Shown: in pieces, positions 1-64,000 of the stretch
How the letters are laid out: the number at the start of each line of letters is the position of its first letter
Position numbering within the stretch: position 1 is the stretch's first letter
NCBI RefSeq assembly: GCF_035083965.1
Contig: NC_089739.1
Span: 6,622,001 to 6,686,000, forward strand
Reading direction: 5' to 3'
Length of the DNA stretch: 64,000 nt
DNA from: Branchiostoma lanceolatum
Taxonomy: Eukaryota; Chordata; Leptocardii; Amphioxiformes; Branchiostomatidae
Notes under the pieces: model-generated
The model's database searches: none
The model's input: only the letters and a program-made list of their open reading frames with translations
Told to the model about the DNA's origin: nothing
Position numbers and translations under genes: made by a program

Positions 1-153
1 GACAGCGGATACTTTCTGAAACGTCTGTTTCAAAATTTTATCCAGTTGCTTGAGTAACTGTTTTTTTGGCACATCGTATTAGCTTGGATCTAGCCTTATT
101 AGCTTTAGTTAGCTTGGGTAGGCTAATATCGTAAATATCGCATTACCTGGATG

Positions 154-870
154 TCTAACCTTCATCAACAAATTATACGGATAGTTATTACACGGTCCGG
201 ACACCCGTATCAGACCTAAGTATGACATAAAAATAGTTATTTACGCCCAAACTCCATGCTATCTAACTTCGCAGTGGGGAGCTTCTCTTGCTCAGAGAAA
301 ATTCGTCTCTCTCTGGTGTTCATTGAATTGTTATTGGGTAGTCTGGCAAAAGGTTGACATGCCAAGCTAATTAATTGTAGCTTCTATATCAGGCTGTCGG
401 GGCGTTTTTTGTTGCTTAAAATACACTTTTTGCATTGACGTCTGTGTCGTTTGTGCAGCCAGCCGTAACCAGTAGGCCCAATAGTAGTTTCTTATATCAA
501 GGTATTTTTCTCTTTTAAGCATACGTATTTGAAAGAGAAAAATACCTTGATATAAGAAACTTCAACCATCGACGAGCTATATGTATGACTACGCTAAGGA
601 TTGGCGATCACCCACTGCAAATTGAAGCTGGTAGATACACCTGAACTCCTCCAAATGAAAGACTATGTATTGTTGTTTGACGTCATGACGTATCTTATTA
701 CCTGGGTGTCTAACCTTCCCCAACGAATTGTACAAATACAAAGTTACTTACGCCTCATTTACCTACCTTTTTCAACAGGCGGGGGAGCTTCTTTTGCTCA
801 GAGGAAATTCGGCGATCTCTGGTGTTGATTGTCGTTCGGTAGAATCTAGCAACAGCTTGTCATGACAAGC
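154..870. repeat. Ancient duplicated block, two copies
   Basis: Two diverged direct copies lie here, about 154-370 and 697-870. Each carries 'acctggrtgtctaacctt', then a 'ggggagcttct-ttgctcagag-aaattcg' segment and 'ctctggtgtt'. The phrase 'ggatgtctaaccttcatcaac' recurs at 4518-4538, so this is a dispersed repeat family. No gene is visible in 1-2500 apart from the weak open frame at 1425-1905. Confidence 0.55.
486..561. repeat. Perfect-arm hairpin (snap-back repeat)
   Basis: The left arm (486-516) reads agtttcttatatcaaggtat and on; the right arm (531-561) is its near-perfect reverse complement, with about a 14-nt loop. Such near-identical arms suggest a young MITE-like or foldback insertion. 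No target duplication was identified. Confidence 0.8.
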
Positions 871-1069
871 GAAGAATATACATGAGCCAGAATTTCAAGG
901 AAAAACGCTTAACGGAGTGCTTCCTTTTATGGTTATGTCTAATATAATCCTAGAAGGAGAACACATAATCAAATTGGAAGCCAATTCGTTGCTAAAGGCC
1001 TTAAGCTATATTATTCTCAACGGAAATTGATAAGCCGAAGATCCAAAACACATTTTCATACCCGGTAAT

Positions 1070-1320
1070 TGTTGCCGTGCCCGCAATACAATGTAGTTTT
1101 ATTCATTTATTCATCTATTTATTATGTTTCTCTAACAAAGTGTGGCCGCGGGAACAGGTGTTTCTTGGCAAATGTCACCTTTTCAAGGCCGCCATTTTCC
1201 CCATACCCAGTAATTCTTGCCGTACCCGCAAGAAATCCTTGCCGTACTAGCAAAAAATCCTTGCCGTACCCACTAGAAATTCCTGCCGTGGCTGGTAAGT
1301 TTTGCCGTGTCCTGTACTTT
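1070..1320. repeat. Tandem repeat, unit about 27 bp
   Basis: Imperfect tandem units built on 'ccttgccgtacccgcaagaa' occur at least five times between 1070 and 1320. Short open frames across it on both strands are by-products of the repeat. Confidence 0.75.
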
Positions 1321-1424
1321 TGTGTCGTACCAATGGCGGACATCGCCTGGGCCGGCAGTGTGTATAATCACTTGATAGTCCTGTCTAAATAGATACTCAT
1401 ATACTCTGGCGAATGGCGTTGAGA

Positions 1425-1905
1425 TTAATTGCGCTGAATCTTAAAACCACTTCTGCAAACCCTACACGCGAGCACTCTAGACCGCATCTCACTACAGTTT
1501 GCAGAAGTGTTCTCAAGGGCGATACGTGATATCAGGCCAAGGATTTTGAAAGGGTTGGAGCTGTCCGCGCGCGGTCCTGAGTATTTCTCATTAGAACTTG
1601 CCGTAAACGAAGTGACCATCAGTTTGCCAGTTCCGCATATGGTACTACCGTTCGCCCCTGCTCCTGTAAAAATGACTGTGTCCTTATTTTGCTTGGTATT
1701 TAAACATGTCGCGTGCACGCACTCTCCACTGACAGACGGCATCTCACCATTACAATTTGTCATACCGATTTCACTCAACAAAACTTGCTTGTCTTTTGAG
1801 TCCCACTTTTGTGTTTTGCATGATATTCCGATTAAAAAATCAGGTGTTATACAAATAAAATCCAGTTCAAAGCGAGGTCTCAGTGTGAGCGCGTCTAGCG
1901 TACTA
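1425..1905 (-). other. Unrecognised Cys-containing open frame, possible exon
   Basis: A minus-strand frame stays open for roughly 155 codons, from a TGA near 1906 to the TAA at 1425, longer than most chance frames in this window. The translation is cysteine- and glycine-containing (for example CNGEMPSVSGEC and STICGTGK), loosely like an extracellular domain, but I recognise no family. There is no convincing acceptor at its 5' side, and a 12-bp inverted repeat (acttctgcaaac, near 1454 and 1510) sits in its 3' end. An internal ATG lies at 1781. It may be a real exon, a decayed gene or chance. Confidence 0.25.
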
Positions 1906-2522
1906 GGGGCCTTTCACCATCTCTCGGCCGTCAGGGGCTAATTGGACCCGTAGAGAGGTGGGCGGGCGGACGGAACGCTAGGAGCGCGATTTAACTAGCT
2001 CCGTAGAGGAGGTTCTGCCTCCGTAGGAGGCATACTAGTAAAAACAGTAATGTCGATATCGCTGTGTGTTTGTGTTTCCCAACTATAACTCGAGATCCTG
2101 TTGGTTGCCTACCGAAGTGGAGGCTTCTGGTTTGAGTCACGTGAGGCCAGAGTTCGAGGTCGCTATTCTAAATTAAATTTAGTCTGTATAACCCTACTCC
2201 AGCTGCCCGGGGCTGTAATGGCCCCTCCCCGCGGCTGGCGGTTACGGGCAGCTGATTAGAAGATCTGCGTCCAAATGGACCCATTAATCAATAACTTATT
2301 GATGGTGTATGACAAAGTTATGTTGTAGGTATACAAAGAGCCTTTTCTTTCATTTGATTCAAGCAGAATCCATACAAGAGAAACCCCAGTCTCGTTCTCT
2401 TTTTGTATACTAGGACACACTGAAGCCCAAGGTACAAGTTTTACAACCATATAACTTTAGTTCCGTTTTGGGTTCACATCCGATGTCAACTTTGCCTGCC
2501 GTATTAAAGGGTTTTGAACCAT

Positions 2523-2528
2523 CTTTAT
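2523..2528 (-). terminator. Possible poly(A) signal of the sialyltransferase gene
   Basis: TTTATT on the plus strand reads AATAAA on the minus strand, about 230 bp past the sialyltransferase stop codon. Position and strand fit a polyadenylation signal; nothing else confirms it. Confidence 0.4.
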
Positions 2529-2755
2529 TCTGTTAAACAAGCTGAAAAGTATAAGTTCGAAAGGCATATAGGACAGAGAGCCCTTTATCTTAATTTTTCA
2601 CTCTTTAGGAGAGCACAAGCCAAAGATACAACCAAATGACAAGTCAAATTTCCATTTAACTTTGAAGAGGAGAGTTAAGTTGCCAAGGCTGCAAAGTCAA
2701 ACAGTATTCAACACAACTTTAACCAAGAACATCATGTCCTTGCTGTAATAGATTC

Positions 2756-3050
2756 CTACAAGCTATACTCCAATTCACAAGGACTAATTTTGTGCTCGAT
2801 GACTCCATTGTTGTGTAGTTTTCGAAGAAGTTCGAACTCGGCGGGAAAATTGTGAATGTTGTCTGGTCCCGGAACATTGACGGAGGCCTCCCAGTAGTGG
2901 AAAGGCACGGCGCGGTCCTGTTGTTCGCGGGCAAACGGATAGAAACCGTACAAACGGATGCGGTCACAGAAGGTGATGGCGATTTCGACTAGAAGCAGAC
3001 CTGTTGATGGCATCTCACGAGTGTGATGCTTGTCCAGAGTCTCCCAGACC
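2756..3050 (-). CDS. Sialyltransferase last exon: motifs S, III and VS
   Basis: Acceptor ctacatccatag/GGTCTGG. It encodes [17 protein letters not shown], motif S, FHYWE, HNFPAE and a stop after ELEYSL. The acceptor lies inside a local tandem duplication (3040-3555). Confidence 0.93.
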
Positions 3051-6000
3051 CTATGGATGTAGAAAACAATGGCGAAGGGGTTACACTTCATACAGTACCA
3101 AAACATACAGTAGTGATAATCAAAATGTGTTCTTTAAGAATTCACATTTATTGTCACCGTGAAAAATAAGGTATTGTAATCAGTGTTTGTTTGTAATTGT
3201 GTGTCCTGGTGCGTGTCCGCAGTTTGCCAGCCTGCCAGGATGTAAGGCGGAATTGGTGTAATAGGATATTTGGAGAATTGGATATCTGGTTTGGCTCTAG
3301 CCTCCCGATCTCTATGGAGGTAGAAAACATTGGAGTAGGGGTTCTACTTCATACAGTAGAAAGATAAATATAGTAGTGATAATCAACAAATGTGTTTCTT
3401 GAAGAATTCACATGCATTATCTCCGTGAAAATAGTATTTTTATCAACGTTTGTTTGTGTGTCCTGGTGTGTGTCCGCAGTTTACAGCCTGCCAGGATGGA
3501 AGGTGGAACTGGTGCAATAGGACATTTGGAGAATTGGAAGTCTGGTTTGCCTCCGCTCCAATGTGGTAGATATGGCATATGCTGATACAGATGACTCATG
3601 AATACACATAAACATGACTGGGCGTTAGGGGTGCCCAGTTAGAGCTTGTTAAAGTTGAAACGCTTTCAGATTCATAAACAGTTTTATCACAAACCACTGC
3701 GTACATGTGTCTTTCATGAAATCAAGTTCATGTTATTTACACTTACTTGTGACGTATATCATCATGCCCAGATTCAGAGGTCGCCACACCCATGACGACG
3801 GCCACGTTTAGACCCTGTTTTCTCAAAATCTGCTCCAAACCTCGGTACATCCACCAGTATCTGTGCGATTTCTTAAAAGACAAACAACTTTCTTAACTTG
3901 CTTGTTTATTTGTGAAAACAGTTTTATGAGAGTGTCCTACTGTAGTCTTCATCAGGATTCAAATGACCAAACACCTGGATCACGTGACCTTGCGGACACG
4001 TGACGTCAGCAATGGGTCATAAGTGTCAGGAAGTTTATACCGCCCGCCGTCTTTGTTGAACGATGGTTTGAATCTACTCGTGGTTTGAATGGACTAGACT
4101 TGTGCTCGTAATTTGGGTTCGGCAACACATTATCTCTGCCAATGGAGAAGATTTGATTGGCCTTAATTTAGTCATAATGGCAACACTTGATGCAATTGTT
4201 GTCGAGTGACATTAAGACATTTTGATTCATCTTGTGTCGATCTTTGATGGCACCATTCAAATGTGACACACAAAAACAAATGTTAGCCAAGAGGCATTGT
4301 ACAGCCGACGAAGGTAGTTCAATATCTGTGAATAGTAGGTCATGGGAGAATGAGACTCTTCTTGCACAGCTTAGAGTTTCTAACAAAAGAGACGTTTGGC
4401 TGTATTCACAGAATTCCACCCTACACCAAAAATGCTTACTCAAGCAACTGGACAAAATTTTGAATTCAAAATTTTATCCAGCTGCTTGAGTAACTATTTT
4501 TGGCTTTCTTACTACATGGATGTCTAACCTTCATCAACATTCCACCCTACAGTTTTCATCAGGCATAGTGATTCGTTTATTTGAGAAAACAGTGGACATG
4601 TTGGCTTTGCAGCCAACATTTACAAACTCATACAATAAAAACTGATGATACAAAATGACACATATAGTATGTTAAAAACGCCATATACTTACTGGAAAGA
4701 ACAATATGGTATTGTCGGCTGATTTAAACATATCCTTCAGTCGTTTTTCCTTGTTCACATCCGTCGTGTTGTAAAGATCGTACGCCTTGTGGGACATGGC
4801 AGTGTTGAGAACCATCATCGACGACTTCCTCCCCACATCCTTGGTATAGCCATCTTGAGGGCTCAGATTGAATCTTGAAAAAAAAAAGCATGATGTCTTT
4901 TCACGCTGTTAAAACAATAGAGATTTGTACTTATAACTAGTTTACAGACGTATAAACTTTAACCTGTAAGGTCTCATAAGTTTTGGAATGTTCTAAAATG
5001 TGTCACATCCACGCACCAATCAGAGACATCTTGGAATGTATCTATAATCCCGATCGTACTTTGGCAAGGGACACGTTTGGAATACAACTATAATATCGAA
5101 CGAACTGTGGGGTCGTGTGGCGTAACGGCAGGGTGTTCGACTCAGAACCGAGAGGTCCCGAGTTCGAATCCCCCTGATGCCACCGATGTTGTGCCCTTAG
5201 GAAAGGCACTTAACACGACTTTCCTCACTTCGTTAAGGTGTATAGAAATAATGATTGGCATGTTGTAATCTGTACGTGGCACTGTTAATATAAGTTAGAA
5301 AAACTTATGCCACGTCGTCCCTGTCTGTCAAAAACCGAAGTTAAAAAAAAAAACCGAACGTGTTCTGAAATATGACACATTTCGAAATGTAACAGTGCTT
5401 TCCTTTAAAAGACTCTTACCTGATGACAAAGTCGCTCGCATCAATTTCATCCCCGCATCTGCTGTTCAGGAGGATCCCACTGCTGCCCACCAGTGCGCAT
5501 GTGCCGTAGTGACGTAGTGCAGAAACCTTCTTGCACTCACGGGTCTCAAGACAATGACGTATGAGGTCAAAGTCTGCGTTGACTCTTACAGCTGTTATAC
5601 TTGGACTCAGGATGGAACTCAAGACGTTTCTGAAGAAAATACAAATATTCAAAACGAGGGAAATCAAAGGGAGTCTTTACGAAATCTAAATCTTGGTGGT
5701 GAAACTCAGGTGAAGAATCAACACTACTTACTTGAGTTTTAAAAGCTCCGCTTTGTTCTGTGTCCATGGCTTTTCTGTTTCCAGCCTGGGAGCTGAGGCC
5801 AAAGGATTTATGTATCTGAAATGGTTGCAGAGGACACAGTTTATTGAAACATCGATAACTAATTTTGCCAAATTTGTCGGTCAGCAATAACCCCCCTCCC
5901 CACCCTAATGCCAATGACTCGTCACACTGTGATTTGCCAATTGTCAAAACGTAAGTAACATGAAGATATTGGTCTGAACACTTTAACTAATGTCACGTGA

Positions 6001-6362
6001 CTACCTACGTCACATGATCGTAAGGTCACGTGGTTGGTCATTCGTACCAAAGGAAGACTGTATGTACTACAGACCGCCGAAAATTATTATTTTTTCTTTA
6101 ATGTTAATGTTTTTGAAAGCTTTTTTTCAATTCGAAAGTGTTTTCAACTACTCAAATGAAATGTCATACTAATAAAACTATTCGGTCGTTGTTGAAACAA
6201 TTATTGTGAAATATCCCAACAGGCATAAATGTGTGCAGGGAAATATGTCTCACCTAGTTGTTGTGTATATTTGGTAGCCAGAATACATAGCAGAGATGAT
6301 CAGGGAAAGAAACGTGGCTGCTAAAATAACTCTTGATTTTTTCTTCAGCTGGAAAGTAGTTT
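2756..6362 (-). CDS. ST8Sia-like alpha-2,8-sialyltransferase (GT29), 5' exon not certain
   Basis: Golgi type II membrane enzyme expected to transfer sialic acid from CMP-sialic acid to a sialylated glycan. Six minus-strand exons join in phase: 6254-6362, 5732-5815, 5420-5629, 4693-4873, 3747-3871 and 2756-3050, about 334 residues. In order: a basic flank (QLKKKSR) and membrane anchor ([19 protein letters not shown]), a stem, sialylmotif L ([19 protein letters not shown] through [11 protein letters not shown], split by an intron), sialylmotif S ([20 protein letters not shown]), motif III (FHYWE) and motif VS (HNFPAE, His and Glu present). Cysteines in L and S and one near the C-terminus (ISPCEL) fit the ST8Sia disulfide pattern. 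The L motif separates it from ST3 and ST6 families; linkage and acceptor cannot be told. The 5' end is missing: the 6254-6362 exon needs an upstream exon ending in phase 1. Confidence 0.92.
3040..3555. repeat. 257-bp tandem duplication spanning a splice acceptor
   Basis: Copy 1 is about 3040-3297 and copy 2 about 3298-3555, clearly alignable through 'gtgtgtcctggtg-gtgtccgcagtttgc-agcctgccaggatg' and 'tatggaggtagaaaac'. Copy 1 includes the first bases of the last sialyltransferase exon and its acceptor. Copy 2 repeats the acceptor (ctccatag on the minus strand) but not a usable exon. Confidence 0.8.
3747..3871 (-). CDS. Sialyltransferase exon e
   Basis: Acceptor tgtcttttaag/AAATCG was chosen because it keeps phase 0 with the previous exon; the nearer 'cacag' does not. 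It encodes [20 protein letters not shown] and ends CACAA/gtaagt in phase 2. Confidence 0.88.
3980..4010. promoter_or_regulatory. Paired CACGTG E-boxes in intron
   Basis: TCACGTGAC (3980-3988) and ACACGTGACGTCA (near 3996-4008, adding a CRE-like TGACGTCA) lie in a sialyltransferase intron. They match bHLH-Zip (USF, MITF/TFE) sites. Function is inferred from motif only. Confidence 0.35.
4426..4538. mobile_element. Short retroposed fragment with 13-bp target duplication
   Basis: The 13-mer ATTCCACCCTACA occurs at 4413-4425 and again at 4539-4551, exactly flanking a 113-bp insert. The insert begins with a hairpin (ttactcaagcaactggacaa paired with its complement ending at about 4492) and shares text with the repeat at 30-160. 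A 13-bp duplication suits target-primed reverse transcription. Confidence 0.6.
4693..4873 (-). CDS. Sialyltransferase exon d: end of sialylmotif L
   Basis: Acceptor tttttttcaag and donor TTTCCA/gtaagt. It encodes [20 protein letters not shown] and MVLN, completing motif L, then a variable segment ending in NTILFFP in phase 0. Confidence 0.9.
5106..5270 (+). mobile_element. tRNA-derived SINE
   Basis: A tRNA-like head carries an A box (TGGCGTAACGG) and a B box (GAGTTCGAATCCC). It is followed not by a 3' acceptor end but by a body, 'cccttaggaaaggcacttaa' and on, shared with copies at 17540-17765 and 23830-24060. The shared body identifies a SINE rather than a tRNA gene. Confidence 0.8.
5420..5629 (-). 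CDS. Sialyltransferase exon c: first half of sialylmotif L
   Basis: Acceptor ttttcttcag and donor GTCATCAG/gtaaga. It encodes NVLSSILSP, a Cys-containing linker, and [20 protein letters not shown] ending in DASDFVI(R), the donor-binding L motif. Confidence 0.93.
5732..5815 (-). CDS. Sialyltransferase exon b: stem
   Basis: Acceptor accatttcag and donor AACTCAA/gtaagt. It encodes a Pro/Lys-rich stem with [14 protein letters not shown], like the W-x-x-N segment before the catalytic domain in ST8Sia proteins. Confidence 0.85.
5992..6033. promoter_or_regulatory. E-box cluster with a CLEAR-type palindrome
   Basis: GTCACGTGAC at 5992-6001 is a perfect CLEAR-type (TFEB/MITF) palindrome. GTCACATGA (near 6009) and GGTCACGTGG (6024-6033) follow within 35 bp. 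It lies in the intron just downstream of the sialyltransferase anchor exon. Confidence 0.35.
6254..6362 (-). CDS. Sialyltransferase exon a: membrane anchor
   Basis: Acceptor tctattgcag/AA and donor CTAG/gtgaga. It encodes [11 protein letters not shown] followed by the hydrophobic anchor and YQIYTTT(R). It starts in phase 1 and ends in phase 2. No in-frame ATG precedes the anchor within this exon, so initiation is upstream. Confidence 0.85.
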
Positions 6363-7319
6363 CTGCAATAGAAACAGTCAACACATTACATACGTTAATT
6401 TCATATCGGGATGAAAGAAGATTACGTTTTCTGACAACCTTGTCGTGGCGACTGTTGCAGATTTAGAAAAAGATCTAGTCCTAATTTGCATAATTAACAT
6501 ACTATTACGTTGGTGTTCATCAAAGCTGCCCACAGGTCAAAAATTATAATCAAAATTCACTCATGCTATTATTTCTGGAACTGAAACGCCCAGCACAAAA
6601 TGCAGCAGTGCCAAAGAAAAGTACTAGAGGGCTTCATTTGTATAATTAGCATATCATTACCTTGGTCTTCACCAAAGTTACCTGCTGCTAAAAAATCATG
6701 AAAATGTATTCATCACTTCCGAACTTATCCTGTTTCAAAGTCTGGAACTGAAACACCCTTGCAGTTCCCCAGAAACCTGCTAGAGGGCCCGGACTTATAT
6801 CACTTCTTCCAACAGATATTTAACTATCAGAAATATGTCGAAGACTGCAAGCAAAATAATCCATGGCCCTGCAAAGTGCAATCGTCGCAGCTATTGAAAA
6901 CCGAGCTTCTCTGACATACGTACGAAAACGTTGCGATCTGCTACCCTAATATCTGCTTGGAGATTGTGCACTTGGCTGCGTTCCCAGACTGAGGTGCGAC
7001 CGCGTCTGCACAAATAGCCACGGGCTATTAGAGTTAGCCAGAAAAATACTAAACAGAAAAGGGAGGGTGCTATTCATGTTAACCCATAAATGGTGCAAGC
7101 GATCTTGAGCAAGTTTAGCTGAACGGATAAGCTAATCTTCCAGTGGTCGTGACAGAAAAAACAGACGATATTTACAGTATATACAGACTAGGTTCTTAGT
7201 ACCCCTAGCGCTTTTCGACAAGCACAACGAACAGTGGGCCACGGCTTAACCTCCCGTCAGATCAGAAGGACTCAACTTGCAGCAAAGTTCAAGTTCCAGG
7301 TGATACATGTCGGGTGAGC

Positions 7320-7375
7320 GAGACAGCCAGGATTCAAACTCACGGCTTTTTGGTCCAGAGACAGGGTCTACGCAC
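7320..7375 (-). mobile_element. tRNA-like SINE fragment
   Basis: On the minus strand, GAGTTTGAATCCTGG resembles a pol III B box in a tRNA-like arm context. No A box or SINE tail is clear, so it is probably a fragment. Confidence 0.35.
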
Positions 7376-7456
7376 GCTGCAATAATATATATTAGTAAGA
7401 GCTGATCATGAGCTGCCTGAGCATTATATGTATCCGGAACATGGATATTTCCCTAC

Positions 7457-7733
7457 CTTTCCATAGACTTGTGTAGTGACGTGGCATCATTTTTGTAGCC
7501 CCTTTCACACACGACAGGATTTTAGCAGCAACTGAACAGGGACTTCTTGGGACAAAAGTGAAATTGCGGTAAGACATCCGGCTGTCTTGTCGCAAATCGT
7601 ATCGACAATTAGTTCTATCATACCGACCTCGCTGAACAATGGACCGCTTAACTTGGTTATGTAACACAGTTAACCATGTAAACGTTGCGAATAAAATGCC
7701 GACAACAAATGACCCTTCAAGGTCAACACACAA
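7457..7733 (-). CDS. Possible signal-anchor exon, unrecognised
   Basis: A minus-strand open frame starts at an ATG (7733) and runs to a donor-like site (ATGGAAAG/gtaggg). It encodes MCVDLEGS, a hydrophobic stretch (FVVGILFATFTWLTVLH) and a Cys/Arg-rich tail. It ends in phase 1, matching the phase needed by the sialyltransferase exon at 6254-6362. Joining the two would give a protein with two hydrophobic segments, which is odd for GT29. It could be the true first exon, an exon of another Golgi glycosyltransferase, or chance. No family is recognised. Confidence 0.25.
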
Positions 7734-8767
7734 TTAATTGAATGTTCGTGTTAAATTTTGTAGCCCCTAAATCCTACCTGCGACATTGCAGAGGTCAAAT
7801 AAACATGTCTACAAAGCACCAGTATAAAGAAAGCACGAATGTGTCGTATAGTTTAATGCCTCATTTTGTATTAAGGCAGGCGTAATTTTCGACAATGTCT
7901 ATTAATCTATTAATTAAAGCTCCTGTAGTCTTGCTTTTCATTCGTGTGTGCTAACTTGGTAAAGGTGGAAGAACAGGTCGGTTTACTTTTTGGCGGCGCC
8001 TCAGGAGTAATGCCCATTTGTGTGTGATAACGTAGAAAGGTCAGCCAGAAAAAATGCCTTTTGCTTTTATGTTAATCAGTACGCTATGAGATCCCAGTTT
8101 GCTCGGGACCTTGAAATGAATGAAGTTATTGAAATTCAGAATCTCATTATAGTGACTCTCTTTCAGATTTTGATATTCATGATTCATTACTACACATACA
8201 ACATGAACGAAAATGAGCAATGAGCAACGAAAATTCCATGATGCAAATCATTGCCCAGTAGCATGCCTATAAAAAAATACAACACACAATAAATCACCAT
8301 TTTTCTTTATTGGATGTATATATAGAATGTTGCACATTCAATTCTATTTCTCAATCTAAACCAGTATCACCGTGACCAGTGAATTACCACACACCCAGCT
8401 TTCTACTCTGAAAAATGCTTGGATCACATTTCCGAACCGGGCCGTTTGCAAGAAGTAAAAAAAGTAAAAGTGCATATGAAGAAATATTCACAAGTCATAC
8501 TCATGACTAATTCTTTTAAACATTCTGTGACTTTTATTGTCTTTTATATAATCTTTTTTTTATTCCTATAAACTACCTTGCCGGGCACTGGCTAGGAAAT
8601 GTGACCATGGCATTTAAGTTAAGTACAAGTTGTTTAAGTGACGAACAAGTGGTTCCAATCACAAACTTGGGTGTACACCTACTTTTGTTAATAAGTATGG
8701 TTGGTTGTTTTAGGTGATCTAAGTGGTGGAGTGACAGCCCCTCAGAAAGATGAAAATTCCTTCCAGT

Positions 8768-8866
8768 AAATCATTGTCCAGAACACTTGAAGATTGGCTC
8801 AGTGACCCTGCGGTCCAAAACTGGGATTACATACCACTGGACCACAGCATGTTTCCAACAGAATGA
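8768..8866 (+). CDS. Possible terminal exon of an unrecognised plus-strand gene
   Basis: After an in-line 'attccttccag' acceptor, one frame reads SKSLSRTLEDWLSDPAVQNW followed by DYIPLDHSMFPTE and TGA at 8864-8866. The acidic, Trp-containing text looks protein-like. An AATAAA follows at 9037-9042, 171 bp later, as expected for a last exon. A different open frame runs through the preceding 50 bp (GGVTAPQKDEN), so the true boundary is unclear. No upstream exons were found in 6.4-8.7 kb, and the family is unknown. Confidence 0.3.
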   Translation, partial: KSLSRTLEDWLSDPAVQNWDYIPLDHSMFPTE

Positions 8867-9036
8867 ATTTGTACTTCTTATATTATACTGATAAAGAATA
8901 CAAGAAGAAAGGACTGAAAATTTCTGAAATCGAGTCTGAAAGTCAACAAGTAAAAATCATAACATCATTATAATTATTTCACTCTAACGAGTGATCTTGA
9001 CTCATAACGTCTACTTTCAGTGTATATTTAATACAC

Positions 9037-9042
9037 AATAAA
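9037..9042 (+). terminator. Possible plus-strand poly(A) signal
   Basis: AATAAA in 'acacaataaatgt', downstream of the candidate terminal exon at 8768-8866. Evidence is position only. Confidence 0.25.
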
Positions 9043-9582
9043 TGTACAATTAGTATTGTCATGATTTCCACTTTTTGGTTATCTATTGTTACCATGATTA
9101 CAAGTAGCTCACTAAAAATGTGCGCATGCAGTTAAGCAAAATATCATCTACATAACTTGCGATTATGCAAGCAGCACAGCATTTGCATCAGATTCTACAT
9201 TATCATACAAATTTCCAGGGATACCCTCAATTTACCCCTTTCTGATATGGACTAGTCCAAACTCCTGTACAATCTCTGTAGGCAGTAGTTGATATGGGAC
9301 TATTGCACTTTGATAAATGGGGGGTTCAGTCAAAGCCTGCAAATCTTGAAATAAACTTTGCTTACTAGTTATTGCAATAGTTCTCATATATGTAACACTA
9401 CGAAAACCCCTAGGCAAGAGCTTAAAATTACATTGTTTCTTTCTCACCTTGTTCTAAAATATATTGCTTTTGTTTTACAGATAATTACATATTCGTGATG
9501 ACATCCTTTACTGGCAATATTCTTAGTCTGAGTTTTCAACGGATTGGCCTGCTTCACCAATCTTCAAATGCTCTGTGATTGG

Positions 9583-9660
9583 TTAAGACAGTTCACCAAT
9601 GGGAGCATTGTCCAACCACATGTCGTGTAAGAACTGGTACAGGTCTGCACTCACGGCCAC
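9583..9660 (-). CDS. NAPRT: NAPRT exon 13
   Basis: Acceptor tctgctttcag. Encodes [20 protein letters not shown] and IGELS, then TAA. Matches the 'VVLSERLQALVN' C-terminus of the human protein in position. Confidence 0.93.
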
Positions 9661-12600
9661 CTGAAAGCAGAAGATGTAGGAAGGATTTTCATTGGTTCTT
9701 GGTTCAAGGTGTGTGCAATGATTCTGATTTTAACACAGAAAATCAGATGTCAGTGTGATAAATGACAAATGATTTTGAAGGCTGTATGAAATAAAACATA
9801 TGAAATGTCTTTATGAGTAACCAACATTTTTATTAACTACAGCCTGCCTACCCCCTTGTTTCAACTGTGAAATAAAAACAACCGCAAACACTCAATTTTT
9901 CCCCTATCTTTGAATTAAATCCCCCCAAAAGGCATTTACAGTATCTCATATAGTATATCTCATATGGATGTATAGCCTTATATGGAGCTGTTGCCTTATA
10001 TGGAGTCACTACATGTTCATGTCCCTGACATATAGAAACTGCCTTATATGGACTTGGTTACCTTTAATATATGGAGTTGTTACCTTATATGGAGTTAGTA
10101 CCAAAAAAGGACTCACTACAATCATTACATGCCTTATATGGACTCCTTTACCTTATATGGAGTAGGGTTGAGTGCTCTCTTGTGGTCCTCCCTGAGTGTA
10201 GCCAGGGACTGGATGGCTCTCTCCCTGATCTCCTTCAACGATGGCAAGTACTCCTGAATCTAATCAGAAGTTGAGTTTCAATAGATATAAAAACTTTTCT
10301 CCAACTTTCCATGAAACAGGCAGATGCTGACGGCCATGTTAGTGTCCCTATTTCCATTTCAATGGATCACAGCTCAAGTGTACACAGAATTTATAGATGT
10401 GTTTTATCTTTCTGGTAGTCTGAGATGTAAACATTAAACAGTGGTGATTTGAGAGGCCCAGAAAATTGCAATGAGGTTGATACAAATGCATTCGCCAGCA
10501 ACATTGTAGTCCAGACTTCTTCTGTTGCAAAAAAACAACAACTTTCAAGTAATGATATTGATCACTCATCGTATGGGTATTGTCACAAATATTTTGTATA
10601 ATACATGTTTTGACACATAAAGAATACTCTACATTCCTTAAAGCTTGCAGCATAAGTGACATTTCGTCATGTTTTTTCCCTCAAAAACATTTGAAACTCA
10701 CCTCTCCCTTCGTCCAGTATAGTTTCTGCAGTAGTTGGACTGATCCCGGAGACACATACGCTCGCTTGGACTCCTGGAATCCAACAAACAAGCTGTTAAA
10801 TTATTGCATAACAAATTTCTTTGTACACAACAAAAGATACCTTGCTGACATTTTGGTGACCATCTGTCAAATACTGTAAATGCATTTAAATTTGCATGGT
10901 TTTTATTTCGCAGTAGGGAGAAAATGGATTGTTCGCAGTGGTTTTAAGTTCATGTTTGAAACAATAGTAGCGCTACAGTCATAGGTGGGCAAAAGGTTCG
11001 CTGTGGTTTTAAGTTCGTGCGGAAGAGTTCATGAACATTGCTGCATTAACAGTACCTCAGGGCAATACTGACTGGTTCTGCTTCACAGTGCAGCTAGATA
11101 TACTAGTAGGTATCGCTGCTACAGTGTGAAGAATGCGGTCCCAAACATGACTGAGCGACACCTACTGTAGCTAGGCGAAGGAGAACCAGTTAGGAAGGTG
11201 ACAGACAGTCACCGAAGTGTAGGATTGGTATTAACACTTTGGCTATGTTCAAAACTTTATTATTCAGGACATCGATTTGTTTTATGCTGTTATAAGTTAG
11301 TTTAAGGCCCCCTTTACACTAGACGACAATCACTTAGCGACCATTGAGTGATCAAAATTGGATGTTTGAGACCCTTGGTTTTATAATTGGAATATAATGT
11401 ATGATGTAAAGGCATGATTCAAAAGACAAGAAAACTCACAAAATGTACCAAACATTTGTTGTTTATCTATGAAAATCTGTCAATTTTTTTGTCACTCAGT
11501 GGAAAGGGGGCATAAGGAGATACAATTTTCATGACTGCTTCCCCCCTTGAGGTTTACATTGACATCTTCTTTATCACAAGGCTGTACCTCAAAAGGGTGT
11601 CTACAGAGAACCCTCCGCTCGTTGTCAGGGGGCTGCTCGTGGGGTCGCTGCATCAGGTCAATCAGAGCATGGCCTGATGGGAAGGCACAAACCATATATG
11701 GACATAAGAAAGAACAAACCATATATGGACATAAGAAGGCACAAACCATATATGGACATACATGTAGGAAGGCACAAATCATATAAGGACATAAGAAGGC
11801 ATAAAACCACATATGGACACCAGAAAATACAATATTTAAATTTTGATAGGTACAAGTTACATATGGACATATCTAGGAGATTTTATTTGATTGCTAAAGG
11901 CAAAAATGGTTTAGCTGAAAAGTCTTGAATTTATACTAGGGATGACTAATTCCAAAGTCAGGGTAATCGCTACCAGTTAAAGACTGAATTACATAGGAAA
12001 ATGGGAAAAAATTTTCACTGTAATGGACTATACAACAATAAAGACATATGAAGATACAGACAAGATATTCTAAAATGTCCCAATAATGTTGGTGTTCATC
12101 ATTTAATCTAGTGAACCATTATGAAATATATAAGAATGACTGAAAATCTGACCCTCATGTGAGTAGAGTCTGTAGATGTTCTTCTTCCCAGGCAGGGTGA
12201 CCTTATCCATGTCCTGACTCAGTTTGATCCGTGCCTGCTTGTTTACCTCCACAAGCTGTAAACAAACAAACAAACAAACATGTTACCTGTTCATAGTAAC
12301 ACTCAAAAACTTCCATCCAACACAAAATGATTTGGACTCATCAATGGAATACTTTAAAGCCTTCTTCAGGACTTTTCAATTTCACTCACAACTTCTGTCA
12401 AATGACCTTATATGGACTTGTGACTGCTGTCATATGACCTTACATGGACATGTGACACCAATAGCTGTCTAGATATTTGTACTCCCTACCTTAAAGCAAC
12501 TATATCATTTTGTGTTGAAAAGAAAGCTTATTGTAATACATTGGCGAGCTCTCGTGTTAGTATGTTTATTAGAAAGAGCACTTTTTCATCACTCTATAAA

Positions 12601-15600
12601 ACTACTTCTTTCAAGCTATCTTTTTAGACCTTCTTCAAGAAAAATGTTGAGAAGACAGAGATAATAACCAAGATTTAAACAAACAGGTGTACAGACAGTT
12701 AATGAAATTTCAAAACAAGAACTGTGAAAAGCTACTAAGATCACCAGTTGTATACATGAATAACTTGTAAACACACAAACAGACCAAAAAAGAATATGAT
12801 AATATAATAAACATACAATACCAAATATCAAACTGTCATAAAGAAAAGTTTATTGATACCTGAAAGACCCAGTAGAGAGTGGGGGATTCATGATCAGAGT
12901 CCTACCAAACAACAGGTCAAACAAACAAACAAAACAAACAAAGAAAACAGAAGACAAGATTTGGTAGGAAATAAAGTCGCACAGCACTGTTAGGGATGGA
13001 CTACAGTAACTGTAAATGCATTTAAGTTTGCAGTACACCGGTGGTTTTAATTTTATGTTTGTGGTTTTGGTGGTGACCTCTCTTCCACCCACATTGCTTC
13101 AACCGCAAACTGAAAAGCACAGCATTTTCTCCCTACTGCAAAATAAAATAACCGCTAACTTGAATGCATTTACAGATGAATTCGGGTACATGTACTTGGG
13201 AGAGAGAAAGGGTAGAAAGGAAAACTAGAGATTCCCACAGCTGCTAAAATCCAGGACAGTTGAAAGCTGTAGGAACCTCAGAGTAACACAGGAAAGAGGC
13301 ATAGAAGCAGGTATTGAGACAACACTACCTACTAGATTTGGGGTTAAACAGACGGTTTGGGGGTCCTTACCCCATTTTACCTGGACCCAAGGGGTGAAAA
13401 GTGGGTTAAAAAGAGTGACTTTTCCCTCCTTTTCACCCCCCATTTTGGGTGAGGCCCCCAAAACGTCCGTTTAACCCCAAATCCAGTTGGTAGTGCAAGG
13501 AGAAAACAAGAACAAACACCTCACAAGTAAATCAATAAACAACATACATGTTGAGAACCAAGGAAATGCATAAGCAATCATTTTGGTACATTTGCATCTG
13601 TTTTTAAGGGATCCACTCCTGAGGCATTGCCAAAAAGTGTTAAGAACATAAAAAGACTTTGTGGAATAAAAAAGTGTGCCTATATAGAATCAGTAATAGG
13701 AATATAAAATACTGTTTTTAAGGGCTCAACCGATGAGGCACTTCCAAAAAGTGCTAGAGAGATAGACACTACAGAATAAAGAATCATTCCTACCCTTAAT
13801 GACACAAGCTAGGGCTGGGAAGTACTATTTTTAAAGCCTTAACTCTGGAGGCGCTGCCAAAAAGAGACAGCCCAGGGCTGTGGTATACTATTTCTAAGGG
13901 CTCTGTCAAAAAGTTCAGAAGATGTAGAACAAACAGACTTGCCTGTCCTTAATCTTAGTTAAAGACATAGCCCAGGGCTGGGAACTAGTATTCTTAAAGG
14001 CTCCACCCATGAGGCATTGCCAAAAAGAATTAAAGAGACAGAGACACTGTGAAATAAAGCGTGCCTGACCTTGAAGACACATCCCAGCGCCGGCTGTCGC
14101 TGGCACGTCACCAGGTGAGTCCCGATACCAAAGGAGTCGATCTCATGGCCCTGAAGACAAGAAAACAATTTGAAGATCTCACGCCTTCTTGAAACTCAGA
14201 GGGACCTCCAAACAGTCAACATGAACTGGAGGGATGTAAGGAGGATGGCTGCTAACTGATCCTGCTGGGCCAACCTTACTGCCTCATGTGTCAGACAACA
14301 TGGGAGCCCCTACTTATATATAAGTCTAAGTCATGAAATGAAATATTTAGAGTTTCTTCTATGTCTTGTTTAATTATAGCTCATTTATAATGAAAAATAA
14401 GGCTTATATCAACATTAAATGTGTCCATTGATCAATTCCTGTCACTCTACGGTGAATATGACTGGCAAATGAAAAACACAAACAAACAGGTCAAAAACAA
14501 AAACAATACCTCCCTGTGAATAAGTAGTCTCTTCCATTGACCTCATGACCTGGAATGTCATGTCTTATAAACGACATAGTTCTTCACCTCTGAATTCTAC
14601 TTCCTAATGACAGTGATAGTATTTCAAGTTCATAGGTGAAAAACATAAGGGCAAGGTCCTACATATCATATCCTACATGACCTGAGGAGTTAATGAGTTA
14701 AATTGATAAGTTAATCACTAACCTGCTGGTTAAGAGAGTGGAGAGTGTCCTCGTTGATGTCATTGCTGGCTACAATGGTGAAGTTTGCCATGGACGGGAC
14801 TTCAAACCTGGAAAATTATAACATTTTAGAGAAACTGTAAAACAAATACCAGTAGAATGCTAAGACTTGCAAGCAAATGTCGCACATCTCTTTACAGGCA
14901 GCAATTACTTCTTGGCTTTGACCAGCCCCACCGTAAAGTGGAGTAGCCTTACCACTACCCAGCAGTACCATCTATCTGTAGGAGGCAATATTGCAGGCTA
15001 TTTGTTAAGATGCACGTTTCCTCCAAATATGCAATCAGAAGGTAATCAGAAAAGTTGTCATCTTGGGTTTCGATTCTAAAAGGTTTCCAAAACTTACCGG
15101 TCAGCGATTTTCCTGAAGTATTGTCTGACCGCTTTAGAGAGGTAGGCAAGATCCCCACTGTCCAGTCTAATGCCGATAGCCTTGTAGCCAAGTCTGTGCA
15201 GGGCCAGCGCTACTGTGCAGAAGTTAGGGATGCCACTCCTAAGGGAGAAGAAGAGTTGGAAAATCTCCTATGTCATGTTTTTTAGTTCGTTTCAACCTTT
15301 GTTTATACATAAGAAGCTCAAATCGGCATGCAGGTTGCTTTTCATTGAGGTCATGAGGGAAGAGGTAAGGGTCAGATACAATATAACAGAGATACTACAA
15401 TGTTACTGGTATTCAGTAACATTGTAGTAATGCAAATAAGGTTTTGATTTACATTACATGTGTCCATTGATCACTTCCTGTCACTCTATGGTAAATGTGA
15501 CTAGCAAATGGAAAATATATAACTTTGGAAACACAGACAAATAGACACTGACAAAAAACAATACCTCCATGTGAATTAGTAGCCTTTTCCATCAACCCCA

Positions 15601-18600
15601 TGACCTGAATTGAAAAGTCTATCATGTCTGACTACTCTAGTTCTACAAACTCTGAATTCTACTTCCTGTCCCTGCCTTAAGTCTGTGGTGACATCATCTT
15701 TCCACTCACTTCCTACCACTCTACTGACAGTGTTTTTGAATAACTATGGACACACAAGAACACAAATATCCAGACACTCTGAAAACAAAACCTCTATAAA
15801 TGGATCCGGAGGCAACAATACACAGACTGAGAAATGCACTCAGACAATGCAAGTTGTAGCCAACAATTCAACAAACATATGCAGATATGATTTCAGAGTT
15901 TGAAAGTGTATGTTTTGTGACAGAATTAGGTACATACTATAAAGATAATAGTACAAAAGCTTAATATGTAGAGTATGCTCTATGGTTTCGAATTCCTAAA
16001 ATGATAATCTAAATTCTGAAAATACAATTGTACCTTAGGACATCGTATGTATCCACTAAGGCCAGAAATCCCTTGGGGAAAGCCGTGGCGTATGCAATGA
16101 AGGCCGTGAGTTCGCTTTGCTTCGTCTCTTCGTGGAGGACGTCCAGCGTCTTGCAAACTTCTTCCCGCAAATCGATACAAGCAGAGACAAAATCCACGGG
16201 AGACCCTCCGTCTAACGGTGTCAGCATCTGTAAAGATTGTAAAATCTGAAAAGGTTCGGAACATTTGAGGTTATGAATGATGTTCTTTGCTGTCTCTCAA
16301 GGAAGTTTTGATTTTTATCAAGAAAACCTCATTGGTTCCTTGTGGAATTTCCGTGTGTTGTCTTGATTCCCATTGTGATAACACCTGTCCCTTAGCCTGA
16401 TCACATGTGCCCTCTAGCAGAATTATACCAAACTGCAGCTCTTGCATCTTTTGTTCTTTCAAGGTTTTATCAAGAAAACCTCTTTGGTTTCTTATTGGAA
16501 TCAACCAATGCCAATGTTTCATGATGTAAATAAAAAACAAGTTCTTTTGATCACTTTGGTACTTGGTGTAACACGTTTTTGACTAAATTTAGCTACTTTA
16601 TTACATGTGCATTGTATTATCGTGTTGGTTACATTTGTTCAAATTTGTTTTTGATGAATTAGAAGTTTACTATGATTTACTATGAGTTGTATTTGATTGA
16701 TGTTTAAGAAAATTTCTTTGAAGGCTAGCTGTTAGTGCCTTTCTGTTTTTTTTTAGCTGTACTTGAAACTCTTATTTTGATATGTATTTCCTAGTGATTA
16801 TGTTCTGATTGTAATCAGTTATTATTAATGAAGGAGTTCTGTGCATATTTTTGTAATTTGTATGATTTTGTACTTTTCGAAACGTGTTGATTTTATTTTG
16901 TTATACATTTATTTTGATTACAGTGCCATGCATGTTTTGTTTTTTTTTGTATGAAGATTAAATAAAGATAATGTGGAAAAAAATTAAACAAAAAATTAGC
17001 AAGCAAATGTAAGATATTTCCCAATCTTTTTTCCAATTTCAGTGTGTTGTCTTGATAAACATTGTGATAACACCTGTCCCTTAGCCTGATCACCTGTGCC
17101 CTCTAGCAGAATTATACCAAACTGCAGCTCTTGCACAATTGGCCTGTGATTTTGTTGCATTTTGACATACAGTCAACATGACAGGCAGAGAAAATCACCC
17201 TGTTCTTCAGATCCTGCAGGCCGACATAGGAGGTGACGAAGGCGTGCGCGTGGGTTCCTCGCACCGGAATGTCGAACATCTTTCCCGCCAGAACGTTGCT
17301 GGTGCCATCGAAGCCTGTTAACAAAGTCAACAGCCAAAGATGAAAAGTTAGATGTCAGCAAAACTTGAAACTTTGAAAAAGTCTAAATTACATATAATGT
17401 CAATAAACTGTCAGACCTTTAGAATAAGAGACATTTACTCTTTTGTTTGTTTGTTTGTTCTGAATAAACCACCTTTAGACTTATTACTCCAGTTTTGTAC
17501 ATTAGGTACATGTTGTGTAAGACCAGACTGTCAGGTTTGATTAACCAACACCGAGAAGGACTACCACCCTTTTTGATAAGTGCAGTGGGTTCCTTAATGT
17601 GCTCGAGGTGAAGCTCAAACACCAGATCTCCGCCTTTATGTCCCAACCTAGAGGATGTCCCTTATCGAAGCTAAGTACTCAATTCCACCTGACTTGAGTG
17701 AGGAAATATGTAATAAGCGCCTTTCCCAAGGGCACAACATTCGAACCCATGCAGAATCTTTAGGTTCTAAGTCAACAACCCTAACTACAAGACCATATTG
17801 CCACCTTACTATTTATGATGAAAATAACGTGTTGATTGACATATTTGTTCATACGCTAGCCACTGTCATTGCCTGACAAGACTGTGGTGACATCATCTTT
17901 CCACTCACTTCCTACCACTCTACTGACAGTGTGTTCAAATAACTACGGACACACAAGAACACAAACATCCAGACACTCTGAAAAAAAGGAAAAAAAACTA
18001 CGTACATGATACATGTAAATGACTTACCCCCGATGTAGCAGTATCTGGAGGCTGACAGCGCTCCGTCTGGACCCTGGGCCCGCCTCAAACCAAACTCCAG
18101 GAGCTGCTTCTTGCCCGCTGCCATCCGAAATCTCGCCGCATTGGTTGCTACAAGACTGGAAAAAAGCGATAAACATGTAATGCAGCATTGCCATGTACGA
18201 TATATCCTCTACCTGTGGTACTCTAAGGGTTCAATAGCAGTATGGGTAGAATCGTTTCTCTCTCTGTCTCTCTCTCCAATTTTACGTCTTTTTCATTCCA
18301 CGTTTATGTCTGCCATTTCTGATTGTTTTTTTCTTTACCACTTTTACTTACTGCAAAACTGCATTTTATAAGGCTTGAAAACTGGAAATATTCTAGTTGC
18401 TGTATTTGACGGACATGCAGTCAGTCTCTCATTGGTCGAACCGCTAATTGTGATGGACAGTCAGGCTCAGTCTATTAGAGCTTGGATTTTCTATCAGTTC
18501 TCACCACACGACGACATCATATCTTTGCTCCTTTAATGTCGATTTGTAATGGCAAAGTGTTATTGAAACTTACTATGTGTGGGAATGACTAGAAATTGGA

Positions 18601-20832
18601 TTTTTTTAAATCAAGTTTCAAGCCTCATAAAATGCTCTGGATGCCTTTAAGTTGAAAAGCATAAGCTGGGACCTAAAAATGACATTACAATATCTGCACT
18701 TTTACTGTGATATTATGTACAGTTAAAGGTCTTCCTCTTTAGGTATAGCCAAGAAAAGGCTATCCTTCTACTGCCTCCCTCTGTACCTTCCATAGTTGAT
18801 TAATAGATGCTGAGAGGCCATGTGTCGATCTCCATATTCAGGGATCTAAAAATGACATTACAATATGTTCATTCTTGCTGTGATACTACATACTTTTAAA
18901 AACAGACTAGATAAACATATGGAATACTACCCAGTAGTATACAATATAGTAGTATACAATAGTATACAAGGCCCTGGGTTGTCCACACAAGCCTGGAATG
19001 ACTTTGGATGAGCGGCCTCAACTGGAAGTCTTTAGAGATCTTCCTACCTGGCTGTATGGCCTTCCCTCTGAGGTATAGCTAAAAAAGTCATCTTTCTATA
19101 TGTACAACCAGATCACCTAGTCTCTATCAGACTAACTACATGCTGGCTAGAGAGAATAATTGCCAGGGGAGTTTAGTCACCATAGTGTGCACAGGCTCCC
19201 AGGGGGAAATGTTAAAGGGCGGGAGACATTTGGAGATAACTTAGTCTTATTATATGTAACAATAGTATTATCATTTAAAACCCCTGTATGTTTACGGAAT
19301 AGAGACGCGGTTTTCCCACTAAGTACACAATTTGAACTCCCCGCCGCTGGAAAGTCTTATGACTGACTCTCCTGGCCAATCATTATCTCCATGAAAAATT
19401 GAGATATTGTTTTTGGCGTGTCTGTCTGTCTGTCTGTGTGTGTGTGTGAGTTTCCGGACTATTGTAGTCAGCATAACTCAAGAACCTCTGGATGGATTAC
19501 AATGATATTTGGTATGTGGGCGGGTGTTGTGAAGCCAAAATTCAAGGTTGATTTTGGGCCGCCTGGTATGTGACCTTGGTACTGCAGCAGAACTTCAATT
19601 TTTGTATCTTTTCCCTTTTTGCTGAATTCTACGACCCATGTATGAAGGCCTGGTGGAGGCTACTTTTCACCTTGCATAGTTGATTAAGTTGAGAAGCGTT
19701 GTTTCCATCAGTTGTACGACGGGAAGCGGTCCTTCCACCGTGACCAGCGGCACACGGGGGAACACCACGGTCCCCTCCGGCACCGCGTACAGGCTGACCT
19801 CCGAGGCATCAAGGGACCCGAGGTAGTTGTAAAACTCCTCTTCTACCGAAGGGGGGAGGATGGTTCTCAGGTAGTTGATATCTGGAATAAAAGGAGTGTA
19901 AGATGAAAAATAAACTTAGTCTGCAATGAAACCACACCCATTTAATTCCTTGGTACATTGTAGATGCACATTTACATTGAATAAGATATCTAATCTATAT
20001 CTGTTTCCGTCTGTATTGCCGGTATACTGTAAATGTAAATTTAAACTTGCGTGATTTTTATTTCACGCTAAGGGTAGAATAGAGTATTCGCGGCAGTTTT
20101 AAGTTCGTGGCAGTGCTATTATAGCAAACTGCTACACACTCACTCACTCACTCTCTTCGGCGCTCGTCATAGTGACCTTTCATCTCAAATTATCTCCCCC
20201 CCTCCCATACAACATTTTGTGCCGCCGCCTCTGACTAGTACTATGGAGGATGTTTTTTTTCCATACGATTCCAATGTTTAGACGGCCATTGTAAACTTGG
20301 GAGCTGTCTACATCACTATCTAATAAAATATGCAGCAATTTTCTTTCTAATCTATCAAGTTATGACATGGTAAATAATTAATCACAATAACGTTGTTTAT
20401 TCAAACTATTGGTTACCATGCATTTTTTTGTATTCATTCAGCTATTGTGTCAACGACAATGAAATAGAAAGTGTGATTTAACAGCATACATTTGAAAGAA
20501 ATTACTAAGGAATCTTAGGCAACGTCTTAAAACTTACCTGAGTCGGAGAATCTGAAGTTCTGCAGGTATTTCAGACATTCCTCCAAACCTGCGAAAAGGG
20601 TGAACTCCCCTTTGAACGGATTCTTCCGGAAAAACAGGTCGAAAACCGCGATTTCGTGTCTCTTCTCGCTCTTCCAGTAGGCGTAAGCCATGGTGACCTG
20701 GTACAGGTCCGTGAGGAGGGATTGCACGATGCCATTTTGGTTATTTTTGTGAGAATTGTTCGAATCATTGAAGCTAGACTGAGGGGGAGGGGTCGCCATT
20801 TCCATCTTTTTCTTTCGATACCCTGAACGCAT
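9583..20832 (-). CDS. NAPRT: Nicotinate phosphoribosyltransferase, complete 13-exon gene
   Basis: Cytosolic enzyme of the Preiss-Handler pathway: nicotinate + PRPP (with ATP) gives nicotinate mononucleotide for NAD synthesis. Exons in transcript order: 20538-20832, 19671-19881, 18028-18155, 17199-17314, 16034-16227, 15098-15238, 14723-14807, 14070-14150, 12153-12255, 11588-11673, 10702-10773, 10152-10253, 9583-9660. All junctions are GT-AG and in phase, giving 1692 nt or 563 residues (human about 538). Family landmarks: [62 protein letters not shown] (His conserved), [42 protein letters not shown]. The start could be the ATG at 20832 or the in-frame MEM/MAT about ten codons later, both in better Kozak context. 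It is head to head with the gene at 21289. Confidence 0.97.
9945..10163. repeat. Minisatellite at NAPRT exon 12 donor, CArG-box rich
   Basis: About 18-bp units, on the minus strand CCATATAAGGYAACARCT, repeat from the exon 12 donor into the intron. On the plus strand the units read CCTTATATGG, a perfect CC(A/T)6GG. Such 10-mers occur at 9976, 9994, 10042, 10083, 10101 (CCAAAAAAGG), 10132 and 10151. Confidence 0.85.
10152..10253 (-). CDS. NAPRT: NAPRT exon 12
   Basis: Acceptor ttagattcag. Encodes [20 protein letters not shown] and ends ALNPTPYK. The donor CCATATAAG/gtaaag is the first unit of an intronic tandem array. Confidence 0.93.
10702..10773 (-). CDS. NAPRT: NAPRT exon 11
   Basis: Acceptor ttggattccag. 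Encodes [20 protein letters not shown] and TKGE. Donor GGAGAG/gtgagt. Confidence 0.94.
10872..11055. mobile_element. MITE, TACTGTAAATGCA family
   Basis: Starts tactgtaaatgcatttaaat and ends with the degenerate inverse 'gctgcattaacagta'. Interior 'ttcgcagtggttttaagttc' is shared with copies at 13007, 20025 and 22230. Confidence 0.75.
11588..11673 (-). CDS. NAPRT: NAPRT exon 10
   Basis: Acceptor ccttcccatcag. Encodes [15 protein letters not shown] and [10 protein letters not shown]. The donor GAG/gtacag was chosen over a weaker gtaaac 26 bp on, because it restores the family text HPFEESKRAYV with exon 11. Confidence 0.9.
11692..11870. repeat. Minisatellite next to NAPRT exon 10 acceptor, CArG-like
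   Basis: Tandem 27-bp-like units 'accatatatggacataagaa' abut the exon 10 acceptor. CCATATATGG occurs exactly at 11692, 11719 and 11746, with degenerate copies to about 11870. A further CCTTATATGG sits at 12406. Confidence 0.8.
12153..12255 (-). CDS. NAPRT: NAPRT exon 9
   Basis: Acceptor gtttgtttacag. Encodes [20 protein letters not shown] and [14 protein letters not shown]. Ends in phase 1. Confidence 0.94.
13007..13176. mobile_element. MITE, TACTGTAAATGCA family
   Basis: Terminal inverted repeats 'aactgtaaatgcatttaagt' and 'aacttgaatgcatttacaga' bound about 170 bp in a NAPRT intron. Confidence 0.75.
13603..14105. repeat. Tandem repeat containing the exon 8 donor, NAPRT intron 8
   Basis: Four to five degenerate units of roughly 60-120 bp are built on 'tttttaagggctc', 'gaggcattgccaaaaag' and 'agggctgggaa'. 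The last unit runs into exon 8, so the others carry decayed copies of the exon end and its donor. Confidence 0.7.
14070..14150 (-). CDS. NAPRT: NAPRT exon 8
   Basis: Acceptor cttgtcttcag. Encodes [20 protein letters not shown] ending ALGCVFK. Donor TTCAAG/gtcagg. Partial copies of this exon end and donor recur in tandem in the following intron. Confidence 0.95.
14723..14807 (-). CDS. NAPRT: NAPRT exon 7
   Basis: Acceptor aattttccag. Encodes [20 protein letters not shown] ending TLHSLNQQ. Donor CAGCAG/gttagt. Confidence 0.95.
15098..15238 (-). CDS. NAPRT: NAPRT exon 6
   Basis: Acceptor cttctcccttag. Encodes [20 protein letters not shown] and [15 protein letters not shown]. The RLDSGDL motif binds the ribose-phosphate. 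Confidence 0.96.
16034..16227 (-). CDS. NAPRT: NAPRT exon 5
   Basis: Acceptor atctttacag. Encodes [20 protein letters not shown] and [20 protein letters not shown], aligning with the AFVAYALAFP region of human NAPRT. Confidence 0.95.
16366..17132. repeat. About 85-bp direct repeats bracketing a 600-bp AT-rich segment
   Basis: The text 'cattgtgataacacctgtcc' through 'ctgcagctcttgca' occurs at 16373-16447 and again at 17061-17134. The interior ends in an AATAAA plus A-rich run near 16970. It looks like a duplication with an inserted retroposed piece in NAPRT intron 4. Confidence 0.55.
17199..17314 (-). CDS. NAPRT: NAPRT exon 4
   Basis: Acceptor ctttgttaacag. Encodes [20 protein letters not shown] and [13 protein letters not shown], including the conserved His of the phosphoribosyltransferase site. 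Confidence 0.95.
17540..17765 (-). mobile_element. tRNA-derived SINE
   Basis: On the minus strand a tRNA-like head (TTGTAGTTAGGG and GGGTTCGAATG) leads to 'gcccttgggaaaggcgctta', the same body as the SINE at 5106. Confidence 0.7.
18028..18155 (-). CDS. NAPRT: NAPRT exon 3
   Basis: Acceptor cttttttccag. Encodes [20 protein letters not shown] and [20 protein letters not shown]. This is the strongest identity stretch to vertebrate NAPRT. Donor GGGG/gtaagt. Confidence 0.96.
19671..19881 (-). CDS. NAPRT: NAPRT exon 2
   Basis: Acceptor ttttattccag. Encodes [16 protein letters not shown] through [19 protein letters not shown] and [12 protein letters not shown]. Donor GCAAG/gtgaaa, phase 2. Confidence 0.95.
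20025..20130. mobile_element. Truncated TACTGTAAATG-family MITE
   Basis: Begins tactgtaaatgtaaatttaa, continues 'ttcgcggcagttttaagttc', and lacks the opposite terminus. Confidence 0.6.
20538..20832 (-). CDS. NAPRT: NAPRT exon 1
   Basis: Encodes the N-terminus with [15 protein letters not shown] and [20 protein letters not shown]. Donor ACTCAG/gtaagt, phase 1. Three in-frame ATGs in the first 12 codons leave the start ambiguous. Confidence 0.95.
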
Positions 20833-21288
20833 CTAACCTTACATCAAAGTACAATAGAAAAGTAGACTATAACTTTCGCAATAGTTTAAGTTACACTATA
20901 AAACATATTAAAAAAAAATAATATTAATAGATATCAATTTAATGTTCCATTTTCATGAAATTTTCTGTTTTCTATTTTTAAATACACTTAATTTACGTGG
21001 CGATGCTATCATAGGTCAATGACCTGCAGAACGGTCGACAGTAGCCCAACCCATGAGATTATTCTATTATGACATTATTTGGGGAACACTCGTTTAATGA
21101 AATTTTAGTAGACAGTATTTAGACAAAGAAGTGTTAACAAAGGAAACCAGTTGTAATATGTATTATTCACATAATAAAATAAAGTAGATGAGTACAGTAT
21201 TGATAGATGAATAAAGAATAATTGAAGTTATTTATTTTATATTTGTGGTCTGAACTCCCCTAGTAACGATGAACTCGTCCATTCCATC
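20833..21288. promoter_or_regulatory. Bidirectional promoter region
   Basis: A 456-bp AT-rich spacer separates the NAPRT ATG on the minus strand from the small-membrane-protein ATG on the plus strand. No TATA box can be assigned with confidence. A shared divergent promoter is inferred from spacing alone. Confidence 0.5.
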
Positions 21289-21386
21289 ATGGCGGAGGAC
21301 GAGAGAGAAAGCGATGTCTCGGAAGAGGAAGAAAACGAAGAAATACCTGAAGAAACACAAGAAAAACAAGAAGAAAAATTAGACGG
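21289..21386 (+). CDS. Small membrane protein exon 1
   Basis: Acidic N-terminus; donor GACGG/gtgagt, phase 2. The 2.3-kb intron that follows holds a MITE (22230-22422) and no other exon that I can see. Confidence 0.75.
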
Positions 21387-24371
21387 GTGAGTCAGAAGAG
21401 TACACAGATAATCCCAGTAAACCTAGATAGTGTCAGTGTGCTTGTACTAGCCAATTCTCGAGGGGAAAATCTCTAAGTCTTCGGGCGAACTTGGCGTTGT
21501 TGAAGATTGTCGTGGAATGTTCTAGAAAGTTAGTCGACAATAGTTTACGATATGGACCATATAGACATGTTTGTGTCCCGTAGATCTCTTAACAAACGTT
21601 TGATGCAAATTTTACGTGGGCGTCATCGTACTGCGCAGCTTTTTTTCAGAAAGCTAACGTCCAAAGCTTGGAGATCAAATTATATTTCTGACAAACAAAG
21701 TAAGCGTTACAGGTGGAACGCCCTCCCCCCCATACCTACCAACATGCAACAGATGGGACTATAAAATAGATTAAACATAGTCTTTCCTTTACAATTGATT
21801 CCATATGTCGTGTGATGATATGTTTTGAGAATTCATCTTTGACATACTTGACGGAAATAGGTAGTATGGTTAGTTGGCTGGTCATCATAGAGAGGTTTGT
21901 TTGTTAGTATTTGTTGTCAAGTATGTGTTGACTGGGGTAATTATAGGTAATTTTAGGTATGGTGGGGTGTCATTCATCACATGATGGAACAGCACAGTTA
22001 ATCTGGAGTTTTGGTTGCTAGGAAGTGGCAAAATACATGTAGGTGGTATACTTGGGGGGTTCATGGTTTGTAAGTCATCTACAGTCAGTTGCTAGGTACC
22101 TAAAACATCTCCCTAGACTCCGTACCAATGTGGCTTAATATATTACCAAGGACATTATAAAGGATATACAATGTCCTAGATATTACAAATTTATAGAGAT
22201 AAGCCAATACTGGCCCAATAGGTTCCTTAATACTGCAAATGCATTTCAGTTCGCATGGTTTTAAGTTCGCAGTAGGAAGGAAATGGAGTGTTCGTGGTTG
22301 TCTTAAGTTCGCATTTCAGACAAATAGTAGCCAAGGCGGTTGGGGGGCAAACAATTTCGTGAGGAGCTTACCGCGAAAACAGCGAACATAAAACCACCGT
22401 GAACATTTCTGCATTTACAGTATACTGTTTTCAGAATGCATTCCCCCTCCCCCTGCTTCTTAAGGGGGGGGGGGTTGTTTGTTTGTTTTGTTTGAACCTT
22501 TATTCATGAGAAGCTTGAATCAGATTGCAGGCCACTTTTCATTGAGGTCATTTGGGAAGAAGTGAGGGTCAGATAAAGTATGACAGAGATACAAATAACG
22601 TACATATAGGTGCTGGAAATAGTAACACAAAATTGCAACTGTACTTTGTGAAGACTTGAAACGAATTCACGTCATTCAAAAACGTAAAACAGTATTGGAG
22701 AATTGCCAATCATGTTCAAACGTTCTATTAGCATTAGGACTGATAGTGATATGGAAATATGATTAGTGCATGTTTGTGTTACACAAACCATATTTATATG
22801 CCAAAAGAGTACATCAGGTGAATATCCTGACATGGAACCATGTCTACCTAGTGTCAAAGTTATTAACCAAAAAATCAAGGAGTTTACCATTTTTTTCTTT
22901 CTTGAAAGTATTACTGGCTGGAACCAGTATAAAATACAATCAGCTTTATTGAACGATTTTAAGTGAAGTTTGGACTTTGATATACAGGGTTTTGGTATGA
23001 TGTAACTTGACATTTTATGTCACGACCTAGATGTAGACCACTCCCCACAACTGAAGGCCAAGTGTCACAAATTGTAAACACCATCAGAGTTTGTTTATCA
23101 TTATTTTGCTTTTGTTTACACCACCACTGTATCGATGTAGATGTAATAGTACCAGCTGCAACAATGTGTCTTTGTAGCAAACTTGTGTACTAGTACATGT
23201 ATTTCTGAAAAGGGCGTATGTCCTTGTTGGTAATAGTACAGATACTCCTAACCTTGCCCAAGGCTAGTGCATTGTTTCATACACACGTACTGCATTCAAA
23301 AATAGCCCTCTGTACTTGCAGTGATCGAGGGCATTCACCCCTGTTGCCGTTATATGGGGAGTCAGATTTCAGCAGTATTCACAGGAATGGGTCACAAAAT
23401 AGCAAACTGGGACATGACCTACTTACAATTTTGTTGACATGTCAGAAAATGTAGTTCATATTTGTACTATAGTGTTCTCTGTAGATTAGTAGATGTGTCA
23501 TTATGTGAGTGGCACCATGGCTCAAGCTTTAACTTTAGCATAGCAAGTAAATTCTATGGATGATATCCTCTGCAACTCTAATGTGAAAGAATGAACTGTT
23601 GTTTAAAGCTATCTAGTGAGGATGCTCCTACCTTACTTTGTGTCAACGAGTTCTGTATGTGCTTATGTAGAGGTGGTCATTAGTAGATGTTTGACCCTGT
23701 ATGTCATATTTTGTTGCAGGCCTCCTGATAGAGCAGTACTACGCCATTTCTTTATCCGTTTCTGTGCCAGTTTCATCGCCGGCGTGCTCTTTCTTCATTG
23801 GAGCATCACATGGCTTAGATGGGAGGTAAGGACGCTCTTGTTGTGGCGTCGTGTTGTTATACTGGTTACCGTTTCTGGTCCAGAACCCAAAGGTACATGC
23901 CAGGTTCAAATCCCCTGACATGCTACCATTTTGTGACCTTGGAAAGGCACTTTACATGACTTTCCCCACACCACCCAGTTGTAAAAATGGGTACCCGACT
24001 TTGGTTGGGGAGGTGAAAGGTCGTGGAAGGAGAGGGATGGGCTCTGCCTTCCAATACCCTTTCTATAAAGATTTGCACGATTGTTTGTTTTATAAATATG
24101 GATTTTCCTTTCTGTCCACAGCATTCTTGTCCAAATTTCTTTTTACACAGCCACCTGAGTAGAATTGATCATAGCCCACCTACACACCCACATAGTTTGA
24201 GGTCTCAGACCTGCGTTTCTTGAAGGTCTCACACCTGCATTTGTTTCCCAGAGAGACGACCTACCACCGCAGACGGCGCCGGTGCATGAGTTCCTGTCGC
24301 TCCTTCTCAACCCGTACTCTATGACAGACAACACACTGGTGCCACCAAACACAACGCTAGTCTCCGTCTGA
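21289..24371 (+). CDS. Unrecognised small single-pass membrane protein, three exons
   Basis: Exons 21289-21386, 23720-23825 and 24252-24371 join in phase at GT-AG sites to give 107 residues. Residues 1-32 are strongly acidic (MAEDERESDVSEEEENEEIP), followed by PPDRAVLRHFFIRFCASFIA, whose hydrophobic run through VLFLHWSITWL makes one membrane segment. A proline-containing tail ends NPYSMTDNTLVPPNTTLVSV. The start ATGGCGG is in good Kozak context, and phase continuity across two introns supports a real gene. I cannot name the family; tail or organelle anchoring is speculation. It is transcribed divergently from NAPRT. Confidence 0.75.
22230..22422. mobile_element. MITE, TACTGTAAATGCA family, near full length
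   Basis: Termini tactgcaaatgcatttcagt and 'gaacatttctgcatttacagta' bound 193 bp, with repeated internal 'ttttaagttcgca' and its inverse. Confidence 0.8.
23720..23825 (+). CDS. Small membrane protein exon 2: membrane segment
   Basis: Acceptor ttttgttgcag. Encodes PPDRAVLRHFFIRFCASFIA and the rest of the hydrophobic segment to LRWE. Donor GGGAG/gtaagg. A SINE begins immediately after the donor. Confidence 0.75.
23830..24060 (+). mobile_element. tRNA-derived SINE
   Basis: B box-like AGGTTCAAATCCC (near 23903) is followed by 'gaccttggaaaggcacttta', 'aatgggtacccgactt' and a G-rich tail. The body is shared with the SINEs at 5106 and 17540. Confidence 0.75.
24252..24371 (+). CDS. Small membrane protein exon 3
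   Basis: Acceptor tttgtttcccag. Encodes RDDLPPQTAPVHEFLSLLLN and a C-terminal tail, then TGA at 24369-24371. Confidence 0.75.
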   Translation, partial: RDDLPPQTAPVHEFLSLLLNPYSMTDNTLVPPNTTLVSV

Positions 24372-24902
24372 CATCTAGAACCGCCGTTTTCTACCACGGC
24401 CTTCTTCAACAACAACAACAAAAACAACAACACAAGAAACAACCCGGGACTGAACACAAGATTTGATGGCTTTATTTTCTAATCTGTAGCTTTTAATGGT
24501 AAAATTCTGCATAGGAAAAAGTTTGAGAAGGACATTTTTGTTGTTTTGATGTCACAAAGTTGTATACCAGCAGTACAGGGGTTTTTGCCTTTTTCTTAAC
24601 ATCTTCAATATGAAATTGCAACACTGACAAAGTTTTAAGACCATGGCTTACATTAGATCTGTTAGAAAGTGATGATCATATCCTGCATGTCAGATACAGT
24701 ATGTTGCATGTGACAGCATTTTATGGAGCTTGTCTATAATGATGATGTCATCACTATGAGAGGTGATGTCATCAGATTATGTCCATGACATCAGACCTTT
24801 CTTGATGATTTTCTGAGCATAATCATCAACGTCAAGATCTCATCCTTTGGCATACAATTTTGCTGACTCTAATAAGGCAGAGTTTGTTTTACCTCAGATA
24901 AA

Positions 24903-25030
24903 CAGACCAATCAAAGGGTCAGAGCACTGTGACTGCTTCTTCTGATTGGCCTGTGAGTCAGCCAATCAGAGATCAGGTGTGACTGCTACTTCTGATTGGT
25001 TGATTCTGAATCAGCCAATCAGTAAACAAG
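24903..25030. repeat. Duplicated CCAAT-rich block
   Basis: Two tandem units of about 60 bp each contain 'gtgactgct-cttctgattgg' and 'tcagccaatcag', giving at least five CCAAT or ATTGG pentamers. They lie 0.5 kb past the small-protein stop and may be NF-Y sites or simply a repeat. Confidence 0.5.
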
Positions 25031-26039
25031 GCTGCTTGGCACAGTCTTCTTCAGACTGTTGGCGAGCAAAACAGAGTTAATGAAATTAGTTACTGATTGA
25101 TTTTCGATGTAACAATTTCAGGAGGAGGACAGATTATGGAAGTAGGTAGCTTTTGACAGAATCGATTTGGATTTGTCGATTTTGGTATTCAAGAGACATT
25201 GAGAATATTGGAGGGCTTTGAAGAAGGACCACAGAGTTTGAGGGTGAGAGGTGCCAAAGAAAAAAAAATTTTGGTCAGCCATGCACTTTGAAGTTGAATT
25301 ATGTGCATGTCATGCTTGACTATGAACACCTTATTTCTGCACAGCCCAATGAGTTGAAAAAAAAAGGTTTCGGCTATTATGACTATCAGGGCACCCACTG
25401 TCACAGCCTGTAAATGATTTGTGAATTTGAACTATTCTTGACTTTCTTTCTACTGTTTTATAGCACATTGCAGTGATGGTTTTTCTGCGATGACTTGATC
25501 TTAGAAGTTACATTTTGTTACATTTCTTTAAGTTAAAGGCTAACCAGGAAAGGTTTTGTGGTTGTTTAAAAAAATTGAGGGGAACTTGGAGAAAAGTTGT
25601 TACAAAATTCAATTAACTCCCCTCTCAAAAAAAGTTTCTTAAAATCCATTACAATCCTTACTGGATAGCCCCATGTAAAAGTTGCTTGATGTACAATACT
25701 GTTGTAAAAGATCAAAATACATAAGAGTAAATATAGTTAAGATGTATAAAATGCCCTGTAAATTATCATATACTTTGGTTGGAATGACGGTTTAAATTTA
25801 AGAACGGGTGCTCTGATTATAACTTGCATATCACGTTTGATTGGAGGGAATGTTCGCTGTACAAGCCGTTTGCAAGGGGTTGTTGACCTTTCATGCTGTA
25901 AATTCTCCTGTGTTACAATTAAAGGAAATATTTCCCTTAAAGGGCACCGTCTTTCTTGTCAGTTTTTCACGTAATTAGTCACCAAATGTGTGTGTTCACT
26001 TTGTATAGTTTCCTTGCTGTTTCTAGATCTGTAGCAGGG

Positions 26040-26245
26040 TATATCTTACAGGAAGGCCTCGGGTTGCTAGCCCTAATCCCCTTTGACCTGCTTGAGACCC
26101 CCCCCCCCTCCTCGAACACGGGACCCCCATTTTACGGCCCTTCCGAAAGACGTGTGCAGCCCCAACCGAGATGCCCTTCCCAGGATTGAACCTGGGTCTC
26201 CTAGTTAGCAACTAATTGGAACCAGGAGCTCAACTGTGAGGCTGC
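26040..26245 (-). mobile_element. tRNA-derived SINE, second family
   Basis: On the minus strand, a tRNA-like head with 'gacccaggttcaatcctggg' (B box) leads to 'cacgtctttcggaagggccg', a G-run and an A-poor tail. The body differs from the SINE at 5106. Confidence 0.65.
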
Positions 26246-27498
26246 TGCTAGCAGTTGCACTTCAGGACATCCCCTATCAATCAACACTAACATGTTTTTT
26301 CAATGTTTTATTAACACCATATTCTGTGCTTGCAAACTGCAACAAAAATGCTCAAAATACTGAGCTCTTACACATGCATATTGTGTTATGTGTATATATA
26401 TATACAGATAATTGTATTACTATAGTCATCACAGAATAATCAACCAGTAAAGTTAATGTATGTTTAGTCTATTTCAAAGATTATTTTAAAATATCACACC
26501 AACATGTGCAATAAACTCATAAAACTGTCCACCGAAAATACCCAAATTCATCACCAAATCAAACTATAAATGCCAATCCTTTAAACATATTAATAGATTG
26601 ATGCAAATACATTGATATAAGATATTATCATGTACATGTTATAATGTTAACAGTGTGTTGATACAATTCATTGAACATACTGTTTTATTAACATACCATG
26701 AAAAGAACTACTAATAACTACATTCTGTAAAAATTGTCATGAAACCTAGGAAAAAAATCTTATTTTGTACAAAGGCTCTCATAGCAGCAGCTTGAAACAT
26801 ACATGTAACAGTCATACCTTGCAGCTAGCATTTGCAGTTTACTTTAGAGCAGCTTAAAAACAACAAGACTCTTTGTTTCAAAATGTGTCCAAACAAAATG
26901 TAGTAATGCTGTATTGGTCAAGTTGCATAGACAAAATTTGATCAGTATGGCTTTTTGCTCAAAAACACAAAGCCAATTTACAATCCAATACTTCAAACAC
27001 CAATACTTCAAGTTTTGGGTAATATTGATGCATCATTGAATAAAAATACTCTTTTTGATGCATCATTTGCAGTTGGGAAATGAATTGCTATGAAAATTTG
27101 GATTTTATTTACAACAATTTGATTACTAGTATCAAAGACATACACCTTGTATAAAGATTGCTTTACAACTAAAACAAATAATGACTAAAAGATTTCATCC
27201 CAACATTGAAAATAAATAGTATCCATCAAAAGGAGTCAACTGATGAGGAAAGAATGAAATGAGAGTAACGTTACATAGTGTTATTGCTTGATACCCAACT
27301 ATATGCCCACAACTTTGAGGGACAGGAAAAATCTTATTTCAGAACAATTTTTTCTGGCCAATATTGGTGCCATATTAAAAATTCATATTCACCAATCATC
27401 CAAAAGGAAATTCACATGCACAAGTACATGTGGTCTGGGTTCATCCTGTAGTTTGCCCTTGCTTCCATTGACTTTTACCATGGAAGCAAGCATATTAT

Positions 27499-27578
27499 AT
27501 AACCTTCTCCCTGCTGCCTAACCCCATAACTATTAAGAATTTGGTGCCAAACGGCTACATTAGCAGGCGGAAGGTTAA
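27499..27578. mobile_element. Short MITE with TTAACCTTC-type termini
   Basis: Termini 'taaccttctccctgctgcc' and 'agcaggcggaaggttaa' are inverted, 80 bp in all. Relatives lie at 31352-31627 and 46414-46492. The rest of 24.4-28.2 kb shows no gene. Confidence 0.6.
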
Positions 27579-28271
27579 CTTGCAGGATGGTACCCTGACT
27601 AGTTTTCCCGTTCCTCTTCTTGCGAATCTCTCCCCCACTCTAACAGTTGTCATGGTTCAACCTCACATAACAAACAATTATGTTGTAAAATTACCAAGAA
27701 AACAGCTGACTGTAATTATTCATGTTTAGAATTCAGAATTTAAGACACATGATCAGTTAAAAGAAATGATTTTTCATATCTTCACAATTACAGAAAAAAA
27801 TTGAAACTGACACACCAGATGTATGATGGAGAACGGTTCACTCAGAATTGATGTTAAAATTCAATTACGATAAGTAACTTCACCCCACCAGAAGAAATTG
27901 ATACATTAATCACAGCTTCTTTTCGAACTTTAACTAAATAATTGTACGTAACCATTTAATCTCAAGTGGACACAAACTCCTGTGGCAACAAGTGACAAAG
28001 TTGTATTGAGAATGTTTCTGTCAAAGAAGAAGAACACCTTGCTAAAGATGACTGACAAAAATTGATGGACAGAAAAATCCCCTCGCAACCTCATAGCAGC
28101 AATGACACTGGAAAATACCACATTCAATCTGGGGGATGGGTGAAATTTGTTTGGATAAGTAGAGCACAATTCTTCCTTCAAAAAATTGGAGAAAAAAAAG
28201 CCATGAAAAAAATACTGTTGGTGTTGTACAGAATGCCCCACCCCCAGATAAAAGTGGTTTGTTCCTGATGT

Positions 28272-28827
28272 TTACACAATCTTCTTTTGGCGGACTTTTC
28301 TCGGGATTGGTGTGCAAAGCTCGCTGATTCGGGCAGAAGCTTGAGCAAGCAGCGCAGGCCTCGGAACCTTGTAGGGGTCATAATCGTCGTTCCCGCCGCG
28401 ACTTTTGGGCCGTGAAAGCTGCTGCAACCGGATGGTCGCGATGGATGTTTTCGCGTTATCCGAGACGGCCCACTGTACGGTGCGGTTTGCTAGGAACTCC
28501 GGGTGCCATCGTTTCGCTTCTGCCAGTGTTTCCACGCGTGGCGTTGCTGTCGCTTTCATCGCGGCGGGCGGAATCTCGCTCCTCCACTCGCCCCAATCCC
28601 ACTCCGTGTCGTTTTTGATCTTCAGCTCGCCGTACATTTTCGGGGCAGCGAGTTGCTCAAGTCGCCCGGTGGCCTCGAACCGCTTCGCGCTCTCCGGCAC
28701 GGTGCTGTAGACGGATCTCTTGGGCTGGTAGTCTGCCGGGAGGGCCTTCGGTCGGCAGAGCACGTCAAGTCGAGGGCGAGGTTTGGCGCCGAGTGCTCCC
28801 AGACTCACTGCCCAAATAGGGGTTGGC
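28272..28827 (-). CDS. THEG-like exon 5
   Basis: Acceptor tattccttccag. The main coding exon of 185 codons: PTPIWAVSLGALGAKPRPRL onward, four or more THEG repeats, ending PRKVRQKKIV then TAA. Its high GC content makes long chance frames on the opposite strand. Confidence 0.93.
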
Positions 28828-31800
28828 CTGGAAGGAATAAAATAAATGAGCCTGTCACTATAAAAATCATATTATACTGTAGGATACCATAGTACATAGA
28901 CGTTACATCGATTCCATAGTAGTAATAGTACGTAGACGTTATCTCGAAGGGGATTCCATAGTACGTAGACATTATTCCGAACGGGAGCGGCCATTGGAAC
29001 ATCGAACGGCCGATCCCGTTCTCTGGTTTGAATAAAGTCAGTTGCTTGATAGACTTAATCACGAGCCATCGCGTTTGTTGATTCTCCTACTTCTCATATT
29101 AATTTTATACCATCAATACACTGATCCTATAACCCTGTCTATCTTGGTCAAATGCAAAATGAAAACATAAAAAATGTGAATGTTTGACGGACATGAAGCC
29201 ACTCTCTCATCGGTCCAACCGCTAATTGTGACGGACAGTCAGAATCGGTTTATATGGCAATTAGTCTTGCATTTGACTGTCCAGGGACATCTTTTCTGAA
29301 GTTCTTACTATGATCACTAGGGGAAGCCCATGTCAAGGTCCACTGTCCCTTATGGTGAAGTTAGTAAAATTGTAAACCATAACAGAGCAGTGTCAGGTAT
29401 TGATTATGTTTCATATTTAAATTCAAGGTACTGAATGAATATCTACCTGCTTAGGGCATGGGGAAAGACTACTGTATTAAGTCCAAATTTCAACGATGTT
29501 CAAATGTTTCCTTCTTATCCAAATTTTTCTGGTCAGTTTTGTTGTGAAAATCATGTCTTTTTCTCTCTAACCCCCCAAACATATATTTCTTCCCCTCCTG
29601 ATCACTACCGATATTCTCCTTACCTGTCTCCAAGATACTCAGGATGGAGATCCTTGACCTTGACCAGCGACAGTTGATGTTTGTTCATACCTGCAGATAA
29701 ACAAAAACCAACAAACAACAGTCAACTTCAATATTCTGTCTGGTTGAATTTCGGCTCTGTAACTATGGATGACTTGGTGCATGCCAAACATTACTTTTTT
29801 ATAGATAGTGAAAAATATGCAATTGTCCAAGAAGCTGATTAGGAAAGTGTTTTGAGTCCTTTTGGAATAATTCTGCCAGAATTAACGGACAGTAAAAATA
29901 AAGTTTAATCCCTTAAGTAATTTAAATACCGCCTGATTGGCAAAGAAAAAAAAGAAAAATGGTTTTATTTCCTCATCAAACTGGGGATGCTGTTGGTCAA
30001 GCTCGTGTGCCTTTTAGAGTTGAAAAATGTGTACAGTAGCACCATCTACTGGATTTTAAGAGTACTGCAGAACTTGTGAAAAGTTTGTATTACAAGGTTT
30101 GCAATCTCACTGCATGATGACAGGAACCTACAACAAGTTTTGAATCCCTTAATAAGAGGACAGAATTTTGAGTAAAAGTAAAGGAGACTGTAAAAGCCAA
30201 AAAGACATTGGAAATTTAAAGAACTACGTATCTTTCAACTTTTCAAAGGAAATATCTCATCTGTTGGTCCAAACAAATCCAAAATGTTTAAGTTGACATT
30301 CAAAATACTGAGTCACAGGAGGTGTCTACATTGTTCCGGAACTCTTTTGTTTTGGTGTTTCTTTTGTTTACATTCTTTAAAAACAGGTCACAGCTTTTCT
30401 GTTGAGCTGTAAACAAAATATTAGAATGTTCGCTTTTAACTTAAGTTGCAGAAAGTAATTTGGGTTGCATCACCTTGCAAGCTAGTGCTAATAATGAGAG
30501 AGAAAAATATTTTTGAAGAATTGTTTCAGAAGATGATAGATTCTTTGAAAGAACTTGGACAAACAGGGCCGATATGGGCCACCTGTTGACCAAGCCTAAA
30601 CCGTGTTGCTATCTTAGATGCGTCCATAAACACCGCTTTACTGTATAAAACCGGCTTAGGTTACTGGCTATTAAATAGAGGCACCTTACAAATCAATTGT
30701 ATATGCATCTCATTAAGAAATAGGATATCCGTTCACAATACCAACACCTTCAACTAATGAGTTTGAGTCAGTAGGATTCTATTTCTGCTGTGAGTTTCAT
30801 ATAGTTTTCAACCAATTGTTATTGACATCCGAGGTTCCAATTTTTGAGCTGTAAAGACTTAAACAAAAATCTTGTCATATTTCTGAGCCCCAAATTGTGT
30901 GGTTTAATTGTGTTTTTCTCTGATCTGAATACAAAATGATGTGCGAAGGCACTTATTTGATCGTTTGCCTAAAGAAGTTTTAAATACTGCTTTTAAGAAA
31001 CAATTTTGGTCATGAAGTACCATACTTTAACAAAATTCCTTTTACTCTTTTTCAGCCAAAAATTCTGTCTTTCTCTGACTTTGAAATGATGTCAAAAGCA
31101 CTGATAGTTTTGCGAAACACTGCTATTTCTAAAAAAGGACACAAATTTGTTCCAGTTCTAATGACATTTCGAGAAATTAGCAAACTGTTTCAGTGAAGCA
31201 TTTCTGGCGGGCTGTTTTGGGTAGTGTGGTTGGCTGGACAAGCGTAAGTTGAGCTGTGAATGAAACAGCAAAACTGAGGACTGGGATGTTTCCAAAACAA
31301 GGTGCTTTTCATTCAACTGTGAACAGAACTCACACCTTTTGAGACTTAACTTTAACCTTCTCCCTGCTTGCTTGTTCTCATTGAAATGTACACATTTTGT
31401 AATCTCTGTTACCGTTAGAAGTAAGACATTCCTGACATTAAGATATGCCACATATAAGGTACCAAGCTGCCGTTTCTAAAAAGTAGAAAAGTTTTAGGTC
31501 GTCATAAAAACTACAGTTTGACATCTTATGTGTGACATATCCTAATGCCAGGAACGTCTTATTTCAATCGGTAACGGAGGTTACAAAATGTGTACATTAA
31601 AATGAGAACGAGCGTGCTGCCTTTAACCAATGCACAGAAAGGCTTATCGGGGAGAGAGTTGAATAAGTAAGGTTTGGAGGGGTCGTTCTTTAACTCTAAC
31701 TACTAGAAATTCCATCACAAGTGTCTTTGTGGACTTGCAGACAGTGAAAATGATAGTAACAAAGGCTTTCCAATTTGAGAACTTGTTTTAAAGATTTTTT

Positions 31801-34800
31801 CAGATACAAAGTGGATGTGGGGAAAAATATGATTTTTTTTCAGTAATGTCAATGATTCCTCTATGAATTCACAACTAGCTTGTATTAAGTTAGAAGCTGT
31901 ACAAACAAGGAAAAGTACATTTCCCCCCTTCCCCATACCATTTTCAAGTCAATTACATGTATTATACAATAGTCTATGATACTATTCATGTGATAGTCCA
32001 TAATACTTACGACATTTGGTTGTTCCATCTGGCCCGACTGTGGGTGGGGCACGGTCGATCCAGTACACAGATCGCCTGTGGGATGGACAAAAGGAAAGAA
32101 TGTAGTTATGAAAGAATTGACCTGAGACCTAAGTAAGGCTTGATAAAAAGTTTGGCATAAACACAGTCCTAAGAAGATTTGATGTTTATGAATGAAAAAT
32201 ACAAAGAATTCGGCACAGGCACAGAGGGGAGAAAGAAAAAAATTCTTTGCTTTATTTTCCTCATTCTATCTCTTAGGCTAGCTCTCTCTATTCAACAAGA
32301 GAGCATCTGCCCAAATTGAATGCAACCTAATAACATGCATGTAAAACTGATGTCATGATACACTACATGCACGTGTGTGTCTAACTTTGTTCCATGAAAA
32401 GTTGCAAGCTACATGTAAAGCCTCATATCAAGGTCTGAGCTATAATTGTTTACAAGCATCTCCATCACAACAGTGAAAAGCAAACATTCTAGAACAAACG
32501 CCATCAACACCTCCCTTCAGCAAGACTTTTTTCATAAAGCCAGCTGAAGCCTTACCTCTGACTAGCTGGCCTGTTTTGCCAAATACCACCTGGCAAATGA
32601 GACAAATATGGGCGTCATCCTATTCAATTCTCATTGATTGCATCCTCTAATCCCCTCCCTATTTAAACACGAAATCAAATTAACCACAGGTGTGGATAGA
32701 TTGTGTTGAAATGACTTTTTATTAAAGGAGTTGATTGAAAACAGGGCGTGTATTGGTGCGACTACACAATACAGCCTTCCAACTTTGTCCTCAGAACGCA
32801 TCAGAATCTGTTTCGCCAAATAACTGTCAGGCAAAAGCACATCGCCTCCGGCGTTTGCATTGTTCCGCATGTTTGTTCCCACGTCAGCTGTGTTTATCCG
32901 CCCTTTTTGCTTTCAACGCGACGTTTTTATGGTACATTTTGTACTTCCTTTGCGACAAATAGCGTAGGACAGCCGTGACAAGAATGTGGGAAGCTTTTTC
33001 TTTCAGCTAACTGTGCTACTTTGACCTGTATTTGGTAACTTGTAGATAATCCTTTAGACCATAGTGAAAAGTCATTGTGTTTTAAGGCTATATACACAGA
33101 GGTAGAATGAATAAATGAATGAATGAGACTTCAAAGTCGATGACTAAGAAAACATCTCAATAGACGCTTGGCAGTTAACGAAATAGCTTGAGAAGAAAAA
33201 CTTCCAAAAGAATTGTTCAAACTCTTTCAAATTTCTTTGGCAATGTTCTACTTTTTTTCTGGATGTCAGAAAGTGAACAATTGGTTTAGAGAGAAAATAC
33301 TATATGTGGGAAAAGAAATTATATCAGCAGTCCTGTTTCTAGAATGAAAATCTTGCTCTTGATTGGAGGAATATATGATTGAATCAAACGGGTGGTTGAT
33401 TGACCATATTTGGTAGCAGAATGCTTCCAGACTGCAGAGTGATTGGTCATGTAACTGCAGCAATACCATCACCGTGGTGATCTAATCAACCAATCAAAAA
33501 CAGATTGACAATGACATAGCCCCCATATGAATGCCATAAAATACTTCCGAGGTTGCTGCTATATCATGTGTTATTTTTCTATATAAATATGATAAGGTTG
33601 CAAATTGGACAAGTAAACATATACATTCCTTTATGTTATACTTTGTGGTAGGTCGGAAAAGGAGGCATTTGAGATGTTCAAAATCCGTGGTTGAAACAAT
33701 TCCGTTGTACAGTAGTCATACAAGGGAGACATAGATAAAACCAGTTTCATCAAAAGTTTCAAGATTTTCAGTAACTAGAAAAAGTCCAACCGCATTCTCC
33801 TTGAAAAATTCTTATCACTTAATATCATTGACAGATGTAGACTCAAGTTTCATATAAATCATTTCTTGGCTTTCAAACACTCAAAGGGACATAGGTCACA
33901 CTGACTAATGGTTTCAAAGTACTTGACCAGTTTTGGGGAATGTTTGACATAAAACTTATCTTTGCCTTTCAAACACTCCAGGCAACACTGTAAAATTTGA
34001 AATGTTTGTGGTGGTTCAATTTTTTGTGTTTTTTTCACTCCATATCTCAACCTCAAAATTTAACACCGTAAATATGCATTTCCATTGCATTACTGGCACA
34101 CAACAGAATTGTTTCAACCTCAAACTCGGAAGAAAAGTGAAAATCTCCTTTTCCCCTCCTCCCCCAAAATAAAATGACTGCAAAAGTAAATGAATATACA
34201 GTACTTGATGAGTTAAGAAGAATGTTATGTGGCTTATGTCCCAGTGGGGGAGCAGACTTAGCAAACAGACTTTGGCCTCCTCGAAGAAGTTTAAAAAAAA
34301 AAAGACCTCCTTAGCTTCCTTAGTACTGCTTAAGGCATTAGTTCATAGTTCAACATGACTGTTTTTTCGACCAGACTTTTACGGAAGGGGCCAAACAGTG
34401 CCTATTGAACAAAGCTGTCCTATTTGGATCATGTTTTTATATCCCATGAAAAAACATTCCCCACAATTTTTGGGCACTATACAAACTCTCAAGGACCGCT
34501 AACGACGGGCTAGGGTCATTGGTTGCCTAGTGATTAGCTAGAACATTGATGGTACGCCGTCGTCTGAATTTTACGACAGCCCACTTCAAGAAGCAAAGGG
34601 AAAACACATCCAAATTCATCAAGTTGTTTTAAAATCTCAGTGCACAGCGAACTTCAAAGTGAGCAAAAATCTCATGGGACTTGAGCCCTAAACCCTTGAT
34701 CTTTTACAACATAAGGAAGGTTTTAATGTTGATATTAATTTTTAATGCCTTTCCCGAGTTCAAAATGCCGCTGCCTTTATTACTAGAGATAAGACTGCTG

Positions 34801-35490
34801 TGCAATCGCGCTGTTTAAGCCAACAAGATCCTTAAACGCTATGAAAAGAAATCATAGTGACAGGTGATTTGAATGAATGAGAACTTAATGGTTGCATTGT
34901 ATTGTTTCTTAGTAGTTAATGTAGGCAACAACAATGTAGGTGTTTGTCTTAAGCAAAAACTGGTACCATCCTTATCTTTTACTCAAACCATCTCAACTAG
35001 AATCTTTAACAACCATGCTTTTGAGAAGGAAAAGTTGATTTAGAGTCTACTGTTGTGGTAGGGTAATTTTTTACGCAACAATGGTCGCCTGGTGTTGTCA
35101 TAATGTTACAAGTTGCTATTGTGTCAAAACACGAAAGTTGTTGCAAGGAAAACCTTACCTGTCCTCTATATGCCCGGGTGGGATCGGTTTAGGTCTGGAC
35201 AGCACGTCTATCCGCGAAACTTGCACTGGAAAAAAATATTAAAAACGGTAAACAAATAAGACAAATCATGATTCTTCCGGTCAGTGCATTCCTATACACA
35301 GAACTAGACATTTGCGTCGAAATTTCTCTCATATTTTGTCAGATTTTGACCCAATTGCGACTTGAAATGCTCAACAGATTGCTTAATTCTAAGTTGCCTC
35401 TCTAACTACCCAACAAGCGATAATTATTTTGTAAAAGTCCTTGAAAAATCAGCTGTGTAATCGGTAAGGGTGCTCACCTTGTGTAGCCAT
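28272..35490 (-). CDS. THEG/SPMAP2-like sperm microtubule-associated protein, complete
   Basis: Five minus-strand exons (35478-35490, 35159-35225, 32011-32075, 29624-29690, 28272-28827) join in phase to give 255 residues. The protein consists of THEG-type repeats: IDVLSRPKPIPP, DRRSVYWIDRAPPTVG, HPEYLGDRPTPIWAVS, RLDVLCRPKALPADY, PKRSVYSTVPESAKRFEATG and RLEQLAAPK, with further L-x-x-PK repeats to the C-terminus. THEG-family proteins are sperm and ciliary microtubule-associated; the THEG versus THEGL assignment is open. It is shorter than the human paralogues, which have long N-termini. The start MATQ lies in the first exon, only 13 coding bases long. RFX-like half-sites lie 47-67 bp upstream of the ATG. 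Confidence 0.9.
28880..28985. repeat. Three-copy tandem repeat upstream of THEG-like exon 5
   Basis: Units of about 40 bp carry 'atagtacgtagacgttat' with 'gattccatag'. They lie in the intron within 60 bp of the exon 5 acceptor. Confidence 0.65.
29624..29690 (-). CDS. THEG-like exon 4
   Basis: Acceptor gtttatctgcag. Encodes MNKHQLSLVKVKDLHPEYLG and D(R). Donor GACAG/gtaagg. Confidence 0.88.
31352..31627. mobile_element. Long-armed inverted-repeat MITE in THEG-like intron
   Basis: Left arm 'ttaaccttctccctgcttgc', 'attttgtaatctctgttacc'; right arm is its inverse, 'ggtaacggaggttacaaaat' to 'cgtgctgcctttaacc'. Arms of about 100 bp give a 276-bp element. No exon is visible elsewhere in the two large introns (29691-32010 and 32076-35158), apart from the MITE at 34061-34202. 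Confidence 0.65.
32011..32075 (-). CDS. THEG-like exon 3
   Basis: Acceptor gtccatcccacag. Encodes RSVYWIDRAPPTVGPDGTTK and Cys. Donor TGTC/gtaagt, phase 1. Confidence 0.88.
34061..34202. mobile_element. MITE, TACTGTAAATG family, diverged
   Basis: Termini 'taacaccgtaaatatgcatt' and 'gtaaatgaatatacagta', about 142 bp. Confidence 0.6.
35159..35225 (-). CDS. THEG-like exon 2
   Basis: Acceptor ttttttccag. Encodes VQVSRIDVLSRPKPIPPGHI and ED(R), a THEG repeat. Donor GACAG/gtaagg, phase 2. Confidence 0.88.
35478..35490 (-). CDS. THEG-like exon 1
   Basis: ATGGCTACACAAG/gtgagc: four codons plus one base. Supported by phase match with exon 2 and by the promoter-like sequence upstream. Confidence 0.8.
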
Positions 35491-35536
35491 GTTGCAATCT
35501 CAATCAATGAACACACGCCTTTTGTTACACCAACAC

Positions 35537-35557
35537 GTTGCTAGGGCCGTTGCTAGG
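35537..35557. promoter_or_regulatory. Two RFX/X-box half-sites upstream of the THEG-like gene
   Basis: GTTGCTAGG occurs at 35537-35545 and 35549-35557, 47-67 bp upstream of the THEG-like ATG. GTTGCYA is the RFX half-site; RFX factors drive ciliary and axonemal genes. A related GTTGCC lies at 35957-35962. Function is inferred. Confidence 0.5.
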
Positions 35558-35840
35558 TACGCTCACCGCCGCCACACGCAACGCAACCAGGAGTAAAACA
35601 GAACGCGTATCGGATTTATCTCAACGAAACAACGAAATTAGCATCGATTTCATTGTTGAAAGACATGTAAAGAAATCCATTCGTATGGCTAGTTTTATAA
35701 TCGAGTCATTGCGAACTTGTGGAGAAATTACTTTTTCCGGGGTGGCCCAAATTTTGGATGAGAACGAAAATTCGTCACAAAAGTCATTCTCTAAAACGGA
35801 GAAAAGCACAAACAAATGTCATTTTTCTGTGTTTAAAAGG
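35538..35840 (+). other. Open frame divergent from the THEG-like gene, weak candidate exon
   Basis: A plus-strand frame opens at 35538 and reads NNEISIDFIVERHVKKSIRM then ASFIIESLRTCGEITFSGVA, with a donor-like AAAAG/gtatcc near 35839. The text is protein-like and the site suits a divergent gene, but I found no following exon and no family. Possibly chance. Confidence 0.25.
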
Positions 35841-36141
35841 TATCCTGTATTGAAGTTTGTATATTGCATATATTGAATATATTGGAAGATGTGTACGTCT
35901 TTCTTTATGGGACCTATATAATGTCCTTGATGGGACTGAACCCAACACAGCAAATGGTTGCCAGGCACGCCCCGATATGCAAATTAGGGTCAAAGTTGAA
36001 AAATTGGCGCGAACGTGAAGATACTTCCTTTGGCAAACTTTTCAAGTTTGTTCATCGCAATTGCCTGCGTAAACCAATCAAGTCTGTCGTTACATCGTCG
36101 TGAGAAAGGTAGCTTGGTTCAGAAGACAAGGAAGTCAGCAA

Positions 36142-36220
36142 TGAATAGAGTCAAGTCAAGTCAAGTTTATTGCACAACAATTGCATCAGGTACAATGTAC
36201 GGCAAATAACATGGAATATC
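36142..36220. repeat. Dispersed repeat, possible retroelement 3' end
   Basis: The 'gtcaagtcaagtcaagttta' and 'ttgcacaacaattgcatc' text looks like a LINE or SINE 3' terminus. Nothing else in 35.9-38.1 kb is recognised. Confidence 0.35.
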
Positions 36221-38189
36221 AACAACTACGGACTAACAAATGAATTTCTAATTGCAAACAAAATTCTATTACCCAAGGATGTTAATTCTAACCTCATTGT
36301 AGTACATATACATATACCTGATTATTTTAGAGCTGAGTGGTAAGTTCTCACATGTGCTGCAATGTGGCCTTTCGTATTAGCTATCGCTTCATTTCAGCCA
36401 TTAAGCTATTTTCTTATATATTCTTCTTGGGAAAAACTCAAATGTACCGCAATTGAATATTGATATGAAAAAATTGAAATGCTAAGAGACAAACCTTTCA
36501 AATTGAAGCGTTTGAAAAAGTGTTGATGTTTTATTTTCACTAGGGGTTTGTGCAGTTATCGTGGGAACGAAGCGTGTCACGAGTTGGCACTAATGAATTG
36601 GAACTTCGGTTACAAGTCAACAGAAAACAAAGGGCGCCGTTTTGACGGCGTGTGGTTTTCAACGCCGGCCGTACAAATAGATGGATTTGATTGTCATCAT
36701 ATACGATATCAGACTGATTTTCGATTTTAACCAAGCAACATCGAGCTAGTTTCTCAGTTTTTCTTAGTTAAAAAGGACAAAACTTTTGATTTTCTTTCAG
36801 GATTGGATGATGTGAATCATAAGATAAGTTTATTATGGTCGCAAATTATGTGCAATGAGCCGTGTAACGAGCGTGACGTCATCGAAGGTACCGCCGCTGA
36901 CGATTGCGTTTGGGGTATCTGGTACGGGATTGTCCATTTCTCTTTTCCCTCTGATGGAAAATATGGGGATAGCATCAATGGAACCTGCGCTGTATATTCT
37001 ATTATTAATATTCACCTTGAATATTCACCTTGAAGTTCAGCCAGTAGGTACCCTTTCGAGTAATGAGGCTGTGCCTAGTTTGGTGCTAGTAATCAATGAA
37101 GTGTTGAGCACTTGCGCTTCTTTTAAAGAAATGTCCATCTTTTTACACATCTGATATATTTCTAACACTTTGAATGCGAAGGCAAGCATTTCTGTGCCTT
37201 TCCATGCTATTCATACCCTGATGGAAAGAAACCGAGAAAAATACGACCAACGCATCATTAACTGCAGTGTATAACCAGATCGCACGATGCCGCTATTGTA
37301 CATGACTCTGCACTGGCAGCCTCTCCCAAGAAATGTGCTGTCATTTCTTCACGAAAATTTCCCCAGAAGAATAGAGTAGAGTAGAGTAGAATACTGTATT
37401 GCATGCTGCTCATATCTACTTAGTATATGCTTTGGTGTAATCAGTACAGACTGTTTGTTTTTCCCATGTCCAGGTTAATTCCTGAGTCGTAAACAGTACA
37501 CTCCGGACATGGGTACGTCGGTAAACTTCGCGTACGGATGAAATCTGAGCAATGTCTAGACCAGAGTAATACGGAACAAATAAAGGATTTCCACTTTCAC
37601 AGTCAAAAAAGGAAACGAAATTAAAACCAAGGAAATAACAGATGGCTTTCAGCAAAAGAATAGTACATTATAACCACTGTATTTGTATATTATCAAATGG
37701 AAGAATTTGTTAATATTTGAAAATGTGACTATACTTTTCAAAGTTCGTTTTAATGATAAAACTGGAACAAGTAAACTTGTTTTTTCTACAACGATTTGGT
37801 GTCACGAAAGAGGCTTTATCATTTCACCTCCTAGTCCTTGGTGTTAATGTTACACATCGTCTGTTTTTAGGTAACGTCAACACTTTTAAAGCAGTGTTTT
37901 ACTAATATAGCTTATTATTGTTTTTTATGTGTGTTTTTTCTTATGGAGGGCACCACCAAAACTTTGGTCCTACAATTAACCTACAAAATACGAGGAAAAC
38001 TAAGAAAACAGCTTAACATCTGCTTGGTAATTTTTCTAGGTCATATGTAACGTTAAAGGTCCGCGCTGCGACATGGAGTTGTGTCACACTTGACTTCATT
38101 ATCATGCAATATGTAAAAGTATGATTGAAAAAAAATCACACAAATTGTTCGTAAAAAGATCGTTTTTTTCTCTAAAATTCGTTGGGCGA

Positions 38190-38336
38190 GCAGGTCGCAG
38201 CGAGGTCTCCGCCCTAGTGGAATGGGGGTATGAGCACGTGCAGCACCCCCACAGCACTAACGGTCTGTCCCCGTAACTTCTCATGTGTTCTGACTTGCGG
38301 CGCGCAGTTCAAGACTTCTGACCTTCCAACAACTTG
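38190..38336 (+). promoter_or_regulatory. Possible promoter and non-coding first exon
   Basis: A locally CpG-richer stretch with CACGTG (38236) precedes 'cttccaacaacttg/gtaagt', a strong donor at 38336. It would suit a plus-strand transcript with an untranslated first exon. There is no coding evidence. Confidence 0.2.
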
Positions 38337-38857
38337 GTAAGTCCAAATTCAACTTTTTCTAGACGTTTATTCAGTGTCACCGTCGTTATAACTTGCTATT
38401 AACTTCCTAGCTTGTTTAGGAAACGTTGAATTTGTTTTTGGGATGATTTTTGCTTGCAAGATTTTGAAATCTTGAAAAATGGAGAAATCGCGTGGTCCAC
38501 GATGTTTTTCTTCTTTTTCCCACGGGGTTTGAAGAATGTTGAGAGCACAAGTTGTCAACCTGTCTTCGCTGTTTCTTGGGGCTGTTAATCTGTGTCTTAG
38601 ATGATTGTCGTCTCTAAAATATGTGGAAACACATTTCTTATCATCAACATTGAATTTGAAGGATAAAACTAGAGCACAGCCCTATAAATTGGGAGGGGAC
38701 TAGTGTGTAAAAATCATAGGAAACGCCATAACCTCCTTGCATGGTCAGTGTTTGCTGGCCTTTGTAGTTTTGTTTTTGACAAACTTAACATTATTTTCTA
38801 AGATAATCGGGAAGTTTTTGTCAAGTTTCTAACTGCATTGCTATTTCTGCACCAAAC

Positions 38858-38990
38858 TTGATCGTTTGAGGGTTCAGAAAAGGACGACTTGTCGACCTAC
38901 ACGAAATAGACTCTAACCAAAGATCATCAACATTTTCAGTATTTCGTGTAGGTCGACAGGTCGTCCTTTTCTTAACCCTCAAACGATCAA
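38858..38990. mobile_element. Hairpin MITE, about 50-bp arms
   Basis: Left arm 'ttgatcgtttgagggttcag' to 'cctacacgaaata' and right arm 'tatttcgtgtaggtcgacag' to 'cctcaaacgatcaa' are near-perfect inverses around a loop of about 31 nt. No target duplication was identified. Confidence 0.75.
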
Positions 38991-39097
38991 TCTTACTCTA
39001 ACTTAGAGTAAGATTTATATTTAAGTAACGTAAGTAAACAGAGAAGATTTCAGTGTTGATTTCCACCATGTTGGAAAACTTTCACTCTCGTCACACC

Positions 39098-39530
39098 TAG
39101 TGGTGTGGATCTAAACCCGAGTTTAGGTTTAGGTTCGGACTCGAGTCCAGAGGTTTAGGTTCAGGTCTGGACTTGAAAGTCCGGACCTGAACAATAATTT
39201 TGGAATATTTTTTCGTGTTACATGTAAAATTGCATATTGGCAGATATTTTACATGTAATTTGAAAACTATATATACGGAATTATATACAGTCGGTAATTA
39301 ACACAAAAGTTCAGTTATAAACACAAAAACAGCAATGTTTTAATATTTTTCTAGCGCAAATTTCACGATTTAAGGAAGGTTTAAGATTGTTTAAAACAAA
39401 AAGGAGTGTATGAGTGAGAGAATTTTTTTTCAAGTCCGGACTTGTTTCCAGACGTTTAGGTTTTTTTGGACTTGAACCTAAACGTTTTACAAGTCCGGAA
39501 CCGGTCCCGCCGGACCGATCCGCACCACTA
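39098..39530. mobile_element. hAT-like MITE with 8-bp target duplication
   Basis: The 433-bp element starts tagtggtgtggatctaaacc and ends 'gaccgatccgcaccacta'. It is flanked on both sides by GTCACACC (39090-39097 and 39531-39538). Inside, 'caagtccggacttg' motifs repeat in both orientations. Confidence 0.85.
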
Positions 39531-40970
39531 GTCACACCCCTAGCCACAATATTTCTTTTAAACTTTCTTCATTGATCAGAAGGAGGTTATAATATTTTTA
39601 TCAGAAAAATTATGAACGTTTTGTCTAACTTCTGTTAGATTATGTTTATTTTTTTAGAGTTCCCTTATGTAAACTCTATGCTAAGATGGTACAGTTTACT
39701 AACAGGCATTAGTTGATGTAACCAGTTGTCCTTTACACAAATAAAGATCTCTTGTTGTGAAATTCTTGTAACCCCCTCCATTCAACCACAGAATGCTTTT
39801 TCCCGGTCCCTCACGTTGATTGAGACTTAAGAATCTTTGCCTTTTTTCCTGACACCAGAGATTGTATTAACAGTTGGAACTCTAGGTTTCATGTTTCTTT
39901 TATCAATTCCCTCCCTCCTTCCTTCCTGAGATGTCTCCACAGTTGCTTTGTAGTACTGACAGTGAAACAGCTGATCAGACATCAGAGCCAGGGTCCCAGC
40001 AGTGCCAGTTGGCCTGTAGCTGTAGCTGTAGGTTACCCATGCTGTGTACCCCTGTGTTGGGAAATGAAGACATGATTCAAAACAGGTTTTCCTGACCACA
40101 CACTAAAAATCTCAAACTCCAAGTCGATGTTTGATGCCAAAAATCATTGTCTGGTGCAACACATTGTATTGTGCTGTTGCAATCCATTTAAATTTTGATG
40201 GTAAAGTCTGAGTCTTCTGCTAAATCAAGTTATTGTACATCACTGGAGATGCAAATTGTGGCTGTAGTGACTTGCAAATTATATAAAATTCTGGATGCTA
40301 ATTATGCGAGTACATTTAAGTTCAGAAAAGTCACCTAATCATTGAATTAGTCGTCTGATTACAAATTTTGTGTGTGGTGGCTCTTTTAAAACACCGGACC
40401 TCCGGATTTACGTCTCATCTGAGAGGATGGCCCTAACCGAAGCTAGGTACTCATTTTTCAAGTCAGGAACAATTGCACAACATTGGGGTGACCAGGTAAT
40501 ACCCTCGGGCGCTGACTGCCTTTAGATTATTTTAATTTACACTTTTTATAGAGATATTTATGTAGAACCATTTAATAAGGTGGATACAACCTTTCAACTT
40601 GAACTTTCAATAATTATAAGGTAAAGTTCAAACTCAAAGTTTCCCCACCATCAAAGTTTGGCCCTGTCCCAGCTTGTATGGTGATTAAGTCGTTAGTTTC
40701 CCCTCCCCTGGTTTTGATTGACAGGTGGAACATCAGAACCAGTGAACCTGGGGTTATCTATATTCCACGCCTGACCTCTCATGACCTCTGATGACATAAT
40801 CCAAATGGCAGCCACATTCCTCTACCAGGGTCCAGATTTAGGGACAGATTAGCTTACAGTAAGCCGATTAGAGGCATTGTGCTTTATCTAAATCTCAGAT
40901 TAACACTTGAGTTGTGAATAGATCTATAGAAGGAAGCTTTCACTCTTACCAAGCTTCTGTTTGGCAGTGT

Positions 40971-41075
40971 TGTAGTCCTCATGTACCCTGAGTACCATCC
41001 TCGTAGTGACCGCAGGCTCAATGATTGTCTCTTGCGAGTGGTCACTTCAGAGGATGGTACTCAGGCTAGTCCTCA
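40971..41075. mobile_element. hAT-like hairpin MITE, TAGCCTGRGT family
   Basis: Inverted termini 'ccctgagtaccatcctc' and 'gaggatggtactcaggcta' are flanked by GTCCTCAT on each side, an 8-bp target duplication. Related to the element at 44128. Confidence 0.7.
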
Positions 41076-41104
41076 TTTCTATCTATGTTTTACCATTTTT
41101 ACTA

Positions 41105-42240
41105 CAGTCAAACCTGTACAAGTGACCACCTCTGCAAAAGGACCACGCGGACATGATTTGTGACCACTTTTTGGTGGTGCCTTAGATAATTTTCACCATT
41201 GTCTACGGTTCTGGCATGTTTTAACATTGATGTTCATAAAGGTATTCAATTTAGGATACACTTGTAAGAGGACGAAGTTCCAAGTTAATTTTCTGCTCAT
41301 TTAAGTATGAATTAATCAGGTTAAAAGGTGTCTGTTAATATCAATTTTCTGAAGATTTTGAGGTGAAAAATATTTTCACTTTTGTGCTAAAATCTTGCAT
41401 CTAGTTAACTTGAGTAGCAAAATTAGTTAAAATAATTAAGTTAAACTGCAAATTGTTGAAGGTTGAAATGAAATGAAAAGTACAGTAATGTTCAGAATTT
41501 CACGTTTACTCCAATATTGACTATTCAAAATCTTTGGAATTTTTTGAAAATATCTTAATTTCCATGGGAAGATATCATAGCAGTGGTTAGTGATAGTGGT
41601 TGGGAAAGATTAAAAGGTGGTGAAACTATTTAAATATTTCCCTTCTTCCTGTTTACAGTTACAGTTACACCCACCTGTCTATGTGGTGACTCATGGAGAA
41701 CTCTGGGGGGCTCCTCTACCAGGCTCCACAGGTCACTGGAAAAATAGTTGAATTTTCTTGGTTGCAAATTGTACTCTCTGGCCATTTAACTTCTTTGGTA
41801 TGTTATCTACTATTCGGCCAAATTCTACTGTTTTTTCAGCGACTTACGGAGCCTGGTAGAGGTCAGTTTGGGGAAGCTTGGTTTAAATACGTTGTAGAAG
41901 GTATAGGTGTAAAGGTAAAGCAGTCATCCTTAACTGAGGTTAAGATGAAGCTTTTTCAAGTAGCTAGTGGTAGTGCAAATCAAAAAAAAAGATAATGAAA
42001 AATTTTCTCAGACATATTCTACCAGCCAAGAGAGTACTGTCGATTTGCATGTCATTTTTATGTCATCTCATACCATGAAGGATAGCCTGAGTTTGGGCTC
42101 AATAACCTCATTGCTTGACCTAATCAGATATTTTCCCCATTGACACAAGCCTGAAGAATCCTGTCACAGTGACCACCTGTTCACATAGTCCATATTCTAT
42201 CAGTCCTCTGAGTGGTCTTCTTGGGCAGGTTTGACTTTCT
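41105..42240. mobile_element. pogo/Tigger-like (TA target) element, with a nested MITE
   Basis: Begins after TA with cagtcaaacctgtacaagtg and 'accacc', and ends with the decayed inverse 'agtggtcttcttgggcaggt', 'ttgact'. Termini match the copies at 59248 and 61328. A second element (41713-41862) sits inside it. No transposase reading frame is visible. Confidence 0.7.
41713..41862. mobile_element. 150-bp MITE, CCTCTACCAGGCTCC termini
   Basis: Exact 15-bp termini cctctaccaggctcc and ggagcctggtagagg, continuing as an imperfect inverted repeat ('cactggaaaaatag' and 'ctgttttttcagcg'). The same family occurs inside the foldback element at 50433-50657. The open frame across it is incidental. Confidence 0.8.
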
Positions 42241-42552
42241 AGAAGAGCTTTGTGTGTATGATTTTCCAACTGTCAGAACCACAACTGAACTTCAGCAATT
42301 GAAACCTTTTCCTTCTCACTCATCGCTGCCTTCTTTGTTGTGGCCACAATTTATTAAAGTCTCATAATTAAGATGACAAAGATAAAAGAGTTCCTCTTAG
42401 AGGAAACTGAGAGTGAGTTGTAGAAATCCCCAGGCTGCCCTAGGGCTGTGTGTCAGGAAGGTAGGGTTCCAATTAGGGATTCCAGCCACAAACAGTTGGA
42501 GTTTTGATGATGAAAGTTTTGAGGGAGTGTTTTGGAACAGGAGTGTGGTAGT

Positions 42553-42640
42553 GACAGGTGGGGAGCAGGTGTGAGGATGGGGAGGGGGGCAGTGGTGGGG
42601 AGGGGGGCATTATGAATGGCGGAAATGTTAGGGAGGGGGG
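42553..42640 (+). other. G-rich tract with quadruplex potential
   Basis: Runs of four to six G (ggtgggg, gatggggagggggg, ggtggggagggggg, gggagggggg) recur within 90 bp, and 'ggggggcattatgaat' is repeated twice. This meets usual G-quadruplex pattern rules. Confidence 0.6.
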
Positions 42641-43593
42641 CATTATGAATATGAAAGACACATCTGAAAAGGAAATTACTTGTTAGGCAGGTGGTTATTT
42701 TCATTGTTAACATTTTGGAAACACATACACTTTTTGGTGTAAACCACAAAGGGGAGGGCTACTCACATATTTCAGATGATTTTCCTTTAAAAAATTAAAA
42801 TGTAGAAACAAAACTCGGAAAACAATTGGAAAGAATTTATGACATTCATTCCCTGAAAACACTGAAAATTCATACACTGTAAGCAATATTTAGATAGAAA
42901 TTTTAAACTTACATTGTATGAGAACTAAATCATGTTCACAAGTAGGTGAATTATACATACATAATTCATACTTTTTTTACCATTGGCTATTCAAGATGGT
43001 ACTTTTGCAACTGTATAGAAGTTTCTTTTAGTTTGTCTTAAAATTAAAGTTAAATACTAGTCTTTGTAGCAAGCTAACATGAGAAAAGAAGCATCTTTTA
43101 TTAGGCATTCTCACATTCAGAAAGGAAAAAAAATGCTTCAGTGCCCTGGTCAGGCCTTTCTGAGAAAACTCATGACCCTGAGAAGCAAAAACAGGAAAAC
43201 CCCAACCGCTGAAATAACTCATTTATCTGCCTTGTCCAATCACTACCCAACTTCAAAGCCTGTAGCATGTCCAAGAAGTTTCCGTAGGAGTGGAGTTGTT
43301 ATGACCAGATGTGCTGTGTTGAGAGACAGCTTGTTTGAGAGTTACTAGTATTTGAGAGTTATTCGGAAGTCTTTCCTGAACATTTGGAGACGTTTACTTT
43401 TCCACAGGTGCAGAATGTAGACTGCTTTCATGTTGATGTTTTCTGAATGATCCATTAAGAATTTAGAGCTAAGTTTTGCCATTCGTATAAACATATAAAC
43501 TCTTATCTAAAGGCACTAGAATAGAACATGCAAAGTTTGACATACCTGTTCCAAAAAGCCTTGTTTAAAAATGATGATGTGCAGAATGGTACT

Positions 43594-43811
43594 TACTGTA
43601 ATTCACTTTATCTTCACGGTGGCAGAAGTTCATGGTGTAAGGAAAATGGACATTTTCACTGAATTTTAACTTCACAGTGGCGGCAAGTGATTTACAGAAT
43701 GGATGTGTAAAGGAATCATAAGAAGAGGTTTTTTCATGTGATGATATGTTCACGGTACAGACATGACAGAGGTGACATAAATTTACAGTGAAAGAAACAA
43801 GAATTACAGTA
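43594..43811. mobile_element. MITE, TACTGTAATTCAC subfamily
   Basis: Termini tactgtaattcactttatct and 'caagaattacagta'. The interior 'tttcactgaattttaacttc' is shared with the copy at 47109-47478. Confidence 0.7.
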
Positions 43812-43883
43812 TTATGAATTATAAGACAATCCTTCCCTCCCTTTTTTCCTTCCTTACTTTCCCCATTCCTTCTTCCATCTTTC

Positions 43884-43925
43884 ATTCATACATTCATTCA
43901 TTCATTCATTCATTTTCTCATTCAT
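43884..43925. repeat. (CATT)n microsatellite
   Basis: Tandem cattcattcatt runs; no gene context. Confidence 0.8.
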
Positions 43926-44127
43926 TCCTTCTCTTATTTACTAATTGATTCAAATTGAATTTCAATTGATCTATCAATGCCCCACTGTTTGTCAATCCGA
44001 TCTCCCCTCTGGAGGTTTATAAAAACCTTGTGGTCCCCTAGGATGTCAGGGACCTCCCACAACCCACATCTGAGCCTCAAAAACAGCTGAGGAAACTGAC
44101 CTGAAACTGGAGTGATGGGACAATTTG

Positions 44128-44246
44128 TAGCCTGGGTGCCATCCTATTTCTACCGGGGCTCCTACACTCGCTTCCCTCAAAAAAAAAAAATTGTTGAGGG
44201 AAGCGAGTGTAGGAGCCCCGGTAGAAATAGGATGGCACCCAGGCTA
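44128..44246. mobile_element. Perfect 53-bp-arm hairpin MITE, hAT-like, young
   Basis: Left arm 44128-44180 (tagcctgggtgccatcctat and on) and right arm 44194-44246 are exact inverses around a 13-nt A-rich loop. ACAATTTG flanks both sides (44120-44127 and 44247-44254), an 8-bp target duplication. Confidence 0.93.
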
Positions 44247-45324
44247 ACAATTTGTACTGTCACACTATGGAAAGACTCTCTTGGGGTATTCAAATTAATT
44301 GTACATGGTTGATATTACACACATTCCTTCTACATTGCTCAGTTCTTGATTTAGTCCCAGTCAAATTCTCAACCAAAAGCATTGAAACATACAGATTTTC
44401 TGAGTTTGAAATGGAAATAGTGTACATTCAAAACATGACCTGCAAACTAGTAAAGGGTGTTTCCACCTGGAGTATTTCAGAGGATATCAGGCATTCACGA
44501 GAAAGATTTCAACTTCAATGAGCATATCTTTTTTTTTCCACAGCATTTGATTCATTATCCAGTTGAGCTACATAAATTTGTCAAAATTGCAATGAAGATT
44601 GATATGGACAAGATATGCACCTGATCATCATTCATATTCAATTTGCTGCCTTCAGAAATACCCCATGCACACCCTTCCCACAGGATTACTATAGTTTAGA
44701 AAGGGCTTTTGTGGCAGTGTTCACGCACTTCTCACAACTTTCTACTGACAGACACACTCAACCTCCTAGTCTTCTGTTTTCTCGGTTTGGGAAACAAGCC
44801 AAGGTAAGGGCTTTGGTTTGTAGGTCTTTCAACAAAGAAGTACTAGTACCTTTTTTGTGAATTCATATTTATGATTAGTTGTTATAGCTAGGCCATGTTC
44901 GATGTTAGTAGACTTAGGTGTGCCACTACGATATTTTGGTAGAGTGGAACTTGTTACCGTCAAGTATTGTAGAGGCATCCTCATCAGATAGTTTTAAAGT
45001 TAAACAATGCATATAGGTATATTTTTGGTTAGGTACACCGGTTCGCCTATTCCCAAGATAGTATTCAAAGCCTTACAAGACTGAACTCCATGTTATTGTA
45101 ACTCCCCTTGAAGAAATTTCTATTTTTCTTTGAATAATTCAATGCCCCTAAGGTTGGCCTATAGTACTTGACATTGTCCTAGACTGGTTGTTATGTACAT
45201 TTTGCACAATTGCCCACTATCAATGTTATGTGGGTCCACTTGTCTACCGGTAAGCGACTTTTGCCTTTTCCCCGGATTTCTTTTCCCTCTCTCTTTGCCT
45301 TTTTGCCTTTTTTTGCATTTTCCC

Positions 45325-45405
45325 TTTCTTTCTCCATCCCCCACTCCCTCTCTCTCTCTCTCTCTCCCTCCCCCTCTCTTTCTCTCTCTCTCCCTTTCTC
45401 TCAAG
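45325..45405. repeat. CT-rich microsatellite
   Basis: A pyrimidine tract with ctctct and tttctc repeats. Serine/leucine-rich frames through it are artefacts. Confidence 0.8.
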
Positions 45406-45726
45406 AGATTGAAATGAAGTTTATACAGTTGTTGTTCTGGCATTCCCCCAAGGTTGTCCCCTGATGATTTGTGTAGTTTGTGTGTGGGAGTGTCTCTCAG
45501 CAGGGGGGAAATGGGGGTGATTCATAAAAGACAAACTAATTAATTAGATACACCCTGTGGATTGAGTCAATGTGTAAGTAATGAAGACATCAGCTCTTCT
45601 GAGAGAAAGTTTTGGCTGTGTTCCAGTGTGATATAAGCACATGTACATGTAGAAGTCTCTGCAAGTTTAACCCTTTTACAAGACAAGGGACAACAGACAA
45701 CAAACCAGATACATGGAGTTATTTGG

Positions 45727-45822
45727 TGAGTAAGTGAGTGAGTGAGTGAGTGAGTGAGTGAGTGAGTGAGTGAGTGAGTGAGTGAGTGAGTGAGTGAGTG
45801 AGTGAGTGAGTGAGTGAGTGGG
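45727..45822. repeat. (GAGT)n microsatellite, about 24 units
   Basis: An almost pure gagt tandem array. It reads as SLTH repeats on the minus strand and is not a gene. Confidence 0.95.
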
Positions 45823-45922
45823 ATTGGGGAAGGGAAAGATATGTATTGTTCAGCCAGTCTATCTGGTTCAAATGCAGTGTTGCTATCAAGTTGCATAACA
45901 GTCTCATGATGCAGTCAAACTC

Positions 45923-45924
45923 AT

Positions 45925-45979
<55 letters not shown>
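45923..45979. repeat. (AC)n microsatellite
   Basis: About 28 uninterrupted ac units. Confidence 0.95.
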
Positions 45980-45981
<2 letters not shown>

Positions 45982-46413
45982 TTGTCAGTATTTCTGCCAG
46001 TTGCTGCTGGCAAACGAAAAACCTTTTGTACTGCTTCTTATTTCCTTTGCACCAGATTATAACCTCTTTTGTAGAATGAACTCATTTTCTAGACTTCTTT
46101 AATGGTGTTAAGCTGTTCTTGTACATTTTCATCACAACATACAGCATGGTGTATCTCAAAGTGGACAGTTCTCTAATGTTTCCTGTCATTCAGCAGCCCT
46201 ACTAAAGATTAACCTTGTCTCATAGCCTGTGCCTCCGGAATGTGAAGAGGATTATCCTATCTCTTGAGATAAGATAAAGATAATCTCTTAGATGTAAATA
46301 AGAAGTTGATGATATCTTATACGATTTGTCTGTAGCTTTATGACATTCTAGCTCTATCATTTGTCAAATCAATGACCAAACGTTTGTAACAACTTATGGT
46401 TAGAAAGTGTACC

Positions 46414-46492
46414 TTAACCTTCTCCTTGTTAAGGTAGTATTTTGGTACCAAATTTGTAGTGGGTCAGGGTTAGGCTACAGAGAGAAGGTTAA
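46414..46492. mobile_element. Short MITE, TTAACCTTCTCC termini
   Basis: Termini 'taaccttctcc' and 'gagaaggttaa' bound 79 bp; related to 27499-27578. Confidence 0.6.
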
Positions 46493-47108
46493 AAAAATGA
46501 AACCTGGATGTTGAAGAAATTTTATTTAAAAAAACTTTAGTCAGCGGCTGACTGCAGCCAATGGGTTCAGGCATTCTCTTCTTACCAGAAAAGTAAGGTC
46601 TGAAGGATGGCAACAGTATCCCTTGGCATGGTCATTGACAGCATTTTGGTTGGGGGGTTCTTTTATACATTTTGGGGACAAATGAGCACCTAGGGCGCAA
46701 GCTTTCAAGGGGGGGTCTGGAGGTTTTGAAATGGCATTTCCTGCGTTTGGTTTCAAAGCAGAGACTGACGATAACAGCGGTGTCAAATGTATGCAGTGAT
46801 CATTCTCTATCAGGTGGGGTACTTCCAAGTGTGTGTGAAGGTTCTTCTTACCACACACCCACTCTACCCCCACCACCCCCAGTACCCCCTCCCAATACCC
46901 ATCCCCCCTAATACCCCCCTACAGGCATGCTTGGATGGTTAATAGTGGACATTGATGAACGACTGTTTGTTTAGACTTGTGGCCCCTGCTGTAACCCCAG
47001 ATGACATTATCAACTGGCCTGGTCAGATACAGAATCAACCTGTGCATTGAGACTGACCCTGTCTTCAGATTCACACTCTTCCATTCAAACCCCTTGCCCT
47101 CCTTTGAT

Positions 47109-47478
47109 TACTGTAATTTACTTTATCTTTAGCCTGAATTCAATCAAGCCTCCTGTGACCGCTCGCCGCCCTGTAACCGCCTCACAACCTCCGTGGGGAG
47201 GGGAGAGAAACCCCCGGACAGCTTGAGTTTGCGTTATACAGACTACTTCTTCACGGTAGCAAAGTTTCGCGATGTAAGGAAAATAGATATTTTCACTGAA
47301 CTTTAACTTCACAGTGGCAGCAAGTATAGAGTAGAATAGAGTAGAGAGTGATTTACAGAACGGATGTGTGAAGGAATCATAAATTGCAACAGGTTTTTTC
47401 ATGGTGATGATACATGTAGGTGATGATAATTTCACGGTACAGAGGTGACATGAAAACAGTGAACATGAAGTTACAGTA
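47109..47478. mobile_element. MITE, TACTGTAATT subfamily, with internal insertion
   Basis: Shares 'ttttcactgaactttaactt', 'cagtggcagcaagt' and 'ttacagaacggatgtgtgaa' with 43594-43811, but carries an extra segment near the 5' end (about 47150-47245). Ends 'gaagttacagta'. Confidence 0.65.
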
Positions 47479-48154
47479 AAAGAAACAAACATTTACAAAC
47501 ATTTTGATAAAAGAAATTTATAGCTGAAGACATTTGAAGGAAATTTATGTGTTGGATATGCCAGCCCATGGTAATTTATATTTAGCCACTATTTCTGGCA
47601 TGTCATATTTATGGTCCAGTTTGTTTGCAGAGTGTGTCTCTGATCAGTAAAGTAATCCCCAACATTGATGTCAGACCCATGTGTGTGTTTTGACCCACAT
47701 ACCGTTTTGCTGGATGCGGAAACAAAATTATGGATTAACGAGATTCTAAAAGGGATGTCTGTGTTAGGTATGTGTTATCATTTTTCTTGCAAACAGCTGT
47801 GATGTTTGGCACAATATTGTGTAAAGTTTATCATCTGATATGCAACCAAGTGTCTGTTAGCTTAATTTTGCTTTGACCAATGCTGGGGTGCTCCTCTACT
47901 AGGCTCTAGTAGGTTCTTCAAAATGCTCTAAAGTTCTGGCTCTCCTAAAGATGAAAAGACTTACAAACAACTACCTGCAGTATGCAAACTAAGAGGTTAC
48001 AACAATGTAGGTCAGGATTTGAGAAAAGTCCAAAAGGCTATAAAAAATAGTAAAGACTACACATCATAGACCACAGCATATTAATCATTGAGTACAAAAC
48101 TGTTGCAGTGACAGAGTGCAAAACGCATTTTGAGATTCTACTGTTGAAATAAAA

Positions 48155-48480
48155 GGTAAAGCAATCATCCTCAATTGAGGTGAAGCATGATGCTTTTTCA
48201 AGCAGCTAGTGGAAGTGCAATGCAGCTTCGCCAGGCCTACGACCCCGGCTTTAGCCAAGCACACCAGGTCACCCCTACTCTTCGCAATACGTGTGTTGGG
48301 TTCTCTTACATGCAGAGGTTTGACATTTAAGGCTAATGCCTGAAACTCACTCATACACATGGCAACCACCTTTACACCCTTCCACGAAAGGACGATGCCA
48401 CTCTTTTCCTGTCATGTCCAGACCCGGGCGCGAACCCTGGCCGCTGGCTCCAGGAATTTGAACTCACTCAGATGCAATTC
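48155..48480. mobile_element. Dispersed repeat with tRNA-like end
   Basis: 'ggtaaagcaatcatcctcaa' and 'gctttttcaagcagctagtg' recur at about 41915-41975, and in inverse at 61180-61312. The 3' part has 'ccgggcgcgaaccctgg', which resembles a B box. Probably a SINE-type retroposon. Confidence 0.55.
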
Positions 48481-49013
48481 TGCTGGTATCTTACCGAATT
48501 GAAAGTTTTTTTGTCTATCCATAGCTTTCAAGGCACAAGTAAAAGTCTTGCTTGTTTTTTGTCATATGGTTTTACGCAGCTGAGAGTATTCAATTTTAAT
48601 GAGCTGTTTTAATAGATACCAGCTTGGATTTATGGCATTCTTTTGCATCGCCCACATAGCAGAATATTTGAATCAGTCCATTGTCATGTCCGATATGCCA
48701 TGACCACACATATGTATGTTCGTAGCCTGGTTACCATACAATCCAGTCAGGGCCGTCTCTGTAACTTTTTTCAATCCTACTCATTGTTTGTGATTTTTGT
48801 TGTCAATTTTCGTTGTTAAGTCTGCCATTTTAGGCTGATGAAAATCAGGTTTATGAACTTCAAGTTTAGTTTTTTTTATGGATCAGGGGAAATTTTTGTT
48901 GGTCCCAGCAGTGTAAGCAAAATTTGGTCCCAAGATGGAGGGATGGGTCCTTGAGACAGCCCATGGTACCTCTATGGGTTGGTTTCATTTACTACTTTGC
49001 TCCCAGAAATTCT

Positions 49014-49426
49014 GTGTGAAAAAAATAAGCTGACAGAAAAAGATTAATCCATAGTAGAACAGGGGCTGGCAAAGGTTACTAAAACACCCCAAAACTAGCT
49101 GTTCAGAACGGTTACCAGGCTAGCATGTCTTTGTGGCCTGTGATATTTCACATAACTGGGCAGACTAGTTTATTTTTGGATGGTGCACCACTGAAGTTTG
49201 GTGTGAAAAAAATAGGCTGACAGAAAAAGACCAATGCTAAGTAGAACGGGCTGGTAAAACACCCCAAAGCTGGGTTACCAGGCTAGAGTGTATTTGTGGC
49301 CTGTGATGTTTCACATAACTGGGCAGACCAGTTTGTTTTCGGAGCGCGCGCCCCTGAAGTTTGGTGTGAAAAAAATAAGCTGACAGAAAAAGACCAATGT
49401 TATTAAAGTAGAACGGGCTGGTAAAA
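49014..49426. repeat. Tandem array (160-190-bp unit) interrupted by the foldback element
   Basis: Units start at 49014, 49201 and 49364, each with gtgtgaaaaaaataagctga, 'ggttaccaggctag', 'tttcacataactgggcaga'. The third unit stops at 'ggctggtaaaa' and resumes after 52736 as 'gtaaaacacccccaagctgg'. Confidence 0.85.
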
Positions 49427-49459
49427 TACGAAGCAGGAACTGTGTCAAAAATATCATAT

Positions 49460-49580
49460 ATATATCTTAAAAAGATGTAATTCTAAAACATATATGTTTG
49501 AGAGAATGATATATATATTTTGAATAGATAAGATTTCAAAACATATATGTTTGAGAGAATGATATATACTTTTTAAAACA
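49460..49580. repeat. AT-rich minisatellite in left arm of foldback
   Basis: Two units of 'acatatatgtttgagagaat', 'gatatatatattttgaatag'. The mirror array in the right arm (52545-52680) has three units. Confidence 0.8.
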
Positions 49581-49659
49581 ATTCACATTTTAAATCAATA
49601 TCTTTTTGAGTACAATACATATTCTAGATCAACATCTAAAAATCAAACATTTGTTGTTT

Positions 49660-49850
49660 CCAAAAACATGTCTGAAAGCATATTGTTGGCTAAAACATGT
49701 GTTCCCAAAACCCCTATCATTTCTGAAAGCATATGTTGTTCTCATAAACATGTGTTCCCAAAACCCCTATCATACCCGAAAACATGTTGTTCACAAAAAC
49801 ACGTGTTTCCAAAACCCCTATTGTTCCTGAATGTATATATTGTTCCAACG
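49660..49850. repeat. About 55-bp minisatellite in left arm of foldback
   Basis: Four units of 'aaaacatgtgttcccaaaac', 'ccctatcatttctgaaagca'. It is mirrored at 52265-52450. Confidence 0.8.
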
Positions 49851-50115
49851 CGGCGCCGAATCTGTGTCAAAAAGGTCTCGCACCAGGTTTACGGGAGCGT
49901 GTAAGTGTACCGAATATGCAAATCAGATCTAAGCTATACTAAACATGCTCCGTCACTTTATTAACTGAATCAGAACACATCGTTTTTTTATATTTTTTAT
50001 AATGATATCACGCTACTATCGTACATTTGTTATCGAAATGTTGCTGTATCTATGGCTTAGCCTTTTGTCAGTTCTCTAAGAAGTTACGAAACTCTGGTAT
50101 CGAGCTGTCAGCGAT

Positions 50116-50355
50116 ATGGCGACGTCACCACCGGGCGGGGCGGCGCAGCGGGCGGGGCGGGGACAAGGGTACCCGGCGATGCGGGGACAAAGGCGTACGG
50201 TACCGGGCGGACGGGGACAACGGCACCGACCGGGCGGAGCACCCGGCGGTGCGGGGACAGGGTTACCGGGTGCACCTGGCGGGTCGGGGTTGGTTGGAGG
50301 TTTCAGTTGGCCAACGTCCGGTATAGCGGCGGGGCGGGGACTTCAAGTGTGTTAG
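50116..50355 (+). CDS. CpG-rich 79-codon open frame, left foldback arm
   Basis: MATSPPGGAAQRAGRGQGYP and onward, Gly/Pro/Arg-rich, ending GRGLQVC. It lies in a sharply GC-rich island within an AT-rich element, with ATGGCG in good Kozak context. The mirror frame in the right arm is also open. It may be a captured gene start, an expressed short protein, or a by-product of GC-rich repeats. No known family is recognised. Confidence 0.3.
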   Translation: MATSPPGGAAQRAGRGQGYPAMRGQRRTVPGGRGQRHRPGGAPGGAGTGLPGAPGGSGLVGGFSWPTSGIAAGRGLQVC

Positions 50356-50432
50356 GGAACTTTGCAATTGGACCAAATATTCCTGATTCAAAACTTGTAA
50401 CGGTGCACACCCCCGTGGTAGTGCGATAGCCT

Positions 50433-50657
50433 CTACCAGGCTCCGCGGATCTGCTTTGAGACTAGCTACAAAGGTCAATCTCGGGGAAAGGGATAGCCTC
50501 TATAGCCAGGCTCCGCTGGGAAAATAGTAGAAATTGAGTGAATAGTATGCCCAAGTAGAGGTTGGTATGCCAAGGATAGCCAGCTATGCAAGGAAGTTCA
50601 ATAGGCAACCCACGTGTTAGGATATTTTCCCAGCGATCCGCGGAGCCTGGTAGGAGG
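50433..50657. mobile_element. Nested CCTCTACCAGGCTCC-family MITEs in the left arm
   Basis: A partial copy (about 50433-50492) is followed by a full copy (50493-50657) with termini 'tagcctctatagccaggctc' and 'gatccgcggagcctggtagg'. The right arm lacks it and retains only 'cctctggtagagg' at 51659-51671. Confidence 0.75.
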
Positions 50658-50659
50658 GC

Positions 50660-51649
50660 CTGCATGGGAGTATACGTAGTGACTACGAATTACGGAAAAT
50701 TTTTGCCACCGATTACGTTAAGAGCTGATTACGAATTACGTTAAATCGTGAGGCTTTCCAACCGACTTAAACACGTAACGCACGATTCAACTATCTAGTT
50801 CTGCGTCAAAACTATTGATTTTTATATTAATTGTGGTGACAATGAATCTATTGATGACCAGACTAAACGACTATAACTAAAATGAGTAGCCGTGACGGCG
50901 GCAGGGAATTCTGTATGGGAGGCGACGGCAAGATATTGCTGAACGTACGTTGAACACGTTGAGGCCGAAGGAAAATTGTGAAAATCTTGACCCCCTGAAA
51001 CGCTATATCATTGATTTTGAGTGCCAAATTTTGCTGGTACACTAAGCTATGTTTGATGGCATATCTATATATAAGTGAAAAAAATTCGCAAGAGTTTAAT
51101 GGTATGCATGGTGCGCGATGGCACGGTGATTGTAGGTGGGTCCGGGAAAATGGTAAAATCTCGACCCGCTCAAATAAATTTTGAGGGGCAATATTTGCAC
51201 TCGTAGTGAAAAGTACACAAGGGTTTCTGTTAGATCTTAGATTGTTTGCCCTCCCGACATATTTTCACCGGAGGCGTACATGTAACAATCGAATGTGGGC
51301 CCCAAGGCATGCACCCCGAGAAAATTTTGAAATCTTTACCCTCTGAAACGCAATTTCCTGTATTTTTAGGGTATATTTGGCTGGTAGTCTAAGCTATGTT
51401 TTATGGCATCTCTTTGATTGAAAAATACACAATGATTCCAGCTTGATATTCAGGGGCAACGCCCTCAGAACATTCATAGATTACGTTTTACGTCGCATAA
51501 AGGTAACTGCCTACGTTTCACGTAGAATCAAAGCGACCAATTACGCGTTATATACGGCCAATGTACTGATTACGAATTACGTTGATTTTGGGTGGATGAT
51601 TACGGATTACGAAGTCTAAAAAGGCCTGATTACGCCTTACGAAAAAGGG
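50660..51649. repeat. Centre of the foldback element
   Basis: 'gattacgaattacgtt' recurs at both edges of the centre. A block 'gaaaat-ttgaaa-tctt-accc-ctgaaacgc', 'taagctatgtt-tatggcat' occurs at about 50970-51080 and 51320-51430, with a decayed third at 51150-51230. No long reading frame. Confidence 0.65.
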
Positions 51650-51745
51650 CATGCAGGTCCTCTGGTAGAGGCTATCGCACTACCACAGGAGTGTGCACCG
51701 TTACAAGTTTTGAATCAGGAATATTTGGTCCAATTGCAAAGTTCC

Positions 51746-51994
51746 CTAACACACTTGAAGTCCCCGCCCCGCCGCTATACCGGACGTTGGCCAACTGAAA
51801 CCTCCAACCAACCCCGACCCGCCAGGTGCACCCGGTAACCCTGTCCCCGCACCGCCGGGTGCTCCGCCCGGTCGCTGTGGTCGGTGCTGTTGTCCCCGTC
51901 CGCCCGGTACCGTACGCCTTTGTCCCCGCATCGCCGGGTACCCTTGTCCCCGCCCCGCCCGCTGCGCCGCCCCGCCCGGTGGTGACGTCGCCAT
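51746..51994 (-). CDS. Mirror CpG-rich open frame, right foldback arm, 82 codons
   Basis: Inverse copy of the frame at 50116-50355. It differs by a 9-bp in-frame insertion (near 51880), which adds three residues and leaves start and stop unchanged. Confidence 0.3.
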   Translation of the reverse strand: MATSPPGGAAQRAGRGQGYPAMRGQRRTVPGGRGQQHRPQRPGGAPGGAGTGLPGAPGGSGLVGGFSWPTSGIAAGRGLQVC

Positions 51995-53277
51995 ATCGCT
52001 GACAGCTCGATACCAGAGTTTCGTAACTTCTTAGAGAACTGACAAAAGGCTAAACCATAGATACAGCAACATTTCGATAACAAATGTACGATAGTAGCGT
52101 GATATCATATTAAAAAATTTAAAAAAAAAGATGCGTTCTGATTCAGTTAATAAAGTGACGGAGCATGTTTAGTATAGCTTAGATCTGATTTGCATATTTG
52201 GTACACTTACACGCTCCCGTAAACCTGGTGCGAGACCTTTTTGACACAGATTCGGCGCCGCGTTGGAACAATATATACATTCAGGAACAATAGGGGTTTT
52301 GGAAACACGTGTTTTTGTGAACAACATGTTTTCGGGTATGATAGGGGTTTTGGGAACACATGTTTATGAGAACAACATATGTTTTCAGAAATGATAGGGG
52401 TTTTGAGAACACATGTTTTAGCCAACAATATGCTTTCAGACATGTTTTTGGAAACAACATATGTTTGATTTTTAGATGTTGATCTAGAATATGTATTGTA
52501 CTCAAAAAGATATTGATTTAAAATGTGAATTGTTTTAAAAAGTATATATCATTCTCTCAAACATATATGTTGAAATCTTATCTATTCAAAATATATATAT
52601 CATTCTCTCAAACATATATGTTTTAAAATCTTATCTATTTAAAATATATATATCATTCTCTCAAACATATATGTTTTAGAATTACATCTATTTTAGATAT
52701 ATATATGATATTTTTGACACAGTTCCTGCTTCGTAGTAAAACACCCCCAAGCTGGCCGTTGAGGACAGTTACCAGGCTAGAATGTATTTGTGGCCTGTAA
52801 TATTTCACATAACTGGGCAGACCAGTTTGTTTTCGGAGCGTGTGCCCCTGATAGAAATGCAGCCATCCCTAATGAAAACATCAGCAGGAATCACAGCTAC
52901 AGAAACAACCCTGACAGCTTGTCCTGATATTTCCTCACAAATCTGCCCACAAGCATGTCCTGAGGGTCTCTTGGGGTAACCAGAGATGGGCACTCCTGTC
53001 CCTCCTACTGGCTCTGTGTCCCGGAGGGTCAAATTGGGGTCAGACAGGACTGGTGATGTGGGGAAATTAGGGACCCAGGAGGCTTCCCTGGGGGATATAG
53101 AGTTTCAGCACTTGTAATGTGTGATTTATTGGGAGAGGAAGTTGTCAGGGGGTAAACCAGCTAATAGATGTGGGTTTGTAGGGATTAGAGGGAAGATGGA
53201 AAATGAAGATAATTGTACAGACTTCTGAATTGTGCTGTTTGTTTGGATGAAACATAGGATGAAGAAAGTTGAATGCC

Positions 53278-53375
53278 TGGCTAGCATAGACTCCATAGCT
53301 TACCGCTGGCTGTACCTTTTCCGTAGCAAGGAAAAGGGAGAGCCAGCGGTAACTACGGAGGATGGTACCCAGGCT
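53278..53375. mobile_element. hAT-like hairpin MITE, TAGCCTGG-related
   Basis: Imperfect inverse arms: 'taccgctggctgtacctttt' against 'gagccagcggtaactacgga', ending 'ggatggtacccaggct'. Confidence 0.6.
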
Positions 53376-54639
53376 TAAAGTTTTGACTGTATGCTTTTCA
53401 TAGAGAGATATAGATTGATAATGTATTGTCTTGAAATTAAAACTTTTTTTGTAAAATCAGTCATTATTGTACAAAGTTGCAGTTTTGGAGATGCACAACA
53501 GGGGGCATTGTTTAAAACTGGTCTTACAGGATGTACATAAAAATCATGTCTTAAAAAAGATACCATTGAAAAAAGAAGCAAGAGGTTACTACCAAGTTTC
53601 TAGAAATAAAATTATAGATAGCAATGTAGTCCTTTAAAGTCCAAAAAGGAAACTGTATTTCCTTTAGGAAGCCAAAATGTAGCACTGTCAACATTTAGGA
53701 ATTCGTAAAAGAACTTTTTAGAGTCCAAGTCACAGCTTTAGAAGCATTCCCAACACTCAGACCTAATCCCTGATGTCTGCCCTGGAAGGACCTATGTGAA
53801 ACACATCCTTGAGACGTTTCCTGCCCAAGATCTCTTTAGTACTTGAACTTCTTAACTTTGAGCCCAGAAGTAAGACTTGCTATGTCTACTCAAAATTTGG
53901 GAGTTTTCTTATTGAAAAAAACCCACTCAAGAGGATTTCCACTGTTTGCTTTGAACTTCCTAATGTAATGGGATAATGGGGAAAAGCAAATTAGATTAGA
54001 TTAGATGTGAGAAAAGATGTACAAACCTGAATCTGAGTTTGGGAAAGAATCAGTGTGTTTCTCCCAGTTAATAAATAAGTGATGTAAGGAGTGAATGCAT
54101 GAATGACTGAAATTGAGAACTGTACTGCTGTAAATTACATAGTGGACCAATGTCCTGGATGGTATTTTGCCTGTTGAGACCGACAAAAATTTCACCCCAT
54201 TGGTAAAAAAGATCTGAATTTGATGTCACGAAATTGATGAAAATTCATTTTGTAAACTTGGAATGACAGATTTTTAAAGGAACTTGACAACACATGCTCC
54301 CAAACAATGAGTGGGACAGAACAAAATTTAAGGCTGGAGACAGCCACGAAGTCCTTGTCCTTGAGAAGATATATCTCTTAGGCATAAGAAGTGTTGAATC
54401 AGGCTGGGAGCCAAAGTGAGGTCAGAGGGTTATCCCTACCCTTAAACTCTGGGTGTTCTCCAAAGTCCTGGTAATGTAGGCAGGATGCCAATGTTAAGTA
54501 AACTTGGAGTCCCACCGAACAATGGGACTTTCATCACTGCCAACCACCGAGGGACATGGGAGGAAACTACAAAATAAATCTGTAAGAAATGTTGTCCCAA
54601 ACTCCTGCCCTTGCTTTCACCATGTACCAAGAATGTAAT

Positions 54640-54790
54640 GTTTTGTGTGTGTGTCACTGTGTGTGTCACTGTGCACGTGTGTGCGGTGTGTGTGTGTTCA
54701 CTGTGTGTGGGTCACTCTGTGTGTGTGTGTGTGTGTCAGTGTCGGTGTGTGAGTGTGTGCGCGCGCGCTCATGTGAGTGTGTGTCTTTCT
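54640..54790. repeat. GT-rich microsatellite
   Basis: Degenerate (gt)n with gtcact interruptions; Cys/Val frames are artefacts. Confidence 0.85.
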
Positions 54791-56284
54791 GTCTGTGAAA
54801 AGCATAACTCAAGAAGTCCTGGATTGATCTTTATCATATTTGGTATGTTGGTTGGAGCAAAGTAAGGGAATGGTTAAATTTTGGCCCCTTAGCAGGTACT
54901 GCAGTAGAACTTTCGATTTGGATCTCTGGTGTTCTGGACATCCCATGTATGTATCTTTCCTTAGATATTCCTTCATGCATTTGAAAGTCATTTGAGAAAT
55001 AGCAGAAAAATGTTTAGTATACCTCACATCTTGTGCACATAGGGAAGTTTCTACAAGTTAATTGGAACTAGGGTATCCAGTTTCACACAACATAGGTGAT
55101 GTCAGAAGTAATAAGGATGTACAGATTTCTTCATGCCAATTAAGCACTGGGTTAAGGTTAATGTTACAGGAAGCTGCCACTTCTGATGTTTCTTGAGACC
55201 TAATTAAGAAAGAATGTCACCTTGGGGTTGACCGAAGGCAAGGTTAAGACATTTCAGGAGGGAAACACAGAAGTCACACTGCTAAGAAATATGGCACCTG
55301 TAACTGTTGGTGCTTACATGTGGATTTCGAAAAGGTCACGCTGACTTCATTGTAAGTTACTTTTGTCTGCTTCCAAAAGAAAGAGTTTGCAACCATACTG
55401 TACATCATATAAAGAATCTCCAAAATAAGCCAATATATGCTGTAACTTATAAATGAATATTGGAAAGCGGATACTAATAAGTGAAGCCTTCCAAAGTCAA
55501 AGAAGAAGATGTAAAAGAAGAAAAATGACAAAGTTAGTATGACACATTCTATGTGTTGAGGCATTTATTCAACCTTCCTGACCACTGAGAGCCTGGGTGC
55601 TAACTTAGATCACCTTACCTCACCTATCCCTTGAGATGCCAGAATGTTTCCAGGGCCTTCACAGCCAACTCTTCAGCTCTAGTCTAGGGCTAACATGCCC
55701 CCAAGGAAATTCTATAACAGAACCCCTTGAGATAGACCCTGAAATTCTCTCCAGATCCCCCAAAGGTTCAAACACTTCAAGTTTTCAACACGTTACTTGG
55801 TAAACCATCTGTACAAACTTCTCCTGACACATGTTGACCTCTGCGTTTGACCTTCAAGCGTCTTCAGAAGTGGCGAACACGTTCAGTTTACAGTCAGGGG
55901 ATCTGGAAAACCCTTTTGATGTGCTTTTGATGTACGGATGTTAGGCTGCGACCAGTACTGAGTGATAAACTTGCTTTAATTGGGTCTCAGTACGTGTAAT
56001 GAGAAGATCTTGGTGGAGAAAAAGGGTCCTTATCTGTGGCTGGTGGGCCATCACAAGCTGTGATTAAGAGATTTTGATTTAATTGGGAAACACGTTTCTG
56101 CACTCTGTCGGTAAGTTTGCTAACTGAAGCAGATAATTTGACTCAGACTAGAGTCTAAGTGTGTGGTGGAAAGTTTTGGTAACTTCTCTCTTTTTCTCAA
56201 CGAATACAGAAATATATTTGTAACAGTGTGGTTCAAACGCCACTTACTGACCAGTTTAACTTGTCCGGAACTTTTACTAGTTTT

Positions 56285-56350
56285 AGGCTAGTGTTCAGTG
56301 CGTTGGCTTTGTACACTGGCAGGCCTGAGTTCGATTCCCGGGAGCCAGGA
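56285..56350 (+). mobile_element. tRNA-like SINE head
   Basis: 'tgagttcgattcccggg' is a good B box; the A-box side, 'gctagtgttcagtgcgttgg', is weak. No SINE tail is evident. Confidence 0.45.
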
Positions 56351-57164
56351 GACAACTGTGCTAGTTCTACTTGCCTTGTGTGACATCACTCCCCAAGAGC
56401 AGTGGCATTCAAGTGTCTTAATGAGGTACAATTTACTGTTGTCCCTATCATGACCTTAATTATATCAATTATCACATAGGAACGTTGCATAATGCGCACA
56501 AATAATATAAACAAGTAGTTTATGCAATGGATAGTAAATAGGTTTAGAAAGTACATGTACCAGTATTCCAGCCCCATGTATGACTATGAATATGAGGGAG
56601 CTCCAGGCATTAGCCTCAAGCATCAAACTGTATCAAAAAGAGTAGGGATGACCCTGTGTGCTTGGATAAAGATGCAAGCTGTAGCGAAGCCGCATTTCAC
56701 TGAACCAGCTACTTGGAAAAGCATCATACTTCACATCAATTAGTGAGGACTATAGGAGAAGAAGAATTCTTCTTCTTCTTACGGGTTGATTGCAAAAACA
56801 CTTCTCTACTTTGAAAAAGGAGAGCAAAATCAATTTTCATTCTTTCCTTGAAAGCTGTTTGTACAAGACTTGTGCCCAAGCCAAGAATCCCGTTGTCTGA
56901 CCCCAGCCCACTTGTCCCTGATCCTAGCTTCCTTACCCCACCCTTCACTATCAGTGTTTGATAACTAAAGGGACTTTGAAAGGAAAAGCACTGATGGTGT
57001 TTTGACTGGTGGATTTGTTTTATCAGACCGTTTGTTGTTGGAGATTCCAAGGGGCAAAGAGAAATTTGCCATCTGTTTAAGAGATTTTTGTAAGTCAAAA
57101 TTGTCTAAAAGCTGCCAGTTATGACTTATAAGTTAGTTTGTAGGTATGTATCTACTGTAAATGC

Positions 57165-57372
57165 AGATATAGAAAAGGAAACTCTTGAAAGAACTGAGTA
57201 CAAGAAAACAAAACAGTCAAGAAAACTTTAGAAAAATAGGAGAAAGGGATAAAGGAAAAGGATGATGAAAAGACATGAAATGAAATGAAAGAAAAACAAA
57301 TGAGGAGAAAGGCAAAGAAAAAGGAGAAAGAAGAAAAAGACTAAAGAAAAAGAAAAAGGAAAGAAAGTGTTC
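57165..57372 (+). repeat. 200-bp polypurine tract
   Basis: Almost pure purines on the plus strand (gaaa, ggaga and aaag runs). No genes were found in 53.4-62.7 kb around it. Confidence 0.8.
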
Positions 57373-59247
57373 ACATTGAAAATTCTTTTTTTTCTTTTTT
57401 ACTGTAAGTGTAAGAGTTTTTTTTCCAATGCAAAGGAATGACTCACCAAATCTTGGAAGGTTCTAAAAGCTTTTATTTCTTTACTCGTGAAACAAAGAAA
57501 TGCCTTCCATTGACCTTGCAGTTGTACCTTGCAGACACAAGACTGCATGATCAATCCTCACAGGAATGTTCCCATATCAATCACTCTGAAACATGCTGAC
57601 ATGTGTTCAAGCAAGTGTTGACATTTTCTCTCTCCTTAGAGAAAACAGACTTTCTCCAAGGCTTCAACACTTCATCTTAAGCCGTCCATCTCTTCCTTAT
57701 GACCCTCAGGTCACCGTCAGAAGTTTTGCGGCTTTTTGGCTTAAGATATCTTAATCCCCTCTTAAGATGTCAATGTCTTAAAGTGTTTCTCCAGACATGT
57801 CTCAAAGTCAAAGATCATATTGCTTTTTCGTACCAGTAGAAGTAACCTCTCCAACACCTTTGACTTTTAAGTAATCTTAAGATTCACGAAAGTGTCTGAA
57901 TGTTCTCCGTAAAAGCTAAATCCAATTAGAATATCCTTCAAAGTTTGGTATTTCCCAACAAAATTATGAGTAATAGAGAAAACATATCTCTAACACTTGT
58001 GACTTTTTAGTAACCTTGTAGTTCTTGCAAGTGTCTGAATGTTTTCTGTAACAAGTAAATCCAATTAAGATATCCTTCAATCAAAGTCTGGTCTTCAAAG
58101 GGGATAGGCAGGCAAAAGAGAGAAGAGGCATTTTCACAGTGGTTTTAATGTCTAAAGGGGTCACCGTGAAAACTGCAAACATTCAAGCAAAGTTATCAAA
58201 AGTAACACTTTGTCATCCGCCCTTTCTTGGTCTAGCAGATTCCTGTAAATATAAGATTTCTTTGTTGTGCTGTGTTTTACTGTAAAAATCATTAGACTGT
58301 CATGGAAAGAAAAATGAGTCAACTGAAACATTGCAGGAAGTATTGATTCAAGTGACAATGTCAGCAATCATTTTGAGTTCTGAGGCAATTCTTTCAATAT
58401 CATTGTGGCAAACATATTGATTATCATAACATTTTTTGCTCCCTATGGTTTACAAGAAGTTATTTTTGTGTCCTCTGGTGTATAGAAACATTGATCAAAG
58501 CAAAAATCAGATTTCAAATAGCTTTATCCATCTGATAAGAGTCAGGGATGAAAAATTTTCCAAAGGATTTACTGTAAAACTGATCCCATGTGATTCTACA
58601 GTGGTATTGACTATTCTGTTGTGTCAGAAACATTGATCAGTAGAGAGGGTTATTTTTTGTGCTTGGAACACTCTTTTTCTGTATTCTGCTTTATGGAAGT
58701 CACAATATTGAGCAAAAGTTTTAGCTTACCAAATTGTAAGTTGATGATATGTTATTTGCAATCTTTCAGGGTTTTTTGTTGCATATTACAGGTTCATTTT
58801 GAGCCCTTGTTTTGCTTCTTGTTGACCTTGACATTTCCATGCTTCATTATATAACCTTCATGGAGTCTACAATATTGACTTTTACATTTTGATGAATAGA
58901 TTATTTTTCACCTGAAATTCTTTACTATTTTTGCATCACATGGTCCTTTGAAGGGGATGTTTAGCCATTTGTCTTTGTCTGAAGGGAGCCTTGAAAACAT
59001 CAATGGATAACTGTACCACACTTTTTTGTTCAAAAAGATAAGACTATGAAGAGTGGTAGGGGCCATCAACCCCTCACCATAAACCTTAAAATCACCCTAA
59101 GAAACAGCAAGGAAACTTACTGTGAATTCATTTACCTTTGCGGTGTTTTTATTTTGTGGTAGCAGGGAATGGAAGACTTTATTTGATTCCATACCTCCCG
59201 TTGGTGATTTCAAAGTTTAAGAGTTCTAAGTTCCTAAGTTCTAAGTA

Positions 59248-60414
59248 CAGTCAAACCTGTATTAGCGGTCACCTTTGCATAGCGGCCACCTGCCCATAGT
59301 GGTCACTTTTTGTCGGTCCCTTGGATTTTTCCCATTGACATAAGCATTAAGAATTAGGCTATAGCGGCCACCTGTCCAACGCGGTCGCGGCCAGACGATT
59401 TTCGGTCCCGCGAGTACAGTAACACTGCCGATAACGGTCACGGCGCGCCGGTAGAAGCCGCATCGCCACCGCACGCCGGGTTCAAAATCTTCATTTTTTC
59501 ACGCAGTTATCAAATTTATGCGGACTCAACTGGATAGGATCATAATAAAGAAAACCAGAATGTTTTATCTTTGTTAGAAAATCCATGGTTTGACGCGAAG
59601 TCAAGTATAATTTTCTTTAACGTTACATGGCTTGCGTTTGTACATCGTGGTAAAATTGACCATTTCTGTGCATTTCGACTGGACAAATATTACGGCAGCT
59701 TTTTGGAAAATACAACACACACATGTACCTGATGCGGTAAGTTCGCGAAATGTTTGAATGCCGGCCCAATTTCCGTTTTCACCGGGAATTCATTCAAATT
59801 GTGCTCAAAACGTGTTTCGCGCAATTTTCAAAATGGCGCTGATACAAACTGGATAGGTAGCAGCATAAAGGTCATCGGAAGACACCACTGTTACGGAGGT
59901 ATAATATACTAAATTTATTTTGCTGTAAAGTATCACTGAGGATAATTACTAAACCAAAAGCTTCAAAATTAATGTGGATAATATTACTATGATGTAAAAT
60001 TTGGGCTGTTGCAATTTTCTGAAAATACAAAAAGCCCTCGAAAGAGCGACCTTTTTCTGAGTACTCTATTAGCATAATGGTCGATGCTGATCAACACAAG
60101 CCACGCGGGAACCGAACCAACACAACAAGAGACTAAGGAATATTGTCGCCACGATTTTATGTTTGAAAACGGTCGAAAACGAACAGTAAGTGACAACTGA
60201 GCAACATATATTTTGTTCTTAACTATCTAGGAGTTGAAGAACAACAATCGAACTTTACATGTGTACAGTACGGTGAATAAATGTATCTCAGTGGGTACTG
60301 AAAACACGTGTCACTCGTGGTCAATTAATCGACATTTTCTCTATAGCGGCCACCTGTCCTTAGCGGCCAGTTTTGGCCAGTCCCTTGAGTGACCGCTATA
60401 GACAGGTTTGACTG
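59248..60414. mobile_element. pogo/Tigger-like element, TA target duplication, 1.17 kb
   Basis: Flanked by TA on both sides. Left end cagtcaaacctgtattagcg, 'gtcacc'; right end 'gtgaccgctatagacaggtt', 'tgactg'. Subterminal 'agcggccacctgtcc' repeats occur at both ends. The interior has no transposase frame, so it is non-autonomous. Confidence 0.85.
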
Positions 60415-61179
60415 TACTATTCACTAATTCAGTATTCTCAAAGAAGCCCCAGAACAGAAAGAAGGTCGGATATTTGCTGTGTAAGCATCAACCGTGGGTG
60501 ATGAAAGTGAAATTAAATCAGTGACCACTAGACTTTGACAGATGACCCTTAAGTGACCTACACTTCCACTGGTGTTCCTTATATTAGCTCACTGCATTTA
60601 AAATTCAGCCCTTCCTTCTTTGAAGTTTTGTTCCTCTTCCTTCTTTTGGGCACTTTGATCATTTACCATAGAATTCATTAATTTCTTTTTGTTAGGAGAA
60701 ATAAATGAGACTTTTTGTGTGGTGTTTTATTTGTGTTCTCTGTTTGTTCTTTGGTGGTCCCAGGCTGAAAAGAAGGTGCATTTCCATTGGAAAGGGCTGT
60801 GTGGACAACAAAATGGCGGGTGGCCCTCCCTTTGCATGAGAATGTTCAGGTCACAGTTCTGTGCCCTGGGAAGGTTTAATGAAGTCAGACCCACCTCATA
60901 AATTCTACTGGGCCTGTACATTTTTTGTTCTCGGCTTTGTGAGTTCTTTTAGAAATATTCATTTTTAAATAGTCGCACAATATGAAACTGCTACTGTTAC
61001 AGTATGGATAGCTCATTCACCCTTTTACATTCTATTACATTTTGTATAGCTTTCTTCTTTTCTTCCTATCTTTCTTTCTCTGTCCTTTTTTCTTCATCCA
61101 AGCAAAAAGGATTTTCAAGAATAGAATTGCATGATAACTGATAAAAACAGATAATCTACCTCTTTTCAACAATACCCTC

Positions 61180-61312
61180 GCCTTAAATTTCCATTTTTTG
61201 TGTGCGATGGCCAGAAATGTGAGCCGTGTGACACAGTGAAGCCGCGATGCACTACCACTTTTAGCTAAAGGAAAATGCATCGTGCCTCATGTCACTTCAA
61301 TTGAGGATGACT
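61180..61312 (-). mobile_element. Fragment of the 48155-type retroposon
   Basis: On the minus strand 'agcagtcatcctcaattgaa' and 'agctaaaagtggtagtgc' match the repeat at 48155-48240. Confidence 0.5.
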
Positions 61313-61327
61313 GCTTGACATCATCTT

Positions 61328-61487
61328 ACACTGTCAAACCTGTACGGACCACCTCGACATAAGGACCAATGTGACCACTTTTTGGTGACCCAAGCATTCA
61401 GAATCCTGTCTATAGTAACCACCAGTCTACCAGATTTTATCGGTCCCCTGGGTAGTCTTCTATCATCTATGGGCCATTTTGACTATA
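61328..61487. mobile_element. Short pogo/Tigger-like MITE
   Basis: Left end cactgtcaaacctgtacgga, 'ccacc'; right end 'ccattttgactata'. It keeps the 'gtgaccactttttggtgacc' subterminal text also seen at 41160. Confidence 0.6.
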
Positions 61488-62668
61488 CAGTATCCCCATC
61501 TCTTGAGCAGATAATACAATTATTTCCACCACAGGCCTACTGTGCACCAGTGTGTGTCTCCTCCTGTGGGCACCTCAGCAGATGTTAGGGGGGACAGACA
61601 ATACTGCCTGACAGGGGGTGTCATGGTACCTCTATCAGTATGATATAAAGAGCAGACAATAGCTATGTATTGTCAGCTGGCTGAAAGTAAGGGAGTGTAC
61701 ATTATTTCCTATGAGTCAAGGTCTCTGAAACCTTCAGCCTTTTTATTTTCCTGTTAAAAAATCTACTTCAAAATCTACTTACTAAACAGTAAAGGCTAGC
61801 AATCGTGAATCACTAATCTTGATATAATCAGGTGGGGCTAAACGTGAGCATCATTATCTTTCCTCATATTCTAACCTACTCAGTGCAATAATGAACAGTC
61901 CCTGGATGTATTTGGGTCCCTGTCACTCTTGGCAGGACCTCACAGATGTGGAACCATACAGAACAATAGTGAACCTTCCCTAACAATAGCTGTGTGACAG
62001 CAGGCCTCAGGTCTGGTCATCACTCCACAGGAGGGTGCACCTAGGGGGCCAGAAAGATGTTCATACAGGTGGTAGGGTTGGGACAACAAAGAGCACATCT
62101 CTGAGGGGAGGACACACTTGTTGACTGAGTACAAGGCTTTGGAGACATGGGTTGAAAAATGGCACGAAAATGCTTCAAATACTCAAACTGTATTTATTTC
62201 TACAACTTTTGTGGCCATGTTTTATTTCAACTTTGAAGTTGAGCAAAATAGTGAAAATGGAATAAGGACAGTTACTGAGTTAACGCAGAAAGGTATTCAT
62301 GATAAGTTATTGTACTTTCTGTTGTGCACATTTTTGTGTATAGTCTTTTAAAATTTCTTCCTCAACATTTCTTCAGACGTATGAAGTCAGAAGTATGGTG
62401 ACTTGTTTCTTAGCAGGTCTTTTTTAAACGAGTTGTCTTAGCTCATGGTCTTATACTTTTACCTGTTCCTTAGCATGAGATTTGATTGAGAGAATCCCAA
62501 ATATCTGTACATGTCATCAATTATAAACTATTTTTGGCATCCCAAAACTTCACATATTTATGAAAAAGGCTTCCCATGGAGATGTGCTCTCCTTTCAATA
62601 CCTTATCCAATTACCATCATTACCATAAATTTCATGCACAATTTGCCCCCAAGGCACTCACCTTCCCC

Positions 62669-62744
62669 CTCATGAATATTCATGAGTTCAGGCCTGACTG
62701 ATAGACAATTGGTCGAGGGGTGCCAGCTCATGAATATTAATGAG
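62669..62744. promoter_or_regulatory. Two ATGAATATTCAT-type palindromes
   Basis: CTCATGAATATTCATGAG (62669-62686, a perfect 18-bp palindrome) and CTCATGAATATTAATGAG (62727-62744) lie 58 bp apart. They resemble palindromic POU-dimer sites. They lie just upstream of the candidate exon at 62780-62908. Confidence 0.3.
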
Positions 62745-62779
62745 TCATCCTTTGTGTCCCTGAAGGTGGCCCAGTGTGA

Positions 62780-62908
62780 TCCTAGTGTGTGTGAAACCAG
62801 CTGAGCAGCTTGCAGTGCCGGGATCCTTGCTAAACACGCCGTTCCTTCTACGTCAAGACGTTTCACTCGAAGACATCTTGGATTTAACACCTGTGCAGGT
62901 AGAGCAAG
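62780..62908 (+). CDS. Possible plus-strand exon, unrecognised
   Basis: One frame reads VPGSLLNTPFLLRQDVSLED and ILDLTPVQVEQ, up to a strong donor AGCAAG/gtaggt at 62908. The amphipathic, acidic text looks like real protein. The acceptor is uncertain (several AGs in 62755-62817). It may be an exon of a gene extending past the window; no family is recognised. Confidence 0.3.
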
Positions 62909-64000
62909 GTAGGTGTCACCTTTGTTAAACAGGTGTGTTGTTTGTTTGGGGAAGCTTGCGTTAATGTCTTGGTAAACGTGTAGTGTGGGGTAACATATTG
63001 ACATAGGATTCAGCGCACACTGACATGTGAAGTACATAGTCAATATGTCTTACTAGAAGTGACATTAACTGTTGTAAATGGTATATGTAATTAGTAGGTA
63101 TAGGGGGACACATGTATTTTTAATGTCTTGTGGTTTGAAGTCATTGGAGGAATGTTTAAGAGTTTGTTTCCATGTTACATGGTGGATATTGTTGTTGTCA
63201 CGGTCGGCGTGTTCTGTGTAGGGAAGCCATATCAGAGGCACAGGGCTGAGACCACTTTTGTGGTCTGGGTTTCCCTCAAATGCATTTCTTACATGGGTGC
63301 CGTCAGTGTCGCTTTGTGGTGCATCCATGTCTTCTAGTGCCTTGAGGTCACATTTCTTTACAACGTTTGTTACTGTATACTTCTATAATTGAAGAAAGCC
63401 TGTATGAGTGTGGTTGATGTGGTGTGACTTTCACTCGTCTCCCATTCATTCAAACTGATGGCCCTGGGCTGATGTACTTTACAAATAGACTACCATACTG
63501 CATAACCTGGTTGTATAAGCTACTGTAAAGCGTCAGATTGTGTATGCCTGCCTATCTGTTTAATACTAATAGCAGTCAAACAATGCTATAAAAACAACTT
63601 AACCATAGTTTTAGAATCTAATCATATTATGTCTTTTTAGAAAAACTCTTGCACATAATTCTTTGATGCACTTTTTTGTTAGCTCATTCTAAATCTGTTG
63701 TGTCATTTTTTTAATCACCTTGGAAATTCGATGATGACTGGAATTTTACCAGAGGGAATTCCCCATTCCATAGATTCCCATGGAAGGGAACGAAACCTGA
63801 CTTTATGTTATTTTTAGAAACATTCCTAAAGCTTTGGTAACAGTGCCACCTGATAGACACTGTCTTTGTACATTTTCTCTGCAAAGCCTTTTTACCAACA
63901 GAGTGCAATATTGTAAATATCGATTCCTGACATTAGAAACCTAGTTTTTACAAGAATGGGAACTCTACAAAAGTTAAAGAATATCAAGGATGTCTTCTTT

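Follow-up and report, generated by a model that had tools for sequence, protein, structure and literature searches.

A foldback element of Branchiostoma lanceolatum with probable IS3EU/GingerRoot-type ends, inserted in a tandem array

The GingerRoot transposons, whose reference paper is said to be that of Cerbin et al. 2019, and the IS3EU families provide the closest described terminal features for the element reported here. According to the available text of PMC10045372, GingerRoot elements generate 6-bp target-site duplications (TSDs) and have mostly TA..TA termini, and in complete IS3EU families the termini are always TA..TA and the TSDs usually of 6 bp. The same text describes the transposase of the group as an IS3/IS481-related DDE enzyme without the HHCC motif. 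IS3EU families of seven rust fungi have 6-bp TSDs, terminal inverted repeats (TIRs) longer than 30 bp and ends of the form TAYGG..CCRTA (excerpt of PMC12730594). Two oyster tandem repeats are given as DNA/IS3EU in PMC8268682, in whose accessible part the word "foldback" appears solely in a reference title. No report of a foldback form of IS3EU/GingerRoot was found in the literature, and a weak search returned no IS3EU of lancelets among the literature matches listed.

The DNA analyzed is a 64,000-nucleotide stretch of the B. lanceolatum genome, hereafter the window. Its positions 49427-52735 are a 3,309-bp insertion, exact at both boundaries, that breaks one unit of a tandem array and is flanked at both ends by GTAAAA. 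The features of the insertion site are the following:

49110 to 49426, plus strand: tandem array with a 163-bp period, target of the insertion, its last unit disrupted
49421 to 49426, plus strand: left target-site duplication GTAAAA
49427 to 52735, no strand assigned: foldback element, 3,309 bp, termini TACGAAGC..GCTTCGTA
52736 to 52741, plus strand: right target-site duplication GTAAAA

Joining of the flanks after dropping one GTAAAA gives GGGCTGGTAAAACACCCCCAAGCTGG, in register with the intact neighboring unit, which reads GGGCTGGTAAAACACCCCAAAGCTGG. The length of the duplication is therefore read from the empty site, not from the repeat alone, and only 6 bp are allowed. The empty allele of the insertion site reads GGGCTGGTAAAACACCCC. 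Of 165 aligned bases, the disrupted unit shares 157 with its intact neighbor, and a further 16 bases are gaps; with the next unit it shares 152 of 175. An earlier note on this DNA had described a 3.3-kb foldback with a 6-bp duplication and an empty site readable in the split array unit; its coordinates are right to the base, the duplication occupies 49421-49426 and 52736-52741, and the joined flanks match the neighboring unit as it had proposed. It is very improbable that this structure is no transposon but arose by local inverted duplication or through an assembly error. Inverted duplications likewise yield long near-identical arms, but a simple one predicts neither a clean 6-bp duplication that directly abuts the arm tips nor an empty site in register with the neighboring array unit.

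The transposon has two long inverted arms organized as follows (tandem repeats and their copy numbers according to TRF):

49427 to 50439, plus strand: left arm, 1,013 bp; its pairing reaches 50451 when the nested insert described below is disregarded
49440 to 49451, plus strand: sub-terminal motif CTGTGTCAAAAA, outer copy of the left arm, a candidate transposase-binding site
49456 to 49568, plus strand: AT-rich 53-bp tandem repeats of the left arm, 2.1 copies
49672 to 49845, plus strand: 51-bp tandem repeats of the left arm, 3.4 copies
49862 to 49873, plus strand: CTGTGTCAAAAA, inner copy of the left arm
50101 to 50345, plus strand: G+C-rich (72%) block of the left arm
51662 to 52735, minus strand: right arm, 1,074 bp
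51756 to 52002, minus strand: G+C-rich (72%) block of the right arm
52238 to 52249, minus strand: CTGTGTCAAAAA, inner copy of the right arm
52290 to 52444, minus strand: 51-bp tandem repeats of the right arm, 3.0 copies
52534 to 52706, minus strand: 53-bp tandem repeats of the right arm, 3.3 copies
52711 to 52722, minus strand: CTGTGTCAAAAA, outer copy of the right arm

Going inward from the tip, the AT-rich 53-bp repeats of each arm are followed by the 51-bp ones, then by a plain stretch, by the block with 72% G+C and finally by a short inner stretch. One tip reads TACGAAGCAGGAACTGTGTC, the other is its exact reverse complement, and the first 41 bp of both ends are perfect inverted copies. 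The arms, correctly estimated at about 1 kb in the earlier note, are identical at 996 of 1,013 aligned bases. They differ by 17 mismatches (10 transitions and 7 transversions), five of which are clustered at 49977-50001. Alignment gaps amount to 61 bases in three openings, the largest of 51 bases. Repeat slippage probably accounts for this largest gap, since it is close to one unit of the 53-bp repeat near the tip, whose copy number is 2.1 in the left arm vs 3.3 in the right one. As in the foldback class generally, the middle is non-coding and lies between long TIRs that contain tandem repeats; members of this class are also expected in several dispersed copies. Elsewhere in the window, positions 38858-38990 hold inverted arms of 51 nt, 96% complementary and spaced by 31 nt.

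The 12-base motif CTGTGTCAAAAA is found twice in each arm; the left-arm copies lie 422 bp apart and the right-arm copies 473 bp. When the left arm outside its terminal 40 bp was shuffled 500 times, no piece of these 40 bp recurred as a copy of at least 12 bases, the longest having 11. By analogy with Galileo, whose internal repeats are reported as secondary binding sites in work cited in the available text of PMC4079207, the inner copies may act as secondary sites for transposase binding.

The middle of the element, between the two arms, has a composite organization:

50440 to 50654, plus strand: presumed original palindrome center, which starts (with the adjoining arm end) CCTCTACCAGGCTCCGCGGATC, ends GATCCGCGGAGCCTGGTAGG and resembles a hairpin repeat at 41713-41862
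50647 to 50654, plus strand: left target copy CTGGTAGG of the nested insert, matching the right copy at 7 of 8 positions
50655 to 51661, plus strand: nested insert of 1,007 bp with AGGGCCTGCATG..CATGCAGGTCCT as its ends; it carries ATTACG words and direct repeats that have diverged
51662 to 51669, plus strand: right target copy CTGGTAGA of the nested insert

Segment 50655-51661 looks like a separate element inserted into the palindrome because its removal restores arm pairing, as such an insertion predicts: without it and one target copy, the pairing gains exactly 12 bases and the arms reach 1,025 and 1,086 bases. The ends of the insert (AGGRCCTGCATG) are inverted, AGGGCCTGCATG and CATGCAGGTCCT being complementary at 11 of 12 positions. 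The two junction regions share by chance a second 7-base direct repeat (two were found), so the target repeat would be weak evidence by itself, and the case for an insertion depends on the inverted ends and the regained pairing. The hairpin-like symmetry of the center could itself supply the 12 bases, in which case the insert would still interrupt that symmetry. Inside the insert, 50971-51066 repeats directly as 51320-51413 (96 bp at 80%, lag of about 350). A single match of 31 bp at 84% links 50970-51000 to 51145-51174 (lag 175). We considered whether 50440-51661 is the element's own core and rejected it, since the ATTACG words of the element, 11 in total, lie within the nested insert and on one strand (11 vs 0) and since pairing is restored without 50655-51661. 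The hairpin repeat at 41713-41862 has ends CCTCTACCAGGCTCC that recur in the foldback center. Comparison of 50430-50654 with this hairpin gives a best local score of 37 in one orientation and of 28 in the other, against a largest score of 24 in 200 shuffles of one orientation; the likeness is confined to the ends and does not extend to the middle.

The longest stop-to-stop frame within the element has 133 aa. Thirty-four frames of at least 50 aa overlap 49400-52760, some extending into the flanks, and no coding domain was detected in the 16 of them scanned with Pfam, where the best score was 12.2 bits vs a cut-off of 27. One 61-aa frame weakly matched a baculovirus family (E 0.12, 12.2 bits); this was attributed to chance, as were further Pfam matches at E 0.34-0.58. 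The earlier statement that the element has no transposase frame thus stands for the frames scanned. Far from the element, a 199-aa open frame on the minus strand (28272-28871) has THEG repeats (Pfam E 3.1e-39) and is likely a gene exon.

Two groups of transposons were weighed against this coding content and the terminal structure. Descent from a Maverick/Polinton, of which the element would be a non-autonomous remnant, is quite improbable. Intact vertebrate Mavericks have 6-bp TSDs and TIRs, both present here, but their common end motifs are (AGT)2//(ACT)2 and (AG)3//(CT)3, with a further end type in one eel (accessible part of PMC8097293), and the element reads TACGAA..TTCGTA; in addition, the 16 frames scanned out of 34 hold no remnant of a Maverick gene. 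The chance that the element belongs to Dada is practically negligible. Dada duplications of 6-7 bp fit it in length, but Dada-U6 and Dada-U1 are reported without TIRs, and those of the element are about 1 kb; many Dada families reside in small-RNA genes (both points from the available text of PMC3706591 and PMC8869645), and no Rfam match to an RNA gene was obtained at gathering thresholds anywhere in the window.

Two other elements of the window have 8-bp duplications, read by eye. The first, at 39098-39530 in a CpG-rich stretch, has ends TAGTGGTGYGGATC and duplication GTCACACC; it is presumably a hAT-type non-autonomous transposon. The second is a hairpin at 44128-44246 (TAGCCTGG..CCAGGCTA) with duplication ACAATTTG and a 62-nt inverted match, 95% complementary and partly in the flanks, which we take to be a hAT-type MITE. 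hAT elements generally have the end pattern YARNG, which the end TACGA of the foldback does not appear to fit. It is unlikely that the element is a foldback of another superfamily making 6-bp duplications, most plausibly hAT6, or of Mutator or P type with an unusually short duplication. Several points speak for such an origin: hAT6 families with 6-bp TSDs, the length found here, are known (excerpt of PMC12730594), the window holds the two presumed hAT-type elements, Mutator is said to hold most foldback elements (accessible text of PMC4079207) and Galileo was assigned to P (available part of PMC3573991). However, the TSDs of Tetris, a proposed Mutator member, are of 8-10 bp (PMC4079207, same text), a length that the empty site, permitting 6 bp only, does not accommodate.

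The element is probably a non-autonomous foldback DNA transposon with IS3EU/GingerRoot-type ends, because the TA..TA termini (TACGAAGC..GCTTCGTA) and the 6-bp duplication (GTAAAA twice, plus the empty site) are the published terminal features of this group; the assignment is carried by these two features in one copy, of which the TA ends are a short signal. Its ends TACGA..TCGTA agree with the rust-fungus TAYGG..CCRTA at four of five end letters, and its TIRs extend over 1 kb. The earlier note had found no superfamily to which the element could be assigned and had ranked it as the best candidate for something undescribed. The first view is not supported, as the ends and the duplication match IS3EU/GingerRoot; the tips and 6-bp scar point to this known, little-studied group and not to an element lacking relatives. 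Dada, Maverick and foldbacks of Mutator type are poorer matches. Ginger1 and Ginger2 were set aside for their 4-bp duplications (5 bp in TDD-4 and TDD-5) and for the TGTNR ends of Ginger1.

A scan of the window for TA..TA termini, TIRs of 14 bp in which 12 or more positions match, and a 6-bp duplication returned five rows, namely this element and four trivial rows within the arms at the palindrome TATATA; the same scan on 20 shuffles gave one row in total. When any ends were admitted, the scan of the window returned at least 40 rows. The 20-bp terminus has two matches in the window at up to three mismatches, which are the two ends of the element, and none in 100 shuffles; no further copy of the element is present within the 64 kb. 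This terminus has no exact match in the viral_contigs and genome_contigs collections, which by description are without animal genomes and are uninformative on copy number. Likewise, arm stretch 49851-50439 gave no match in phage or plasmid collections, also without animal genomes. The 20-base end was found in none of the papers searched, and the 18 papers containing one of two 11-base end words have titles unrelated to transposons.

The arms differ at 17/1,013 positions (1.7%). This is less than the difference of the disrupted array unit from its neighbor (8/165, 4.8%) and also under the amphioxus heterozygosity of 3.2-4.2% (available text of PMC12500494). The CpG observed/expected ratio is 1.13 in the element vs 0.51 in the rest of the window, and none of 271 overlapping 3,309-bp segments outside the element exceeds 1.006. 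High CpG is no proof of youth, since 500-bp stretches above this ratio are also present elsewhere in the window. The low arm mismatch and the high CpG fit a young insertion; conversion between arms or absence of methylation would give the same picture. The idea that the arms are recent or gene-converted is thus retained in the form of young or homogenized arms.

A mechanism can be proposed for the element as observed, with its insertion, duplication, end sequence and lack of a detected coding domain. An integrase-like DDE transposase encoded by an autonomous relative elsewhere would recognize the TACGAAGCAGGAACTGTGTC ends and perhaps also CTGTGTCAAAAA. This enzyme would be of IS3EU/GingerRoot type and would mobilize the element in trans. 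The excised element would be joined to the target at cuts 6 bp apart, and repair of the gaps would leave GTAAAA on both sides. The arms probably grew by replacement of the coding interior with a copy of one end and also by slippage of the 51- and 53-bp repeats, and conversion between them may maintain their likeness. Either before or after the foldback last moved, another element of roughly 1 kb probably inserted into the center of the palindrome, as the restored arm pairing supports.

Galileo, a foldback-like element, differs from the present one by its 7-bp duplication and its P-superfamily transposase. Both share long, internally repetitive TIRs (accessible part of PMC3573991). Galileo is also reported, in the excerpts available, to seed inversions, and the long near-identical inverted arms described here may likewise do so. 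Tetris of Drosophila virilis resembles the element in its modular TIRs, which contain tandem repeats and reach 1,735 bp, in its variable non-coding middle and in having no known autonomous partner, and differs by its duplications of 8-10 bp and tandem repeats of about 220 bp (all from the available text of PMC4079207). Maverick/Polinton elements share the 6-bp duplication and the presence of TIRs, but their ends are commonly AG/AGT and they are coding, with seven or eight conserved genes (PMC8097293, in part). IS3EU/GingerRoot shares the TA..TA termini and the 6-bp target duplication, and the rust-fungus IS3EU families in addition inverted repeats longer than 30 bp and the TAYG start. The amphioxus element differs from the group in being without a detected transposase and in having 1-kb foldback arms, and from the rust-fungus families at the fifth base, which is G in these and A here. 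For annotation, "unassignable" elements with a 6-bp duplication could be placed by their TA..TA ends. We give even chances to the proposal that the IS3EU/GingerRoot lineage, with its integrase-like transposase, gave rise to foldbacks with 1-kb palindromic repeat-bearing arms, an origin separate from those in Mutator and P. If elements of IS3EU/GingerRoot type also take the foldback form, this architecture would be a repeated outcome of the loss of the coding interior, comparable across unrelated transposases.
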